Part shown: in pieces, positions 1 to 64,000 of the stretch
Position numbering within the stretch: position 1 is the stretch's first letter
How the letters are laid out: every line of letters starts with the position of its first letter
Assembly: GCA_021324885.1 (NCBI GenBank)
Contig: JAJPIF010000011.1
Span: 1-64,000 of the forward strand
Direction: 5' to 3'
Origin: Pseudomonadota bacterium
Lineage (GTDB): Bacteria > Desulfobacterota > Binatia > Binatales > Binataceae
Length of the DNA: 64,000 nucleotides
Translations under genes and position numbers: made by a program
Notes under the pieces: generated by a model
Databases searched by the model: none
What the model saw: the letters and a program-made list of their open reading frames with translations, nothing else
What the model was told of the DNA's origin: nothing

Positions 1-626
1 ATCTCGATCTCGTCGCCGTCGCGGGCCAGCGCCACTTTGCGGCAGATGGCGGCGGGCGATTTCTCCCGCCCGCCGTCATAGGTTCCCAGGGGACCGAAGA
101 TATTGTGAAAACGCGGGACGTAGGTGCTCAGGCCGTAGTCCTCGTAATAGTGGCGGCATTGACGCTCGCTGAACAGTTTCTCCCAACCGTAACCATCTTC
201 CGCATCCGCAGGATAGGCGTCGGACTCCTTGAGCGGGCTGACGTCCGGACTGCGCTGCAAATAACCCGGGTAGATGCAGGCCGACGAAGTGTACAGATAT
301 TTCCGCACTCCGTTTTGCCGCGCCGCTTCCAGCATATGGATGTTGATCAGGGTGTTATCGTGCATGATCACGGCCTTATTGGCCTCGATAAAACCGATAC
401 CACCCATGTTGGCGGCCAGGTTGTAAACCAGATCGACATTGCGCGTTGCCTGCAAACAATCGGGCCAGCGCCTCAGGTCGAGAATCTCGAACTCGTGTGC
501 CGAGGTTGATTCGTACTCCGGATATTTGAGATCGACTCCGCGCACCCACAACCCTCGGTCAACCAGATGCTTGGTCAGATGGTGACCGATAAAACCGCCA
601 GCTCCGGTAACCAGGACCCGCGGCAT
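1..626 (-). CDS. GDP-mannose 3,5-epimerase-like NAD-dependent sugar epimerase (3' end cut by the window)
   Basis: Extended short-chain dehydrogenase of the sugar nucleotide epimerase class. The protein starts at an ATG at 626 with a Rossmann glycine motif (VTGAGGFIGHH), has the NLAANMGGIGFIE segment, the SSACIYP catalytic stretch, and the YGWEK pair (Tyr and Lys of YxxxK). It continues to a RFHNIFGPLGTYDGGREK segment before the window ends. These blocks closely follow plant-type GDP-mannose 3,5-epimerase, which makes GDP-L-galactose and GDP-L-gulose; family assignment is by recall of that sequence. About 208 residues are visible of an expected ~340-370. It lies downstream of a Wza-like gene on the same strand, so a role in exopolysaccharide sugar supply is likely. 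A generic UDP-glucose 4-epimerase-family enzyme is the alternative. Confidence 0.85.
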   Translation of the reverse strand, partial: MPRVLVTGAGGFIGHHLTKHLVDRGLWVRGVDLKYPEYESTSAHEFEILDLRRWPDCLQATRNVDLVYNLAANMGGIGFIEANKAVIMHDNTLINIHMLEAARQNGVRKYLYTSSACIYPGYLQRSPDVSPLKESDAYPADAEDGYGWEKLFSERQCRHYYEDYGLSTYVPRFHNIFGPLGTYDGGREKSPAAICRKVALARDGDEIE

Positions 627-821
627 ATCGTCTTTTCCTGCATTTTTTCCTGCCTTGGCCATATTTTTTACCCAGCCACTTTTTCCGGTGGATTTTTCCA
701 GAGGCGTTGCGCCCGCCGACGGGCGCGGTCCGCGTGCTTGTGTCCATCAGTCCCGCAAGGCGCTACGTCGGCTGCGAACACCGGCCGCCGCATCCGCGGG
801 AAAATGTTGGTCGCGAATCGG

Positions 822-2018
822 CTAGAGGGCTGGCACTGGCAACATCATGCCGGTGCCAAACCTGGTCAGCAGAAAATAAAGGCTGTAGGGCACCGCTCCA
901 AGCGCGGAGCGTTGCACGATCACCACGTCGCCCGATTGCACTTGTACGTCGCGGCTTTGGCCACTTTCGACCTTGGATAGATCGACTGGCAGGGAAATTT
1001 TGTGTCCGCCCGGCGAGTCGCGAAGCACGACCGCATCGGAGCTGTAGAGTTGACCGCCAGCGGCGGTGATCGCGGCCAGCGCGGTCATCCCCGGCGTAAT
1101 CTGATAGGCGCCCGGGTTGGCCACCCATCCCTGCACCAGAACCTGGCCACGGGCGGGCACCATGATCACGTCTCCGGGCCGAACCGGAACCTCCAGCTCA
1201 CGTTGACGGCCGGTAGCGAGATTCACGTAAATCGGCGTGACGCCGCTGGACATCAATCCCGACATCAGCTGACCGGCGGAAGCGTTGGCGGAAACCGGTT
1301 GAGGTTTTTCCCGCCCCATCTGCTCCCGAGTCTCCGCTTGAGCGGCCGTCAGCGGTCCAGCCACGTTGGCCGCCGCAGTGGGTTTTGGCGATGATTGAAG
1401 ACCGGACAAAGCCTGCGCGGAGACGTTTGCGGCCCCGGGAAGAAAGATGAGAGAGCTTCCGGCCGCGTCGGATAAGCCGCCGGCTTCACCCACCAGGTCC
1501 AGAATAGTTTCGTTGCGCCGGGTGAGCGGGTATTGCCCCGGCTTATTCACCATCCCCATCACCGCGACTTGCCGGCTGGCATTCTTGCTGACGAACACGT
1601 CGACCTGCGGATCCTTCACATATCGCGAGAGCGCCTTGATGATCGCGTCGCGCGCTTCGGCTTCCGTAAGCCCCCCGACGTGCACTATCCCCGCGATGGG
1701 AAGCTCGATGTCACCCTGCGGAGAGACGCGCTCCACGGTACGCTTCTTGAGCTCGTCGACGTCTGGAACGGCGATTTCCAACTCGTCACCGGGACCCAAA
1801 CCGAATTTGGTGGAAAACTGGTCACTTTCGCGCTCCTCGATGAGCTGCTGGAGACGTTGCTGATTAGCATCGGCGCCCGAGCTGTCGTTGGACAGCGCGA
1901 GGGTGGTCGAGGGCGCGCTCTGCGTCGCGCAGGCAGAAAGAAAAAGGGCGAGCGCCACCGTCAGCACGGCCCATCTTCTCCTGGGTCGCGCAAAGGAAAT
2001 GTCGAAATCGCGCAACAA
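822..2018 (-). CDS. Wza-like polysaccharide export lipoprotein (Poly_export + SLBB)
   Basis: Outer-membrane polysaccharide export protein. A signal sequence with lipobox (LALFLSACATQ) is followed by the Poly_export segment (GLGPGDELEIAVPDVDEL, SPQGDIELPIAGIVHVGGLT) and SLBB-type beta-grasp repeats (VAVMGMVNKPGQYPLTR; VLVQGWVANPGAYQITPGMT). A C-terminal hydrophobic stretch near YSLYFLLTRFG resembles a terminal helix. Proteins of this family form the export channel for capsule or exopolysaccharide. The frame stays open up to 2177, but the DNA beyond 2119 is a transposase remnant, so the long N-terminal extension is doubtful. I place the start at a TTG near 2018; an ATG at 2114 is the alternative. 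It probably belongs to one locus with the epimerase (downstream) and the NusG paralogue (upstream). Confidence 0.85.
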   Translation of the reverse strand: MLRDFDISFARPRRRWAVLTVALALFLSACATQSAPSTTLALSNDSSGADANQQRLQQLIEERESDQFSTKFGLGPGDELEIAVPDVDELKKRTVERVSPQGDIELPIAGIVHVGGLTEAEARDAIIKALSRYVKDPQVDVFVSKNASRQVAVMGMVNKPGQYPLTRRNETILDLVGEAGGLSDAAGSSLIFLPGAANVSAQALSGLQSSPKPTAAANVAGPLTAAQAETREQMGREKPQPVSANASAGQLMSGLMSSGVTPIYVNLATGRQRELEVPVRPGDVIMVPARGQVLVQGWVANPGAYQITPGMTALAAITAAGGQLYSSDAVVLRDSPGGHKISLPVDLSKVESGQSRDVQVQSGDVVIVQRSALGAVPYSLYFLLTRFGTGMMLPVPAL

Positions 2019-2118
2019 TCCTCTACAGTGCTTTGATCCAGGCCCAATGACTGGCTGGTAGGCGAAGACGCGCCGGGCGTCAGCGGTCCTCAAGCGCCAA
2101 TGGCTAGACACCATCGTC

Positions 2119-2310
2119 TCACACCGGTTCGTCCAGATTAAGCCCAGCGAACCATCGCAGCAGCGGGTTGTAGTCAAGCTGCTCCATCAGCAGCCGCTCG
2201 CTGCGCGCCGCATACAGCATCTGCATCAACAGCGCCCGCACCAATCTCTCCAGCGCGATCGAGAGCCGTCCGCGGGCGGCTTGCACCTGAACAAAGTTCC
2301 ACCGGTCCCA
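2119..2310 (-). pseudogene. IS5/IS1182-type transposase N-terminal remnant
   Basis: Reverse-strand translation without a start codon, ending at a TGA at 2121-2119. It reads RGRLSIALERLVRALLMQ and then RSERLLMEQLDYNPLLRWF. This is the typical N-terminal DUF772 region of IS5-family transposases. The DDE catalytic part is missing, and no terminal inverted repeats were recognised. It sits between the NusG-like gene and the Wza-like gene, so an element once inserted inside the exopolysaccharide locus. Confidence 0.8.
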
Positions 2311-2440
2311 CTTCTTTGGGAAGCTCTTGGGTTAGCAATTTTTCGACAACAACCAACAAAAAGCCCACCGCCGACGCCTTCCCCAAGGCAGGTTACGGTG
2401 GACGATGGACTCAGACCTCTGCCCGTTCTCTAACCGGCTT

Positions 2441-2968
2441 TTATCCCTCCAGGGGTGCCAGCAATTTCGCGGGCAGCACCACGCGTGTCTCGCGGCCCAT
2501 GATTCGCAACAGAATCGCAACTCGTTCCGCTCCCGAAAGAGTCCGCTCAAAGACGGCCTCGAAGTCTCGAAACGGTCCGTCCATCACCTGAACGCGTTGT
2601 TTCGGCGCAAACGCACGCTGCGGCAACTCAATCGGCCCGCGCGAGCAGCGCAGTTTAAGTTCATCGATGATCGGTTGCGGTACGATCGCCGCTTCACCCC
2701 CGACAACGACCACCTCCCGTATGCCGGGCGTACAGCGAAGCGTCGCACTTTCATGCTCGAGATCGAGCAGCGCAAAAAGGTAGCAGGGAAAAAGCGGAGC
2801 GACCGACTCTGCCAGCCGACCCCAACGGCGTATGCGCACCCGTATCAGCGGCAATAGCACGTCGGCGGCAAACCGACCGACCTGGTCCCGCGCCCGCCGC
2901 TCCTCACCTGCTTTGGTGCGCAGCAGATACCAGTTTTCATCCCCAATCACGTTCCTGCCCTGCACCAT
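2441..2968 (-). CDS. RfaH/UpxY-like specialised NusG antiterminator
   Basis: A 175-residue NusG-family protein. The N-terminal NGN domain (about residues 10-110) shows NWYLLRTKAGEERRAR and LFPCYLFALLDLE, and the KOW-type C-terminal domain (about 120-170) shows KQRVQVMDGPFRDFEAVFER. NusG paralogues of this kind load on RNA polymerase and carry it through long exopolysaccharide or LPS operons. Its position directly upstream of the Wza-like gene, on the same strand, fits that role. A GTG at 2965 is an alternative start. An IS remnant now separates it from the Wza-like gene. Confidence 0.88.
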   Translation of the reverse strand: MVQGRNVIGDENWYLLRTKAGEERRARDQVGRFAADVLLPLIRVRIRRWGRLAESVAPLFPCYLFALLDLEHESATLRCTPGIREVVVVGGEAAIVPQPIIDELKLRCSRGPIELPQRAFAPKQRVQVMDGPFRDFEAVFERTLSGAERVAILLRIMGRETRVVLPAKLLAPLEG

Positions 2969-3013
2969 CAGTTTATTTCTGCTCCCTCACCGCCGCTGCG
3001 CCTCACGATCCAT

Positions 3014-3352
3014 GTGCTGAGCCGGAAGTCCGGAATCAGCTGTCATACTGCCGCTTCGGCTCTCCTTCTTTCGACGTTGGGTGTTATCGTCGAAGTGGTA
3101 ATAGAAGGATGGGAACACTGGGATGACTTTGGGAAAACGGGTTGGAAACCGGCAAACCCGAAACTGGGGTTCGGTATTTTGATTATATCCCTTGCTCTTG
3201 AGGTCATCTTCAATGAGCGTTTAGCGAGAGAATCCATTAATACCCAATTTAGAACCGCGCAAATTGAACACGAATACGGCCCCCGAAAATTAACTCCTGA
3301 CCAAATTGCAGCCCTGGTTTGTCTTTGCGCCGGGCAGTGTCCTCCACCTTAA
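3014..3352 (+). CDS. hypothetical two-helix membrane protein, possibly truncated
   Basis: Not recognised with certainty. The 112-residue GTG-start frame has two hydrophobic segments (about residues 14-32 and 52-66), then a charged stretch with NERLARESINTQFRTAQIE and RKLTPDQIAAL. I recall longer bacterial hypothetical proteins with a similar membrane hairpin, coiled-coil stretch and 'LTPDQ' motif, so this may be a shortened or frameshifted relative. Its base composition is more AT-rich than its neighbours, which hints at acquired DNA. No good ribosome-binding site was seen. Confidence 0.4.
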   Translation: MLSRKSGISCHTAASALLLSTLGVIVEVVIEGWEHWDDFGKTGWKPANPKLGFGILIISLALEVIFNERLARESINTQFRTAQIEHEYGPRKLTPDQIAALVCLCAGQCPPP

Positions 3353-3419
3353 GGTCGGCCGATCGCTGTCGCAAAGATTGGGTCCACCTCAGTCCGTCGG
3401 CGAGCATAGCCGACTGGGG

Positions 3420-4001
3420 CTACAGCGCCGGGCTACTGGTCGAACTGCTGCCGCTGAATCCGCCTGCTGCCGCAATTCCACCCACCACGCCACCTATCAC
3501 AACTACGCTGCCACCAACGACCAGCGCGGTGGTGCTGATTCCACCCAGGGTGCCGCCGACTACCTGAGTGAGGGCGCCGTTTGCAGCCAGCGCGGGCTCG
3601 CCCTGCGCATACTGCAGGCCCGGCGTCGCGAATGCCAACGCTTCCGCCGTTTTGGAGACCACCCAGTCGACCGTCAGCCCGTTGCTTGCGAGCGCTACCA
3701 CGCCCTCACCGCCCCGAAAGCTGGCGCTCTCGGGCTGCAGCTTTAACGAATAATCGCCGGGCGGCAAATCCCTGACTACATATGATCCATCAGCGGCGAT
3801 TTGTACGATCCGGCTGAGCGCGCGCGATGGCGCCGCAACAGTTCCCGCGCGCATGAAAGTTGTCACGGCGATTTTTGCGCCACTGACCAGCTTGCCGTCG
3901 GTTGTGTGAACGACGCCTTGAATTGTGGCGCAAAACGCCGGTGACACCGCCGCCATCGCCATCGCTATCGCACCCAAAATTCCGGGTAACCGTCGCATCA
4001 T
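3420..4001 (-). CDS. secreted carboxypeptidase-regulatory-like domain protein
   Basis: Small exported protein. Two adjacent ATGs at 4001 and 3998 follow an AGAGG box, and the signal peptide (RRLPGILGAIAMAMAAVSPAFCA) begins there; the open frame upstream of it is not likely coding. The mature part has a transthyretin-like/CarboxypepD_reg pattern: IQGVVHTTDGKLVSGAKIAV, then DGSYVVRDLPPGDYSLKLQP. The C-terminus is a glycine/valine-rich hydrophobic stretch (VVGGSVVVIGGVVGGIAAAGG) ending in serines, possibly a membrane anchor. Function unknown; such domains are common in surface and outer-membrane proteins. It may belong to the exopolysaccharide neighbourhood. Confidence 0.7.
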   Translation of the reverse strand: MMRRLPGILGAIAMAMAAVSPAFCATIQGVVHTTDGKLVSGAKIAVTTFMRAGTVAAPSRALSRIVQIAADGSYVVRDLPPGDYSLKLQPESASFRGGEGVVALASNGLTVDWVVSKTAEALAFATPGLQYAQGEPALAANGALTQVVGGTLGGISTTALVVGGSVVVIGGVVGGIAAAGGFSGSSSTSSPAL

Positions 4002-4476
4002 TGGGCGATACCTCTTTAGGATCGAAGGAGCCGCTAAAGCGGCATTCAATTGATTGCACTCTCTGAAGGTGACGCGCAAAAAGGCAAATTCCCCTTCCGG
4101 CGTGAACCGCCGGCACGCTTATCTCCACAGCCCGCAGCACCATCCGCGTCGAACTGTCGCACGCGAAATAACATGCGGATGCTTTTAATGACAGGCATGG
4201 TAGGTCTTAACGACTCAGGCGTCAAGAGGAAAGTTTAAAATCGAATTTATAGTTGAGTTTGAAGTAGTGACGCGCAGGAGTTTACCGGTGATATTTGCTG
4301 CGAAGCATTGCAGGAATGAACAGCAGCTTGTGCGTGGACGCGATAAGTGATGGATGGATGTCACGAATCATATTGGTAAGTTCGTCTGTGCAATTTAAGA
4401 CCTCCTCTGACAGCCGGTTGTGAGGTTCCCGCAGCGTTCGCTTGGAGTTGTTTGATTGTCGGAGGTCGGTTGGCCG
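4002..4476. other. intergenic stretch without a supported gene
   Basis: About 475 bases between the divergent carboxypeptidase-regulatory-like gene and the metallopeptidase. It presumably holds both promoters. Parts around 4220-4400 are AT-richer than the genes. No RNA gene, riboswitch or repeat was recognised. Confidence 0.5.
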
Positions 4477-6000
4477 ATGGCCGCAAGCGTCACAAAGTGG
4501 ATTTACGCTATTAGCGTGAGACGTAAAAGCAAGGTATTGGCAACGCGCGGTTTTTTCTCGACCGGCTGTCGCGGCAGCAGCCGACTCGATGCGCTGGGCC
4601 TGGTCCTATCGTTGCTCACGGTTTTGTCAGGATGTGCTTATCTGAGCTCGCGCGAGCAGAACCTGATCCTGGCCGATGCCATCTCGGTGAGGCAGCGAGT
4701 AGAGGTCATTCGCGAACTGACTTTCGCGGATCCTCCCGCCGTACGAGTCGAATCACGAGCGCAAGCTGCGGCAATCCTCGCGCGGCAGATTTCCGCGGCC
4801 GACGCTCGGCGGCTGCAGCTCGCTGCACGAGTCGGCGCTCTGATCGGCCTGTACGACCCCGGAGTGGATTTGCGGCACGCAACCCTGCAGGCATGGCGCG
4901 AACACGTGGTGGGCTTTTACGACTCCGCCGACTCCGCGATGGTGCTGGTGCACAAACCGTTTGGCTTGGCAAACCTCGAGCTTTTCCCCGCAATCCGCCA
5001 GCCGCCGCGCACCGTGCTGCTGGCACATGAATTCACGCACGCATTGCAGGACCAGAATTTCGCCCTCACACGACGCCTCGCATCGTTGAGCAACAACGAC
5101 GATCGCGCCCTGGCGTTGAAGAGCGTCGCGGAGGGTGACGCGACCATCAGCGGCTATGCGTGCTGGTGGGGCGCTGTGGATCGGGCCAAACTTGACCAAC
5201 TGGTGGCCCGTTACGCGGCCCTTGTCACCGCTTCGCGCCGCGGAGATAGCGCTTCGCTGCCCGGGCCGCTGATCTTTCAATATGCCTACGGCGTGCCATT
5301 TGTCGCGCAAGCCTACCGTCGCGGCGGATGGCTCGCCGTTGACCGGCTCTATCGCGATCCGTCCCTCTCCACCCAGGAACTGATGCATCCGCAACTCTAC
5401 TTGCGCGGCGCGACGGGCAGCACGATTACTACACCCCTGGAGGACTGGCCTGATGTTCCCGGTTGGCAACGGGTTTATGAAAACACGGTTGGCGAGTACC
5501 AGCTCTATCGGCTGTTGCGGCGGCTGGCTGTACCCGAGGAGCAAACGCAAACACTTTCACGAGCCTGGGCCGCGGATCGGATAGGCGCCTTTACCCATGG
5601 CTCCTCCGGCCTGAGCATCTTATGGCTGATCGTCTTTCGCGATCTCGCAAGTTCGCGCCTTTTCGCCACTGTTTACCGCAATGCCCTCAAGCGTCATCTT
5701 GACCTGTCCATTCCTTTCCAACTGGGCGAGCAGGGCACGGCAGTGGAGGTAGCGATCGGTCCGGGCGCCGCGGCTTTGATGCCGGAATTCCATTTTCCCG
5801 GCGGCGCAGTAATTCGGCGGAAAAGTTTGAAAGGTCCTGATGGACGCGAGCCTGGGTGCGATAGAGATGGCGCGGGGGGTAGGGCGGCGGTGGGTGAAGC
5901 GCGGGAGGAGCGCAGTCAACTCTGCTGCGAACGCGCGCACCTGGCGCGCACCGTCGGCAACTTCGGGACGCGCAGTCGCTCCACCACCTTCAGTTCGTAG
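4477..6000 (+). CDS. putative zinc-metallopeptidase lipoprotein with altered 3' end
   Basis: Exported lipoprotein: a hydrophobic segment with lipobox (LLTVLSGCAYLSS) lies about 45-60 residues in. A zinc-protease motif AHEFTHALQDQ supplies HExxH, and a later Glu in VAEGDATISGY could be the third ligand. The HExxHxLQDQ form is typical of a group of uncharacterised bacterial metallopeptidases. I use the ATG at 4477, with GGAGG 12 bases upstream; a TTG at 4456 is the alternative. The protein looks family-like up to FPGGAVIRRKSL. The last ~50 residues are compositionally odd and overlap an IS110 remnant on the opposite strand, so the native C-terminus was probably replaced. Substrate unknown. Confidence 0.7.
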   Translation: MAASVTKWIYAISVRRKSKVLATRGFFSTGCRGSSRLDALGLVLSLLTVLSGCAYLSSREQNLILADAISVRQRVEVIRELTFADPPAVRVESRAQAAAILARQISAADARRLQLAARVGALIGLYDPGVDLRHATLQAWREHVVGFYDSADSAMVLVHKPFGLANLELFPAIRQPPRTVLLAHEFTHALQDQNFALTRRLASLSNNDDRALALKSVAEGDATISGYACWWGAVDRAKLDQLVARYAALVTASRRGDSASLPGPLIFQYAYGVPFVAQAYRRGGWLAVDRLYRDPSLSTQELMHPQLYLRGATGSTITTPLEDWPDVPGWQRVYENTVGEYQLYRLLRRLAVPEEQTQTLSRAWAADRIGAFTHGSSGLSILWLIVFRDLASSRLFATVYRNALKRHLDLSIPFQLGEQGTAVEVAIGPGAAALMPEFHFPGGAVIRRKSLKGPDGREPGCDRDGAGGRAAVGEAREERSQLCCERAHLARTVGNFGTRSRSTTFSS

Positions 6001-6047
6001 CCGCCCGTGGCCTCGAGCACGAATCCCGGCTGCCTGCGTGAAACCAT
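5840..6047 (-). pseudogene. frameshifted IS110-family transposase remnant
   Basis: Reverse-strand reading gives GFVLEATGGYELKVVERL from about 6030 to 5965. This is the signature IS110 segment (EATGGYE), but the frame ends at a stop at 5918-5916. A one-base shift near 5950 restores ARQVRAFAAELTALL, the block that normally follows. Both the N-terminal DEDD start and the C-terminal part are missing. The remnant overlaps the 3' tail of the metallopeptidase gene, which suggests an old insertion there. Confidence 0.72.
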
Positions 6048-6416
6048 CGCCGCCTTTCCCTTGCAGGCTTTGGTATACATTTTTGTACCGTCGTTGGCCG
6101 TGAGCGGTTGACTGCGCTCAATATTTGCTGGTTGTATAATAAGTAAGCCTTCCGCCGGAAAAGCGCTCCCAAAGGTCTGGCTCGTGACGATCGGGCGCCG
6201 GGAGGGCGCCAGCGGGCGGCGATGATTTGGCGATCGGAACGCCCGTTATAGTTGCTGGCTGATACATTGTTCGCTAGTTAGATAACAAGTTTTCGGGGAT
6301 CGCCCGGACCACCAAACGTCGAATCGGGGCCCAGCCGGACCGCGGCGCGGCTGGCGCAACTGACGATTGGCGGCATTCGCCAATTGAACGAAGCGCGGCA
6401 TGAGCAAGGAGACTTT
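6048..6416. other. intergenic stretch without a supported gene
   Basis: About 370 bases between the IS110 remnant and the LLM oxidoreductase. An AT-rich portion lies around 6115-6150 and another around 6250-6295; the latter may hold the promoter of the catabolic run. No gene, repeat or structured RNA recognised. Confidence 0.4.
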
Positions 6417-7556
6417 ATGAACGTAGGTTATGTGCCCGTCATCACGGCGGTGGGCGATTCGAAATCCGACCTCCAGCTTTATGACGAGGCGATGAAACTG
6501 GCCGACATGGCGGAGCCGCTGGGTTTCGATTCCCTGTGGAGCCTCGAACACCATTTCACCGGCTACTCGATGATCCCCAATCCGGTCCAGTTCCTGACCT
6601 ATTACGCAGGGCGCACCCGTACGATTCGCCTCGGCACGGCGGTAATCGTTCTGCCCTGGCACGATCCGGTGCGAATCGCGGAAGAAATCGCGATGCTCGA
6701 CGTGATGTCGGGCGGGCGGACGCTGTTCGGGTTTGGCCGCGGCGCCGGTTCGGTCGAGTACGAGGGCTTGCGCGTGCCGATGGAGGAGTCGCGCGACCGC
6801 TTCGCCGAAATCGCCACGATCGTGCGCCTGGCGCTGACGCAAAAGCGTTTTTCCTACGACGGCAAATACTACAGGATTCCCGAAACCTCGATCCGCCCTC
6901 AACCGATATCCAATCCCGTCGAGCGCTTCTTTGCGTCATCGGTCAGTCCCGAATCGGCCGAACTGATGGCCAAAATGGGTTTCGGCATGATGATTATCGG
7001 ACAGAAGGATTGGGAGTCCGCCGCGATCGATATCCAGCATTACCGGGCCACGGCCGCCGCCTGCGGCCATCCGGTGCGTCCCGTGATGGCGCTGGCCAAC
7101 GTGATTGTGGCCGAGGATCCGTCGGAGGCGCGCGACCTTGCCCGCACCCATCTGCGCGTTTACATGAAGACGATCGACGACCATTACCGCTTCTCCGACG
7201 GGCATCTGGCCGGGCTCAAGGGCTACGAATTTTACTCCAGGATGGCGAAAACCTACAGCAAGACAAAGGCGCCCAAAGAAAATCGCGAAGCGCCGGCGGC
7301 CGCGGATCCAGCAAAGAAGAAGGCGGGCGACCTCAACGTGACCGGCACGCCGGCCGAGGCGCTGGAGAAACTGCGCTACATCCATGAGCTGACCGGCGCC
7401 AGCGATTTTCTGGGCCAATTCTGCGTCGGCGGCCTGTCCTTCGAGAATACCCGGCGCAGCATGAGGCTTTTTGCCGAAAAGATCGCCCCCGTGCTCAGGA
7501 ACGATCCGGCCTTCGCCCCGCGGATCAGCGACGAGCGGCCGGCGGCGAACGCTTGA
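6417..7556 (+). CDS. LLM-class flavin-dependent oxidoreductase
   Basis: Bacterial luciferase-like monooxygenase fold (TIM barrel, usually using FMNH2 or F420). The N-terminus (NVGYVPVITAV) and segments GFDSLWSLEHHFTGYS, RTIRLGTAVIVLPWHDPVRI and GGRTLFGFGRGAGSVEYEG are classic for the family. A strong AAGGAG box six bases before the ATG at 6417 sets the start; the frame also opens upstream at 6384. At 380 residues it is normal length. The C-terminal half has a charged insertion around KTKAPKENREAPAAADPAKKK. The next gene, an enoyl-CoA hydratase, starts at once, so the two are likely co-transcribed. Substrate unknown; a role in oxidising a hydrophobic or aromatic compound is inference. Confidence 0.85.
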   Translation: MNVGYVPVITAVGDSKSDLQLYDEAMKLADMAEPLGFDSLWSLEHHFTGYSMIPNPVQFLTYYAGRTRTIRLGTAVIVLPWHDPVRIAEEIAMLDVMSGGRTLFGFGRGAGSVEYEGLRVPMEESRDRFAEIATIVRLALTQKRFSYDGKYYRIPETSIRPQPISNPVERFFASSVSPESAELMAKMGFGMMIIGQKDWESAAIDIQHYRATAAACGHPVRPVMALANVIVAEDPSEARDLARTHLRVYMKTIDDHYRFSDGHLAGLKGYEFYSRMAKTYSKTKAPKENREAPAAADPAKKKAGDLNVTGTPAEALEKLRYIHELTGASDFLGQFCVGGLSFENTRRSMRLFAEKIAPVLRNDPAFAPRISDERPAANA

Positions 7557-7573
7557 ACCAGGCGATCCCGGTC

Positions 7574-8389
7574 ATGACAGACTATAAAAACATCCTGTAT
7601 GAAAAGCCGGCCGACAAGGTACTGCGCATTACGCTGAATCGGCCGGAGCGAATGAATGCGATGTCGCCGCAACTGCTCCATGAACTCGACCACGCGATGG
7701 ACGAGTTCGAGCAGGACCCCGATCTGAGCGTGATGATTATCCGCGGGGCGGGACGCTCGTTCTGCGCGGGCTACGACCTTGGTATCGATCAAAAACGCGG
7801 AAGCGGTTCGCGGATCATGCGCGATCGCGCGGCGATGCAGGACCTGGTGCGGCGCTGGATGCGGCTGTGGTCGCTGCTCAAGCCGACCATCGCGCAGGTC
7901 CACGGCCATTGTATCGCCGGCGGCACCGAACTGGCGGGACATTGCGATTTGGTGTTCGCCTCCGACGATGCCATGTTCGGCAATCAGCCGGGACGCACGA
8001 TGGGGATTCTGCCGACCATGTCGATGTGGCCGACCCTGATGGGTCCGCGGCGCACCAAGGAGCTGTTCTTCACCGGCGATCCGTTCACGGCCCGCCAGGC
8101 GCATGAATGGGGCCTGGTCAATCGCGTCTTCCCGCGCGATCAGCTCGACCGCGGCACGTTGGAATACGCACAGCGCGTGGCGATGGTCTCGGCGGAGTTG
8201 CTCATGCTGCACAAGGCAGCGGTCAACCGCTGGCTTGAGGTAACCGGGATCAGGGCGGCGGAACAATCAGCGGCGGACCTTGACGTAATCGCGCATGAGA
8301 CCGACACCGTGCGCAACTGGATGCGCATGATCAGGGAGAAGGGGCTCAAGGCTGCGCTGGAGGCCAGAGACGGTCCGTTCAGGAGATAG
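7574..8389 (+). CDS. enoyl-CoA hydratase/isomerase family protein
   Basis: Crotonase-fold enzyme. It shows the N-terminal LRITLNRPERMNAMS block, the oxyanion-hole motif SFCAGYDLGID, and the second block HGHCIAGGTELAGHCDLVF. Glu in GGTELAG aligns with one crotonase catalytic Glu; the second Glu position is less clear (NQPGRTMGILPTM), so hydratase versus other crotonase chemistry is open. The ATG at 7574 is 17 bases after the upstream stop; a TTG at 7553 overlapping that stop is possible. Operon with the LLM oxidoreductase and probably the TetR gene downstream. Likely works on CoA-activated intermediates of a degradation pathway. Confidence 0.85.
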   Translation: MTDYKNILYEKPADKVLRITLNRPERMNAMSPQLLHELDHAMDEFEQDPDLSVMIIRGAGRSFCAGYDLGIDQKRGSGSRIMRDRAAMQDLVRRWMRLWSLLKPTIAQVHGHCIAGGTELAGHCDLVFASDDAMFGNQPGRTMGILPTMSMWPTLMGPRRTKELFFTGDPFTARQAHEWGLVNRVFPRDQLDRGTLEYAQRVAMVSAELLMLHKAAVNRWLEVTGIRAAEQSAADLDVIAHETDTVRNWMRMIREKGLKAALEARDGPFRR

Positions 8390-8409
8390 GCGCGCTGCGG
8401 CGCAAGCGA

Positions 8410-9102
8410 ATGGCTGAATCACACCCACCTGCCAGAAGGCTGACCCAGAACGAACGCCGCGAGCGGTCGGAAAGCCGGATGCTGGCGGCCGCGGTCGAAT
8501 TGTTTGCCCGTCAGGGCAGCGGCCGTACCACGCTGGTGGAAATCGGCAAGGTCGCGGGCTACACGCACGGTCTGGTGGGCCATCGATTTGGCTCCAAAGG
8601 CGGCCTGGTGCGCCGTCTGCTGCGCAACCTGCAGCGAGATTTTTCCCGCCGCCAGCTTAGCGAAATCACTTCGCGCCAGACCGGTCTGGAGGCGCTGCTG
8701 GAGGTGGTAAGGAGCAGCCTCAATCTGATGGCGGAAGGGACCACGAGCGCCCGCGTAATCCGGGCGCTGACCGTGCTGGCGGGCGAGGCGCTGGGGCCGG
8801 TGCCCGAAATCCTCAATGACGTGATCGGCCTCAACCGCAACTTCAAGCTGGTCATCCGCAAGCTTATCGAGCAGGGTATCGATGCCGGCGAAATTCGCAG
8901 CGACATACGTGCAGCCGAACAGGCGGCGATTATCCTGGGCATGCTGCGCGGGATCGAAATCCAATGGTGCCAGGACCCGGGCAGCATCCCGCTGGATTCG
9001 ATCGCGCACGAAGTAGTCGCGTCGCTGCGGCGCAGCCTGCAAGATCCATCGCGTGAACCCGCCGGGTCCACGCGGAGCGCGGCAAAAAAAAATCGGCGGT
9101 AA
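8410..9102 (+). CDS. TetR/AcrR-family transcriptional regulator
   Basis: N-terminal helix-turn-helix domain typical of TetR: SRMLAAAVELFARQGSGRTT, then VEIGKVAGYTHGLVGHRFGS. A C-terminal ligand domain follows to ~230 residues. It starts 20 bases after the enoyl-CoA hydratase gene and precedes an SDR gene on the same strand, so it probably controls this short catabolic cluster. Its ligand may be an acyl-CoA, by analogy with regulators next to such genes (inference). The basic, alanine-rich tail (AAKKNRR) is likely disordered. Confidence 0.85.
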   Translation: MAESHPPARRLTQNERRERSESRMLAAAVELFARQGSGRTTLVEIGKVAGYTHGLVGHRFGSKGGLVRRLLRNLQRDFSRRQLSEITSRQTGLEALLEVVRSSLNLMAEGTTSARVIRALTVLAGEALGPVPEILNDVIGLNRNFKLVIRKLIEQGIDAGEIRSDIRAAEQAAIILGMLRGIEIQWCQDPGSIPLDSIAHEVVASLRRSLQDPSREPAGSTRSAAKKNRR

Positions 9103-9143
9103 CTTTGCGCGGCGGCGCAAAAAAAGGGTAGGGGGCGCGACAA

Positions 9144-9923
9144 ATGCGTTTAGCCGACAGAATCGCGATAATTACCGGAGCGGGGCGCGGCGTCGGCCGC
9201 ACGCTCGCACTGGCATTCGCCCGCGAAGGCGCGGACCTGGCAATCTGCGCCCGCACGGAAAGCGAGTTGAGAAACACCGCGGCGGAGGTCGAGAAACTGG
9301 GACGCCGATGTTTTGTCGGCCTGTGCGACGTGACCGTTGCCGCTCAATGCGCATCATTCGTGCGGGACGCGCTGAGCCATTTCGGACGCATCGATATCCT
9401 GGTCAACAACGCTGGCGGCGGCGACGTCGCCCGCTATTCGACGGTCGGCCAGGCGGATGACGCGTGGTGGTTCGACAATATCGCGCTCAACCTGCACAGC
9501 GTCTTTTTCTTTTGCCGCGCGGTGCTGCCCCATATGGTCGAGCGGCGTTACGGGCGCATTGTCAATATATCCTCGATCGCGGGTGTGCGCGGCCTGCCCA
9601 ACATGGCAAGCTACGCGGCGGCCAAGCACGGTGTCGAGGGGCTGATGCGATCGATCGCGCTGGAGACCGGCAAACTGGGCATCACGTGCAATTCAATCTG
9701 CCCGGGTTCGGTGCGCGCCGGATGGACGATCAGCGAAGGCGGAGCGGGCAAAGCCGCGAAGGCGCTTGGCATGACGATGGAGGAATACACCAAAGTTACG
9801 GCCAGGGCGCATACCACCGGCCGCATCGTCGAACCCGATGAGATCGCGGAACTGGCGGTTTTTTTGGCCAGCGATCTGAGCCGCACTACCACCGGCCAGT
9901 CGATCCTGATGGGCTTTGCCTGA
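9144..9923 (+). CDS. short-chain dehydrogenase/reductase (FabG-like)
   Basis: Classical SDR of 259 residues: cofactor motif ITGAGRGVGRTLALAFA, the NNAGG strand, catalytic Ser in VNISSIAGVRG and the SYAAAKHG Tyr-Lys pair. Basic residues after the glycine motif (ARTESE) fit NADP(H) or NAD(H) without deciding. It acts on hydroxy/oxo groups of a small molecule or acyl thioester. It closes the plus-strand run of LLM oxidoreductase, enoyl-CoA hydratase and TetR regulator. Confidence 0.87.
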   Translation: MRLADRIAIITGAGRGVGRTLALAFAREGADLAICARTESELRNTAAEVEKLGRRCFVGLCDVTVAAQCASFVRDALSHFGRIDILVNNAGGGDVARYSTVGQADDAWWFDNIALNLHSVFFFCRAVLPHMVERRYGRIVNISSIAGVRGLPNMASYAAAKHGVEGLMRSIALETGKLGITCNSICPGSVRAGWTISEGGAGKAAKALGMTMEEYTKVTARAHTTGRIVEPDEIAELAVFLASDLSRTTTGQSILMGFA

Positions 9924-10008
9924 AAAAATCGCTTTTCCTCTTCTACATTCAGTCGCAGCCAGGTGAGGCACTTGAAAGTTCCGGTTGTGCGTGAAGTAAA
10001 ATGAGTGC

Positions 10009-10593
10009 ATGAAGGGCACTTCAAGCAGGCTGGGGCGCCGGGCTGTACTTGGTGCGATGCTGGCTGCGCCGGCTATGATATGGCTTGCGGGCAACGGTGG
10101 CGCGGACCAGGGCGCCGCCGACAAATCCAAACGAGGTAGGCAGACCGTGACGATCATCAAGTTTACCAACTCGGGCGAACGGATCGGACCGCAGACCGTG
10201 GCCAAAGTGCAAAAGCCGGACTCGGAATGGAAGAAGGAGCTCAGTCCCGAGCAGTTCCAGGTGACGCGCCGCGGGGGCACCGAGCGGCCTTTCACCAACA
10301 AGTACGCCAACAACCATCAGGAAGGGATTTACCGCTGCATCTGCTGCGGCAATGCGCTGTTCAGCTCGGAGGCGAAATTCGAATCGGGAACGGGGTGGCC
10401 CTCCTTTTACCAGCCGATCGCGCCAGAGAACATCGAAACGCGCAGCGACCGGTCGTGGTTCATGACCCGCACCGAGGTCTTGTGCAAGGAATGCGACGCC
10501 CATCTGGGGCATGTCTTCGATGACGGCCCCGCGCCCACCGGTCTGCGTTATTGCATGAACTCGGCCGCGCTGAATTTCATCAGGAAGGATTAA
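10009..10593 (+). CDS. msrB: Tat-exported peptide-methionine (R)-S-oxide reductase
   Basis: MsrB reduces methionine-R-sulfoxide in proteins. The N-terminus has a twin-arginine signal ([17 protein letters not shown]), so it works outside the cytoplasm. The MsrB domain spans residues ~70-192: zinc-binding pairs Cys110/Cys113 and Cys159/Cys162, the [10 protein letters not shown] block, and the catalytic Cys182 in [11 protein letters not shown]. Length is 194 including the signal. Standing alone just upstream of the nitrosative-stress island, it fits repair of oxidative envelope damage. Confidence 0.93.
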
Positions 10594-10757
10594 CGGGTTC
10601 GGCGATTTATTGCGCCAGATTGCTATGCAGCCGACGGTTGGAACGAAGCGTTCAAACTTCAGCGGTGTCCAGGGCGGCTGAGCGCGCTTGAACTGGTGCA
10701 GGACCGCGGCGGGCCGAGGGCAAGGGACGATCTTTTCCAGTCACCGAATTGCAGTGA

Positions 10758-11204
10758 TCAGTCAAGGCCGGCTGAGACGCTGAGAATTTTGGCTAACCGA
10801 GCGCGGCGCTTGAGCAGATCGGCCAGAGTGTAGCGATCGAGCGTGGCGAAGAAGTTGTCGCACGCCTCGGCGATGACTTCAGCGAGACCGCAGGCATTCG
10901 TGATCACACACCGGTTACGTTCGGCATCGAAGCATTCCACCAGCTTGGGCGGTCCCTCGGTGTAACGCACCACTTCGCCGATGTTGATTTTGGCTGGATC
11001 GCGCGCCAGTTCAATCCCGCCGCCCTTGCCGCGATAGCTCTTGATGTAACCGCCACGCGCCAGGTTGTGGACGACTTTCACCAGATGGTTGCGCGAAATT
11101 CCGTAACGATCGGCAATCTCGGGAACGCTGACCAGCCGATCAGGGTGAACCGCCAGGTACATCAGTACGCGCAGCGAGTAGTCGGTGTAGTAGGTCAGTT
11201 GCAC
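10758..11204 (-). CDS. nsrR: NsrR-type nitric-oxide-sensing Rrf2 repressor
   Basis: Rrf2-family regulator of 148 residues. A winged helix (EIADRYGISRNHLVKVVHNL) is followed by GGGIELARDPAKINIGEVVR and a cysteine cluster Cys91, Cys99, Cys105 (ECFDAERNRC, NACGL). This spacing is characteristic of the Fe-S cluster of NsrR, which loses DNA binding when NO attacks the cluster. The gene starts 6 bases after the hemerythrin-like gene ends, on the same strand, so both are probably one transcript led by the operator at 11815-11837. That would make NsrR autoregulated. IscR is an alternative but has different Cys spacing and is usually longer. Confidence 0.88.
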   Translation of the reverse strand: MQLTYYTDYSLRVLMYLAVHPDRLVSVPEIADRYGISRNHLVKVVHNLARGGYIKSYRGKGGGIELARDPAKINIGEVVRYTEGPPKLVECFDAERNRCVITNACGLAEVIAEACDNFFATLDRYTLADLLKRRARLAKILSVSAGLD

Positions 11205-11210
11205 AGCGAT

Positions 11211-11777
11211 TCAAACCTCGTCGAGAATCCACTTTTGCATGCCATCGAGCATGATGTGAACCTCCGCCGCCGGCAAAATGTGATCCGCCTGCAGGAACAA
11301 CATCCATTCGGCGTCGCCGTGGCCAGGCAAAACTTCCGCAAGCTCAGCGAGACGCCCTTCGACGGTTTCGATTGTCGCTGCGCAGGTGCTGTCATCGCGG
11401 GTGCGGTCGAGCAGGTCGAGAAACTCGCCGATCCGCTGATGTTCTGAACGCAGCTTCCCGATGAGGCCATCGCCCCTCGGTCTCCAGGCGATCTCATCAA
11501 TGAGCGCGAACAGCTGCTCTTCGGCCCCCATCCTGAGTCTCATGGTCCGAACAAATTTTCTGATATTGCGCTTGAGCGCCTCCAGGTTCGAAACTTCGGC
11601 AGTATGGAATGTCTCGTGCGCCAATGCGCACATCCTGACCTGAGAGGCGACCTCGTGCCACAGTTCATCCGTCCGGGTGCGCTCACTGGCGAGGAAATCG
11701 CGCAGCGAACAGGTGGCCCGTTGCGCCCGAGCGTTGTCTGCCGCCGGTGAACTCGCTGATCGTGTTGCGGTGTTCAT
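11211..11777 (-). CDS. hemerythrin-like helical protein (diverged HHE)
   Basis: All-helical protein of 188 residues. The ATG at 11777 has a GGAGG box 9 bases upstream; the frame opens further up, but that stretch contains an NsrR-type operator. Segments with His/Glu at hemerythrin-like spacing (TDELWHEVASQ, GAEEQLFALIDEIA, SEHQRIGEFLDLL, GHGDAEWMLFLQADH) suggest an HHE-related bundle. Several expected iron-ligand His are not clearly in place, so iron binding is uncertain. It is co-transcribed with nsrR and its promoter region carries an NsrR-type operator. Likely role: NO or O2 handling or iron-sulfur repair, in the sense of YtfE-like proteins (inference). Confidence 0.6.
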   Translation of the reverse strand: MNTATRSASSPAADNARAQRATCSLRDFLASERTRTDELWHEVASQVRMCALAHETFHTAEVSNLEALKRNIRKFVRTMRLRMGAEEQLFALIDEIAWRPRGDGLIGKLRSEHQRIGEFLDLLDRTRDDSTCAATIETVEGRLAELAEVLPGHGDAEWMLFLQADHILPAAEVHIMLDGMQKWILDEV

Positions 11778-11814
11778 ATCGCGTGACCTCCAGAGATTTT
11801 TGAGAGCCAGGCTA

Positions 11815-11837
11815 AAGCTGTATCTAGAATACAGATT
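11815..11837. promoter_or_regulatory. NsrR-type operator upstream of the hemerythrin-nsrR operon
   Basis: A 9-5-9 inverted repeat: arm AAGCTGTAT, spacer CTAGA, arm ATACAGATT (one mismatch). It is 38 bases upstream of the hemerythrin-like start codon. Known NsrR sites are AT-rich inverted repeats of the same general form, with TGTAT/ATACA-like half sites. Confidence 0.75.
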
Positions 11838-11910
11838 TATCACCGTCTCGATCAACTCTTCCCGCGGATAACCTTCAGTTCAGGATTGTGCGGACGCCCT
11901 CTTGCACAAA

Positions 11911-11947
11911 GCGTCAGAAGCTGTATATTAAATACAGCTTCTGACGC
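11911..11947. promoter_or_regulatory. 37-base perfect palindromic NsrR-type operator upstream of hemerythrin-DUF2249
   Basis: Left arm GCGTCAGAAGCTGTAT and right arm ATACAGCTTCTGACGC match perfectly over 16 bases around the spacer ATTAA. The central 23 bases (11918-11940) have the same half site as the operator at 11815. It lies 50 bases upstream of the ATG at 11997. An outer GC-rich extension of this length is more than NsrR needs, so the site could also form a hairpin or bind a second regulator. Confidence 0.8.
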
Positions 11948-11996
11948 TGCGGCCCCGATCGAGGAACTGTCCCGGCGCCGGAGAGGAGTGGACACG

Positions 11997-12719
11997 ATGA
12001 ACATCCTCAGCGACGCAATTCGCAAACATCACGTCAGCCTCGCAAAAACGCTGGAGGCGCACGCGCGCGCAGTCGGAGGTGGCGAATCGCAGGTTGAGCG
12101 CGACGCGTTCGTCGGCTTCCTGAAGGGCGACTTGTTGCCTCATGCGCGGGGCGAGGAGCGCCACCTATACGAGTTGGTTGACGCCTTGGTGCGAAAGTAC
12201 GGAAAGCCGACGGCGACGATGATGGTGGACCACGAATTCATCACTGACTACGTCGCCAAAATCGAGGACGTCTCACGGCGGCTTGCCAGCGCGACAGCCG
12301 GCGACCAGCGCGAGCGTCTTTTACACCGGCTGCGAGACCTTGCTCTGCGGCTTGATGCAATAGTGGAGCTTCACCTGGCCAAGGAAGAACGGATTTATCT
12401 GCCGCTCATCGAAAAGCACGTCGATGAAAAGCGCCAGCGCGATGTGCTTGGAGCGATTCACAACTCTTACGATAAGGAGAAGACCATGGCTGACGATCGA
12501 CCACTGGATGTACGCGACGTCGTTCCTCGCGAACGCCACACGATGATCTTCGACACCTTCTCGGGTCTCAAGCCCGGTGAAGCTTTCGTGCTGATCAATG
12601 ATCATGATCCACGTCCGCTCTATTACCAGTTCCAGGCCGAGCATACGGGTCAGTTTTCATGGGAGTACCTCGAACAGGGACCGGAGGTGTGGCGCGTGCG
12701 GATCGGGCGCAGCGCCTGA
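11997..12719 (+). CDS. hemerythrin-DUF2249 fusion protein
   Basis: Two-domain protein of 240 residues. Residues ~1-140 form an HHE bundle with His in AIRKHHVSLAKTLEAHA, LLPHARGEERHLY, MVDHEFITDY and VELHLAKEERIYLPLI, fitting a di-iron site that binds O2 or NO. Residues ~165-240 are a DUF2249 domain (LDVRDVVPRERHTMIFDTF, LKPGEAFVLINDHDPRPLYY). The ATG at 11997 with GGAG upstream is preferred over an earlier frame opening that runs through the operator. DUF2249 proteins often sit in denitrification loci. It leads the rightward half of the NO island and probably is repressed by NsrR. Role: NO scavenging or repair of nitrosylated iron centres (inference). Confidence 0.85.
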   Translation: MNILSDAIRKHHVSLAKTLEAHARAVGGGESQVERDAFVGFLKGDLLPHARGEERHLYELVDALVRKYGKPTATMMVDHEFITDYVAKIEDVSRRLASATAGDQRERLLHRLRDLALRLDAIVELHLAKEERIYLPLIEKHVDEKRQRDVLGAIHNSYDKEKTMADDRPLDVRDVVPRERHTMIFDTFSGLKPGEAFVLINDHDPRPLYYQFQAEHTGQFSWEYLEQGPEVWRVRIGRSA

Positions 12720-12764
12720 CCTCGCCGGCGCCGAAGCTTCGATCGCGGTCATCGGAGGCCGAAG

Positions 12765-13067
12765 ATGGTCACTGAAAAGGACATCCTGCGGATTTTGCGC
12801 GCAGTCAGGGATCCGGAAGTCGGGGTAAACATCGTCGACCTTGGACTGATCTACAGCACCGAGGTTGACGGCGAAAAGGTGCGCATCGTGATGACGATAA
12901 CGACGCCAGCGTGTCCGATGCACTCGTATCTTACTGAAGAGGTACGCGAGGCGATCCTGAGTGGGAACGAAGAAGTGGAAACCGTGGACGTTGAGCTGGT
13001 TTGGGATCCGCCATGGTCCCCGCAGATGATTTCTGAAGAGGGAAGACGGCAACTCGGCTGGCAATAG
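12765..13067 (+). CDS. MIP18/PaaD-SufT family iron-sulfur assembly factor (DUF59)
   Basis: A 100-residue MIP18-family protein: EKDILRILRAVRDPEVGVNI, VDLGLIY, and MTITTPACPMHSYLTEEVR with the conserved Cys, ending WDPPWSPQMISEEGRRQLG. Relatives (SufT, PaaD, CIA2) help mature Fe-S or non-heme iron proteins. It lies 45 bases after the hemerythrin-DUF2249 gene, in the same direction. Such DUF59-DUF2249 pairing in NO loci points to repair or loading of iron sites (inference). Confidence 0.9.
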   Translation: MVTEKDILRILRAVRDPEVGVNIVDLGLIYSTEVDGEKVRIVMTITTPACPMHSYLTEEVREAILSGNEEVETVDVELVWDPPWSPQMISEEGRRQLGWQ

Positions 13068-13088
13068 GCGGTTTCACCGGAGGAGATA

Positions 13089-13958
13089 ATGAAACTCGTA
13101 GCGCAATGGCTTTCAGACCTGCGCCGAAATTATACCGACGAACCGCTCATCAGCGACGTGCGTGTCGGAGTGTTCTACACGGCGGTTGAAATTTCGACCG
13201 GCCACGTGGGCGTGGCTTTCACTCCGCGCGATTTGAGCGACACCGTGTGCTGTCCGAAGACGGCCGCAGGGGCGCCGCCAGCGGGCAGGCTTATCGGCGT
13301 CGAGGCCTGGGAGCTGGCGGAGTACGCGCTTTCACCGAGCGCGCTCAGGCGGGCGGCGGGCATCGCCACGCTCAACGCGCTGTGCGCCGCGGCTGCCGAG
13401 CGACATGGCCTATCGGAGGGGACGTTACACGAAAACCTTGACGCATTGGACGCGGCTTCGGTCGCAGCCGACGACCGGGTTGTGATGGTCGGCGCATTCG
13501 TCCCGTTCATAAAGCGACTTAAGGGGCGCGTAGCCAGCCTGAGCGTGATTGACAAGCATCGTGAGGCGCTCAAGCCCGAAGAGCAGGCTCTATGGATGCC
13601 CCCACAGCGCGCTTCGGAAGCGCTCAAGAATGCAAGTGTCGTGGTCTTGTCCGGTTCAGTCCTGGTAGAGGGAGGAATCGAAGAACTGCTGGAAGTTTCG
13701 GGCTCCGCGCGTGTGCGCGTAATGGCGGGACCGACGACTCCATTATGGCCGCGGCCATTTTTCGACTGCGGCATCGCCGTCCTCGGCGGTATCCGGGTTC
13801 TCCACGGCAGGGATCTGCTCACAATTGCAGGGCAGGGCGGTTCGGGCTATCTGTTTGAACGGGCCGCAAATAAAGCCTGCCTGCTTTGCCCTGGGCCGAC
13901 GCTGTGCGCCACGCAACCGCGTGAGTCTCCCCGAAGGAGAGCAACATGCCTTGGGTAA
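13089..13958 (+). CDS. DUF364 (DUF4213/Rossmann-like) protein, putative metal or cofactor handling
   Basis: 289 residues. The N-terminal part (DVRVGVFYTAVEISTGHVGVAF) resembles the DUF4213 enolase-N-like domain and the C-terminal part (VVMVGAFVPFIKRLKGR, ASVVVLSGSVLVEGGIEELL) the Rossmann-like DUF364 domain, a family tentatively linked to heavy-metal chelation. A typical GTLHENL... DAAS linker is present. The C-terminus has an unusual Cys-rich tail (KACLLCPGPTLC) before a basic end that overlaps the ferredoxin gene by 13 bases. RBS GGAGG before the ATG. Co-transcribed with MIP18 and ferredoxin; a metal-insertion role is inference. Confidence 0.72.
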   Translation: MKLVAQWLSDLRRNYTDEPLISDVRVGVFYTAVEISTGHVGVAFTPRDLSDTVCCPKTAAGAPPAGRLIGVEAWELAEYALSPSALRRAAGIATLNALCAAAAERHGLSEGTLHENLDALDAASVAADDRVVMVGAFVPFIKRLKGRVASLSVIDKHREALKPEEQALWMPPQRASEALKNASVVVLSGSVLVEGGIEELLEVSGSARVRVMAGPTTPLWPRPFFDCGIAVLGGIRVLHGRDLLTIAGQGGSGYLFERAANKACLLCPGPTLCATQPRESPRRRATCLG

Positions 13959-14305
13959 TAACGAGACTCTGCATTGATTGTCTCGATACCGGATGCGTCA
14001 GCGTCTGTCCGGTTGATTGCATCTACGAACCACTTGAGCCCGGCAAGGATGGGTTCCCCAATCAGCTCTATATAAATCCAGACGAATGCATCGATTGCGG
14101 CGCCTGCGAGCCGGAGTGTCCATGGCAGGCGATTTACGAGGAGCCGGCCGTACCTGAGCTTTTTACGGATGATGTTGCGCTGAACGCGAAGACGGTCGAA
14201 ACACCTGAACAGTTTCGCGTCAAGAAATACGAGGAAAAGCCGAGTCCCACCCCGGATCAGGTCGCCGAAAACAAGCGCAAGTGGGGACTCGACTCAGATT
14301 CGTGA
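13946..14305 (+). CDS. 4Fe-4S/7Fe-type ferredoxin
   Basis: 119-residue ferredoxin. The first cluster region is MPWVITRLCIDCLDTGCVSVCPVDCIY and the second is PDECIDCGACEPECPWQAIY, so two cubane-type clusters (or one 3Fe and one 4Fe) are predicted. A 50-residue C-terminal extension follows, ending RKWGLDSDS, as in bacterial seven/eight-iron ferredoxins. GGAG precedes the ATG. It overlaps the DUF364 gene and is likely its electron donor or partner. Confidence 0.92.
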   Translation: MPWVITRLCIDCLDTGCVSVCPVDCIYEPLEPGKDGFPNQLYINPDECIDCGACEPECPWQAIYEEPAVPELFTDDVALNAKTVETPEQFRVKKYEEKPSPTPDQVAENKRKWGLDSDS

Positions 14306-14359
14306 GAGTCAGCCGGGAAACAATGAAGAGAAACGCTCTTACACAGGAGGAGACTGGCA

Positions 14360-14662
14360 ATGAACACGTATGTCATGCTCACCAGACTTTTGCCCGGCGC
14401 TGTGGACACGCCGGCGGCGGTCGAAAACCTCAATCGCGAGGTCAACGAGCGGATCAAGCGGGAATGCCCGAGCGTCAGATGGCTCGGCAACTACGCAATT
14501 TCCGGTCCTGGCGACTACGTTGACATCTTCGAGGCTTCTGACGCGGACACGGCGACCAAAGTCGCGCTGCTGATTCGCTCCTTTGGCCGCGCGACCGCCG
14601 AACTCTGGCCCGCCACGCCGTGGGACCGATTCCTGGATATTGCCAGGCACCTGAAAAGCTAG
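14360..14662 (+). CDS. GYD-domain protein
   Basis: 100-residue ferredoxin-fold GYD protein: MNTYVMLTRLLPGAVDTP, then VRWLGNYAISGPGDYVDIFEA with the GxYD-like core, and a FGRATAELWPATPWDRFLDI end. A strong AGGAGGAG box lies 8 bases upstream. Function of the family is not settled; it is often beside stress and denitrification genes. Located 54 bases after the ferredoxin gene, in line with the island. Confidence 0.85.
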   Translation: MNTYVMLTRLLPGAVDTPAAVENLNREVNERIKRECPSVRWLGNYAISGPGDYVDIFEASDADTATKVALLIRSFGRATAELWPATPWDRFLDIARHLKS

Positions 14663-14704
14663 CTCACGGCACTTTGATCACAAAGCGGTCGGAGGTCAAC
14701 TGCA

Positions 14705-15166
14705 ATGATCGAACACGGCCACGAATGGTTATGCCAGCAGATTGTTGAGAACGCCAGTGACGCGATCATTTTCGCTGATGCTGACGGAGTGGTGCGGTTG
14801 TGGAATGGCGGCGCGGAAAGGATTTTCGGCTTTCGCGCCGACGAGATGGTGGGCAAGTCGATGGACCCGATTATTCCCGAAAATCTGCGCCAGCGGCATT
14901 GGGAAGGCTACGACCAGACCATGAAAACCGGGCGCACCCAGTACAGCCGAAATCTGTTGGCCGTGCCGGCGCTGCGCAAGGACGGAACCCGGATCTCCAT
15001 CGAGTTCACCATCGCCCTGATCCGCGATGTGAACGGCAAGCTGTTGGGCCCGGCCGCGATCCTGCGCGACGTGACCGCCCGATGGAATCAGGACAAGCAG
15101 CTTCGCGCACGGCTGACCACCCTTGAAGCTCAGGTGAAAAAGCTCAACGCAGAATCGGCTTCATAA
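14705..15166 (+). CDS. single PAS-domain sensor protein
   Basis: 153 residues, essentially one PAS domain: IVENASDAIIFADADGVVRL, WNGGAERIFGFRADEMVG and the PAC part LRKDGTRISIEFTIALIRD. A short C-terminal coiled coil (QLRARLTTLEAQVKKL) follows, with no kinase, GGDEF or HTH output. It may sense redox or a ligand and act by protein contact. The small stand-alone form close to NO genes is common. Preceded by GGAGG. Confidence 0.88.
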   Translation: MIEHGHEWLCQQIVENASDAIIFADADGVVRLWNGGAERIFGFRADEMVGKSMDPIIPENLRQRHWEGYDQTMKTGRTQYSRNLLAVPALRKDGTRISIEFTIALIRDVNGKLLGPAAILRDVTARWNQDKQLRARLTTLEAQVKKLNAESAS

Positions 15167-15174
15167 GCGGAGGT

Positions 15175-15255
15175 GTCACGCTCGACCGTAACGTCGTTCA
15201 CGAGCTTGAGGCGCTTGAGGAAAGCGTCGTCCTACTGATCACCGCGATCGAATGA
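15175..15255 (+). pseudogene. possible C-terminal cupin fragment
   Basis: A 26-residue open frame without a start codon (VVHELEALEESVVLLIT) ends at a TGA at 15253-15255. The 'VxHELEALEESVVLL' pattern is like the last strands of cupin proteins that accompany denitrification genes. It sits between the PAS and NnrS-like genes. Too short for a firm call. Confidence 0.3.
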
Positions 15256-15267
15256 GCACTGGAGAAT

Positions 15268-16458
15268 ATGGAGTCGGCGGGTACAGCGAAAACGTCTGTG
15301 AGCGAGAGGGGAAGCGCGGCACGTCCGGCGGCGCGGCCCACGATGGATTACGTCCGGCCGCCACTGCTGGCCTTGTCAATGCTTGCGCTGCTGGCCGCGC
15401 TATGGGCGGGACTCCTGCGATTTGGGTGGGGCCTGCCGGCTATTCAACCCGGGCTCTACGTAGGACACGGACCCCTGATGGTTTGCGGCTTCCTTGGCAC
15501 GCTGATCAGCCTCGAACGCGCTGTGGCTCTCGGTGAAGGCTGGAGTTACGCGGCTCCCGTGCTTAGCGGAGCAGGCGCGTTGGCGCTGATTGTTGGCATT
15601 CCCGATCCAATCGGGCCCGTTCTGATTACCCTGGGAAGCCTGGGACTGATCGCGAACTTTGCCGCGATCCTGCACCGTCAGGCTGCATTGTTCACGATCA
15701 CGATGGCGCTCGGTGCGGTTGCGTGGTTCGTTGGCAACTGTATCTGGCTCGCCGGGATACCGATCATCGAGATGTTCTTTTGGTGGACGGCGTTTCTGGT
15801 GCTCACGATCGTGGGAGAGCGGCTCGAGCTGAGCCGCCTCACCGGGCTGGCTGAAGAAAACCGGCGGTCATTTGTATTGAGTCTGGCTCCGTTCATCGGC
15901 GGACTTGTTATCGCGCGCCAGATTCCGGCTGCGGGGCTTCGACTTGCGGGACTCGGAATGCTCGCGATGGCGATTTGGCTCGCGAAATACGATCTGGCTC
16001 GCAGGACCGTAAAGCACGAAGGGCTCACGCGCTTCATCGCGGTCAATCTGCTCGCCGGATATTTCTGGCTCGGGGTTGGCGGAGTTGCATGGCTTTGGTT
16101 CGGCGAAGACCTGACGACCTTCCATTACGACATCATGCTTCACGCGGTGTTTCTGGGCTTTGTATTCTCGATGATCTTCGCCCACGCGCCGGTAATCTTT
16201 CCCTCCGTGCTCCAGCGGCCCCTGCCTTACAGGCGCGCGTTCTATGTTCACTCGGTTTTTCTGCACCTGTCCCTGGCGCTGCGGATCGGAGGCGATCTTT
16301 GTGGCTGGTATCCAGGTTACCAATGGGGCGGACTGCTCAACGTGCTGGCCGTGTTGGTGTTTGTCGCCAATACCGCACGCGCAATCGCGACGGCACGGTC
16401 CAGACGGGAGCGGCGAGCAAGCGCAACGGCAGCGGCGATGCAGGGTCGGCCGGGTTAG
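15268..16458 (+). CDS. NnrS-like polytopic membrane protein
   Basis: About 11-12 hydrophobic segments in 396 residues. Notable polar/His motifs in membrane context: YVGHGPLMVCGFLGTLISLE, FHYDIMLHAVFLGFVFSMIFAHAPVIFP and YVHSVFLHLSLALRIGGDL. Such conserved intramembrane His and length resemble the NnrS family, heme/copper membrane proteins linked to NO stress, but the match is by pattern only. A Met at 15343, just before the first helix, is an alternative start. It is followed by two small membrane protein genes, which overlap each other and may form a complex with it. Confidence 0.55.
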   Translation: MESAGTAKTSVSERGSAARPAARPTMDYVRPPLLALSMLALLAALWAGLLRFGWGLPAIQPGLYVGHGPLMVCGFLGTLISLERAVALGEGWSYAAPVLSGAGALALIVGIPDPIGPVLITLGSLGLIANFAAILHRQAALFTITMALGAVAWFVGNCIWLAGIPIIEMFFWWTAFLVLTIVGERLELSRLTGLAEENRRSFVLSLAPFIGGLVIARQIPAAGLRLAGLGMLAMAIWLAKYDLARRTVKHEGLTRFIAVNLLAGYFWLGVGGVAWLWFGEDLTTFHYDIMLHAVFLGFVFSMIFAHAPVIFPSVLQRPLPYRRAFYVHSVFLHLSLALRIGGDLCGWYPGYQWGGLLNVLAVLVFVANTARAIATARSRRERRASATAAAMQGRPG

Positions 16459-16462
16459 TCCG

Positions 16463-16786
16463 ATGCAGCGTAGCAGACCCGCCTTGGCCTTATACGAACG
16501 GATCGAGATCGCCGAGCGCGATTGGCTTATCTGCGGGCTTCTTTGGATAGCGATTGGAACACTTATGGTGAGTCCTCTCGGTATCGTGGCTCGTGCGGGG
16601 CGGGTGCTTTTCGCTTTTGCTCTCTGTCTTCACACGACTGAAGCCGTATACGTGGGCTTTCGCGCGTGGACAGCGGGACTCAGTGCGCGAAAGTGGTTTC
16701 TCAGAACGATGGTGCTTGGGGCGCTTGCGTTGCTGACGATCGAGGTTGGTCTCCGCAGAGCGCCACATCGGAGGTCGGTGGGATGA
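16463..16786 (+). CDS. small three-helix membrane protein of unknown function
   Basis: 107 residues starting MQRSRPALALYERIEIAERD, with hydrophobic spans at about 24-45, 48-64 and 82-96 and a motif HTTEAVYVGFRAW. Not recognised as a named family. It begins 4 bases after the NnrS-like gene and its stop overlaps the next start (ATGA), so the three genes are translationally linked. Presumably works with them in the membrane. Confidence 0.6.
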   Translation: MQRSRPALALYERIEIAERDWLICGLLWIAIGTLMVSPLGIVARAGRVLFAFALCLHTTEAVYVGFRAWTAGLSARKWFLRTMVLGALALLTIEVGLRRAPHRRSVG

Positions 16787-17259
16787 ACTACCGATGGTTC
16801 GCGGTGGCGCGAGTACTGCACGTGTTCGCAATCGTGATCTGGATTGGAGGCATAGCGGCGGTCACTACAGTGATATTTCCGGCCATACGGCGAATAGATT
16901 CCAACGAGCAGAAAGTCTGGTTGTTCGAGCAGGTCGAACACAACTTCCGCCCGCAGGCGCGGACCGCGTGGCTGATTGTGGGCCTGACCGGCATTTACAT
17001 GGTCGGCTCGCTCGGAGCATGGAAGCGTTTCGTGGAGCCGCACTATTGGTGGATGAACGCGATGGTGGGCCTGTGGGTAGTTTTCGGTCTCATGCTGTTC
17101 ATCGTCGAGCCGCTGGTCGTCGGTCCCCGCATTCGGCGGAGCCTCGCAAGCGAGCCTCGTGCCGCGCTGGCGCGGATAGAAGTTCTGCACTGGATGCTGT
17201 TGGCGTTGAGTCTGGCGGTAATCGCGTCGGTCGTGGGAGGTATTTACGGGCTTTTCTGA
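16783..17259 (+). CDS. four-helix membrane protein (CopD/DUF2269-like)
   Basis: 158 residues with four predicted membrane helices: ARVLHVFAIVIWIGGIAAVT with its HxxAxxxWxGG pattern, TAWLIVGLTGIYMVGSL, AMVGLWVVFGLMLFI and WMLLALSLAVIASVVGG. The first helix resembles CopD-like and related heme-binding membrane proteins where the His can ligate heme or copper. Start overlaps the previous stop. Likely an electron-carrying or metal-related partner of the NnrS-like protein (inference). Confidence 0.65.
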   Translation: MNYRWFAVARVLHVFAIVIWIGGIAAVTTVIFPAIRRIDSNEQKVWLFEQVEHNFRPQARTAWLIVGLTGIYMVGSLGAWKRFVEPHYWWMNAMVGLWVVFGLMLFIVEPLVVGPRIRRSLASEPRAALARIEVLHWMLLALSLAVIASVVGGIYGLF

Positions 17260-17302
17260 AAGTACCGGCGGAAAAGAACCGGAGTTCAAGAGGGAGTAAT
17301 TC

Positions 17303-17881
17303 ATGAAGGCTCGCCGCCCAACATTATCCGCCAATACAAAGTCGGATTCGACTCCTCCGGAGCGCGCAGACCTGTACGCGTTGATGGCGGGCGAGCACGC
17401 CCAGCTCGACAAACTGCTGGACAAGGCCGCCAGCGATGGCGGAGCAATCGACAGCGAAGCTTATCAGGACTTCCGGGAGCGGCTGCTGAAGCATATTCGG
17501 ATCGAGGAAAGGATTCTCCTTCCGATGGCCGAGCGGAAACGGGGCGAACCGATCTCGATTGCGGGGCAGCTACGCCTGGACCATGGTGCGCTGGCGGCGC
17601 TGTTGATGCTGCCGCCGGCCGATTATGCATTTCGGGCGATACGAGCGGTGCTCGATGCGCACAACCCGCTCGAAGAAGTCGAAGGTGGTGTTTACGACCA
17701 GTGTGAAAGCCTGGCCGGTTCGGAAATCGCCGAAGTGATGGCGCAAATCGCGGCGACGCCGCGAGTGCCGGTTTCTCCCTGGGTCAACAGTCCGAAAGTC
17801 CTCGCGGCGGCCCGGCGCGTGCTGGCCCGTGCCGGTCACGATCCCGCGCTGCTGGGACCTTTAGAGGATGAGTTTCGATGA
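17303..17881 (+). CDS. hemerythrin HHE-domain protein
   Basis: 192 residues. HHE pattern: LMAGEHAQLDKLLDKA, LLKHIRIEERILLPMAE, LRLDHGALAALL and DAHNPLEEVEGGVYDQCE, so iron ligands are largely present. A proline-rich turn (TPRVPVSPWVNSPK) leads to a C-terminal tail. It ends with ATGA overlap into the 5' fragment of an NDH-2 gene. The last ~50 codons occur a second time before the intact NDH-2 gene (see repeats). Likely binds O2 or NO in the island. Confidence 0.85.
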   Translation: MKARRPTLSANTKSDSTPPERADLYALMAGEHAQLDKLLDKAASDGGAIDSEAYQDFRERLLKHIRIEERILLPMAERKRGEPISIAGQLRLDHGALAALLMLPPADYAFRAIRAVLDAHNPLEEVEGGVYDQCESLAGSEIAEVMAQIAATPRVPVSPWVNSPKVLAAARRVLARAGHDPALLGPLEDEFR

Positions 17882-17988
17882 GCGAAATAATACCGCGGGT
17901 CATCATCGTTGGCGCCGGGTTCGGCGGTACTAACGCAGCTCACGCCTTGCGCCGCGCTCGCGTTCGCGTCACCGTGAGGGACCGCGCG
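17722..17988 (+). repeat. direct repeat, copy 1 (hemerythrin 3' end + NDH-2 5' end)
   Basis: About 265 bases that recur at 22845-23111, offset 5123, with about 16 mismatches by hand count (~94% identity). Copy 1 contains the end of an intact hemerythrin gene and only the first ~37 codons of NDH-2. Confidence 0.93.
17878..17988 (+). pseudogene. 5' fragment of an NDH-2 gene
   Basis: Reads MSEIIPRVIIVGAGFGGTNA and on to RVRVTVRDRA, identical in plan to the intact gene at 23001. Homology stops at about 17988; the frame then runs through unrelated residues. Only the FAD-binding glycine motif remains, so it cannot be functional. A truncated product from the 17878 ATG could still be translated because the hemerythrin stop overlaps it. 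Confidence 0.88.
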
Positions 17989-18037
17989 CGCACTGCATCG
18001 CAATCCGATCGAGAATCACACATTGAGGTAAGATCCC

Positions 18038-19219
18038 ATGCAACATTACAAATATTTAATTGTCGGTGGCGGAATGACGGCGGATTCAGCCGTTCGCGGA
18101 ATTCGCGAGCTGGACCGGACAGGGTCAATTGGACTCATCAGCACGGAAACGGTTGGCCCGTACGACCGGCCCCCGCTCTCCAAAGCTCTGTGGAAAGGAA
18201 AGGCTTTGGAGAGCATTTGGCGTAAAACCGCAGACGTTACCGGCGTCGAGCTGCATCTGGGGAAGACGGCGACACGATTGGATGCGGCTCAGCGCCGGCT
18301 GATTGATGCCGAGGGCACAGAGTTCATGTACGAAAGATTGCTTCTTGCTACCGGCGGATCGCCCCGCCGCCTGCCGTTCGGCGAAGGTTCGATCATCTAT
18401 TTTCGAACCGTGGAAGATTACCAGCGGCTCCGCGCGCTGACACAAGAGCGGGAGCGATTTGCGGTGATCGGGGGTGGTTTCATCGGTTCCGAGATCGCCG
18501 CGGCGCTGGCGATGAACGGAAAGCACGTAGTGATGATTTTTCCCGAGCCGGGGATAGGCGCGCTGGCATACCCAGCGGACTTGTCTCGCGCGGTCACGCA
18601 GCTTTACCGGGACAAGGGTGTTGAAATCCTCACCGGCACGAGCGTCGAAGGCGTGGAGCGGCGTCAAAACGACCTGTCTCTGCATCTTTCCGGCGGCCAT
18701 ACAGTCTCAGTAGATGCGGTCGTTGCCGGTATCGGTATTGTTCCCAATACTGACCTGGCCAGGGACGCAAATCTCGAAGTTTCCGGTGGAATCGTGGTCG
18801 ATAAGTCTCTTCAGACCACTGCGCCCAATGTCTATGCGGCCGGCGATGTCGCACGATTTTTCAATCCGGCCCTCAACGAGCGTATTCGGGTCGAGCATGA
18901 AGACAACGCCAATACGATGGGCCGCCAAGCCGGACGCAATATGGCCGGCGCGGGAGAGAGCTATACGCATCTGCCGTCCTTTTACTCCGACCTGTTCGAG
19001 CTCGGCTACGAGGCCGTCGGCGAGCTGAACCCCCGGCTTCAAACGGTGAGCAAGTGGAAAGAGCCTTACCGCGAGGGCATCGTGTACTACCTGCGCGAGG
19101 GCAAGGTGCGTGGCGTTCTGCTGTGGAACGTCTGGGAAAAAGTCGAGACCGCGCGTGCCCTTATCGGCGGAGGACGCACTTTCGCGAACGGCGAACTGGA
19201 CTCGGCCATTGCTATGTGA
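18038..19219 (+). CDS. FAD/NAD(P)-dependent reductase (ferredoxin/rubredoxin-reductase-like, AIF class)
   Basis: 393 residues. FAD motif IVGGGMTADSAVRGIRE, PYDRPPLSKALW, NAD motif AVIGGGFIGSEIAAALA, and the second FAD motif VYAAGDVARFFNP. This is the arrangement of ferredoxin-NAD(P) reductases of the oxygenase type and AIF. The C-terminal domain (LPSFYSDLFELGYEAVGEL) matches the family's reductase C-domain. It probably feeds electrons from NAD(P)H to a ferredoxin, cupredoxin or iron protein of the island. It begins just after the NDH-2 fragment, close to the breakpoint of the duplicated segment. Confidence 0.88.
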   Translation: MQHYKYLIVGGGMTADSAVRGIRELDRTGSIGLISTETVGPYDRPPLSKALWKGKALESIWRKTADVTGVELHLGKTATRLDAAQRRLIDAEGTEFMYERLLLATGGSPRRLPFGEGSIIYFRTVEDYQRLRALTQERERFAVIGGGFIGSEIAAALAMNGKHVVMIFPEPGIGALAYPADLSRAVTQLYRDKGVEILTGTSVEGVERRQNDLSLHLSGGHTVSVDAVVAGIGIVPNTDLARDANLEVSGGIVVDKSLQTTAPNVYAAGDVARFFNPALNERIRVEHEDNANTMGRQAGRNMAGAGESYTHLPSFYSDLFELGYEAVGELNPRLQTVSKWKEPYREGIVYYLREGKVRGVLLWNVWEKVETARALIGGGRTFANGELDSAIAM

Positions 19220-19250
19220 CCGCGGGGTAATCGAAGCGGAGGTATTGGTC

Positions 19251-19613
19251 ATGATCGCGATCAAGCGGGTTTACGATCCTCCAAGTCGGACCGACGGCAC
19301 CCGCATACTGGTGGATCGATTGTGGCCCAGAGGCATCAAGAAGGAAGAGGCCCACGTTGAGAAATGGATGCGGGATCTCGGCCCGAGCAACGAGCTGCGG
19401 CACTTCTTCGGCCATGATCCCACGCGCTGGCAGGAATTTCGCCGGCGTTATTTGGCCGAACTGAAACGACCCGAAGTAAAAGCCCTTCTGGCTGAGCTGG
19501 AGGGACTGGCTCGCAATGGGACCCTGACGCTCGTGTATAGCGCGAGGGATGAGGAACACAACCAGGCGGTCGTGCTCAAGGAACTACTCGAGAAACAACT
19601 TTCGAAACGTTAG
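19251..19613 (+). CDS. DUF488 family protein (YeaO-like)
   Basis: 120 residues: AIKRVYDPPSRTDGTRILVD, RLWPRGIKKEEAHVEKWMRD, LGPSNELRHFFGHDPTRW and TLVYSARDEEHNQAVVL, which is the whole DUF488/YeaO signature. Function unknown. GGAGG lies 9 bases before the ATG at 19251. The C-terminal 40 codons have a diverged second copy at 24901-25029. Confidence 0.9.
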   Translation: MIAIKRVYDPPSRTDGTRILVDRLWPRGIKKEEAHVEKWMRDLGPSNELRHFFGHDPTRWQEFRRRYLAELKRPEVKALLAELEGLARNGTLTLVYSARDEEHNQAVVLKELLEKQLSKR

Positions 19614-19799
19614 CGGCGTAATTCACCGCAAGGGAATGCGGATGCATTTAAAGCGTCGGCCAGCCGATTTCCCGGCCCGGGTGCTGAACGTGAATGACGT
19701 TTGCGCTCTGCACTGGCGGGTGCGCGTGCATGTGTACGTCTCGCTGGCCTTCTCATCTATTACGCATGGTGACGGTTTGAACACGCTGAGGACATTACG

Positions 19800-20333
19800 A
19801 TGGATGTTAAGCGACTGATGAGGCGCCAAGTCCCGACTTGCAAGCCGGACGATACGCTCAATACCGCCGCGCGAATGATGTGGGAGGAGGGCTGCGGCGC
19901 TGTACCAGTGGTAGATGTTGATTTCCGGCCGGTCGGGTTCCTGACCGATCGCGACATCTGCATGGCAGCTTACACGCAGGGCCGAGCACTCCGCGATATA
20001 AGCGTCGGTACTGCAATGGCGGGAAAACTCGTTTGTTGTGAAGAGGGAGATGAGCTGGAGCATGCGGCGCAACTGATGCGCGACAACTGCCTCCGCCGCC
20101 TGCCGGTGGTCGATGGACGAGGTGTTCTGGTTGGCCTGCTGTCGCTCGACGACATCGCTTGTGAGTCTCAGCGGAGCCTGCGAGGAGCGACAGATCGCAA
20201 TCTGACTGGCCTTGTCGGAGAGATCTACGGACGCATCTGCTCGATGCGATGCCGGAGGCGACACAGTCCAGATGCGCCCGTGCATAGTTCATCCCTCGAC
20301 GCCCCGAAGTATCGACAAGAGCAGCGGTCGTGA
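19800..20333 (+). CDS. tandem CBS-domain protein
   Basis: Two CBS motifs in 177 residues: CBS1 with VPVVDVDFRPVGFLTDRDIC and CBS2 with LRRLPVVDGRGVLVGLLSLDDIA. These bind adenine nucleotides and signal energy state. The N-terminus MDVKRLMRRQVPTCKPDD is typical. The C-terminal ~45 residues look low in structure and overlap the next, frameshifted gene by 4 bases. The start has no strong ribosome-binding site. About 185 bases upstream (19614-19799) hold no supported gene. Confidence 0.85.
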   Translation: MDVKRLMRRQVPTCKPDDTLNTAARMMWEEGCGAVPVVDVDFRPVGFLTDRDICMAAYTQGRALRDISVGTAMAGKLVCCEEGDELEHAAQLMRDNCLRRLPVVDGRGVLVGLLSLDDIACESQRSLRGATDRNLTGLVGEIYGRICSMRCRRRHSPDAPVHSSSLDAPKYRQEQRS

Positions 20334-20628
20334 AACGGCAAAAGAATCTCACGCTGATGATAGTGCATTTTCCGCTGGCCCTTTGCCGGCAGCAGTGTTG
20401 CTTTACGTCCTGGCGTGGGTCGGACATCAGGCGTCCCAGGCGTGGACGGGGCTCTGGTTGCTCGGTCTCGATACCGTGGACGCAGCTCTGTGCGTCGGGA
20501 GCGGGCTCATGGCCGCGGAGGGAGTGATGATTGACCCTTCGGTTAAAGCCTATCTGCTCTTTTACCATAAGCGGATCATGCTCGGGGTGCTGGGCTTGGC
20601 ACTGGTGCTGTCAGTGTGGGCTTTATGA
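20330..20628 (+). pseudogene. frameshifted DUF2231-like membrane protein gene
   Basis: The GTG at 20330 gives KRQKNLTLMIVHFPLALC and then leaves frame. A one-base shift near 20385 restores PAAVLLYVLAWVG, GLWLLGLDTVDAALCVGSGL and KRIMLGVLGLALVL, ending at 20628. The restored product fits a four-helix DUF2231-like protein ('HFPLAL' start, GLWLLGL helix). This could be a real frameshift, or a single-base assembly error. Confidence 0.62.
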
Positions 20629-20665
20629 GGTTGAGCTTTACCTTTGTGGAAAGGAGACTCGTACC

Positions 20666-20998
20666 ATGGCTGATTTCTATGTCAAGGACGCTGCCAAACA
20701 TCGTCACAAGCTGCGCCAGTTGAAGCCCGATCTGGCAAAAGCCTTTTCGGATTTCAGCGACGCCGTATTCAAGGACGGCGCCCTGGACAGCAAGACGAAA
20801 AACCTTATCGCGCTGGCAGTTGGCCACGTCACCCAGTGCCCGTGGTGCATCGACGGACATACGAGGGCGGCAAAACGGCTGGGCGCCAGCGACGAGCAGA
20901 TAGCCGAAGCCGTGTTTGTCGCGATGGAGATGCGTGCCGGCGCCGCGTTTACGCACAGTGCAATCGCAATGGCGGCGACGGAGGATCATTCCGACTGA
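20666..20998 (+). CDS. carboxymuconolactone decarboxylase/AhpD-like protein
   Basis: 110 residues. LDSKTKNLIALAVGHVTQCPWCIDGHTRAAKRLG contains the CxxC redox pair (CPWC) and the following His of AhpD-type CMD proteins; MEMRAGAAFTHSAIAM ends it. AAGGAG 12 bases before the ATG at 20666. Such proteins act as peroxidase partners or disulfide reductants. Located between the broken DUF2231 gene and the cytochrome b/molybdopterin fusion gene. Confidence 0.9.
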   Translation: MADFYVKDAAKHRHKLRQLKPDLAKAFSDFSDAVFKDGALDSKTKNLIALAVGHVTQCPWCIDGHTRAAKRLGASDEQIAEAVFVAMEMRAGAAFTHSAIAMAATEDHSD

Positions 20999-21129
20999 AT
21001 CGGTACTTGGGCTGAGCGGGCAAGCAAACGCGGCGCGGAGAGCTGGCGTGGGAGCGGCCGGGCTCAGTGAACGCTTGTGCCGTCAATGGGTTGAATCATA
21101 CCGGACGTTCAGAGGTTCCCGATCGGGCG

Positions 21130-22845
21130 ATGAGCGAAATACGAGAACTGTTGGTACCGAGGCTTACGCACGCTGATGATCGCGTGCGCCTGAGCAAGTG
21201 GCTTCCTCCGCAGTGGGGAGTGGCTCCTCGCATCCGAATCGGGGCGCGTTGGTTCAACACGTTGTGGCTGCTGCCGCTCGGCTTCGCGTTTCTTATCATC
21301 GGCGTGGCGGTGGCCCAGGAAGTGCGGCAAATCCCGTCGGTGAAGAGTTTCATGGCTCGCTATCCGGGTTACACGGTTTTGCCGGTCCACTATTCGGGCT
21401 TTCCCTTGTGGCTTTGCTGCGCGCACTTCTTCAATCTGTTTTTGCTCTTTCTCATCATCCGGGCCGGCATCCAAATCCTTGCCGACCATCCGCGGCTTTA
21501 CTGGAACAAGCACTGTACCCCAGGCACCGAATGGCTTCGCTTTCAGCACCCAGTTCCGAGCGATCGCATCTGGACCGCCAAGGACGACTCCGTGACTCTA
21601 CCTGGATGGCTGGGCATTCCGGGCATCCGCCATTCGATTGGGCTTGCGCGTTGGTGGCATTTTTCCTGCGATTTTCTATGGGTGCTCAACGGAGCGGCGT
21701 TTTACGTGATGCTCTTTCTTACGGGGCAGTGGGAAAGAGTGGTGCCGCGCACGTGGGCGGTCTTCCCGAACTCCCTGACAGTGGCGATCCGGTACCTGTC
21801 GCTGCAGTTTCCCGCCAACGACAGTTGGGTCCGCTATGACAGCCTGCAATTGCTTTCCTACTTCGTCACGATCTTCGTTGCCGCGCCGCTGGCGATCGTC
21901 ACCGGCCTGATGCAGGGGCCGGCGATCGCCAACCGGCTCGGCTGGTTCGGAAGGTTCTTCCACCGGCAGGCCGCCCGATCCGTCCATTTCCTGGTGATGT
22001 GCTACTTCGTGCTCTTCATCTGCGTCCACGTGATGATGGTTTTCATCACTGGCCTGCGCGGCAACCTCAACCACATGTTCGCCGGTGTGGATGACAGCGG
22101 AAACGAAGGGTTCATCATATTCGCCGTCGCGATGGTGATCGTCGCCATCGTCTGGGCCGCAGCCACACCACTGACGTTGAATCACCCGCGGGCGGTTCAG
22201 AAAGCGGGTCGTTTTCTAATTGGCTGGCTCAAAGGTCTCTCCGAGTGGTGGGATCCCAACAACCAGTTCACCGAGCGCGACATCTCTCCGCATTTCTGGC
22301 CGAACGGCACCATGCCGGCCTCCGAGGAGTTCAATGCGTTGGCACACAACAACTTCGCCGGTTACGTGCTGCGAATCTATGGGTTGGTTGCGAATCCGGC
22401 AAGCATCTCACTGGCAGAGCTAAAAGCGATGCCCAAGCAGGAGCAAATCACGGAGCATTTCTGTATCCAGGGGTGGTCGGGCGTCGCGAAGTGGGCGGGC
22501 GTTCCGATGCGTCACATTCTGGGCCTGGTTAAACCCCAACCGCAGGCCCGTTACGCAGTCTTTTATTCCTTCGCCGAAGGCGCCGAAGGCGGCAGGTACT
22601 ACGACGTTCATCGCATCGAGAACATGCGCCATCACCTGACGATCCTGGCCTACGAAATGAACGGAAAACCGGTCAGCGTGCTGCACGGTGCGCCATTGCG
22701 GCTTCGATGCGAGAACGAACTCGGGTTCAAGCAGGTCAAGTGGATCGAAGCAATCGAGTTCGTGGAAGATTTCGCATCAATTGGCAGCGGACAGGGCGGC
22801 TACAACGAGGACCACGAGTTTTACGGCTACCGCATGCCCATCTGA
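21130..22845 (+). CDS. cytochrome b - sulfite-oxidase-type molybdopterin fusion oxidoreductase
   Basis: Large membrane enzyme. The N-terminal ~370 residues hold at least five hydrophobic helices with His suited to di-heme cytochrome b (VLPVHYSGFPLWLCCAHFFN, LARWWHFSCDFLWVLNG, FFHRQAARSVHFLVMCY, FVLFICVHVMMVF). The C-terminal ~190 residues are a molybdopterin-binding domain (VLRIYGLVANPASISLAEL) with the molybdenum Cys in TEHFCIQGWSGVAKWAGVPM. It is fused here; in many systems (MsrPQ, YedYZ, SorAB) these are separate proteins. Substrate unknown: sulfite, a sulfoxide or a nitrogen oxide are candidates. Start uncertain (GTG at 21067 possible). Confidence 0.85.
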   Translation: MSEIRELLVPRLTHADDRVRLSKWLPPQWGVAPRIRIGARWFNTLWLLPLGFAFLIIGVAVAQEVRQIPSVKSFMARYPGYTVLPVHYSGFPLWLCCAHFFNLFLLFLIIRAGIQILADHPRLYWNKHCTPGTEWLRFQHPVPSDRIWTAKDDSVTLPGWLGIPGIRHSIGLARWWHFSCDFLWVLNGAAFYVMLFLTGQWERVVPRTWAVFPNSLTVAIRYLSLQFPANDSWVRYDSLQLLSYFVTIFVAAPLAIVTGLMQGPAIANRLGWFGRFFHRQAARSVHFLVMCYFVLFICVHVMMVFITGLRGNLNHMFAGVDDSGNEGFIIFAVAMVIVAIVWAAATPLTLNHPRAVQKAGRFLIGWLKGLSEWWDPNNQFTERDISPHFWPNGTMPASEEFNALAHNNFAGYVLRIYGLVANPASISLAELKAMPKQEQITEHFCIQGWSGVAKWAGVPMRHILGLVKPQPQARYAVFYSFAEGAEGGRYYDVHRIENMRHHLTILAYEMNGKPVSVLHGAPLRLRCENELGFKQVKWIEAIEFVEDFASIGSGQGGYNEDHEFYGYRMPI

Positions 22846-23111
22846 GGAATCGCTGAAGTGATGGCGCAAATCGCGGCCGCGCCGCGAGTGCCGGTTTCTC
22901 CCTGGGTCAACAATCCGAAAGTCCTCGCGGCGGCCCGGTGGGTGCTGGCGCGTGTCGGTCACCATCCCGCGCTGCTGGGACCTTTAGAGGATGAGTTTCG
23001 ATGAGCGAAGCAATACCGCGAGTCATCATCGTTGGCGCCGGGTTCGGCGGTACTAACGCAGCTCACGCCTTGCGCCACGCTCGTGTTCGCGTCACCGTGA
23101 TCGACCGCACC
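22845..23111 (+). repeat. direct repeat, copy 2 (hemerythrin tail remnant + NDH-2 start)
   Basis: Second copy of the 17722-17988 repeat. It starts right at the stop of the cytochrome b/molybdopterin gene and covers the first ~37 codons of the intact NDH-2 gene. Most mismatches are in the hemerythrin half. Confidence 0.93.
22849..23004 (+). pseudogene. hemerythrin C-terminal remnant
   Basis: Frame without start codon reading IAEVMAQIAAAPRVPVSPW and on to ALLGPLEDEFR, equal to the tail of the hemerythrin at 17303 with several substitutions. Its stop TGA overlaps the NDH-2 ATG at 23001 as in copy 1. No iron ligands left; not functional. Confidence 0.85.
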
Positions 23112-24365
23112 AATCATTCCGTCTTCTTCCCGCTGCTCTATCAGGTCGCGACGTGCGGCCTTTCCGCCGACGAAATCTCGGTCCCCATCCGCTTCCTGCT
23201 CCGCCGGCAATGCAACGTCGAAGTCGTGATGGCTGAAGTCACCGGATTCGACCTGCAAGCGCGCACGGTCCATATGAGAGAGCGGCAGCTCCACTATGAT
23301 TATCTCATCCTGGCAAGCGGCTCGCAGTATAACTATTTCGGCCATGACGACTGGCCGCGCCTGGCACCCAGCCTTAAAAGCGTCGCGGAGGCAGCGCGCA
23401 TTCGGCACAAAATCCTGCATGCTTTCGAGCGGGCGGAACTGGAGACCGACGCCGAGTCGGTGCGTGCACTGCTTACATTTGTCCTGGTCGGCGGCGGTCC
23501 AACGGGTGTCGAGCTGGCGGGGGCGCTGGCGGAGCTGACCCGGTTTACTCTGAGGCGCGAGTACCGACGCATCGACACGCGCAACACGCGTATTCTCCTG
23601 GTGGAAGCCGGCTCCAGAATCCTGCCAGCGTTCCCCGAGCGCCTCGCCAAAAAGGCTTTCGACGAACTGCGGCGCAAAGGGGTGGAAATAATAACCAATG
23701 CCGCCGTCACCGCCATCGATCAGGCGGGCGTCGTGGTCAACCACGAGACGCGCATCGCCAGCACAAACGTAATCTGGACGGCCGGGGTGAGAGCTACTCC
23801 GATTGCGGCCGCGCTCGGTGCGAAAACCGATCATCTCGGCCGGGTTAAGGTGCGGCCCGATCTGTCGGTGCCCGATCATCCCGAAGTGTTCGTCATCGGC
23901 GATCTCATGGTGATGGAGAAAGACGGCCAACTCTTCTCGCCCGGTTTGGCACCAGTGGCAATCCAGCAAGGAATTTACGTGGGCGATCTGATCGCGCGGC
24001 GCGTCGCCGGCCGCAGGGAGCCGCCGCCCTTTCGATACCGAGATAAAGGAAAGCTGGCGACAGTCGGCCGCTCTTTTGCGGTCGCCGATTTTCGCTGGTT
24101 ACGACTCGCCGGGTTTTTTGCCTGGTTACTGTGGTGGACGGTCCACATCATGTACCTGGCGGGCCTGTGGAACCGGCTTCGCGTCCTGTCGACCTGGATC
24201 TGGGCCTACCTGACATATCAACGGGCCGTCCGAATTTTGACCCCCGAGAGCGCGACTCTGCAGGAAGTCAGCGGCCACATCGTCGCGGGCCGAGGCGATG
24301 TTGCGCCAATCAAGCCTGCTGCCCGCCTGAATGTGTCGTCGGAGCATTGTAATGAGTGTGAATGA
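23001..24365 (+). CDS. ndh: type II NADH dehydrogenase (NDH-2)
   Basis: 454 residues. FAD motif RVIIVGAGFGGTNAAHAL, NHSVFFPLLYQVATCGLS (quinone-site AQxxE equivalents follow in APVAIQQG), NAD motif FVLVGGGPTGVELAGALAEL and the second FAD motif VFVIGDLMVMEKDG. The C-terminus has a hydrophobic segment (GFFAWLLWWTVHIMYLAGL) that anchors it to the membrane. It oxidises NADH and reduces quinone without pumping protons. It can supply the chain that feeds NirK and the molybdopterin enzyme. Its 5' end is duplicated at 17878. Confidence 0.93.
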   Translation: MSEAIPRVIIVGAGFGGTNAAHALRHARVRVTVIDRTNHSVFFPLLYQVATCGLSADEISVPIRFLLRRQCNVEVVMAEVTGFDLQARTVHMRERQLHYDYLILASGSQYNYFGHDDWPRLAPSLKSVAEAARIRHKILHAFERAELETDAESVRALLTFVLVGGGPTGVELAGALAELTRFTLRREYRRIDTRNTRILLVEAGSRILPAFPERLAKKAFDELRRKGVEIITNAAVTAIDQAGVVVNHETRIASTNVIWTAGVRATPIAAALGAKTDHLGRVKVRPDLSVPDHPEVFVIGDLMVMEKDGQLFSPGLAPVAIQQGIYVGDLIARRVAGRREPPPFRYRDKGKLATVGRSFAVADFRWLRLAGFFAWLLWWTVHIMYLAGLWNRLRVLSTWIWAYLTYQRAVRILTPESATLQEVSGHIVAGRGDVAPIKPAARLNVSSEHCNECE

Positions 24366-24822
24366 GAAGATTCCCCAGCACGAGAGTAAACGGCGGCAAC
24401 CCGAAGGGCGTTGTGCGACGCTGTTGCCGCTTCAGACCGCCGTCGTAATTTCAGTGATAATCGCGGCAGTGATTATTGCCAGCCAGTCGGTTCATGCGGC
24501 TAGCACCGCGAGCAAAACCGTGGTGGTGACGATGACGGACAAGCCGCCGACCTACGTTCCGGCCAGGCTCACGGTGAAAGTGGGCACCACGATCTTATGG
24601 AAGAACACCGGCGCGACTCTTCACGACGTGACCACGGACCCCAGCGTGGCGCAGAACAAAGGTGATGTGGAAGTGCCGCCCGGCGCAAAACCTTTCGATT
24701 CGGGATTCATGCCCCCGGGCGCGAGCTGGAGCTACACGCTTACGATCCCGGGCCGCTACGTTTACGCCTGCATCCCACATGAGAAGGACCGGATGATTGG
24801 CGAAATCACGGTTACGAAATAG
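24352..24822 (+). CDS. exported plastocyanin/azurin-like cupredoxin
   Basis: 156 residues. The ATG at 24352 with GGAG 7 bases upstream overlaps the NDH-2 stop. An N-terminal membrane signal (TAVVISVIIAAVIIASQSVHA) is followed by a cupredoxin fold: TVKVGTTILWKNTGATLHDV with the first Cu His, and YVYACIPHEKDRMIGEITV with Cys, His and Met, i.e. the type-1 copper site H, C, H, M. Probably the periplasmic electron donor to the NirK encoded next (inference), as pseudoazurins are elsewhere. Confidence 0.9.
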   Translation: MSVNEKIPQHESKRRQPEGRCATLLPLQTAVVISVIIAAVIIASQSVHAASTASKTVVVTMTDKPPTYVPARLTVKVGTTILWKNTGATLHDVTTDPSVAQNKGDVEVPPGAKPFDSGFMPPGASWSYTLTIPGRYVYACIPHEKDRMIGEITVTK

Positions 24823-24900
24823 GTCCTTCGACTGAAAATCCTGACATGGCTAAGCGCGACGGCCGACGGCTTGGCGCTTTGACCCAGGAATGGGAGCGAT

Positions 24901-25029
24901 TTGTTGGCTGAACTCGAGAATATCGCTCGCAACGGCATGCTCACGCTCGTCTACAGCGCCAGGGACCGGGAGCACAACCAGGCGGTCGTCCTGAATGAAG
25001 TGCTCGACAAAAGACTCGGAGCCGACTGA
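24901..25029 (+). pseudogene. DUF488 C-terminal remnant
   Basis: A 42-residue frame (LLAELENIARNGMLTLVYSA, then RDREHNQAVVLNEVLDKRLG) equals the C-terminal third of the DUF488 protein at 19251, with substitutions. It opens directly with a TTG and lacks the catalytic-like N-terminal part. A leftover of the same segmental duplication as the hemerythrin/NDH-2 repeats. Confidence 0.85.
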
Positions 25030-25055
25030 TCAATAGAAACGTCAAACGGGGAGGA

Positions 25056-26168
25056 ATGATGCGCTCTAACATCTCGCGTCGGGAACTGCTTCGCCTACTG
25101 GGAACGGGGGCGGCGTTGTTCGGAATGGATACGCGCCGCGCCTTTGCGGTGTCCGAAACTGAATCCCGCGGCTCAATCGCGTCCACCGCAGCCGCGAGCG
25201 CGCATGAGCCCAGCCGCGTCGTGGCCGATCCTACCGACATTCCGCCTCCCATCAAGCGCGGCCATCCGATCCATCACGAGGTTGCGCTCGAAGCGCTGGA
25301 AGTCGAGGGCGAGATTGAGCCTGGTGCCAAATACGACTACATGACGTTTAACGGTAAAGTGCCCGGACCGATGCTGCGGGTACGGCGTGGCGACACCGTC
25401 ACATTGACTCTGCACAACAATATCCGCAGCACCACCTGGCATTCGATCGATCTGCATGCGGTGTACGGTCCAGGCGGAGGTGCAGACATTTTGAAGGTCT
25501 TGCCCGGCAAAGCTAAAAGCGTGACCTTCAAAGCCGTGTTCCCTGGCGCCTTCATATATCACTGTGCCGTGCCGGGTGAGATGGACGTGCACATAGCTCG
25601 CGGGATGTTCGGCATGATCGTGGTCGAACCGGAGCAGGGGCTGCCCCATGTCGACCGCGAGTTCTACCTCGGCCAGAATGAAACGTACACCAAGCAGTTG
25701 CCGGGCACTCCGGGGCCGCGCGACTTTGATTCCGATCGCCTGCTGCTCGAACAGGCGACCTACGTGGTTTTCAACGGCGCATATAACGCTCTGACCGCCG
25801 GGCGCTTCGGCGCGATGAAGGCCAAGGTCGGCGAGACCGTGCGGGTCTTCATGGTCAACGGCGGACCAAACCTGCTCTCGAGCCTTCATCCGATCGGCAA
25901 CATCTGGTCGCGAGCCTGGTTCATGGGCGCGTTCGCCACGCCGCCGATGCGCTTTGTACAGAGCCTGCCGGTGCCGCCGGGAAGCGCGATCGTCGCCGAT
26001 ATGGAACTGCCGGTGCCGCAAACGATCAGGATCGTGGATCACGCCATGACCCGGGCGATGAACAAGGGCGTGATGGCGGAGATCGAAGTCGCGGGTAAGG
26101 AAAATCCGGGAATCTTCAATGCAAACCCCCTGAAGTCCCCATCGACCGGACCGCGGCAGCGGGGGTAG
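25056..26168 (+). CDS. nirK: copper-containing nitrite reductase NirK
   Basis: 370 residues with a Tat signal (SRRELLRLLGTGAALFG). Two cupredoxin domains. Type-1 copper ligands: His129, Cys170, His179, Met184; type-2 copper ligands: His134, His169 and His329. Catalytic Asp132 (SIDLHA) and His278 (SSLHPIGNIW) are kept. All essential residues of NO-forming nitrite reductase are present, so it should reduce nitrite to NO in the periplasm. Two ATGs at 25056 and 25059 follow a GGGGAGGA box; the second has better spacing. The cupredoxin and NDH-2 genes lie just upstream. No NO reductase gene is in the window, so downstream NO fate is unclear. Confidence 0.95.
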   Translation: MMRSNISRRELLRLLGTGAALFGMDTRRAFAVSETESRGSIASTAAASAHEPSRVVADPTDIPPPIKRGHPIHHEVALEALEVEGEIEPGAKYDYMTFNGKVPGPMLRVRRGDTVTLTLHNNIRSTTWHSIDLHAVYGPGGGADILKVLPGKAKSVTFKAVFPGAFIYHCAVPGEMDVHIARGMFGMIVVEPEQGLPHVDREFYLGQNETYTKQLPGTPGPRDFDSDRLLLEQATYVVFNGAYNALTAGRFGAMKAKVGETVRVFMVNGGPNLLSSLHPIGNIWSRAWFMGAFATPPMRFVQSLPVPPGSAIVADMELPVPQTIRIVDHAMTRAMNKGVMAEIEVAGKENPGIFNANPLKSPSTGPRQRG

Positions 26169-26189
26169 GCGCGACTTCTCTCAACCGAG

Positions 26190-26211
26190 CAGAGAGCACG
26201 GACTCTGTTTT
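26190..26211 (+). terminator. weak terminator candidate after nirK
   Basis: A 5-base stem (CAGAG / CTCTG) with an 8-base loop is followed by TTTT, 22 bases after the nirK stop. Short stem, so low confidence. Confidence 0.25.
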
Positions 26212-26225
26212 GCCGCTTCAGTTCT

Positions 26226-28091
26226 TTACTTCAGGCCTCCCGGCCAGGCCGCATTGTTCAGGATGTACAGGAAGCCCCAGCCGCTGCTGGTCAGGTAGCT
26301 CACGGCGCCGCTGTCATACCATTGGCCCGAATAGTGGGTGCCGATACATCCCAGCGCCAGGTATTGCAGGTTGGTTTCATTGGTGAACAGGTTGGTCGGA
26401 CCCGCCTGGCCAGATGGCACCAAACCATTGGGATTGGATTTTGCGCGGGAGACGGCGTTCAGATAGTCGGAGTTGTTGCCGAACCAGTTGGCATAGTCGC
26501 CATTAACGCAGGCCCGGTACTTGGCCCATCGATAGTCTTCGCCCCACGCGGTGCTGAGCGCGATCATCGGCCATGTGTACCATTCGAAGCTCTGCACCTT
26601 GCTTTGGATAATGCCCCACGATGCGTAGTTGCCGCTGCAGGAACTGCCGTTGCTGTCGCCGTAGCCGTTAACCCCGACAAAGGCCGCGGAGCTGTTGGTC
26701 ACCGGAAAGCCCATGAAGCTGAGGTTGGCGGTCTCACCGCCGCTGTCGCTGTCCGGATTATTGCAGTCGCCACCGCCGTTGCAGGTGGTGCCGCCGTGCA
26801 GTTGCGCGCAGGCCTGGACCCATCCGTGCTCCTGGCTGCTTTCCGCGTATGCCCAGTCTTCGTCGACGCCCCACTTGCACGCCGACCACCGGATGATGTC
26901 CTGGGTCGAGCCCGCGTAGTTGCCGTCAACGGCGGCGAAGTCGGCGGAAGGCGCAAGCCCATTGCGGCCAGCGTTGGCATAGAAGTAGGACGGTGTTGTC
27001 CAGATTTGATTGTTGTAATCCCATCCGGTGCCGTCATTGACGTTTTGTGCAATGTTCTCGGGAAAGTTCGACTGATTGGCCAGGGTCGCGCAGGTCGATT
27101 CCGAAGGCAGCGTGGCGCCGGGCGGCAGATTGCTCAGGTGAGCGGAAGGCGTTGCCGTCGATGTGGGCGCGGGCGGAGTGGGCGAAACCGTAGCGGTCGC
27201 GGTCGCGGCGCCGTTCTCAACATTAAGCTGCACCGCCGCGCTGCCCAACTCGACACTGCCGGGATTCTCGCTCTGACTTGTCACCTTGATAGTGTGCATG
27301 CCGTTGGCGTAGTTAGTGCTATTGAACACCACCTGATCCGGCGGGAAATCGCCTATATACAAAGTGTCGACATACAAGCTCTCGAACCACATTCCCGAGC
27401 AGGTGTCGTGAGTGCTGATCGCTACACTTGAGCCGCTCACGATCGCGCCCGGCGCCGGTGATGAAATACTGATGCACGACGGCGTCGGTGTCGGCGAGGG
27501 AGTGGCCAGCGGCGTGAAAGTTGGAAGGGGAGTGGGCGAAGCCGTCGGCGCCTTGGTTGGATCCGGAGTGTTGGTCGCAATCGGGCTGGGAGAAGGTGAA
27601 GGCGTGTTGGAGGGATCGGAACTGGGGGTGGCCGTCGCCACCGCATTTTGTACGTTGAGCTGCACGATGGCGTCGCCCAGCATCACCGATCCCGGGTTTT
27701 CGCTTTGCGAAGCGACTTCGATCGTATGATAGCCGTTGACATAGCCGGTGCTGTCGAAAACCACCTGGCCTGGAGCAAAATCCGCTACCGCGACGTTATC
27801 GACATAGAGCCGTTCGAACCACATCCCCGAGCACGTGTCATCGGTGCCGATCGGGACGTTGCCGCTCACCACCGCGTTATTGGTGGGTGCGGTGATGGTG
27901 ATGCAAGCTGCGGCTGGACTCGGCGTCGAGGTCGGCGAAGCGCTGGACGTTGGGGTCGGAGACGGAGTCGGCTTGGGCGTCGCGGTGGCAAAGTGCCGCT
28001 TGGCTTCTGCCGTCGAGTTCAATACAAAAAGTAGTGAAAAGCAAGCGATAATGATACTGCCGGACCGGCCACAACGGCTGATAGCGAGCAT
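26226..28091 (-). CDS. large secreted protein: two Ig-like repeats, proline-threonine linkers and a lysozyme-like C-terminal domain
   Basis: 621 residues. Signal peptide near SIIIACFSLLFVLNSTAEA. Two ~90-residue repeats, each starting C-I-x-I and carrying DTCSGMWFE, QVVF and SQSENPGSV, are separated by long Pro/Thr/Ser linkers (PTPSPTPTSSASPTS type). The C-terminal ~290 residues include RWSACKWGVDEDWAYAESSQ and WGIIQSKVQSFEWYTWPMIA, where a Glu in the first block may be a transglycosylase-type catalytic residue. Many Cys suggest disulfides. The layout is like secreted glycoside hydrolases. A goose-lysozyme-type fold is inference. Confidence 0.65.
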   Translation of the reverse strand: MLAISRCGRSGSIIIACFSLLFVLNSTAEAKRHFATATPKPTPSPTPTSSASPTSTPSPAAACITITAPTNNAVVSGNVPIGTDDTCSGMWFERLYVDNVAVADFAPGQVVFDSTGYVNGYHTIEVASQSENPGSVMLGDAIVQLNVQNAVATATPSSDPSNTPSPSPSPIATNTPDPTKAPTASPTPLPTFTPLATPSPTPTPSCISISSPAPGAIVSGSSVAISTHDTCSGMWFESLYVDTLYIGDFPPDQVVFNSTNYANGMHTIKVTSQSENPGSVELGSAAVQLNVENGAATATATVSPTPPAPTSTATPSAHLSNLPPGATLPSESTCATLANQSNFPENIAQNVNDGTGWDYNNQIWTTPSYFYANAGRNGLAPSADFAAVDGNYAGSTQDIIRWSACKWGVDEDWAYAESSQEHGWVQACAQLHGGTTCNGGGDCNNPDSDSGGETANLSFMGFPVTNSSAAFVGVNGYGDSNGSSCSGNYASWGIIQSKVQSFEWYTWPMIALSTAWGEDYRWAKYRACVNGDYANWFGNNSDYLNAVSRAKSNPNGLVPSGQAGPTNLFTNETNLQYLALGCIGTHYSGQWYDSGAVSYLTSSGWGFLYILNNAAWPGGLK

Positions 28092-28668
28092 AGTTTCCCA
28101 CGCGGCCAGTCCAATAGCTGGCCAATCGGCGCGCGGATCGAAATCCGCGGCGCATTCGCCTTAAAGGGGCCCTGCGAACGGCCGTCCCCGCTGGACTCAA
28201 AGGCAGCCGCCGTCCGGGTAGACCGCACCGGACTGCGCAAGGAAGCTAATTTTTGACGAGGTGAAAAAGCAGGTGCGAGCCAAAACCGGGGCGGGTTCCA
28301 CCTCCACAACCTCGCGAGCCGTCATCACAGTTGGTATCTACAGCTCACGAATCTGTTGTGACAAAAAGTAAAAGGTTTGAAAATGACTGTCAAGAGGTAA
28401 AGCGTCTGAATTGGCAAATAGCCTTCCTAAATACGATTTAATGACAGCATGTGTTTTTAGCTCGGCTAAGAACCAAAAATAAATTAACAGAACTGATAAA
28501 ATCTTCTGATTTAGCCAAAATCGAGAAAACGCCCAGATGTCGCGGCCGCGGCCCCGTCAGCCCTGGCCCAGATTGAACGGATCTGAAAGACGCGCAACGG
28601 CGGGCGGGTGAAGCGATGAGCGCGTTGTTTCGCGAGTGGGCTGTGCCCAATCCCGGGAAAAGTCCCGG
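28092..28668. other. intergenic region with an AT-rich patch
   Basis: No gene supported in about 575 bases. The part at roughly 28320-28540 is much AT-richer than the neighbourhood and contains several stop codons in all frames. It may hold promoters of the secreted-protein gene or be foreign DNA. No RNA gene recognised. Confidence 0.45.
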
Positions 28669-30498
28669 TCAGCGCCCGGGTGATTCGCCGGTGCTGCGAG
28701 GCGGCGCGGAGGCGGATTGGATGGAAGCGGAGGTTCTGCGTTCACGCAGCCCGCGGGTGCCGTAGCGCCAGATGATACGCCTGACCTCGAGTGGACTTTG
28801 ATACACGGCGACCAACCCCATCTGGTAGAGTTTAAGCCGATGTTCGTCGTCGCACTCGCCCAATCCGATCACCGGCAGGCGGCGCGCCCCGTGCATCAAG
28901 GTGCTGGATGCCTCCGCCATCTGAAGCGCCCGCTGGGAACTCGACCAGGCGACCACGACCAGATCGGGATTATGGATGGCAACCAGTTCCAGGGGCGGCA
29001 AAGCGGCTTTGTCCGGATTCGGTGAACTCGCCGCGTAGCCGTCCAGCCGCAGCAGTTGAATCAGCATCGTCAGCGCCACCGGCTCCGCGTCATCGGGCGG
29101 GTAAATGCCCAATATCCGCAAACGTGGGATCACCCGCGGCTTGGCAAAGCGCTTGCCGAGTTCCAGCGCCAACTGGCGGGTGACGTCGCGGAGGGTCGCG
29201 CAATTTTCCTGAGTGATGTTGCCGCGCTCCAGTTCGCGATTGGCAAGCTCGATGGCCGGCAGCAATACGGCGCTGAAGGTCTCCAGGATGCCGTGCTGAT
29301 CGCAGTAGCGGACCGCCAGCTCGCGCGCCCCGTTCACATCCAGTTCGAGCAGCTCGCGATAGTAGTCGTGGTAGCCTTCCAGCGCGATATCCTCGCCAAG
29401 CAGAATCGAAAAGAAACCGAGCGAAGGAATATAGTCGCCCGCAACCTTCAGGCAGACGGTAAAGGGCGTCGAGAGCACCAGCCCGATGGGGCCCCACAGC
29501 CAGGCCCAGAAGATTGCCGACACCAGCAGGGCGACAGGCGATACGCCCACGCCGGCGCCGATTACAAAGGGCTCGACGAATTGTGCGATTACCTGATCCA
29601 GGACGGTGTAGGAGACCAGGATTCCGATTGCCCGCAGCCATCCGGGGAAAATCGCCAGCGCCACCAGCGTCGGCAGCACCCCGGAGGTTATGGCGCCGAT
29701 GTAGGGGATGAAGCGCAGCAAGAATGACAGCGCGCCCCACAATTGTGGCCGCTCCAGGCCGAAGCTCCAACAGACCAGCGCGACCGCTATGCCGAAACCA
29801 AGGTTGATCAGGGAATAGTACAGAAGATACTGGCTTACCCGATGACCCGCGGTATCCAACGCCTGGCTGGCCACGTTGACTCGGGCGCGTACCGCCAAAC
29901 GCACCAGACGATCGCGCAGACCGGCCCGGTCATAGAGCAGAAAGAACATCAACACCACCACCATGAAGACTTCGAACAAATCTCCGAAGACCCCGCCGAT
30001 CACCGGCACCACCGGGGAAATCCATTCGGTGATGCTTTGGGAAGGAGTTTCCGGCGGGACCGCTTGCGGCTTGCGGGTGGTTTTGGCCTGGGGTGCAGAT
30101 GCTCCCCCGATCTCCTCCACCATCGACTCGAATCGTCCCATCCATGAGGCGCGCACCGAGCGCAGGGAGCGAATCTTGTGGGATATATTGCCGGAGTATT
30201 GGGTGACCTCGTTGGCGACGGCGCCCAGTTCGCTCGTGAAAAAGTAAACCGATCCGGAGACAAAGGCGATTGCGAAGGCGACGATCAGGGCGGCGCTTAA
30301 AACCCTGCCGAGGTGGCGTTCCAGACGCGCACTTACCGGACTCACAATCACCGTCAGGATTGAGGCGACCGCGATTGGCAGGAACACGGCCTTGGCTACG
30401 TAGAGGACGGCGGCGGCGATCAGGATGCCAAGGACATGACGCGATCCGGATCCCGCCTGCTCCTCGCCGGACTCGGTCGGTTTGTCGACCTCATTCAT
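28669..30498 (-). CDS. AI-2E family transporter with a large cytosolic C-terminal domain
   Basis: The N-terminal ~370 residues show the eight-helix AI-2E/PerM pattern: HVLGILIAAAVLYVAKAVFLPIAVA, LFEVFMVVVLMFFLLYDR, LLRFIPYIGAITSGVLPTL and VIAQFVEPFVIG, GPIGLVLSTPFTVCLKV. The remaining ~240 residues (GARELAVRYCDQHGILETF to the end) are cytosolic and include a Rossmann-like IHNPDLVVVAWSSSQRALQM / LPVIGLGECDDEHRLKL part. I use the Met at 30498; an upstream Met at 30600 is possible. Family members export small molecules or act as Na+/H+ antiporters; here substrate unknown. Confidence 0.85.
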   Translation of the reverse strand: MNEVDKPTESGEEQAGSGSRHVLGILIAAAVLYVAKAVFLPIAVASILTVIVSPVSARLERHLGRVLSAALIVAFAIAFVSGSVYFFTSELGAVANEVTQYSGNISHKIRSLRSVRASWMGRFESMVEEIGGASAPQAKTTRKPQAVPPETPSQSITEWISPVVPVIGGVFGDLFEVFMVVVLMFFLLYDRAGLRDRLVRLAVRARVNVASQALDTAGHRVSQYLLYYSLINLGFGIAVALVCWSFGLERPQLWGALSFLLRFIPYIGAITSGVLPTLVALAIFPGWLRAIGILVSYTVLDQVIAQFVEPFVIGAGVGVSPVALLVSAIFWAWLWGPIGLVLSTPFTVCLKVAGDYIPSLGFFSILLGEDIALEGYHDYYRELLELDVNGARELAVRYCDQHGILETFSAVLLPAIELANRELERGNITQENCATLRDVTRQLALELGKRFAKPRVIPRLRILGIYPPDDAEPVALTMLIQLLRLDGYAASSPNPDKAALPPLELVAIHNPDLVVVAWSSSQRALQMAEASSTLMHGARRLPVIGLGECDDEHRLKLYQMGLVAVYQSPLEVRRIIWRYGTRGLRERRTSASIQSASAPPRSTGESPGR

Positions 30499-30783
30499 GA
30501 ATAAAAATCCGGCGTCCGGCAGACCGCCAGATAAATTACCGGCTGTTTTGCCGCGCCGCATGCGCGCGTACTTCCAGCTTAGCCGGGCCGATGCGGACAC
30601 GCAGCAAATTTAATCGAATCGGCTGGCTGGCTGTGGAAAAAGAATTGCGGCGATGCTTCTTACCGATGGTTGGAGAAGGAAGACCAGACAAAGCATCCAG
30701 ATTTGCGGATGTCGGGAAAACGCCGCCCGGATTATTTTGCCGGCAGTCAATCGTTTTCTGAGTTTCCGCCGCCGGCCGTCCCA

Positions 30784-32028
30784 TCAGCCCGCAGCCGCGA
30801 CCGGCAGCATTTCGCGGGTTCCGGCCGTTTCCGGAAGAAAGTAAAATCCAAGTTGGGTCAGGCCCACCAGGTCGAACAGGATCATCGAGTTCTGCAGCCC
30901 GATGACCTGGGCCACAGTGCCGGCAACCAATGGCGCGAAAAACCCGCCAACGAACGCCAGACCCCAGGCAAAGGCCAGTGCGGTGTGGGCCAGTTCCGGA
31001 GTCATCCCCGAAAATTCCATCGTCATGGTGATGAGCACCGGCCACACCATCGAAGCGAACAAGCCGCCGAGCACTTCCGCGATGAAAATCCCCGTGTAGC
31101 TGGGCAGCAGCAGGCTGGCAAGCGCACAGCCGACGCCGAACAAACCCAGTGGCCAGGTGAATGGTTTGCGCCGCCCGGCCAGCCCGGAGGCAACTCCGCC
31201 AATCAGCGAACCCGCGATCGCGGCCAGGGTTGGAACCGCCGCCAGCGTTCCCGCCTGTGTCAAAGTCAATCCGCGATAGGTATGGAAAAATTGCGGCATG
31301 AAGGCGCCATGCAGCGATGTACCCCAGACTCCGCCGAAGATTCCGAGCGTTGCCAGCAGGATGTCGGGGCGCTTGAGTACCTGATGGCGTGCGGGAGGGC
31401 GCGGCGCGGATGGGGCATTGACGGATGCCGGCGCCATCGCCGCGCTTTTGTTCTCCCGTCCGAAAATTGTCCACAGGATCGCCACCCCGACCTCCAGGGC
31501 GCCGTAAAAGCTCAGCGTTTTCCCCCACGAAGATCCGAAATGGTAAAAAAGCGGAGCCGTTATCGAAAACGTAAGCGCCATCGAGACGTTGCCGCACAGC
31601 AGATTGACGCCGTTGATGTAGGGCCATTCGCGCGGCGCAAACCATTGCATCGGCAGCGCCTGCCCCGGTCCCATGATGATGCCGAAACCGATTCCTTCAA
31701 CCGCGCGGCAGGCGAACAGCGTCCAGTAACTTTGCGTGTAGCCGCTCAACACGCCGCCGATTCCCATCAGCCACGCCCCGAGGATCAGCGATCTGACTAT
31801 TCCCAGCCGCGTCCCTGCCAATCCGCTGAGGATCGCGAAGACGCCAATGAACAGGGCGATAATCGAGATCAGAATCCCCGCACGGCCCAGCCCGATGTTA
31901 AAAGACCGCATGATGGGTTCCAGGATCGGCGCGGGCGCCAGCCAGATCGCTTCCTGGACAAGCAACCCCGCAATCAGCAGTCCCTCGATTACCCATCGAT
32001 ATGGCGAGGCCTCGACTGCGTTAACCAT
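30784..32028 (-). CDS. MFS transporter
   Basis: 414 residues with 12 helices. First half: LLIAGLLVQEAIWLAPAPIL, SLILGAWLMGIGG, CRAVEGIGFGIIMGPGQALP. A charged central loop (GRENKSAAMAPAS) separates the halves. The end LGFYFLPETAGTRE resembles the 'PETxG' signature of many MFS members. Likely moves an organic acid or small catabolite; substrate not evident. It is divergent from the MFS gene at 32395. No regulator gene lies between them. Confidence 0.88.
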   Translation of the reverse strand: MVNAVEASPYRWVIEGLLIAGLLVQEAIWLAPAPILEPIMRSFNIGLGRAGILISIIALFIGVFAILSGLAGTRLGIVRSLILGAWLMGIGGVLSGYTQSYWTLFACRAVEGIGFGIIMGPGQALPMQWFAPREWPYINGVNLLCGNVSMALTFSITAPLFYHFGSSWGKTLSFYGALEVGVAILWTIFGRENKSAAMAPASVNAPSAPRPPARHQVLKRPDILLATLGIFGGVWGTSLHGAFMPQFFHTYRGLTLTQAGTLAAVPTLAAIAGSLIGGVASGLAGRRKPFTWPLGLFGVGCALASLLLPSYTGIFIAEVLGGLFASMVWPVLITMTMEFSGMTPELAHTALAFAWGLAFVGGFFAPLVAGTVAQVIGLQNSMILFDLVGLTQLGFYFLPETAGTREMLPVAAAG

Positions 32029-32394
32029 AAGGGCCCTCCACGCCTGTTTGCCGGACTCGCCCGGGCGGCTGCGAGGCCGACGTTAAGGGGTTTAGCCGTG
32101 TCGGTGTCCGATGGTCAATGCCGCGAAATCATAATGTCAGGGTGAGATACGGCGGGCGGAACAGAGGTCCTTGCGCTTACTTCGACGCGGCTTCAGGCAA
32201 GGCGATTATCTGACCGGGCTGACGGTGTCGCCACCGGTCGTCTCGATGGCGGCTGCCGTCGTGCCGCCTACGGCGGCCACACCCAATCCCGCGCCTGCGA
32301 CTGCCGCGGGACCAAGCACACCGAAGGATGCTGAGATTTGCCGCCAGCAGGCAAATTTGGGAATATCGCCAAATTCGGCTAAGCTGCCCATCTG
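32029..32394. other. intergenic region with a possible protein fragment
   Basis: About 366 bases between two divergent MFS genes, probably holding both promoters. On the minus strand, about 32206-32400, a frame reads LGPAAVAGAGLGVAAVGG and then a short tail; this resembles the glycine/alanine-rich C-terminus of small secreted proteins such as the one at 3420. Not enough to call a gene. Confidence 0.35.
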
Positions 32395-33690
32395 ATGCAA
32401 GCGATACCCAAATCTGCTGCGAACACCGTGCTCCCTCCCTTGCCGGCGCGATCAACGCGCTACCTGGTCACGCTGTTCGTCGCGTTGATGTCTGCTACCG
32501 TCTTCGACGGCTACGACACCGCGATTTTCCATCTGTGCACGCCTGACATCGCCCGGACCTTTCATATGGGCAACACCGCCATCGGCGCGATGGCCAGTAC
32601 GGTCAGGTTCGGCGGGATGGTGTCGCTGCTGATCGTATTTTTTGCCGATTGCGTGGGGCGAAAGCCGGTGATTTCGTTTACGGTGCTGGCCTACGCGATG
32701 TTCACGCTGTTTACGGCGCTGTCCTCGGGAGTCGCGTCCTTCACCTTGTTCCAGACCTGCGCGCAGATTTTTCTGGTCGCCGAGTTTGGTGTGGCAGTCA
32801 CCATGATTGCCGAGGAATTTCCCGATGAATCGCGCGGGCGGGCGGTTTCGGGAATGCACATCGTCAACCTCGTGGGGGTGACCGTCGCCGGTTTGCTCTA
32901 TGGCCATTTTCTGGACACGCGATGGGGCTGGCGCGGGCTTTACTTCGTGGGACTGGGACCGCTGCTGGCGATCGCCTATTTGCGGCGTCACGTCAGGGAG
33001 ACCGCGCGCTTTGAGGCGATGCAGGCGGCGCGGCGGCGTGTCACCAGGGGTTATTCCGAGATGCGCGCGACCGCGGGCGAATTGTTCCGCGCTTTTTCCG
33101 GACCCTACCGATCGCGGGTTTTGCTGGTGGCCGGATTGTGGAACTCAATCGGCCTGATTGGCGGGCCGATGATTTCATTTTTCAGCCTTTACGCCCGCCG
33201 CGACCGTCATTGGAAGTCCCACCAGGTCGGCTACGCCATCATCATCGCGTATATCCTGGGCGCAATCGGCAGCCTTGTCTGCGGCCAGCTGATGGACCGC
33301 TTCGGACGCCGGACCGCGGCTTGCCTTTTTTATCTCGGCGCATCGGCCGCGATGGCGCTGCTGTTCACGTCGCAAACCTTTGCCATGATGCTGGCGGCGG
33401 AGATTGCCACCATGTTCTGCTACCAGGCCTCCCGCGCGGCCACCTCGGCAATTTCCACCGAACTGTTCCCCACCGAAATCCGCGCGACCGGCTATAGCCT
33501 GTGCGTCCAGGCGTTCGGTCAAATCGGCTGGGCGCTGGCGCCGATTATCATCGGGCTGACCTCGGGACCGATGGGTGGGCTGGGCAATGCCGCCGCGCTT
33601 TTTGCGATCGGCCCGCTGTTCGGCGTGCTCCTGATTGTGCTGCTGGTGCCCGAGACGTTGGGCAAGACTCTGGAGGAACTCTCACCCTGA
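32395..33690 (+). CDS. MFS transporter (sugar/aromatic-acid porter type)
   Basis: 431 residues, 12 helices. FVALMSATVFDGYDTAIFHL with Asp in helix 1, the loop 2-3 motif FFADCVGRKPVISF, ITEEFPDESRGR-like AEEFPDESRGR and FPTEIRATGYSLC in the second half, and the terminal VPETLGKTLEEL. These are features of the aromatic acid:H+ symporter and sugar-porter subfamilies. It faces catabolic genes elsewhere in the window. Substrate unknown. Confidence 0.9.
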   Translation: MQAIPKSAANTVLPPLPARSTRYLVTLFVALMSATVFDGYDTAIFHLCTPDIARTFHMGNTAIGAMASTVRFGGMVSLLIVFFADCVGRKPVISFTVLAYAMFTLFTALSSGVASFTLFQTCAQIFLVAEFGVAVTMIAEEFPDESRGRAVSGMHIVNLVGVTVAGLLYGHFLDTRWGWRGLYFVGLGPLLAIAYLRRHVRETARFEAMQAARRRVTRGYSEMRATAGELFRAFSGPYRSRVLLVAGLWNSIGLIGGPMISFFSLYARRDRHWKSHQVGYAIIIAYILGAIGSLVCGQLMDRFGRRTAACLFYLGASAAMALLFTSQTFAMMLAAEIATMFCYQASRAATSAISTELFPTEIRATGYSLCVQAFGQIGWALAPIIIGLTSGPMGGLGNAAALFAIGPLFGVLLIVLLVPETLGKTLEELSP

Positions 33691-33826
33691 ACGCGCGGGT
33701 GCTGGTCCTGGCGTGTCGACAAGTTGAAGCGTGAGGCAGCCGGCATTCTTGCGCGCGTTGCATGGGTCAGATAACCGTATTTCGAGAGATTTTTTGAAGT
33801 TTTTCCTGTACTGACGGCGTGTAACG

Positions 33827-33868
33827 CCCTCACCCCAACCGCTTCCCCGACCGGGGAGCAGGGTGAGG
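33827..33868. repeat. REP-like palindromic intergenic repeat
   Basis: Inverted repeat with arms starting CCCTCACCCC and ending GGGGAGCAGGGTGAGG around a short centre. This CCCTCACC...GGTGAGGG type is widespread between genes in many genomes. It lies between the MFS gene and the MBOAT gene, and the long open frame of the latter would otherwise start inside it. Confidence 0.6.
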
Positions 33869-33934
33869 ATGGCGGCGTACGCAGCAGTCGCGCGTTTGCA
33901 CGGCAGAGGGGAAAGAACACGGGAACGAACTGAT

Positions 33935-35353
33935 TTGCTCTTCAATTCTTATCCATTCGCGCTGGGCTTTCTGCCCGCTCTGATTGTCGCCTACTTGTTG
34001 CTTTCGGAATCGGCGTGGAGCAGCCTGACTCCGTGGCTGCTCGTCGGAGCTTCGCTGTTCTTTTATGCATGGTGGAACCCGGCGTTTCTGCCTCTGTTCC
34101 TGTTCTCGATCGCGTTCAACTATTCCTGGGCGCTTTTGCTCAGGGTCAAGGACGCGCAAGACGCGGCTGAGAGGGAGCGGCAGCGAAAAGCGATCCTCGC
34201 GGTCGGCATCGCGGTCAATGTGGCGCTGCTGTTTTATTTCAAGTACCGCGACTTCTTTGTCAGCAGCGTGGACATGGCGCTGGGAGTGCATTGGCCGCTG
34301 CTCCATCTGGCGCTGCCGCTGGCGATTTCATTTTTTACCTTCGAGCAAATCACCTACCAGGTCAGTTGCTATCGCAACGAGGAAGGCACGCACGACTTCG
34401 TCAGCTACGCGATGTTCATCAGCTTTTTTCCGCATCTTATCGCCGGCCCAATCGTGCGCTACCGCGAGATTTATCCGCAGTTCAACCGCGGCAGCACCTT
34501 CCGCCTGACCGCGGAGAATGTCGCTCCGGGTTTGATGATTTTTGCGATCGGCCTGTTCAAGAAGGTAATCCTGGCCGATACCTTCCGCCGCTATGTCGAG
34601 GCGATTTTCGACGGCCGCATCCCCGCGACCGCGTTCGTGGACGTGTGGGGCGGAGCGCTCGCGTTCGGACTGCAGGTGTACTTCGATTTTTCCGGCTACT
34701 CTGACATGGCGATCGGGCTGGCGCGGATGTTCAACGTGCGCTTTCCCGAAAATTTCAACTCGCCCTTCAAGAGCACCAGCCTGATCGACTTCTGGCGGCG
34801 ATGGCACATGACGCTCTCTTACTTCCTGCGCGACTACCTCTATATTCCCCTGGGCGGCAATCGCCGCGGTGAGGTGCGGCGCAACCTGAACCTGTTTATC
34901 ACGATGCTGCTGGGCGGATTGTGGCACGGCGCGGACTGGACCTTCGTGATCTGGGGCGCGCTTCACGGCGGCGTTCTGGCGATTAATCATACATGGCGCA
35001 AAATTGGAATCGAGTTGCCGTCGCTGATCGCGTGGGCGATGACTTTCGCGGTCGTCACCATCGGCTGGCTGTTCTTTCGCGCCAGCACTTTCGCGCGGGC
35101 CTGGGCGATGCTGCGGGGGGCGATTGGGCTCAATGGTTTTGCCTGGGGTACCCATTATGGATCGCTGGGCGGCCATGAGATGGCGCGCATCATGCTGGGC
35201 CTCGCAATCGTGCTGCTGTGTCCCAATCGGCAGACCATCATGGAATGGAATTGGGCCGATGATTACGTTTATGCCGGGGTGTTTGCGGTGTTGACCACGG
35301 TTTGCCTGCTGAGCATGGCCAACCCTCCAGCCTTTGTGTACTTCCAGTTCTAA
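33935..35353 (+). CDS. MBOAT-family O-acyltransferase (AlgI-like)
   Basis: Polytopic enzyme of ~472 residues. The N-terminus at the TTG at 33935 reads LLFNSYPFALGFLPAL, the usual MBOAT start; upstream codons lie in an intergenic repeat. Core motifs: LPLAISFFTFEQITYQVSCY, ISFFPHLIAGPIVRY, DFSGYSDMAIGLARM, and the catalytic-His block TMLLGGLWHGADWTFVIWGALHGG. AlgI homologues move acetyl groups across the membrane onto exopolysaccharide. The next gene, 5 bases on, encodes an SGNH-like partner, the usual AlgI/AlgJ-X type pair. Confidence 0.93.
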   Translation: MLFNSYPFALGFLPALIVAYLLLSESAWSSLTPWLLVGASLFFYAWWNPAFLPLFLFSIAFNYSWALLLRVKDAQDAAERERQRKAILAVGIAVNVALLFYFKYRDFFVSSVDMALGVHWPLLHLALPLAISFFTFEQITYQVSCYRNEEGTHDFVSYAMFISFFPHLIAGPIVRYREIYPQFNRGSTFRLTAENVAPGLMIFAIGLFKKVILADTFRRYVEAIFDGRIPATAFVDVWGGALAFGLQVYFDFSGYSDMAIGLARMFNVRFPENFNSPFKSTSLIDFWRRWHMTLSYFLRDYLYIPLGGNRRGEVRRNLNLFITMLLGGLWHGADWTFVIWGALHGGVLAINHTWRKIGIELPSLIAWAMTFAVVTIGWLFFRASTFARAWAMLRGAIGLNGFAWGTHYGSLGGHEMARIMLGLAIVLLCPNRQTIMEWNWADDYVYAGVFAVLTTVCLLSMANPPAFVYFQF

Positions 35354-35357
35354 GTTG

Positions 35358-36554
35358 ATGAAGGAAATAAATTACGCGCGCCGGCTGTGGCTGATGTTGA
35401 TCGCGATGATCGGATTGACCGGCAGCGCGCTGCTGTTCAATTTTCTGCTCAATCCGTTCGGCGCCTGGCGCCATCGCCTGGTCAGCCAGACCTACTACCG
35501 CGTTCGGGCCGGGCATGACCGCGTGATAACGCCCTACCTGCTGCGCAGCACCAGGCCTAATACCGTGATGTTGGGGACTTCGCGCGTGCTGATGGGGATG
35601 CCGATCGAGCAGGGGATGAAGGACGGGTTTCTCAACGCTGCGATGGCGGCGGCGCGGCTGCAGGAAATCTCCAGGGCGGTTTCGATCGCGCTCAAAAATC
35701 CCCGCTTGAAGCGCATCATCTGGGGCGTGGATTTCTTCACCTTCGACCAGCGGCTCAAATCCAATCCGCAAACGTTTGCCCGGCTCAACGGCAGTCTGCA
35801 GCTGCTGATTCAGGACAATCTCCTGAGCAGCGAGGCGTTGGATTCCAGCTATCATCTGCTCGGCCGGGCTTTGCAGGGACGCAAAGGCCTGGATCGCAAA
35901 GTGCTCGAACCGATTCCGTGGCCGGCGGATTTCATTTGCAATCGCTTCGCCCACTATCCCCGGAGGGGGCTGGCCGCATACGGCGACCGCGGCGCCCTGC
36001 CGCAGGTGATGCTGGAGATGCCGCTTTACCGGGGCGCGGTCTGCTGCGATGCGGGTTTGGCGCGATTCAAAGCGGTGATCGATGAAATTCGGCGCGCGCA
36101 TGTGCAGCCCATCATTTTTATCCCGCCGCTCAGCCGCTATGAACTGGAAGCGATTCGCCAGGATGGCGATTGGCCGCGCTTCCAGCAATGGAAACGTGAT
36201 CTGGCCCAGATAGTTCCTTACTGGGACTTCTCCGGCTACAACCCGATGTCCGGTACCGACACCATGTTTCTGGATATCCTGCATATGAAGCCGGAGGTGG
36301 GGATGACAATCCTGCGCCGGCTGCTGGGTGACGGCGCCGCGCAGTGTCCAGGTATGAAGACCGTGCTCGATTCCGGTTTTTGGGTGGATCGCAACGACGT
36401 TGACCGGGTCCTGGCGATCCAGGACCAGCGTGAACAGGCCGCGATCGAGGAGCCCAACAAATATTCTGAAGTGGTCGCCAGGGCGATCGAGCAATCAAGC
36501 CGGACCATCACCGCCGCCAGTAACCAGGCGTTTTTCAACGCGTCCGGACCATAA
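35358..36554 (+). CDS. SGNH/AlgX-like periplasmic acetylation partner (putative)
   Basis: 398 residues. One membrane helix near the N-terminus (LWLMLIAMIGLTGSALLFNFLL). A block TVMLGTSRVLMGMPIEQGM resembles the GxSR SGNH start with Ser; near the C-terminus DILHMKPEVGM could supply DxxH. Long conserved loops between are like membrane-anchored SGNH proteins coupled with MBOATs. Start at the ATG at 35358, 5 bases after the MBOAT stop, hence one transcript. The assumed job is O-acetylation of surface sugar. Its 3' end overlaps the convergent GT39-like gene by 20 bases. Confidence 0.65.
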   Translation: MKEINYARRLWLMLIAMIGLTGSALLFNFLLNPFGAWRHRLVSQTYYRVRAGHDRVITPYLLRSTRPNTVMLGTSRVLMGMPIEQGMKDGFLNAAMAAARLQEISRAVSIALKNPRLKRIIWGVDFFTFDQRLKSNPQTFARLNGSLQLLIQDNLLSSEALDSSYHLLGRALQGRKGLDRKVLEPIPWPADFICNRFAHYPRRGLAAYGDRGALPQVMLEMPLYRGAVCCDAGLARFKAVIDEIRRAHVQPIIFIPPLSRYELEAIRQDGDWPRFQQWKRDLAQIVPYWDFSGYNPMSGTDTMFLDILHMKPEVGMTILRRLLGDGAAQCPGMKTVLDSGFWVDRNDVDRVLAIQDQREQAAIEEPNKYSEVVARAIEQSSRTITAASNQAFFNASGP

Positions 36555-38001
36555 CGTCCTTTTCCTCGAACAGAAGGCGAGGGAACCCGGCAAGGCAGGC
36601 GCCTACCGCTTTGCCGTCGGGCTGCTCCAGCGCATGATCCCACAGCAGCAGGATCTTCGAGTCAGCGCAGGCGCGGGGAGTGAAGCCCGAAATGACGTAT
36701 TGCCCGTCGGCGGCCAGGTAATAGCCCAGCACATTGGCGCCATGGGGAGGAGCTACGGCGATGGTTGCGCCGGGCGCGTAGCTGCGGATGTGATCGATCG
36801 CATGCGTCCATTGCCGCGAGGGCGGTTGAAGCAGGAACGCGCCGGTGTGGGCGAGCGATAGCGCTACGGTCAGGGCAATGGCGCCGGCGCGCATCCGCTG
36901 AGATCGGAGGCTGCTGATTCCAAGCGCGGCTAAAATAAAGAACGGGATGAAACAGGAAAGAGCGTAACGCTCGACCATCAATGGCGTCACCGTCAGCGAA
37001 AGCGCAAACAGAATCAAAACCGGAACGAAAATCCACCACAGCGCGAATACGATCGCGTCGCGCCGCCGCGGCCACTGCAGGAAGGCACCCCAGACCGCCA
37101 GCATCAGCAGCAACGGGAAGGGCAGGGTGCCGGTCCCGCGATTGAAAAATGAAACCGGAGCCCACCACGGCGGCGGCGAAATCCACGTCAGCGCGCCCTG
37201 GTCCAGCGCCTTGACGCTGCTGTGAACGGCGGCGCCCAACAGCGGCGTCAGAAATATTCCGGCCGCCGCCAACGCCGCCAGGCCCTTGAGACCCCAATCC
37301 TGGCCTCTGCCGCGGCGCGAAAACAGCAGCCATGAGGCCTGCGCCGCGAATAAGAAGATCGCGCTGAAATTCGCGGCGATCGCCAGCACGGTGAAAACCG
37401 ATACTCCGGCGTAGTTCGCGAAACCGCCGCAGCGCCGAGCGCGCAGCAGCAGCGCCGTTTGCGCCAGCGCCGCTGCCATCAGCACCGGGTACATCCGGGC
37501 CTCGCGTGTGTAGCGAATGGTGATCAGGCTGACGGCGGCGATCAGGGCGGTTAAAGCGGCGGTGTGATCGACCAAATCCGGCGCCTGGTGTTGCGTTGGG
37601 GCAAGGGCCAGCACTTCGCGCGCCGTCCAGTAGACCAGGACGATCGCTACGATGCCTAACAGGGCGGAAAGCGTACGCATCGCGGGCACAGTGCTTCCGG
37701 CCACCCGGATCCAGCCATGGAGCAGCAGTTCATAGGCCGCGAGTTTTCCCGGATTGAACAGCGCCTGCCTGCGAATCACTTCGGCGATCCTGGGCGCGGC
37801 GGCGGCGGCCCAGGATGCCGCTTCATCGGGGGTAAGCTCGCTGGCGCCGAGATGGAAAAAGCGCAGCGCGCCGCCCAACAGGATCGCGCCGGTGAGCAGC
37901 GCCATGTTGAGGCGGGCCGTGGCCTGCGGGCCTGCCGGCTGCGTCGCTGCTTCGGCGCGATCAGCGAAGGGTCTTTGTGCCGAGGAAGATGACGTCGTCA
38001 C
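36535..38001 (-). CDS. GT39/ArnT-like glycosyltransferase, integral membrane
   Basis: Polytopic protein of ~490 residues. GALRFFHLGASELTPDEAASW carries the DE motif of GT-C enzymes, followed by a long loop and at least ten hydrophobic helices, and a C-terminal periplasmic-type part (YLAADGQYVISGFTPRACAD). PMT/ArnT-like enzymes use lipid-linked sugars to modify lipids, proteins or polysaccharide. The GTG at 38001 overlaps the upstream methyltransferase gene by 41 bases; an ATG at 37905, right before the first helix, is a good alternative. Acceptor unknown; the cluster suggests surface sugar. Confidence 0.78.
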   Translation of the reverse strand: MTTSSSSAQRPFADRAEAATQPAGPQATARLNMALLTGAILLGGALRFFHLGASELTPDEAASWAAAAAPRIAEVIRRQALFNPGKLAAYELLLHGWIRVAGSTVPAMRTLSALLGIVAIVLVYWTAREVLALAPTQHQAPDLVDHTAALTALIAAVSLITIRYTREARMYPVLMAAALAQTALLLRARRCGGFANYAGVSVFTVLAIAANFSAIFLFAAQASWLLFSRRGRGQDWGLKGLAALAAAGIFLTPLLGAAVHSSVKALDQGALTWISPPPWWAPVSFFNRGTGTLPFPLLLMLAVWGAFLQWPRRRDAIVFALWWIFVPVLILFALSLTVTPLMVERYALSCFIPFFILAALGISSLRSQRMRAGAIALTVALSLAHTGAFLLQPPSRQWTHAIDHIRSYAPGATIAVAPPHGANVLGYYLAADGQYVISGFTPRACADSKILLLWDHALEQPDGKAVGACLAGFPRLLFEEKDVMVRTR

Positions 38002-38731
38002 CGGATTGATAACGTTCCCGTTCTTGCAATGTAAGGAAGGAGGAGAACCGCAGGGATTTGCAACAAAGGCCGGCGCTCTCGATTCGAGCAGCCACATCGT
38101 TGCCGTAAAGCCGCCAATGATCGCTCAGGCGCGGCTGTGGAGCGCCAAACTCCAGGGTTGGCAAATTCTCCCATCCGGACCGCATCGGCACCATGATCAG
38201 GGCGGCCGCTCCAGGCTTGAGCGTGCGCGCGATTTCCTTAAGCGCGGGGCCGTCAGCGGGCAGATGCTCCAGCACGTGGCAGCAGATGATCAAATCAAAG
38301 CTGGCATCGCGCAAAGGGATCGCGCGGATATCGCCGCGCACGCTGACCGAGTGCGGCGCCATATCGAGGGTCACGTATGAGATTTTCGGATCGGCTGCGA
38401 TGCGCGCGGCGATGCCGCGTTCGGGGGCGAAATGGAGCACGCGGATCGGCGCCTCGTGCGCGGCGGCGTACCGGTCCAGGAAGATCGCCAATCCGCGATG
38501 GCGCGCGTGGCTGCCGCATCGCGGGCAGACGTAGTTGGCAAGCGTTTCGTCGTAGCCGACGTAATTGAGAAAGCGCGCCCCGCGCCATCCGCAGCACGGA
38601 CATTCGCAGCGGGCGGCTCCCACCAGGTTCAACGGACGGATCAGCAGGTTGCTTATCTGGCGCGCGTAGTAGCCGGCCACGGTCGCCCCGCCCATCTTCC
38701 TGATGCGGCGTATTTCGCGATGGAGTCCCAA
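37961..38731 (-). CDS. SAM-dependent methyltransferase with zinc-ribbon-like N-terminus
   Basis: 256 residues. An N-terminal Cys cluster (CECPCCGWRG, and YVCPRCGSHARHR) looks like a zinc finger. A class I methyltransferase core follows: IRVLHFAPERGIAARIA, LDMAPHSVSVRGDIRAIPL, DLIICCHVLEHLPADGPAL and LKPGAAALIMVPM. Such proteins occur in polysaccharide and lipid clusters. It overlaps the GT39-like gene downstream, so they should be co-expressed. Substrate unknown. Confidence 0.85.
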   Translation of the reverse strand: MGLHREIRRIRKMGGATVAGYYARQISNLLIRPLNLVGAARCECPCCGWRGARFLNYVGYDETLANYVCPRCGSHARHRGLAIFLDRYAAAHEAPIRVLHFAPERGIAARIAADPKISYVTLDMAPHSVSVRGDIRAIPLRDASFDLIICCHVLEHLPADGPALKEIARTLKPGAAALIMVPMRSGWENLPTLEFGAPQPRLSDHWRLYGNDVAARIESAGLCCKSLRFSSFLTLQERERYQSGDDVIFLGTKTLR

Positions 38732-38970
38732 TTGAGTTCCAATAATTTCGCCGTCTATGCGTCAGACGTCAGTTTCCTCTCCGCTGTTCGGTCGTGGGAG
38801 AGCGCGAGGGTGCCTGTTGCGATTTGCCAACACGGTTGAGAACAAGCCTTGGGCTGCTCGCTTTCCTACTACCAGGAGAAAATCGAAGTTTTCCAGCCAC
38901 AAGGGTAAAACAGTTGCTGAAATTGTATTGCGAGATTGCCTTGATAATCATGCCGGCGAACCTCTTGCGC

Positions 38971-39768
38971 TTATCGCGCCTCGCCGCTTGTGTATTCAAA
39001 ATTTTTGCGGACGAAGACGTACGTTCTTCCGCCGACCGTGGTGCCCAGTTCCGAATACGGTGTCAGGTAGCCGACGCCGCCGCGGTTGAACTCGTTGATT
39101 GCCCCGATCTCTCCCATTTCAGGATGGCCGTAAAAGGCCCATAAATCATCGAAGTAAAACAGGCAACCACTGGGGGCGAAGCGCGCAAGCCAATCCAGTA
39201 CGGCCTTCGCGCTGCTGTAATAGTCCACGTCGATGGTGACGATCGATGGTGGTTTGGAGGAAAGCTCCGCTGCCAGTTCCGGGGTCAGCGTATCTTTGAA
39301 GTAGCCCTTGATGAGCCGCACCGTACCCCTGCTCGGATCCAGCTGCGATCCGACCCTGCCCATGATTGCGTCGATGCCGAAGTCGAACTGACGCTGATGC
39401 CATGCCGGATGGTCATCCCGAGCCGACTCCTTGGCGGGCAGTCCCTCGAAGCTGTCGAAGCCGAAGATTGAGTATGAGTAGGGATCGATCCCGGTCAGGC
39501 GGCAGTATAGCTTCAGCGCCTTGATGAAGCGCATCATGGTGCGGCCGCGGCCGACACCGAATTCATAGTAGTTGCCGTTGGGCGCGCCCCATCCGGCGCG
39601 TGCCTGGTGGTCCTGCGCACGCAGCGCGCGTAAAAACCACGTGGCCAGGGAGTTGGGCCGGAACTGCTTGCGAAAAAACGCATCGAGCGCCGCATGCTGT
39701 CGAACCAGCGGCCCCAAGCATACCTGCAGCCAGCTTTCGGCCGCTTCAGTATGCGAGGCAGAACCCAT
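38971..39768 (-). CDS. TylF/MycF-like O-methyltransferase
   Basis: 265 residues. YYEFGVGRGRTMMRFIKAL holds the SAM site (GxG), then SIFGFDSFEGLPAKESARDD, and VTIDVDYYSSAKAVLDWL with acidic metal-binding residues and LFYFDDLWAF. The family (macrocin-O-methyltransferase) methylates sugar hydroxyls with SAM and a divalent metal. Methylation of surface glycans is likely here. Separated from the preceding methyltransferase gene by about 240 bases with no gene. Confidence 0.85.
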   Translation of the reverse strand: MGSASHTEAAESWLQVCLGPLVRQHAALDAFFRKQFRPNSLATWFLRALRAQDHQARAGWGAPNGNYYEFGVGRGRTMMRFIKALKLYCRLTGIDPYSYSIFGFDSFEGLPAKESARDDHPAWHQRQFDFGIDAIMGRVGSQLDPSRGTVRLIKGYFKDTLTPELAAELSSKPPSIVTIDVDYYSSAKAVLDWLARFAPSGCLFYFDDLWAFYGHPEMGEIGAINEFNRGGVGYLTPYSELGTTVGGRTYVFVRKNFEYTSGEAR

Positions 39769-40109
39769 TGCGGCACAGGCCCTTTCTGTCCCTTTTCGTT
39801 ATCCCGCAAGAAGGCGGGGAGGTCTCGCGGTGCAGTGTTGAACAACGCTTGACTTTTCCCACCGGTCTTCCGCGTATTTTTCGTCCAGGCATCAGTCGCC
39901 ACAATAGCAGCCGCATCCCGCCGATGGCAGGTGCGGCGAGATGGTTTGCGATCGCTCCGTGGGTTGAAAGCATGCGGTGAATAAATTTTTATGGGTCCGG
40001 AAAAAGCTGTCGCTCCATCGCCGCGCGTCATTCGTCACGGCGCCCCGTTCACCATCGCCCCCGGCCAATACCGCCAGGGGGCTACCACCGCGCCAGCAGC
40101 AGCTCCCCG
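39769..40109. other. intergenic stretch without a supported gene
   Basis: About 340 bases between two minus-strand genes; presumably the promoter of the TylF-like gene. No RNA, repeat or ORF of merit seen. Confidence 0.45.
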
Positions 40110-40901
40110 CTAATCTAACAATTGATGTTGTTTTGCGTACTCGGCTGCGATTATGACCTGACCCGAGTAGGCCATCGGATCGGCGCAGGTGCACAGATCC
40201 AAAATTGTGCGTACCGGGGTTTCCATCGAACGCGCCGCCGAGAAGTCCATATTCCGGCGCGGGAATAAGGTCGCGGTGCGTTCGGTCAGGGTGAAGCCGG
40301 GTTCAAGCGCGATCACCGCGATTCGATGCTCCCTGATCTCCGCCGCCAGCGCCCTGACGAATCGATTCAGCGCCGCCTTGGCGGCCGGATAGGCGGGACT
40401 GATTCCGCCGCGCCCGCCGGCGGGAACATCGTGAGTTGCCGCAACCGAGGTCATGCAGATCACCAGTCCGCTGCGCCGCTCGACCATCCCCGGCAGCAGC
40501 AGACGAGTCAGCATCACCGGCGCGTTGAGGTCCACGTCGATCATCGTTTGCCACTGATCGAGGCTGATGCTCAGGAACGGATCGTAATGGCCGTCACCGA
40601 ACCAGGCGGCATTGTTGATCAGAATATCGACGCGGCCGTATTCGTCGATCGCGCTGCGGCAGAGCCTTTCGAGATCGGCGCGGATCGCCAGATCGCATCG
40701 GACCGCCAGGGCCTTGGCGCCGCGCGCCCGAACCATTGCGGCGGTCTCATTGAGGGTGCCCGGAAACTGACTGTGTGATGCCTCGACCGTGCGCGCCGCC
40801 AGCACCAGCCTGGCGCCATTCTCGGCCAGCCGCAGCGCCGCCTGCTTGCCGATACCGCGGCTGGCCCCGGTTATCAGGACTACCTTGTCCTCAAGCCCCA
40901 T
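40110..40901 (-). CDS. short-chain dehydrogenase/reductase
   Basis: 263 residues: ITGASRGIGKQAALRLAENG, NNAAWFGDG, the Ser in MTSVAATH and an AYPAAKAALNRF active-site stretch (Tyr and Lys with three residues between). Basic residues in AARTVEASHSQ after the second strand suggest NADP(H). Stop 28 bases from the start of the MBL gene's coding end (both minus strand), so these belong to one operon. Likely oxidises a hydroxy intermediate in the catabolic cluster. Confidence 0.88.
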   Translation of the reverse strand: MGLEDKVVLITGASRGIGKQAALRLAENGARLVLAARTVEASHSQFPGTLNETAAMVRARGAKALAVRCDLAIRADLERLCRSAIDEYGRVDILINNAAWFGDGHYDPFLSISLDQWQTMIDVDLNAPVMLTRLLLPGMVERRSGLVICMTSVAATHDVPAGGRGGISPAYPAAKAALNRFVRALAAEIREHRIAVIALEPGFTLTERTATLFPRRNMDFSAARSMETPVRTILDLCTCADPMAYSGQVIIAAEYAKQHQLLD

Positions 40902-40928
40902 CGAACGTATGCAAGTTGCGCTTCGTCT

Positions 40929-41768
40929 TCAGATGCGGAAGCGGAACGCGCCGTCCTTTTTGATGATATGTCCGGCCGACGGCGACGCGAAGTGGGTGCC
41001 GAAAACCAGCACCGGCTGGTCCGCATAACGCTCCATGAAGGCCCGCCGCGTCCTGCATCCCTGATCCGGATCGGCGTCGAACGTGCATTTCCATTCGGGA
41101 TGCCCGAGTTGTATCGGATGGTGCATCAGGTCGCCGCTGATAACCGCCTCCTGGCCCTTCGATGAAATCCTTACGCTGACGTGGCCGGGGGTATGGCCGA
41201 CGGTCGGCTCCAGCCAGATCTCATCGGTAATCCTGTGATTGGTCTCGACCAGATCCACCAGTCCCGCGTCGAACACGGGGCGGACGGAATCGCCGATTGC
41301 CGGGTCCTTGCTCGGGCCCCAGAACTCCCACTCCGCGCGGCTCATGAGATAGCGCGCGTTGGGAAAAGTCGGAATCCATCGCCCGTCCACGAACATGGTG
41401 TTCCAGCCGACATGGTCGAGATGGAGATGGGTACACAGGACGAGGTTGACCGATTCGCGCGCGAACCCGGCGGCGGTGAGGTCACTCAGGAAATTGGTGT
41501 TCAGCATGTTCATGGTATCGAAACCGGGACGGCGCTTGTCGTTGCCGACGCAGGTATCGACGATAATTCTGCGGCCCTGCGATTGCAGCGCCAAAGCATG
41601 AATGCTGAGTTTGGCTCCGCCCTTTTCGTCCGCGAAATTGGGCCGCAGCCAGTCTTCGGCGCGGATCGCTTCGGGCGTGGCGTCTGGGATCAGCATCGTC
41701 ATGTCGAACGCATTTTCACTTTCGAGCACGCGGGTGATTTTGACGTCGCCAATTTGCCATCGATTCAT
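40929..41768 (-). CDS. metallo-beta-lactamase-fold hydrolase
   Basis: About 279 residues. HxHxDH motif in VLCTHLHLDHVGW, further ligands His in TVGHTPGHVSV, Asp in AVISGDLMHHP and His in VFGTHFASPSAG: a complete dinuclear metal site of the quorum-lactonase-like group. AAGGAGG 9 bases before the ATG at 41768 sets the start. Could open a lactone or hydrolyse a thioester in the pathway with the neighbouring SDR and CoA-transferase. Confidence 0.9.
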   Translation of the reverse strand: MNRWQIGDVKITRVLESENAFDMTMLIPDATPEAIRAEDWLRPNFADEKGGAKLSIHALALQSQGRRIIVDTCVGNDKRRPGFDTMNMLNTNFLSDLTAAGFARESVNLVLCTHLHLDHVGWNTMFVDGRWIPTFPNARYLMSRAEWEFWGPSKDPAIGDSVRPVFDAGLVDLVETNHRITDEIWLEPTVGHTPGHVSVRISSKGQEAVISGDLMHHPIQLGHPEWKCTFDADPDQGCRTRRAFMERYADQPVLVFGTHFASPSAGHIIKKDGAFRFRI

Positions 41769-41845
41769 GTTCCTGGGCCTCCTTGCCGCGCCGACCATAG
41801 CGCGGTCCCGGCGCGATTGTCACGGACTATCGTTGCCGTTAAGGC

Positions 41846-44320
41846 TTACGTCAGCTTGAGCGTTTCGAACACTGCGCGCTCGGCGATCAGCGCGTCGATT
41901 TCGGAATCGGCGTAGCCGTTTTCCTTCATGATCTCGCGCGTATGCTGCCCGACCAGCGGCGGCGCGCCGAAGATCCGTCCAGGAGTTTCCGAAAACCAGA
42001 TCAGATCGCCGAACTGCTCCACCTTTCCCAATTGCTGATGCTGGAGCGTGATCAGCAGACCATGCTCGCGCATTTCGGGGTCATTGAACATCTGGCGCGG
42101 GAAGGTTTCGTTGGATATCTCGCAGGGAATGCCGGCCCGATCGAGGATTTCGAACCATTGGGCGGCGGATCGCGTCGCCAACAGATGCTCGAGTTCGACG
42201 GCCAAAGCCCGGTCGTTGGCGCGCCGCGACTGTTCGGTGGCGAAGCGCGCGTCCCGCACCAGATGCTGCGCCCCGGGCACCTGCGCGAAGGCCTCCCATT
42301 GTCGCTCAGTGACAACGGCGACGCACAGCCATCCGTCGGCGGTCTGATACAGTCGGTACAGCGCCGACCATCCCAGTTGCATCCCATCCAGGTGATGACG
42401 CGGGATGCCTTCGCCGTTGGCCATCAGCGAAGCGTGCGACGCGTTGAGCAGGCCGGCGTTGATGATCGACGTATCCACGCGCTGCGCCTGGCCCGTGCGC
42501 CGGCGATGGTACAGCGCCTGGATTACCGCAATCGCCGACAGAAAGCCGTTGCCCGTATCGCCCATCGAAGTGAGGCTCCAGAACGGCGTGCCGCCGTCAC
42601 CGCATCCGCCGTCTTCCCAGGTGGTGCCCGCCAGCGAGTTGCCGGTCTGATCGTTGCCGGGCGAGTCGGTGCGCGGACCGTCTTTTTCAAAACCGCGCGT
42701 ATGGCAGTAGATGATGTCCGGGTTGACCGCCCGGATCGAGGCTTCATCGACCTTGATGCGCTCCGCCGCCTTTTTACGGATATTCATGTGCACCACATCG
42801 GCGTTTTTCACCAGCCGGTAGAGCACGGCGAGGCCTTGCGGGTTTTTGAGATCGATCCCGATGCTCCGCTTGCTGCGGTTACATCCGTAGGCGATATGGG
42901 TGGCGAACCAGTAAGGATCGCGCCGCGAGTTCACTTTGATCACGTTGGCGCCGAGATCGGCGAGCACCTGTGTTCCGTACGGACCGGCGACCGCCGTGCC
43001 CAAATCCAGTACCGTCACTCCTTCCAGCACCGCGCGGCGGCGCGCCGATTGACTCGCAGGCGATGTTTTGATGGACGAATCGGCGCGCGCGATGATAGCG
43101 TCGGCCTGCGCGATCACCTCCATGGTATGCTGTCCGGCCAAAGGCGCGCCGCCTTGGATCCGTCCCGGCGTTTTCTCCATCTCGTAGAGGATGCCGGCCT
43201 GGCGCAGACGGCCCAGTTCGGGGTCGTTCACTTCGGCCACCGTGCCTTCGCGAATCAGCACGGGATCGTGCAAGGCTTCTTCGGGCGTTCGCACCGGCTG
43301 AAGCGGGACGTTGGCCTGCGCCGCGAGCCGGACCCATTGATCGTGCGGGAAGCGCGCCACCGCCGCCGCCATCGCGGGATAATACTGGGCCCACAGTGCG
43401 ACGTTGTAAGGACTGGTGTCGATCCGATCGGGATCGTCGCGCTGGTTTTTGGCGGTGCGGCGCAGTTCCAGCGTGTCGCCGTCGGCGGAGGAGATCAGGA
43501 ATTTGGGATTGGCCACCCATTGTTGAATCCATCGCCCGTCGGCGCACTTGAAAAATCCCTTGACGCCGCGCCGATCGTAGATCCAGGTTTTATAACCGGG
43601 TGTGTCGGGTTTTTCCGCGCGCTGCCATTTCGACGTAGTCAGCGCCTGCGCCGCCTGCAACAGCGAGGTTTCGACATGCTGGCCGCGTCCGGTGAATTCA
43701 CGCGCCAGCAACGCGGCGCTGATCCCAGTAGCGGCAAGATAAGCCGCCGCGAGGCTCGGCCACATCGACCAGGTAAAGATCGGGCCCTCGCGCGGCGAGC
43801 CTTGGGCTGCCCCGTCGGGCATTTCAAGATCGGGCAGTGGTCCGGGTAATCCGAGGATGTGATCGATGGGACCGCCGGGCCATGAGCGTTGTTCCCACTG
43901 CAATCCCAACCGCGCGGCGACCAGCGCATCGTAGGCGGGGCGGCCTTGATGGGCCGCAAGCGGTCCATAGCCCGTTATCGAGCAATAAATCAGGCGCGGG
44001 TTCTGGGCCGCCAGCGTGGCGTAGTCGATTCCCAGGCGATCCGTAACCCCGGGGCTGAACGATTCGAGCAGGATGTCCGCGTTGCGGGCCAGAGCGATCA
44101 TCCGCTCGCGGTCGCGGCTCTCTTTGAGATCGAGAATCGCGCTGCGTTTGCCGCGATCCCACGCCCGGTAGCCCGACAGGTGCCGGCGGAAGGGGTCGCC
44201 GCCAGGCGGTTCAATCTTCGTGACCTCAGCGCCGTTGTCGCACAGTATCATCGCCGCGATTGGGCCGGCCGCTCCCCACGAAAGGTCCAGCACCTTGATT
44301 GCGTCAAGTACGCCTGGCAT
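41846..44320 (-). CDS. tandem-fused CaiB/BaiF family CoA-transferase
   Basis: 824 residues made of two family III CoA-transferase domains. First half: VLDLSWGAAGPIAAMILCD, NGAEVTKIEPPGGDPFRR, YDALVAARLGLQWEQ. Second half: VLDLGTAVAGPYGTQVLADL, GANVIKVNSRRDPYW, and TRGFEKDGPRTDSPG. Family III enzymes move CoA between acids through a catalytic Asp in each subunit. The first half appears to have PAYDALVAARLG with the usual 'YD' Asp; the second half has a less canonical region (NDQTGNSLAGTTWEDGG), so the two sites may differ. Dimer-like pairing in one chain is rare but known. Confidence 0.87.
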   Translation of the reverse strand: MPGVLDAIKVLDLSWGAAGPIAAMILCDNGAEVTKIEPPGGDPFRRHLSGYRAWDRGKRSAILDLKESRDRERMIALARNADILLESFSPGVTDRLGIDYATLAAQNPRLIYCSITGYGPLAAHQGRPAYDALVAARLGLQWEQRSWPGGPIDHILGLPGPLPDLEMPDGAAQGSPREGPIFTWSMWPSLAAAYLAATGISAALLAREFTGRGQHVETSLLQAAQALTTSKWQRAEKPDTPGYKTWIYDRRGVKGFFKCADGRWIQQWVANPKFLISSADGDTLELRRTAKNQRDDPDRIDTSPYNVALWAQYYPAMAAAVARFPHDQWVRLAAQANVPLQPVRTPEEALHDPVLIREGTVAEVNDPELGRLRQAGILYEMEKTPGRIQGGAPLAGQHTMEVIAQADAIIARADSSIKTSPASQSARRRAVLEGVTVLDLGTAVAGPYGTQVLADLGANVIKVNSRRDPYWFATHIAYGCNRSKRSIGIDLKNPQGLAVLYRLVKNADVVHMNIRKKAAERIKVDEASIRAVNPDIIYCHTRGFEKDGPRTDSPGNDQTGNSLAGTTWEDGGCGDGGTPFWSLTSMGDTGNGFLSAIAVIQALYHRRRTGQAQRVDTSIINAGLLNASHASLMANGEGIPRHHLDGMQLGWSALYRLYQTADGWLCVAVVTERQWEAFAQVPGAQHLVRDARFATEQSRRANDRALAVELEHLLATRSAAQWFEILDRAGIPCEISNETFPRQMFNDPEMREHGLLITLQHQQLGKVEQFGDLIWFSETPGRIFGAPPLVGQHTREIMKENGYADSEIDALIAERAVFETLKLT

Positions 44321-44462
44321 ACGATTGCTCCCGCCTCAAATTAGGCTGACCTTAGAGCCGAAGCCTGCAAGGCGCAAGGACCGTGGTTTGACAGGCGCAA
44401 TCGCTGAGAAATAAAAGGGCGGATGCATCAATCGGTCCGCGAGACTCAAAGGAGGCCAAGCC

Positions 44463-45521
44463 GTGGAACGCCTGATTTCCGCCGACTCGCACGTCAAGAC
44501 CACTCACGAAGACATAAAGAGGCATCTGGCGCCCAAATATCACGACGAGTACGACGCGGCGGTGGCCGCACAAATGCGCCATGAGAAGGAACTGACGGCC
44601 GGGGCGCGTAGCGCGCGGATCGAGTTCAGTCATGAGGCGTGGGGCCGCCCGGGTCACGGCAATGCCTACGAACGGCTCAAAGACATGGATCGCGACGGCG
44701 TTGACGTCGAGGTCCTGTATTGCGAGGTCAGCGCGTTTCGCTACTTCTATCGGATGAAAGATGGATGGCGGCAGGCGGCGCGCGCCTTCAACGATACTCT
44801 GGAGGAGTTTGCTTCGGCCGATAAACGGCGTCTGCTGGTGTCGTATCAGATTCCACTGGGGGATACGGATCACGCCGTGGCGGAAGTTCAGCGGCTGGCG
44901 AAAGCGGGTGCGCGCTCGGTGCATCTGCCCAATTATCCAAACGAGCTGGGCCTGCCCGAATACTATGATCCCTCTTATGACAGGCTATGGTCGGTGCTGC
45001 AGGAAACCGGCATCCCCATCAGCCAGCATCTGGCGGTAAAGGATACGTTGTACGACGTGTTCCGCCGCGACCCGACGCCGCAAAAAGGAATCTTTACTTC
45101 ACAGCCGGCGATGATGCTTTCGGAGACGATGGGCTTCTGGATCCTGACGGGAATCCTGGCGCGCTTTCCGGGCCTCAGGATTGTCTTCGTCGAGCCCGGT
45201 CTGATGTGGGTGCCGTACTACCTGGACAAAATCGATCGTTTCATGAGCGAAGGCGCATACCAATTCCCCGCGATCAAGGAGCTGCCCAGTTTCTACTTCC
45301 ACCGCCAGATGGCGCTGACCTTCATGGACGACGCGCGCGGTCTGCGCCAGCGCTACGATATCGGCGTGGAGAACATAATGTGGTCAACAGACTATCCGCA
45401 TCCAGCGACGACGTGGCCGCATTCGCGTGAAAGCATAGCGCGCCAGTTCCAGGGCATCCCCGACGACGAACGCCGGATGATGACCTGCACCAACGCGGCC
45501 CGGTTCTATGGGCTGAATTGA
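44463..45521 (+). CDS. amidohydrolase (TIM-barrel, ACMSD/decarboxylase-like)
   Basis: 352 residues. N-terminal SADSHVKTTHEDIKRHL (metal motif replaced by DSH), RDGVDVEVLYCE, His in ISQHLAVKD and Glu in VEPGLMWVPYYLDKI, then WSTDYPHPATTWPHS with the final Asp. This is the amidohydrolase_2 family, with members that decarboxylate or hydrolyse aromatic or phenolic acids. The GTG start follows AAAGGAGG with 7-base spacing. It is divergent from the double CoA-transferase gene, so the promoters may be shared. Substrate unknown. Confidence 0.88.
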   Translation: MERLISADSHVKTTHEDIKRHLAPKYHDEYDAAVAAQMRHEKELTAGARSARIEFSHEAWGRPGHGNAYERLKDMDRDGVDVEVLYCEVSAFRYFYRMKDGWRQAARAFNDTLEEFASADKRRLLVSYQIPLGDTDHAVAEVQRLAKAGARSVHLPNYPNELGLPEYYDPSYDRLWSVLQETGIPISQHLAVKDTLYDVFRRDPTPQKGIFTSQPAMMLSETMGFWILTGILARFPGLRIVFVEPGLMWVPYYLDKIDRFMSEGAYQFPAIKELPSFYFHRQMALTFMDDARGLRQRYDIGVENIMWSTDYPHPATTWPHSRESIARQFQGIPDDERRMMTCTNAARFYGLN

Positions 45522-45532
45522 TTGGTGCCAAC

Positions 45533-46411
45533 TCACATCGCGATGTGCTGATGGCGGACGCTGACCTGGTAGCCGCGGCCGGCCAGCCAGGCGCGCAGCT
45601 CCTCGGCCAGCACCGGCGATCGATGGCGCCCGCCCGTACAGCCCAGACCCATCGACAGGTAGCTGCGCCCTTCGCGGTCGTACATTGGCAGCAATTCGTC
45701 CAGCAGGGCCTGGAATTGTTCGAGGAATTTCTGCGCCGCCGGCTGCGCCAGCACCCATTGCTTCACCCTGGGGTCCAGACCGGTGAGCTGGCGCAGTCCC
45801 TCGACGAAGAAGGGGTTGGGAATGAAACGCAGGTCCTGGACGATATCCAGACCAATCGGCATCCCATACTTGTAGCCGAAGGAGACCAGCTCGATTACCA
45901 TCGGCGCGCCCCGCGTCGAACCGAGGACGGCGGCCGTGATCAGTTCGCGCAGTTCATGGACGCTGAGCGCGCTGGTATCGATCACGCGGTCGGCGCGGTC
46001 GCGCAACTCGGCCAGCGACTGGCGCTCGCGCCGGATCGCCTGGGCGACCGTCAAGCCGCCGCCGGCCATCGGATGGGGCCGGCGAGTTTCGGAATAGCGG
46101 CGCATCAGAACCTCGTCGGAGGCGTCGAGGAAAATCACTTCGGGGCGGCGGTACTGGCGTTGCAGTTCGGCGAAGACCTGCGGCCAATCGGGGAAGAACA
46201 GCCGCTCACGCGCGTCGATTCCCAGCGCGATTCCTTTCAGACCCGGGTCGCGCTCCAACGCCATCTGCATCACGTTGGCCGCCAGCACCACGGGCAAATT
46301 GTCAACGCAGTAAAAACCGAGGTCCTCGAGCACGCGGATTGCAGTGGCGCGCCCGGCGCCGGCCACTCCGGTTACAATGAGCAAACGCGGGTACGTTTCA
46401 TTGTGGGCCAT
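45533..46411 (-). CDS. rapZ: RNase adapter protein RapZ
   Basis: 292 residues. Nucleotide-binding N-domain with LLIVTGVAGAGRATAIRVLE and DNLPVVLAANVMQMALE, and the C-domain with VSFGYKYGMPIGLDIVQDLR, FIPNPFF and LSMGLGCTGGRHRSPVLAEEL. RapZ controls glmZ-like RNA decay and amino-sugar synthesis in enteric bacteria; the ptsN-rapZ pairing is conserved widely. Unusually, the Walker A lysine is Arg21 (GAGRAT). Downstream of ptsN on the same strand. Confidence 0.93.
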   Translation of the reverse strand: MAHNETYPRLLIVTGVAGAGRATAIRVLEDLGFYCVDNLPVVLAANVMQMALERDPGLKGIALGIDARERLFFPDWPQVFAELQRQYRRPEVIFLDASDEVLMRRYSETRRPHPMAGGGLTVAQAIRRERQSLAELRDRADRVIDTSALSVHELRELITAAVLGSTRGAPMVIELVSFGYKYGMPIGLDIVQDLRFIPNPFFVEGLRQLTGLDPRVKQWVLAQPAAQKFLEQFQALLDELLPMYDREGRSYLSMGLGCTGGRHRSPVLAEELRAWLAGRGYQVSVRHQHIAM

Positions 46412-46470
46412 CTAGCCTGTCCGCTGCCGCCGCGCCCCCCAGGACCGGCACGCGGCTGATGTCCGAAGCA

Positions 46471-46932
46471 TTAATACTTGCTGTCTTCTTCCTTCAACAG
46501 TTGGTACAACTCGGCGGCATCGGGCGCGTCCAGCAGACGCTGCCTGAACGCCCCGTCTTTGAACAGGCGCGAAACCCGGGCCAGAGCCTTAAGATGCAGA
46601 CTGGCGGAATCTTCGGGAGCTATCAGCAGGAAAAACAGATGAGTCGGATTGCCGTCGAGTGAATCAAAATCAATTCCGGCGGTGCTGCGGCCAAACGCCC
46701 CGAGGATTCGATCGATCCCTCTGAGCTTGCCATGGGGAATGGCGATGCCGTCGCCGATGGCAGTCGAGCCCAGGCGCTCGCGTTCGTTCAGTACTGTGAT
46801 CAGGCGCTCGTAAACAATCTCGGGATGCTTGCTGCACAGGCGCTGGGCCAGTTCGGTCAGCACTTCAGCCTTGCTGGCGCCGCGCAGCTCCGGGATGACC
46901 ATTTCAGGTGTCAGGATTTCCGTAATTTTCAT
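46471..46932 (-). CDS. ptsN: nitrogen-PTS EIIA protein
   Basis: 153 residues. Active-site His in STAIGDGIAIPHGKLRGI, typical of PtsN/EIIA-Ntr, plus LFFLLIAPEDSASLHLKAL. The phosphorelay regulates nitrogen, potassium and envelope functions. Gene order rpoN-hpf-ptsN-rapZ is the usual one. About 145 bases separate it from hpf with no supported gene. Confidence 0.93.
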   Translation of the reverse strand: MKITEILTPEMVIPELRGASKAEVLTELAQRLCSKHPEIVYERLITVLNERERLGSTAIGDGIAIPHGKLRGIDRILGAFGRSTAGIDFDSLDGNPTHLFFLLIAPEDSASLHLKALARVSRLFKDGAFRQRLLDAPDAAELYQLLKEEDSKY

Positions 46933-47079
46933 GCCCCTTCATTACCTGCCGCAGGGGGCTGCACTAAAATCAAAGCGCTTCGACTTGCCCTAATCGCGGT
47001 TGCCAGGTTTTTCCCTCCAGTTTACGCCGTCGCCGGCCTGAAGCGAGTTCCCAGGGATAAGTCAGGGCAGTGGTTAGCG

Positions 47080-47550
47080 CTACTGATTGCCCGAAGTGGA
47101 CTCGTTTGACTGCGCGCCGGCGACGGTCTCCTCCGGTTCGCTCAGGATCTCAGCGGCAGAGGGGGACCTTACCTTGCGCGCTTCCAGCTTCTCCACGTGT
47201 TTTTTGACCTGACGCTGAACCTTGGCAGCGAGCAGGTCAATAACCGAATAAAGATCCTTATCTTCCTCCTGTGCCGTCATCACAAAGCGCCCCGACTTGA
47301 CCGTAACCTCGCCCATGTGACGATATTTGTCGACACTTAAGATAACGTGTGCTTCAGTCTCGCGCTTGAGAAATTTGGCAATTCTGCCCAACTTGCGCTC
47401 GGCATATTGCGCCAGTGCCGGAGTGGGCGACACATGACGAAAGGTGACGGTGATGCGGGCTTCGGCATGCGGTTTGCGCCGTGCCCGACGACCGGCGCTG
47501 CGGCTCCCTTTTTTGACCGCTGCCCCACTGGATTTGCTTCTTGCTGGCAT
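47080..47550 (-). CDS. hpf: ribosome hibernation promoting factor
   Basis: 156 residues with the HPF/RaiA core (ITVTFRHVSPTPALAQYAER, KFLKRETEAHVILSVDKYRH, YSVIDLLAAKVQRQVKKHVEK). It is the short type plus a lysine/arginine-rich N-terminal extension of ~30 residues (SKSSGAAVKKGSRSAGRRAR) and a disordered acidic tail. It binds stalled 70S ribosomes in stationary phase. Lies between rpoN and ptsN, as in many proteobacteria. Confidence 0.9.
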   Translation of the reverse strand: MPARSKSSGAAVKKGSRSAGRRARRKPHAEARITVTFRHVSPTPALAQYAERKLGRIAKFLKRETEAHVILSVDKYRHMGEVTVKSGRFVMTAQEEDKDLYSVIDLLAAKVQRQVKKHVEKLEARKVRSPSAAEILSEPEETVAGAQSNESTSGNQ

Positions 47551-47714
47551 CGTTTACCTCCGTGAGCTTGTTCTGGCACCTGGACCTCGAACCTCGTAAC
47601 CCGCTTGCGGCTGCGGATTGGGGCAAAGATGGCGGGGTAAACGGGCGCAAACTTTTTTAGAGCATTATCCTGCCCAAAGCCCGTCAACATAGTTCGGTTA
47701 ATCGGTTCGCCCAA

Positions 47715-49265
47715 TCAATCGGTCCCTCCGGCCTGGTCAATCAGCTTGCGGCGCGCCGAGGGCAGGATACCCAAAGCCTGACGATACTTAGCCACCGTGC
47801 GCCGCGCGATATTAATCTGGTCGCGGCGCAGCAGCTCGGCCAGGGCTTGGTCGGAAAGCGGGTCACGGCGGTCCTCTGCCGCAACCATCCGGCGGATTTT
47901 CTCCTTGACCGTTTCGGCGCTGACGTCCTCGCCGCCCGCGCCCTTGACGCTTGAAGTAAAGAAAAACTTCAATTCGAAGGTTCCCTGCGGGGTGTGCGCG
48001 TATTTGTTGGCCGTGGCCCGGCTGATGGTCGACTCGTGCATGCCGATGTCGTCGGCCACATCCTTGAGCACGAGATGACGCAGGTGGCTGATGCCGTGAT
48101 CGAAGAACTCACGCTGGAATTTGACGATCGAGCTTGCCACTTTATAGATGGTTTGCTGGCGCTGATAAATCGACTTCACCAGCCATTGCGCCGAGCGCAG
48201 CCGTTCCTGCAAATACCCCTTGGTCTCGGCCGTCGCGTCCACGTCATGCAGCACCCGCTGATAATAACCTGACAAGCGCAGGCGCGGCACCGCGTCTTCG
48301 TTGAGCGCCACCACGTATTCGTCGCCCATTTTGTGGATGATTACGTCAGGAACGATATAGGCGGCTTCCTGGCCGCCGTATTCACGGGCCGGTTTGGGTT
48401 CGAGCAATGAGATGACCTTGGCGGCCTGGGCCACGGTTTGCACGGAGACCCCGGTGGCTTTGGCAATCTCAGCGTAGCGGCGTTTTTCCAGCAAGCTCAG
48501 ATGGGATCGGACGATCTGCGCGGCCAGCGATTCTTCCATCCCGAGGTTCGCCAATTGCAACAGCAGACATTCCTTGAGGTCGCGCGCAGCCACTCCCGGC
48601 GGATCGAGCCGCTGGACCCGCTTCAGAACCCTTTCAACCGCCGCCACCTCGCATTCAAGTTGAGCGGCCAATTCGTCAAGCGGCGTTTCGAGGTAACCGT
48701 CGTCGTTGAGGTTGTAGATGATAGTGGCGCCGATGCGTTTGTCGTCTTCGTTCAGCGATGACAGCCGGAGCTGCCAGATCAGATGGTCCTCGAGCGAGGT
48801 TTTGCGCGACAGCGTGTTTTCAACTGCCGGCCGCCGGTCGTCGTCCTCGGGTTCGGCGGAATTGTCCTGCCAGTTGTTGGAGTAATTCTCCAGATATTCG
48901 CGCCAGTCGATTTTCTCCAGGGTGTTGACTTCGCGAATTTCAACCGCCGCGTCGTGCGACTCGAGCACGGGCGCCGGCGGCGGTACTTCCACTTCGGACG
49001 CCAGCCCGTTCTCCTCGGGCATCTCACCGGCGCCGTTGCCGTTGGCCGCCGCATCGTTGGGCGAAGTCAGACTTTCGAGGCTGACCTCAGCCGTTCCCGG
49101 CTCCGCCATCTCGAGCATCGGATTCTGTTCCAGTTCGGTCTGGACGACCGTTTCCAATTCGGGGACGGCCAATTGCAGGATCTTGATTGCCTGCTGCAGT
49201 TGGGGCGTCATCACCAACTGCTGGCGAAGACGCAGTTCCTGTCCTAATTTTGCTTCAAGCGGCAT
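47715..49265 (-). CDS. rpoN: RNA polymerase sigma-54 factor
   Basis: 516 residues. Region I (KLGQELRLRQQLVMTPQLQQ), the acidic region II linker, core-binding domain with DPPGVAARDLKECLLLQLA, and the RpoN box near ARRTVAKYRQALGILPSAR preceded by helix-turn-helix (HESTISRATANKYAHTPQG). Complete. Works with ATP-dependent activators; none is in the window. Follows lptA with only 26 bases, so it belongs to the same run. Confidence 0.97.
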   Translation of the reverse strand: MPLEAKLGQELRLRQQLVMTPQLQQAIKILQLAVPELETVVQTELEQNPMLEMAEPGTAEVSLESLTSPNDAAANGNGAGEMPEENGLASEVEVPPPAPVLESHDAAVEIREVNTLEKIDWREYLENYSNNWQDNSAEPEDDDRRPAVENTLSRKTSLEDHLIWQLRLSSLNEDDKRIGATIIYNLNDDGYLETPLDELAAQLECEVAAVERVLKRVQRLDPPGVAARDLKECLLLQLANLGMEESLAAQIVRSHLSLLEKRRYAEIAKATGVSVQTVAQAAKVISLLEPKPAREYGGQEAAYIVPDVIIHKMGDEYVVALNEDAVPRLRLSGYYQRVLHDVDATAETKGYLQERLRSAQWLVKSIYQRQQTIYKVASSIVKFQREFFDHGISHLRHLVLKDVADDIGMHESTISRATANKYAHTPQGTFELKFFFTSSVKGAGGEDVSAETVKEKIRRMVAAEDRRDPLSDQALAELLRRDQINIARRTVAKYRQALGILPSARRKLIDQAGGTD

Positions 49266-49291
49266 CTGAAAATTCTTCGTAACCTAAAGTG

Positions 49292-49990
49292 CTACTGCTC
49301 CGCCTCGTGATCCGCTTTGTTGTTGGGAAAGATCACGGCAGTGGCCTCATCAACAAAACTCTTTTCGCTATCAAGATATATTATAATTTTCTTGCCAGCC
49401 ACTGAATTCGGACCATCGTGGATAACCGGCTGACCGGTCATCTCCACCGTATGTTTCTGTTCGTCCATAACTGCGCGCTGGCCCGTCGCCCATCTGCCAC
49501 CCTGTGTCATTTTCACGTCGCCCAAGGCTATCACCTGCTTGATATCGCCGAACTTCGCGCCATAAATCACCTTGAGCGATTTGCTCGTCAGGGTAGTGCC
49601 GCTCTGTGTCGCATGGACCCCGCCATCGAACTCGACCAGGTTGTTTTTGTAATCCAAACTCAGCGAATCAGCCTTGATCTGGATAGGGCCGTTGTTGGCC
49701 GAAAACTTGAGCATCCCGAACGGACTGCCCTGGGCGCCGGTCTGCGCATCTCCTGCCGCCGCGGGAACTTCCTTCTTCGAGGCGGATGCGCTGCGCCTGG
49801 TCACCCCCGGCGGCGTCGCAGCCGCAGAGGGCGCGGAAGCCGGCGACGGGGCGGCGTGCTGCGCCGGAGTTGATTGCGCCAGGGCTGGGATTGGCGGCGA
49901 TACTACCGCCGCCACGACCGCGGACAGGGCCGCCACGACGGAACGGCCGATGCGCCGGCCCTTACGACGAGTGCCTGGCTGCCGCTGCAT
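49292..49990 (-). CDS. lptA: LPS transport periplasmic protein LptA
   Basis: 232 residues. N-terminal signal near VVAALSAVVAAVVSPPIPALA, a low-complexity Ala/Ser/Pro linker, and an OstA-like beta-jelly roll: PIQIKADSLSLDYKNNLVEF, GGVHATQSGTTLTSKSLKV and DVKMTQGGRWATGQRAVMD. LptA forms the bridge of LPS export between LptC and LptD. Its start overlaps lptC by 29 bases. The following gene is rpoN; lptB, usually here, is missing. Confidence 0.9.
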   Translation of the reverse strand: MQRQPGTRRKGRRIGRSVVAALSAVVAAVVSPPIPALAQSTPAQHAAPSPASAPSAAATPPGVTRRSASASKKEVPAAAGDAQTGAQGSPFGMLKFSANNGPIQIKADSLSLDYKNNLVEFDGGVHATQSGTTLTSKSLKVIYGAKFGDIKQVIALGDVKMTQGGRWATGQRAVMDEQKHTVEMTGQPVIHDGPNSVAGKKIIIYLDSEKSFVDEATAVIFPNNKADHEAEQ

Positions 49991-50573
49991 GCACTGCTCC
50001 TTGGGTAAAATCCGTGACCACCTGATGCTCGATCGTGAAAATTCGCGCCTTGGGCCGGGCGCTCAAACCGACGCCGACGACCTTGAATCCCTGGCCGACA
50101 ATCTGCACGGGGCCGGTGGCCGTGAGTAAATCGCGGTCGGGCAGAAAAGTGCCATTGGGGGTGGTGATGGTGATGTCGCCGTAATGGACGACCACGCCCC
50201 CGCTGAAATGCGCCCAGTTAACGTGATTGTTGCCGGTCAGTTTCAGATGCACCCGTTTGGCGTTGGCCGAGAGCGGTTTGCCGTCGTCCAGAACCATATT
50301 TAATTTGCTGTCCTTGAGCGTCAGCGAGGTCCGATCGTCGCTGTAATTGGCTTCGCTGGCGAACAACTCCCATTGCTCCTTGTCCCCCTTCATCTGGGTC
50401 CAGTGAAAATTGTGCGCATGCAGCAATGACCCGGGGTCGACCTTGACGCTGAGCGCCAGCAATTCGCGTTCGCGCTCGCGGCTTTTAATGATTAAAACGG
50501 CGGCGGTCACAATCACCACCAAAGCAGCGATTCCGACGCCGGCCAAAGTCCTGGCAATTTGACGCGGACTCAT
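49962..50573 (-). CDS. lptC: LPS export system protein LptC
   Basis: 203 residues. Short N-terminal helix (LAGVGIAALVVIVTAAVLII) and a periplasmic OstA-like part (ITITTPNGTFLPDRDLLTAT, GPVQIVGQGFKVVGVGL), the hallmark of LptC. It accepts LPS from the LptBFG transporter and passes it to LptA. Coupled by overlap with lptA downstream and separated from kdsA by 55 bases. kdsC and kdsD, often present here, are not found. Confidence 0.88.
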   Translation of the reverse strand: MSPRQIARTLAGVGIAALVVIVTAAVLIIKSRERERELLALSVKVDPGSLLHAHNFHWTQMKGDKEQWELFASEANYSDDRTSLTLKDSKLNMVLDDGKPLSANAKRVHLKLTGNNHVNWAHFSGGVVVHYGDITITTPNGTFLPDRDLLTATGPVQIVGQGFKVVGVGLSARPKARIFTIEHQVVTDFTQGAVHAAAARHSS

Positions 50574-50628
50574 GGGCTCAAGGCTATCAGCCCGCCCATG
50601 CAGCGGTAAACCGGCAGGTGAATTGAAG

Positions 50629-53874
<3,246 letters not shown>

Positions 53875-53931
53875 TGGACTATTCCTCAGCAAGTTGCGGG
53901 CGCGGTCGGAGAAGGCGGGTGGCAAGCGCGG

Positions 53932-54054
53932 TCATGCGCGCGCCCGGGTACGGCGCAGCCGCCGCTTGCGAGCCCTGACCTGAATCGGATTTGAGCGGCG
54001 CTTTTTCGCCAGGCGCCGATTGCGCCGGTTACGCTGGCGCGAAGCCTCTGTCAT
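53932..54054 (-). CDS. tiny arginine-rich protein
   Basis: A 40-codon ORF: it starts MTEASRQRNRRNRRLAKKRR and ends RTRARA, with about half the residues Arg or Lys. The ATG has a good ribosome site (GAGGAAATACG; GAGGA six bases upstream). It lies 9 bases after the dacA-like gene and 57 bases before kdsB's start, same strand. Not recognised; it looks like ribosomal or nucleic-acid-binding small basic proteins. Too short for general gene finders, and could be spurious, though spacing and RBS support it. Confidence 0.6.
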   Translation of the reverse strand: MTEASRQRNRRNRRLAKKRRSNPIQVRARKRRLRRTRARA

Positions 54055-54063
54055 CGTATTTCC

Positions 54064-55311
54064 TCACTCGGCTGTATTTACGGCATTTGCCGCCGTGCCC
54101 TGCTCGACCGCGCTGTTATCATGGATCACGCTGGTGCCCAGCAATTGGCTGGCGCTGCCCACCGAAACCGGGCTGATAGCTGCGACCCGGCCTACCACCT
54201 GGGTGCCGGCCAGCACGTTGATCAGCCCGACCGGGCTGCCCATCAGCAGGGGTCCGTTAAATGCCGCCGGGATATCGTACTCCATCTTGACTTCGGAGAC
54301 ATCCCGCTTGGGCACCACCACCTTGACGTCCTCGGCCGCCACCGGCTGGATTACGGCGCCGGAGGCGATTTGCACGCGGACCGGCAGAGTGCTTCCTCTT
54401 CGCGCCAAAGTCACCGCCGTGAAGTTGTCAAAGCCCCAGTCCAGCAGCCGCGCGGCCTCGCGAAACCGGCCGGGATTGGACGGCGCTCCCAGCACGACCG
54501 CGATCAGGCGCAAGTCGCCGCGCTTGGCAGTTGCGGTCAGATTGAATCCGGCGTGATAGGTGAAGCCGGTCTTGATCCCGTCGCAGCCGTCGAAATGGCC
54601 GATCAGATGGTTGGTGTTATGCAGCATCCTCAAACCATTGTCGAAAGGACATTCCTCCTGGCTGGACCATTGCAACAGGTTGGTGGTGTGAATAAGCGCC
54701 CGGCCGATGGTCGCCAGGTCGTATGCGTCGGTTACGTCCACATCATGGCCCGCGGTGGGCGGAAGACCATCGACGGTGTTGTAATGGGTCTCGCGCAAAT
54801 CCAGGCTGCGCGCCTTCTGATTCATCAGCGCCACGCATCCGGGAATTGAGCCGCCGACCTTTTCGGCCACCGCCACCGCGGCGTCATTGGCCGACTTGAC
54901 CAGGGCGGCCTTCATCAACTCGCCCAATGGATAAACATCGCCCGTGTGCAATCCCAACCGCGTTCCACCGGTATGCGCCGCCGTCGCCGAAACCACCACC
55001 GGATCGGTCAGATGGACCCGTCCTGCACGCAGTTGGTCCTCTGCCACCAGCAGCAGCATCATCTTGGCCATCGAGGCCGGCGGCCACGGCATGTCGGCAT
55101 GGTAAGCGTAAAGCACGCGGCCAGTGTCCGCATCCTCGACCAGGGCTCCGCGCATAGCCGGAGCCGATGGCCCGCCCACCACGACACCGTGATGGCGATG
55201 GTGATAGTAATGATGGTATGGGTGTCCGCGCGAAGCCCAGGCCCGATCCGCTGCCATTGCGGCTACGATCAGGCTTGCGATTAAGGTCGACCAGAAAATC
55301 CTCCGCCTCAC
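54064..55311 (-). CDS. dacA: D-alanyl-D-alanine carboxypeptidase (PBP5/6-like)
   Basis: 415 residues from the GTG at 55311 (AGGAGG 7 bases upstream). Signal RRRIFWSTLIASLIVAAMAA, a His-rich stretch (YHHYYHHRHH), then PASMAKMMLLLVAE with SxxK, LVKSANDAAVAVAE with SxN, and GIKTGFTYHAGFNL with KTG: a complete serine DD-peptidase. The PBP5_C domain follows (RVQIASGAVIQPVAAEDVKV). It trims peptidoglycan pentapeptides in the periplasm. Leads the minus-strand run to rapZ. Confidence 0.93.
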   Translation of the reverse strand: MRRRIFWSTLIASLIVAAMAADRAWASRGHPYHHYYHHRHHGVVVGGPSAPAMRGALVEDADTGRVLYAYHADMPWPPASMAKMMLLLVAEDQLRAGRVHLTDPVVVSATAAHTGGTRLGLHTGDVYPLGELMKAALVKSANDAAVAVAEKVGGSIPGCVALMNQKARSLDLRETHYNTVDGLPPTAGHDVDVTDAYDLATIGRALIHTTNLLQWSSQEECPFDNGLRMLHNTNHLIGHFDGCDGIKTGFTYHAGFNLTATAKRGDLRLIAVVLGAPSNPGRFREAARLLDWGFDNFTAVTLARRGSTLPVRVQIASGAVIQPVAAEDVKVVVPKRDVSEVKMEYDIPAAFNGPLLMGSPVGLINVLAGTQVVGRVAAISPVSVGSASQLLGTSVIHDNSAVEQGTAANAVNTAE

Positions 55312-55373
55312 TTGCCCGCCTCCTGGCAGACTGCGGACCAACGCCTTGCCGCGGCCTGCTTCCTCATTCTGGT

Positions 55374-55389
55374 CCCTCCCGCAGGAGGG
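55374..55389. repeat. short REP-like hairpin
   Basis: Perfect 6-base arms CCCTCC / GGAGGG around CGCA, within a GGTCCCTCCCGCAGGAGGGAG context that is a widespread intergenic repeat type. It lies upstream of the dacA-like gene's start. Confidence 0.45.
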
Positions 55390-55494
55390 AGAAACTGAGC
55401 AACCTAACCATCTTTGATGCAGGCTTTGCAACCGTAAACCGCATCATTGCCCACATCCAATCCATTTTGAGCCCCGGCCCGCTGCCGCGCCCGT

Positions 55495-56211
55495 TCAGCG
55501 CGGGTGGGCAAAACTCGCACTCACCTTTCCCCGCTCGGCTTCATCCAGAATCGTCAGATTGGCCCGCGCGGGCTGATAAGTGGGCCGCGTGCGCAACAGT
55601 TCGTTCCATTCCTCGCGCGCGCGCGAGTATTGGCCTTCCTCGGCATAGATCACTCCAAGCGTATTGAGCGCGTCGGGTTGATCGCCGTCCAGGCGCAAGG
55701 AGAGCAGGATTTCCTGCTCGGCCGGCATCAGCATCCCGCGCCGTTCGTAAACCAATCCCAAGTTGAAATGAGTCTCGGGCCGGTCCGGTCCCAACAGCGT
55801 GGCTAACCGCAGAACATCGGTGGCTGCCTCCAGACGCTGGCCTTCAAGGTAGAGCAGACCCAAATTGAGAAACAGTTCCCAGTCGCTCAGACCCAATTCG
55901 ATCGCGTCGCGATATTGTCGGAGTTCCTGATCGTGACGTCCAATCATCCCGTAAGCGAACCCCAGATGGTAATGCGCCAGCGCATTGTTCGGATCGCGGC
56001 TGATCACCATCAGATGGCGTCTGATCGCTTCGGGATAGTCCTCCATTCCAAGGAAATAGTCGGCGATGGGATCGCAGACTTCGTCGCTGTTGTCGATCGA
56101 ATTGTCGGCGGACTTCTCGCCGCCCGTGCTTGCCCAAAGTGAAGGCGGTCCCGTCAGCAGAACCGAAATCGCTACCAAAACCAGCGAATGGAAAAACCAG
56201 CTTTTCGACAC
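55495..56211 (-). CDS. exported TPR-repeat protein
   Basis: 238 residues from a GTG at 56211, preceded by GGAG at 6 bases, giving a signal peptide (SKSWFFHSLVLVAISVLLTG). Five or so tetratricopeptide repeats: NALAHYHLGFAYGMIGRHDQ, WELFLNLGLLYLEGQRLEAA, PETHFNLGLVYERRGMLMPA and DALNTLGVIYAEEGQYSRAR. A TTG at 56238 is an alternative start. Probably a periplasmic scaffold or assembly factor; partner unknown. Confidence 0.82.
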   Translation of the reverse strand: MSKSWFFHSLVLVAISVLLTGPPSLWASTGGEKSADNSIDNSDEVCDPIADYFLGMEDYPEAIRRHLMVISRDPNNALAHYHLGFAYGMIGRHDQELRQYRDAIELGLSDWELFLNLGLLYLEGQRLEAATDVLRLATLLGPDRPETHFNLGLVYERRGMLMPAEQEILLSLRLDGDQPDALNTLGVIYAEEGQYSRAREEWNELLRTRPTYQPARANLTILDEAERGKVSASFAHPR

Positions 56212-56327
56212 ATCAAGCTCCGGCCTGAACTCAGCCAAAGCTGCTTGAATGGTAGCAGGAAATTTTGCCTACAAGAAAGCGCTACCGCGCGACACATCAA
56301 TAAAACCACGCAACGAATAAAATTTTT

Positions 56328-56367
56328 CGCCCCCGCCGGAGGGGGAATGGTTTTGCCGGCGGGGGCG
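56328..56367. terminator. strong inverted repeat, possible terminator
   Basis: Perfect 12-base arms CGCCCCCGCCGG / CCGGCGGGGGCG with a 16-base loop, between two minus-strand genes. Read on the minus strand it follows the small secreted protein gene and is trailed by AAAAATTTT, so it may terminate that transcript. It could equally be a REP-type repeat. Confidence 0.4.
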
Positions 56368-56403
56368 CATTACTGGCGGGTCAAAACCGGCGCCGAGCGC
56401 GCT

Positions 56404-56712
56404 TCATTTGTTCGCGGGAACGGTGGTGGCTGTCCCAGGATTCGTGCTTTCAGACGAACCGGCGGCGCCTTTGTCCGTGCTCCGCGCATGGCGCAGCGTG
56501 CGATGCCTGCTGTGACGATGGCGATGGGGCGTGACCTTGGCTTGTTTTTGCGGGGTCGTTGGTTTGGAACCGGTCTCACCGCCCGTAGCGGGCGCCGAAG
56601 TGGTGGTTGCAGCGGTGCCGCTGGAAGCGGATTGGCTGTCCGCAGCCAGAATCGGCGTTGCCACCGAGGCAAGCAAAGCGGCCGCGGCCAAAGCTGCAAG
56701 GGTGCGTTTCAT
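56404..56712 (-). CDS. small secreted low-complexity protein
   Basis: 102 residues with a clear signal peptide (RTLAALAAAALLASVATPIL, cleavage after ILAA). The mature part is Ala/Ser/Thr-rich with a basic His/Arg patch (TPHRHRHSRHRTLRHARST). No family recognised. GGAGA lies upstream of the ATG. It may be a metal-binding or envelope protein; unknown. Confidence 0.6.
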   Translation of the reverse strand: MKRTLAALAAAALLASVATPILAADSQSASSGTAATTTSAPATGGETGSKPTTPQKQAKVTPHRHRHSRHRTLRHARSTDKGAAGSSESTNPGTATTVPANK

Positions 56713-56942
56713 TAACTGGTCTCCTTCTGTTTCGCCGGCCCTTCATGGGTAGGCATCGTCCAAAGAAGCCATTTGCGTGCCATTTCAATCAACGTTTTCC
56801 CGCACGATAATCCAGCCGTTATTAACAGGCAGTAAGTAAGCCGCCCCACCAAAATGTCGAAGGTCTCGACGTTTTGGGGTTGGCAGGCCAATCAATAAAC
56901 GAGAGGTTTGCGAAGGTTGAAGCGGACTGAATCGGGCCGTGG

Positions 56943-57494
56943 CTACTTGACCACGGCCAGCCAGTCGCGCAGGGCTTCTCGCGTCGTGCCAAAGGCGATC
57001 TCGTCCCACGGAATCTCGCTGGCCGCGAAAAAGCGAACCTCGATGGCTTCTTCCGAAATGCCCGGTGCTTCCTGGCCGGGTGACGCCAGATAGACCGCAA
57101 CCGCGGCGTGCGGATTGGCCGGGTCCGCGTACAGGCCCAGATGGCGATCGATCCGCACCCGCATCCCGACTTCCTCCAGCGTTTCCCTGATGGCGGCTTG
57201 CGGCGGCGTCTCACCGAAATCCACAAAGCCGCCCGGAAAGGTCCATTTTCCCACTTCCGGCTCGATGCCGCGGCGCAGCAGCAAAACCCTGCCCTGGTCG
57301 ATCACCAGGCAGCCCGCGACCAGCTTTGGTCCCAGAAAATGCACGAAACCGCATTGCGAGCAGACTTTATGCTTGCGTCCATCGGGCAGCAGGATCCGCT
57401 CTTCCAGTTGGCCCCCGCACAAGGCGCAGAACCGAATGCCCAGCGGATACCGATGCTGAACGTGATGGTTAACGCGGACCGGCGGCTGACTCAT
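56943..57494 (-). CDS. NUDIX hydrolase with N-terminal zinc ribbon
   Basis: 183 residues. N-terminal zinc ribbon (FCALCGG...VCSQCGFVHF), as in NudC/ADP-ribose pyrophosphatase-like proteins. The full Nudix box is GGFVDFGETPPQAAIRETLEEVG, matching GX5EX7REUXEEXGU. It hydrolyses a nucleoside diphosphate linked compound, such as NADH or ADP-ribose. Stands before the small membrane gene. Confidence 0.92.
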   Translation of the reverse strand: MSQPPVRVNHHVQHRYPLGIRFCALCGGQLEERILLPDGRKHKVCSQCGFVHFLGPKLVAGCLVIDQGRVLLLRRGIEPEVGKWTFPGGFVDFGETPPQAAIRETLEEVGMRVRIDRHLGLYADPANPHAAVAVYLASPGQEAPGISEEAIEVRFFAASEIPWDEIAFGTTREALRDWLAVVK

Positions 57495-57518
57495 CTGTGT
57501 CCTCGGCTTTGCAACGAC

Positions 57519-57734
57519 TTAAATCTTCCCGGTCAGCCGCCGCTGTGACATCCGCAGATGGACCAGGATTCCCGCGGTGAACAGCGCAGCGCCGATCATC
57601 GCCGCCATCACGATGACCACCAGCATGGCCTCTTCCTGTGGTGTAACATGTCCCACGGCGATGATTATTATACTGATCGTACCGGTCAGCAGCATCGCGC
57701 CGATGACGATCATGAAGTCGGCGAGTACTCTCAT
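57519..57734 (-). CDS. small two-helix membrane protein
   Basis: 71 residues from the ATG at 57734 (the frame can open at a TTG at 57797). Two hydrophobic helices (FMIVIGAMLLTGTISIIIIA, AMLVVIVMAAMIGAALFTAG) and a basic end (RMSQRRLTGK). Not recognised. Divergent from the pantothenate kinase gene. Confidence 0.5.
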   Translation of the reverse strand: MRVLADFMIVIGAMLLTGTISIIIIAVGHVTPQEEAMLVVIVMAAMIGAALFTAGILVHLRMSQRRLTGKI

Positions 57735-57839
57735 CAACAGCAAAATAGCCGCAAGCGCAATCCGCGGAAATAGGCTGTTTGCGCGGTGTTTGCACAATGG
57801 GCCGCGGTTGGTTTACCGTGGCCGGAAAACGTTACTGCC

Positions 57840-58649
57840 GTGATCGCCGGAATTGATATTGGCGGATCGACCACCGACGCCGTGCTGCTTGACGGCGCGG
57901 GCTTGCGGATGGTCACAATCGAACTGACCGATCCTGTGGCGGCCGCCGCCGGCGCGTTGGGCAAACTGGTCAGCCAATGCGGGCTGCGCCTTGACCAGAT
58001 CACCAGCGTCGCCGCCACCGGGGCCGGTGCCCGCGGGCTGCCGGACTCGTTGTTGGGACGGCCGGTAATCAAAGTGGACGAGTTCACCGCAATCGGTGTC
58101 GGCGGCAGCACCCTGGCCGGCAGGGAGTCCGCCCTCGTGGTCTCGCTCGGTACCGGCACCGCGATCGTGTCGGTGCGCGGCGGTAAGATCGAACACGTCG
58201 GGGGTACCGGCGTAGGCGGGGGCACCCTGCTCGGACTGGCCCGCCATCTGCTGGGTGTCTCCAGAATCGACACGCTCGAGGCGATGGCCGTGCGGGGCGA
58301 CCTTTCGCGAATCAATCTGACGGTGGGCGATATCGCGGGCGGTCCCCTGGGCGACCTGCCGCCCGCCAGCACCGCTTCCAATTTCGGCAAGGTCGGCAGC
58401 GACCCCGCCCCCGAAGACAAGGCGTTGGCGATCATCAACATGATCGCCGAGGTGGTGATGGTGCTGAGCCTGAGCAGTGCGCGCGCCTGCGGACAGAAGG
58501 ACATCGTACTGACCGGCAAGTTGACCCGTACCATCCAGTTCGCCCGCCGCTTCTCTCATATGGAGCCGATGTTCAACCGCGGCTTCATCATCCCGCAACA
58601 TGCCGCCTATGCCACCGCTATCGGAGCGGCTCGTGCCCAGCGGCTTTAA
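57840..58649 (+). CDS. coaW: type II pantothenate kinase-like protein
   Basis: About 269 residues. ASKHA-fold: AGIDIGGSTTDAVLLDG (phosphate 1), GTGVGGGTLLGLARHLL, VVSLGTGTAIVSVRGGK (phosphate 2) and adenosine region LTGKLTRTIQFARRFS. These fit type II PanK (CoaW/fumble family), which catalyses the first step of CoA synthesis. GTG at 57840 is chosen right before the glycine motif; a GTG at 57786 is possible. CoA supply fits with the CoA-transferases that follow 35 bases downstream. A 2-hydroxyglutaryl-CoA dehydratase-type activator was considered and is less likely. Confidence 0.75.
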   Translation: MIAGIDIGGSTTDAVLLDGAGLRMVTIELTDPVAAAAGALGKLVSQCGLRLDQITSVAATGAGARGLPDSLLGRPVIKVDEFTAIGVGGSTLAGRESALVVSLGTGTAIVSVRGGKIEHVGGTGVGGGTLLGLARHLLGVSRIDTLEAMAVRGDLSRINLTVGDIAGGPLGDLPPASTASNFGKVGSDPAPEDKALAIINMIAEVVMVLSLSSARACGQKDIVLTGKLTRTIQFARRFSHMEPMFNRGFIIPQHAAYATAIGAARAQRL

Positions 58650-58683
58650 CCCGCGCTGACAATCAACTTGCAGGCCGGCCGCG

Positions 58684-59943
58684 ATGACGTGTGAACTGCT
58701 CAAAGGACTGCGGATGCTCGATCTCACCGACGACAAGGGCGCTATCTGTGGAAAGATATTCGCCGATATGGGCGCGGAGGTAATCAAGGTCGAGCCGCCG
58801 CCCGGATGCTCGACGCGGCGCATTGCGCCGTTTCTGGACGATCAGCCCGGTCCGGACACATCGCTTTACTTTCTCGCTTACCAGGCCGGCAAAAAATCCA
58901 TAACCCTCAATCTCGAATGCGCGGACGGGCGCCGGCTGCTGACCGAGTTGGCGCGCAAGTCGGATTTCGTGGTCCAATCCTATCCGGTGGGATATCTGGA
59001 TTCGCTGGACCTGGGATTTGATTCGCTCATCAAGACCAATCCGCGGCTCATCTATACGTCGATCATGCCCTTTGGTGACAGCGGGCCGGGCAAACATTAT
59101 GCGGCGGCGGACATCACCGTCTGGGCCGCGGGCGGTAATATGTACCTCATGGGCGAAGAGGGCCGTCCGCCGCTTCAGATAAGCGCGCCCCAGGCGGGAC
59201 TGCACGCCGGCGCCGAGGCTGCCGCCGGTTCGCTGATCGCCCATTACCCGCGCCAAAGCAGCGGACAAGGGCAACACGTGGTGGTCGATATGCAGGCCTG
59301 TGTTGTCTGGACCCTGATGAACGCGCAGGCATTTCCGATCCTCCACGGCGGATCGATGAAGCGCAGCGGCGTCTTTTCCGGCGCGCTGCGGCTGCGGCGC
59401 AAGATGGTGTTTCGCTGCGCCGACGGCCATATCTCGACTCTGCTTACCGGGGGCGCCGCCGCCGCTTCGCTCAAGGCAATGGTTGATTGGATGGCGGAGA
59501 AGGGCTTTGCGGCGGACTGGATGAAAAGACAGAAGTGGTCGGTTTGGGCGCCCGGAGTAATCAGTCCGGCCAGCGATCAAGAAATCGAGCAGGTTCATGA
59601 CCTCGAAGACCGCGTTCAGCAGTTCCTGCTGACCATGACCAAGCGCGAAATTTACGCCGAGGGTTTGAAGCGAAGAATCCTGCTTTCGCCGGTCAACACG
59701 GTCGCCGAGATCGCCGATGACGAACAACTCAAGGCGCGCGGCTTTTTTCGGCCCGTGCGCCACGACCTCGGCGGCGGGCGGACTCTGACGATGCCTGGTC
59801 CGTTCGCGGTGCTCTCGGCGACTCCGCTGGCGGCGCCCCAACCGGCGCCCAAGCTTGGCCAGCACAACGCCGAAATCTACGGCGGGTTGCTCGGGCTGAG
59901 CGCCAGCGACCTCTCGAGGCTGCGCGCGATCGATGCAATCTGA
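58684..59943 (+). CDS. CaiB/BaiF family CoA-transferase
   Basis: 419 residues, family III: LRMLDLTDDKGAICGKIFAD, MGAEVIKVEPPPG, NPRLIYTSIMPFGDSGPG, YAAADITVWAAGGNMYLMG with catalytic Asp, and APQAGLHAGAEAAAGSLIAH. Length is normal for a single domain. It is followed after 32 bases by a second CoA-transferase, and the pair may form a heteromer as BbsEF in benzylsuccinate metabolism (inference). The coaW-like gene sits upstream. Confidence 0.93.
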   Translation: MTCELLKGLRMLDLTDDKGAICGKIFADMGAEVIKVEPPPGCSTRRIAPFLDDQPGPDTSLYFLAYQAGKKSITLNLECADGRRLLTELARKSDFVVQSYPVGYLDSLDLGFDSLIKTNPRLIYTSIMPFGDSGPGKHYAAADITVWAAGGNMYLMGEEGRPPLQISAPQAGLHAGAEAAAGSLIAHYPRQSSGQGQHVVVDMQACVVWTLMNAQAFPILHGGSMKRSGVFSGALRLRRKMVFRCADGHISTLLTGGAAAASLKAMVDWMAEKGFAADWMKRQKWSVWAPGVISPASDQEIEQVHDLEDRVQQFLLTMTKREIYAEGLKRRILLSPVNTVAEIADDEQLKARGFFRPVRHDLGGGRTLTMPGPFAVLSATPLAAPQPAPKLGQHNAEIYGGLLGLSASDLSRLRAIDAI

Positions 59944-59959
59944 TTCGATGCAATCTGAT
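59930..59959 (+). repeat. tandem 15-base duplication at a stop codon
   Basis: TCGATGCAATCTGAT occurs twice in a row. The first copy contains the end of the CoA-transferase gene (stop 59941-59943), the second is outside the gene. Likely replication slippage. Confidence 0.85.
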
Positions 59960-59975
59960 GCGGGGAGCGGCGTGA

Positions 59976-61196
59976 ATGGCACCTTTTGCGCTTGAGGGGA
60001 TCAACGTCCTGGATTTCACCTGGGTGGCGGTTGGTCCAATCACGACCAAATATCTCGCCGACAACGGCGCCAACGTAATCAAAATCGAGTCCGCCACGCA
60101 CATCGACGTGCTGCGGGCGGCGCCGCCCTACGCCGACGGCAAATTTGGGGTAAATCGCAGCCAGTTCTTTGCCGACTACAACACTTCCAAGCGCAGCATC
60201 ACGCTCAACCTTGGCCATCCCAAGGCGCGCGAACTGGCGATGCGGCTGGTGCCGTGGGCCGATATCGTGGTCGAAAACTTCACGCCCAAGGTGATGCGTG
60301 GGTGGCAGATGGACTACGAACAGTTGCGCCGCGTCAAACCCGACCTCATCATGCTTTCCTCCTGCCTTCAGGGTCAGACCGGGCCGCAGGCGATGATGCC
60401 GGGGTTTGGCCAGTTGATGGCGGCGCTATCCGGCTTTTACTACATCTCGGGATACGACCCGCTGGATGATCCGGCTCCGCCTTACGGCGCCTACACCGAT
60501 TACATCACGCCGAGGCTGGCCGCCGCCGTTTTAGTGGCCGCGCTGGATTACCGCCGCCGCACCGGACGCGGACAGTACATCGACGTCTCACAGTTCGAGG
60601 CCTCGCTGCATTTCCTGGCGCCGGCGCTGATCGACTATTTTGCCACCGGGCGCGTGCTCCAGCCCCAGGGCAACCGCAGCGAGCGTTATGCTCCGCATGG
60701 CGCCTATCAATGCCGCGACGAGGGCGGTGCCGAACGCTGGATTTCGATCGCTGTCGCCAACGACGCGCAATGGCAGGGGCTGCTCGATGTGCTGGGCAAC
60801 CCGGCTTGCGACGAGCGCTTCGCCACGATGCTGGGGAGGCTGCAAAATTCCCAGGTGCTGGACACCTTCCTGTCCGCTCACGTGCGTGAGCGGGACGCCT
60901 GGGACCTCACCAGCCGATTGCAGGAAAAAGGCGTGGCCGCCTACCCGGTCCAGAGCTGCCTGGATCTCCATCAGGACGAAAACCTCGAATCATTCGGGTT
61001 CTGGCATTGGCTCGAGCATCCGGAGATGGGACCGGCGCCCTACATGGGCCTGCAGCACAAGCTGAGCGCGACCCCCGGTCAGTTGCGCAGTCCGGCGCCC
61101 TTGCTGGGTCAGCATACGGATGAGATTCTCCAGCAGATGCTTGGCCTGGACGACGAGCAAATCGCGCAACTGCGCAAGGATGGCGTACTGATATAG
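59976..61196 (+). CDS. CaiB/BaiF family CoA-transferase
   Basis: 406 residues: INVLDFTWVAVGPITTKYLA, NGANVIKIESATHIDVL, NTSKRSITLNLGHPKARELA, SSCLQGQTGPQAMMPGFGQL and PAPYMGLQHKLSATPGQL. Complete family III CoA-transferase with the usual N- and C-terminal Rossmann parts. The active-site Asp is not in the exact usual context (MPGFGQLMAALSGFYYIS lacks it), so it could be the non-catalytic partner of the preceding enzyme. Same operon as the previous gene. Confidence 0.92.
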   Translation: MAPFALEGINVLDFTWVAVGPITTKYLADNGANVIKIESATHIDVLRAAPPYADGKFGVNRSQFFADYNTSKRSITLNLGHPKARELAMRLVPWADIVVENFTPKVMRGWQMDYEQLRRVKPDLIMLSSCLQGQTGPQAMMPGFGQLMAALSGFYYISGYDPLDDPAPPYGAYTDYITPRLAAAVLVAALDYRRRTGRGQYIDVSQFEASLHFLAPALIDYFATGRVLQPQGNRSERYAPHGAYQCRDEGGAERWISIAVANDAQWQGLLDVLGNPACDERFATMLGRLQNSQVLDTFLSAHVRERDAWDLTSRLQEKGVAAYPVQSCLDLHQDENLESFGFWHWLEHPEMGPAPYMGLQHKLSATPGQLRSPAPLLGQHTDEILQQMLGLDDEQIAQLRKDGVLI

Positions 61197-61278
61197 GTCT
61201 ATGTTGCCGGGGATGGCGCAGGACTATGATTGTGGATGAGGCCGCGGCCTCGAAACGATCGAAAAAGGAGTCCTGGCT

Positions 61279-61872
61279 ATTTCACCCCGCAAGCAATTTG
61301 GATCGGGCAAGGCCCACGCCGTCTGTGAATTACAGCGCCTTCAGGTTACGTCGTCTGACGGTGTCCGACTGACGCGTGAACTGTGGGAGATTCTGCGCCG
61401 CAAAAAGGGCTGCAAGCTCAACCGCCTGTACCATTCCCTTCAGGATGAAGCGCGCTGGCTGGCCTATTCCGAATGGGACAGCCTCGCCGAACTGGCGGGA
61501 GCGCGGCGCGAGATTGCCCGCTCGCCGCTTAACCGGCGCCTGCATTCGCTGTTGGCCTCCAGCAGCGAACGCGCCTACGAACCATTCGGGCCTGTGCACA
61601 GCGTGCAGGGAGTAAACTTCGCATCCGCTCCGGTCGCGATAATGCTTGACTGCGCCGAGGAATTGGCAAATCCGCAAGAGACGCTTGGCGTTATCGCGGA
61701 GCAGCCCGGGTATGTCTCGCACATCCTGATGCGCGAAGTTGGCAATCCCTCTGTGCTGGCGTGCCTGGCGCACTTCGACACCAAAGAAAACGCCGAGCAC
61801 TGCGCGCGTCTTATGGCCGAACAGCCCGCGTTGCGAGACGTCCAGGCAGCACCCGAGGTGTTCTCGGCGTGA
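61279..61872 (+). CDS. two-domain antibiotic-biosynthesis-monooxygenase-like protein with unusual start
   Basis: An open frame of 198 codons ends at 61872 and has no ATG, GTG or TTG in its first half: the first usual start in frame is a TTG at 61552. Yet codons upstream read LTRELWEILRRKKGCKLNRL and WLAYSEWDSLAELAGAR, an ABM-type domain. A second, related domain follows (LGVIAEQPGYVSHILMREVG, CLAHFDTKENAEH). AAAAAGGAG ends 8 bases before an ATT at 61279, which I propose as the start. ABM domains are small dimeric oxygenase or heme-related folds. Function unknown; next to CoA-transferase genes. Confidence 0.62.
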   Translation: MSPRKQFGSGKAHAVCELQRLQVTSSDGVRLTRELWEILRRKKGCKLNRLYHSLQDEARWLAYSEWDSLAELAGARREIARSPLNRRLHSLLASSSERAYEPFGPVHSVQGVNFASAPVAIMLDCAEELANPQETLGVIAEQPGYVSHILMREVGNPSVLACLAHFDTKENAEHCARLMAEQPALRDVQAAPEVFSA

Positions 61873-61966
61873 ATTTTTTCGTGGCAGTTAGACCATGAGA
61901 CTGCTTTAGAGCGGCTGCTGTGATCGTCCTGACAGGCCCAAAGCATCGAAGTGAGACCGCCGGAAG

Positions 61967-63196
61967 ATGCGTTATGAACTGTTAATCGCGTCGCGCTATC
62001 TGCGATCGCGCCGCAAATCGACGTTTATTTCGATTACCACGCTGTTTACCGCGATCGGCGTGATGATCGGGGTGGCGGCTCTGACCATTACGATCGCGGT
62101 GATGAATGGGTTCGAAGCCAATCTGCGCAGCCGTATCCTGAGCCTCACGCCGCAGGTCCAGATTGTGCGCTTCGGTGCGATGTCCAACTATCGCGAGGTT
62201 CAGGCCACCGCCAGCAAGCTTGCGGGCGTCACCGGCGCCGATCCATTCATAATCGGCCAGGGGATGCTGACTTCCAAAAGCGCCGCGCGCGGCGTCGTGG
62301 TGCGCGGGATCGATCCGCAAAACCCCGCCGCGGTTACCGATCTGCGGCGATACCTGGAGCAGGGGAGTATCGCCAGTCTGATTCCGGGCACGGCTTCAAC
62401 CACGCTCAGCGCGCTGGCGATTGGATCCATACTCGCCGACAAGCTCCATGTTCATCCGGGCGACGCCGTCAGGCTGATTTCGCCAATCTCGGTAACCGGC
62501 GGGCAGATCCAAGCCACCAGCGCGCCGTTTCGGGTCGGCGCAATTTTCATGTCCGGAGTCCAGTTCATCGACGAAACCGTGATTTTCATGGATCTGGCCC
62601 GCGCCCAGGCCTTTTTTGGACGCGACGGCGTCGTGGACGGCGTCGAAGTGCATCTGGGCAACCTCGATAACACCTGGCCCGTAACTCACGAACTGGAAAA
62701 GATCTTTCCCTTTCCGCCCTACCGCGTGCGCAATTGGATCGAGATCAACCAGGCCGCTTCGGCTGGTTTCGCGATGCTCAAAACGGTTTACACCCTGGTT
62801 CTGATGCTGCTGATCGCGGTGGCTGCCTTCAACCTGGTCGCGATGCTGATAATGGTCGTGATGGAAAAGCGCAAGGACATCGCAATCCTGATGACGATGG
62901 GCGCCACGGGCGGCGCGGTGCGCCTGATCTTCATAATTAAAGGGCTAATCGTCGGCGCCATCGGCACGATTGCGGGAGTGGCGCTGGGCGCGGCCGGATG
63001 TTTTACCCTGGCCCATTACCATTTCATTCATCTGCCGCGCGAGATTTACGGCATCTCGACGCTGCCGGTGTCAGCCTCTCCGGCCTCGTTCGCGTGGGTG
63101 TCGGGCGCGGCGATGGTGTTGTGCTTCATCGCAGCCCTTTACCCCGCCCGCCAGGCTTCCAGACAGTTGCCGGTCGAAGTGATACGCTGGGAATAG
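61967..63196 (+). CDS. LolC/LolE-type lipoprotein-release ABC permease
   Basis: 409 residues. One N-terminal helix (FTAIGVMIGVAALTITIAVM) after the ELLIASRYLRSRRKSTFISI start, a periplasmic MacB_PCD-like domain, and three C-terminal helices (YTLVLMLLIAVAAFNLVAML, LIVGAIGTIAGVALGAAGC, AWVSGAAMVLCFIAAL) with the ERKRDIAIL-like KRKDIAILMTMGATGG coupling stretch and PARQASRQLPVEVIRWE end. It shuttles lipoproteins out of the inner membrane. No lolD ATPase follows in the window. Confidence 0.92.
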   Translation: MRYELLIASRYLRSRRKSTFISITTLFTAIGVMIGVAALTITIAVMNGFEANLRSRILSLTPQVQIVRFGAMSNYREVQATASKLAGVTGADPFIIGQGMLTSKSAARGVVVRGIDPQNPAAVTDLRRYLEQGSIASLIPGTASTTLSALAIGSILADKLHVHPGDAVRLISPISVTGGQIQATSAPFRVGAIFMSGVQFIDETVIFMDLARAQAFFGRDGVVDGVEVHLGNLDNTWPVTHELEKIFPFPPYRVRNWIEINQAASAGFAMLKTVYTLVLMLLIAVAAFNLVAMLIMVVMEKRKDIAILMTMGATGGAVRLIFIIKGLIVGAIGTIAGVALGAAGCFTLAHYHFIHLPREIYGISTLPVSASPASFAWVSGAAMVLCFIAALYPARQASRQLPVEVIRWE

Positions 63197-63279
63197 CTCC
63201 CGGGGCGCAGACGCGTAGCGCTTGCGCTGATTTTGGCTAGGAATCAGCAGACAGCCACCCGGCGCCGGGCCCGGTGTGC

Positions 63280-63573
63280 TTATCCGCGAGGCGGGGCCGA
63301 ATCCGGACGGGATTTGCCGGCCAGCTTGGACTTGCGAATCACCAGCGTTTCATGACCGCGCACCTTGATCGTGCGGGCGGGCTCGGAAGTTGGCGGTTTG
63401 CTGATGGCCCGGTCGTCCCGGAAACGGGCCGCGGGTCCACCGCCGCGTTTGCGGCGCCAATTACTGAGCTCTTTGGAAAGCTTGGAGGCCAGATCGCTGT
63501 CGCCGTTGCTTTGCGCCTCTGGTTCCGGCGCTTCCGTATCCATCGTGTTATTCGACGTCTCCTGGGAACTCAT
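63280..63573 (-). CDS. small hypothetical charged protein
   Basis: 97 residues from the ATG at 63573 (GGGAG just upstream). Low-complexity, charged: SDLASKLSKELSNWRRKRGG and KVRGHETLVIRKSKL. No family recognised. Positive C-terminus suggests nucleic-acid contact, or it may be unstructured. About 225 bases downstream of the partial SCP2 gene hold no gene. Confidence 0.5.
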   Translation of the reverse strand: MSSQETSNNTMDTEAPEPEAQSNGDSDLASKLSKELSNWRRKRGGGPAARFRDDRAISKPPTSEPARTIKVRGHETLVIRKSKLAGKSRPDSAPPRG

Positions 63574-63799
63574 GCAGCTCCCTTCTCCTGAGGCAATTTT
63601 ACCGACCCGCCCAACCATAAGTTTATCTGGTTCGGCTTGGGTTCGGCGTGGGTTGTTCCGTTCTGATTTGGAAGACCAAAAATTTTTACGTGAGTTCTAT
63701 ACTATGCCCGATTTGGAAGGACCCGGAGGATGGTGTGCTCGGAAAGGCTCGTGACCCGTCTCAGGTATTAACCCGTATCCCGATCTTACGCTGATAGCG

Positions 63800-64000
63800 T
63801 TACTGTTGGAAGATAGTCTGCATCCGCAGCGCGAGGCCCAGGTCACCCGCGATGCGCAACTTGCCGCTCATGAACAGCATCTGACCGTTGGCTTTTCCGG
63901 TGACCATGTCGAGGTAATCCGAAGCCGCCATCGAAATCGTGATATTGGGCGACGGATGCTGGCCTTCTTTCACGTCGCAGGCATCGTTCTTGACCGTGAC
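63800..64000 (-). CDS. SCP2 sterol-binding domain protein (5' end outside the window)
   Basis: The last 66 codons and stop of a minus-strand gene. Reading ASDYLDMVTGKANGQMLFMS then GKLRIAGDLGLALRMQTIF is the classic C-terminal part of SCP2-like domains, which bind lipids or acyl-CoA. It is often a single-domain protein in lipid or CoA metabolism; what precedes it is not visible here. Confidence 0.85.
   Translation of the reverse strand, partial: VTVKNDACDVKEGQHPSPNITISMAASDYLDMVTGKANGQMLFMSGKLRIAGDLGLALRMQTIFQQ

Follow-up and report, generated by a model that had tools for sequence, protein, structure and literature searches.

Two predicted NsrR-type operators between divergent hemerythrin operons of Candidatus Binataceae, one of them within a perfect 39-base palindrome

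The 64-kb stretch of DNA analysed here (the window) contains two predicted divergent operons. One comprises a hemerythrin gene and the gene of a putative nitric oxide (NO)-sensing Rrf2 regulator, the other is headed by a gene for a hemerythrin-DUF2249 protein (HemDUF2249). The 219-bp gap between the two divergent start codons contains two similar inverted repeats, one of which forms the core of a long palindrome. Why does this region carry two operator-like sites, and what do the arms of the palindrome contribute? We consider it probable that two NsrR-like operators control two divergent promoters and release them in response to NO, that a formerly shared switch was split in this lineage, and that the outer palindrome arms are private to it. 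The features on which this reading is based are listed in Table 1.

Table 1 Features of the divergent locus and its surroundings. Positions refer to the 64-kb window; promoter elements, operators and the transcription start are predictions.
Feature	Position	Strand	Remarks
NsrR-like Rrf2 regulator	10758..11204	-	Pfam Rrf2 E=2.3e-41; best NCBIfam model NsrR, 141.9 bits
Hemerythrin, first gene of nsrR operon	11211..11777	-	Pfam Hemerythrin E=5.3e-8; 6 bp before nsrR
Site 1, putative NsrR-type operator of left operon	11815..11837		Pattern scan, 11/14 consensus letters
Predicted -10 TATTCT of left promoter, inside site 1	11826..11831	-	Spacer 18
Predicted -35 TTGATC of left promoter	11850..11855	-	12 bases from operator, like most relatives' mirrored TTGAC
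Weak predicted -35 TTGCAC of right promoter	11902..11907	+	Occupies the place of the relatives' TTGAC
Perfect 17-5-17 palindrome	11910..11948		Outer 8 bp per arm not common to the relatives examined
Site 2, putative NsrR-type operator of right operon	11918..11940		Pattern scan, 12/14 consensus letters
Predicted -10 TATATT of right promoter, inside site 2	11924..11929	+	Spacer 16; relatives read TATATT there, 7/10
Predicted transcription start, inside right arm	11936	+	Inferred, 7 nt after -10
Hemerythrin-DUF2249 (HemDUF2249), first gene of right operon	11997..12719	+	DUF2249 E=2e-32, Hemerythrin E=1.6e-9
SufT/PaaD-like Fe-S assembly protein	12765..13067	+	PF01883 E=4.1e-19
DUF4213/DUF364 protein	13089..13958	+	Pfam
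Ferredoxin, FdxA-like	13946..14305	+	Pfam / NCBIfam; below curated cut-off
GYD-domain protein	14360..14662	+	Pfam
PAS-domain protein	14705..15166	+	Pfam
12-helix membrane protein	15268..16458	+	Heme-copper-oxidase fold in model; no Pfam/NCBIfam family
Copper nitrite reductase nirK, context outside the switch	25056..26168	+	TIGR02376 328.8 bits, cut-off 296.3

Two rare sites and an NsrR-like regulator

A repeat search of the 64-kb window identified AAGCTGTATCTAGAATACAGATT (site 1, 11815-11837), a 9-5-9 inverted repeat, and AAGCTGTATATTAAATACAGCTT (site 2, 11918-11940), the 9-5-9 core of a longer palindrome. The sites are 83% identical and their centres lie 103 bp apart. Allowing up to three mismatches, the 23-base pattern was found twice in the window compared to 0.01 matches expected from shuffled windows. 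In the genome to which the window belongs (4,533,256 bases or 4.53 Mb on 30 contigs, 96% complete) it occurred at sites 1 and 2 only, and not in the control. A wider pattern added four places in the genome, each with three mismatches (control: one match per strand). Each of these places overlaps with stop-to-stop frames of 150 or more codons, in the case of L057 at the frame ends only, and is counted as a chance match.

The NsrR operator consensus is gATGyAT-N5-ATrCATc; NsrR controls targets of the NO response, and nsrR is often located beside them (Rodionov 2005, PMC1274295). Site 2 matches 12 and site 1 11 of the 14 consensus letters. With a position matrix, the two best sites of the window scored 40.0 and 32.3 and the third-best 6.6, whereby the scores of this matrix are circular for the 14 sites used for training, to which both belong. 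Taken together, these results agree with a first-pass annotation of the sequence, which had placed site 1 at the same coordinates, had called both sites NsrR-type operators and had described an nsrR-hemerythrin operon and a hemerythrin-DUF2249 gene around them. Pfam supports the gene calls, with an Rrf2 regulator, a hemerythrin and a hemerythrin-DUF2249 protein. The genome-wide scan that it had proposed revealed a motif that is not scattered away from NO genes, since both of its places are at this locus.

The regulator is, based on its sequence, an NsrR-like Rrf2 protein. NsrR was the best-ranking NCBIfam model (141.9 bits), followed by RirA with 127.2 bits, and the best match in the PDB was the NsrR structure 5n07 (E=1.6e-18). 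As the NCBIfam score is below the curated NsrR cut-off of 182, we use the term NsrR-like and do not regard the protein as a certain member. The cluster ligands of ScNsrR are Cys93, Cys99, Cys105 and Asp8 (PMC9338935). In an alignment of 14 orthologues, which includes the protein of the window and leaves out L072, the residues C91, C99, C105 and D8 are invariant, although the cysteine spacing is C-X7-C-X5-C in the window compared to C-X5-C-X5-C in ScNsrR. All three cysteines are present in 19 of 21 relative loci compared; the exceptions are L078, which is partial, and L072. In L072 (14942-15381) the orthologue is encoded in two overlapping pieces and the first cluster cysteine is missing, while the operator and promoter alongside are intact.

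An Rrf2 protein that senses another signal than NO, such as the redox state (like RsrR) or iron (like RirA), seems unlikely. The missed NsrR cut-off and the close RirA score would be compatible with it, as would the example of Streptomyces venezuelae RsrR, a protein with a redox-active [2Fe-2S] cluster and 630 bound places that was investigated as a putative NsrR and likewise possesses two sites separating its own gene from a divergent gene (PMC5015018). However, NsrR is the top match in both NCBIfam and the PDB, the operator letters fit the NsrR consensus including its N5 spacing, and NO-linked genes are located nearby. Moreover, the RsrR sites described are 11-3-11 repeats separated by one base pair, whereas those of the window are 9-5-9 repeats with centres 103 bp apart, and the 11-3-11 form was not found in them. 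We therefore retain the NsrR-like assignment.

Operators and promoter geometry in related genomes

We searched 41 genomes at the order level, all of which belong to the family of the window, placed as Candidatus Binataceae by means of one named relative. A close NsrR (E<=1e-25) was detected in 16 and HemDUF2249 (E<=1e-15) in 14 of them, and all of the latter are within the 16 NsrR genomes (Fisher p=3.4e-9, kinship ignored). Using a pattern derived from the window alone (at least 14 of 18 letters, within 1.5 kb), a site was found near 18 of 22 NsrR orthologues (15 related genomes) versus none of nine loci of Rrf2 paralogues (Fisher p=3.5e-5, kinship ignored). L019, L021, L023 and L034 are the four orthologue loci without a site. 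The relatives' operators fit 11-14 of the 14 consensus letters (nine strong sites).

Four HemDUF2249 stretches had no nsrR in the fetched DNA. An operator lies upstream in three of these (L080, L081 and L082, all outside the matrix training set) and is absent in the more distant L083. Among the best 80 named HemDUF2249 loci, nine (56-78% identity) have an upstream site with a matrix score of at least 23, and at least six of the nine originate from genomes already searched. The other 71, with at most 51% identity over the protein or with the DUF2249 domain alone, showed no site above 9.9; in control windows of the same loci the 99% level was 9.9 and the largest score 30.0. Of ten NsrR-like matches in other families of the class, eight were available as loci (L178-L185), and one of these contained a weak site (13.7).

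Two further observations concern variants of these genes. NsrR paralogues in two genomes are accompanied by paired, weaker operator-like sites with a variant half site, which are exactly 75 bases apart and represent a further doubled arrangement (L188 at 1981 and 2056; L076 at 8395 and 8470). In L065 (1272-1975), HemDUF2249 extends over two frames with a stop within the first, representing a broken gene or a sequencing error.

For the promoter geometry we compared ten divergent nsrR/HemDUF2249 loci from nine relatives; the contig ends L060 and L079 were joined based on the same site and flanks and counted once. In all ten, one operator is situated between the two operons. On the HemDUF2249 side, TTGAC is found exactly 10 bases from the operator in 10/10 loci. 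A mirrored TTGAC occurs on the opposite side in seven loci, at a distance of 12-13 bases, and the remaining three have four of the five letters there at 11-12 bases. At random places in the same loci, five of five letters were matched in 0.8% and four of five in 11.5%. In seven of the ten loci the predicted -10 element of HemDUF2249, located at operator positions 7-12, has the sequence TATATT; the reverse -10 allows no unique assignment. Invariant alignment columns are restricted to the -35 element, the operator, the mirrored GTCAA, one A of the ribosome site and the start codon. As TTGAC or a near-copy is present on both sides and the predicted -10 lies within the operator, a single operator seems to cover a bidirectional promoter in these relatives.

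This layout is not universal. In L066, L070, L071, L077 and L080, neither side carries TTGAC at the distances tested. In L081 and L082 it is restricted to the HemDUF2249 side, L082 having four of five letters at 9 bases opposite. The operator of L066 separates nsrR from a divergently oriented PAS gene. A difference in gene content was also noted: in both of the relatives that were scanned, a DUF2249-hemerythrin fusion is encoded by the gene separating nsrR from the operator (L061 3771-4511; L060 14036-14779), and the hemerythrin in this position in the window is without DUF2249.

In the window, promoter-like elements are predicted separately for each site (Table 1), and a consensus promoter scan yielded none above threshold. 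Site 2 does not qualify as a bidirectional promoter, its mirrored -35 being absent (best match two of five letters). We infer the following mechanism. A repressor dimer with an Fe-S cluster would cover the -10 element at each promoter. Occupancy of site 1 would block the hemerythrin-nsrR operon and lead to autoregulation, and occupancy of site 2 would block the operon headed by HemDUF2249. NO would damage the Fe-S cluster, the repressor would leave the DNA and both operons would be switched on. Such NO-linked, autoregulated repression appears well supported at the level of sequence.

Two congeners, G001 and G002, have one operator each at this locus; in G002, a separate NsrR paralogue is accompanied by two weaker sites. 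Because both congeners have one operator, parsimony suggests that the single-operator state is probably the older one. The ancestral state of the family would have been a single operator with both -10 regions inside and TTGAC on either side, and the simplest reading is that this shared promoter was split in the lineage of the window, giving two operator-promoter units with centres 103 bp apart. Since the relatives show a single operator and a symmetric promoter, it is the doubled arrangement that is unusual. The likeness of the flanks of sites 1 and 2 bears on whether a duplication covered more than the operator alone; among five flank comparisons, that of the two right flanks was the only one to exceed shuffled sequences, of which 8/500 reached the score (uncorrected).

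The long palindrome around site 2

According to the repeat search, site 2 is embedded in a perfect 17-5-17 palindrome of 39 bases (11910-11948). The first-pass annotation had described a perfect 16-5-16 palindrome at 11911-11947, of which the perfection holds and the extent had to be corrected. No other perfect inverted repeat in the 64-kb window has arms of at least 11 bases (loops of up to 10 allowed), and 413 kb of DNA from relatives contained arms of 12 three times, arms of 13 once and none longer. Under independence, p is ~2e-5 for the eight matched pairs that the palindrome adds to the 23-mer. Over the first ten flank positions of 17 operators of relatives, 50/170 were paired (0.294) versus ~0.26 expected, which argues against arm extension as a family trait. 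Symmetric flanks may nevertheless not be wholly private to the window, since eight of ten flank positions are paired at the operator of the congener locus L059. Based on this comparison, the additional 8 bp on either side of site 2 are most likely private and outside NsrR recognition. It is known that template switching can turn imperfect inverted repeats into repeats with perfect arms (PMC7202029, PMC8794818), and perfection of the arms by this process at an existing inverted repeat would be their likeliest origin.

It had previously been suggested that the arms could be used by another regulator or as an RNA hairpin, and both ideas are weakened by our results. Binding of the outer arms GCGTCAG...CTGACGC by a second regulator is quite improbable: while a perfect 8-bp extension is hardly expected by chance (~2e-5), the genome contains a single copy of GCGTCAG-N(10-39)-CTGACGC, with one control match per strand, and the outer motif is absent from the aligned flanks of relatives, where pairing is 0.294 versus 0.26.

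That the palindrome serves as a hairpin within the 5' leader of the HemDUF2249 mRNA is, in our view, very improbable. For RNA of the region 11905-11997, a folding energy of -42.3 kcal/mol (z -5.1) was calculated, and a TTGAGA on the + strand 9 bases before site 1 could provide a weak rightward start from which the whole palindrome would be transcribed. However, the promoter position conserved in the relatives places the start at about 11936, inside the right arm, and an RNA beginning there would be without the stem. In addition, the arms are not conserved, no Rfam family matched up to E=1 and the + strand has no T-run after the palindrome. An intrinsic terminator was rejected as well, as there is no + strand T-run after 11948 and the sole candidate of the scan is on the minus strand with a 5-pair stem.

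An assembly artefact as the source of the palindrome is hardly credible. The sequence originates from one assembly of the species and the arms are not common to the relatives, but the palindrome is centred on a conserved operator, and no second palindrome of this kind is present in the window. A repeat of 39 bases is also shorter than a usual sequencing read, which counts against an error of this type. It may be speculated, as a tentative and rather doubtful idea, that the split freed the two NO-response operons from competition for RNA polymerase and that the later 39-base palindrome tightens or alters repression.

NO-linked context and relation to known switches

The copper nitrite reductase gene nirK is located 13 kb from the operators in the 64-kb window, and a gene on another contig encodes COX1 and NorB cytochrome-c-like domains (PF22085 E=9.7e-52). 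The presence of nirK and a NorB-type gene indicates that the organism plausibly makes and removes NO. No operator was detected near the norB-type gene (675 bp upstream scanned) or before nirK (third-best site of the window only 6.6), and hence the regulon may consist of this single locus. The earlier reading had predicted NO-controlled, autoregulated expression; NO-linked genes and an operator position suited to autoregulation are both seen in the sequence. Between 20531 and 26168, genes for an AhpD-like protein, a molybdopterin oxidoreductase with cytochrome b561, an FAD oxidoreductase and a plastocyanin-like protein precede nirK.

The 12-helix protein (15268-16458) in the predicted operon behind site 2 had no Pfam or NCBIfam match at E<=1, and 10/10 scanned relatives had none below E=0.1. 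Its predicted fold (pLDDT 76.5) is similar to heme-copper oxidases and NO reductases and matched a cbb3 oxidase in Foldseek (E=6.6e-5). Structural comparison yielded Z 31.2 with an rmsd of 3.3 over 353 residues for a cbb3 subunit and Z 28.4 with an rmsd of 3.6 over 348 residues for an NO reductase. Histidines at positions 67, 292, 306 and 328 are invariant. Judged from the model, the protein possibly represents an undescribed NO-handling family. An identity as NnrS was rejected, as Pfam NnrS gave no match at E<=1.

Paired NsrR-type sites in divergent regions are already known from Neisseria and Streptomyces venezuelae. The divergent norB-aniA(nirK) region of Neisseria contains two NsrR motifs in one intergenic region, as in the window (PMC1274295, PMC10187123); the descriptions add FNR and NarP sites there, whereas the window has one site in a 39-base palindrome and relatives with single sites. 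The locus resembles published NsrR regulons in its consensus-type operators and in an nsrR gene adjoining its targets, but the targets named for those regulons include hmp, hcp and dnrN, while the main target here would be the HemDUF2249 operon. Furthermore, the family is uncultured, and the half sites in the window read AAGCTG, unlike the published consensus. Hemerythrin-like ric genes are described as repressed by NsrR (PMC9268430), and we found no work in the open-licence literature that combines NsrR, hemerythrin and DUF2249. In Escherichia coli bidirectional promoters, overlapping -10 regions drive divergent transcripts, and the 2026 study states that control of such promoters was previously unknown (PMC12825309). 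Overlapping -10 regions are also predicted for the relatives, which differ in adding a repressor operator that coincides with the shared -10 region, and the promoters in the window are separate. A combined query for NsrR, repressor operators and bidirectional promoters matched only work on Fur in the open-licence literature, as far as its accessible text goes. What appears new is the single operator on an apparently bidirectional promoter in the relatives compared to two operators in the window.

Overall, the finding is sound and for the most part ordinary. What is unusual is that a shared promoter was apparently split and that the palindrome is exceptionally perfect. The finding assigns a putative NsrR-type NO switch to an uncultured family and connects this switch with a hemerythrin-DUF2249 operon. 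With one shared operator in some members and two separate operators in the window, the family would offer a natural pair for studying what is lost and gained by sharing a promoter.
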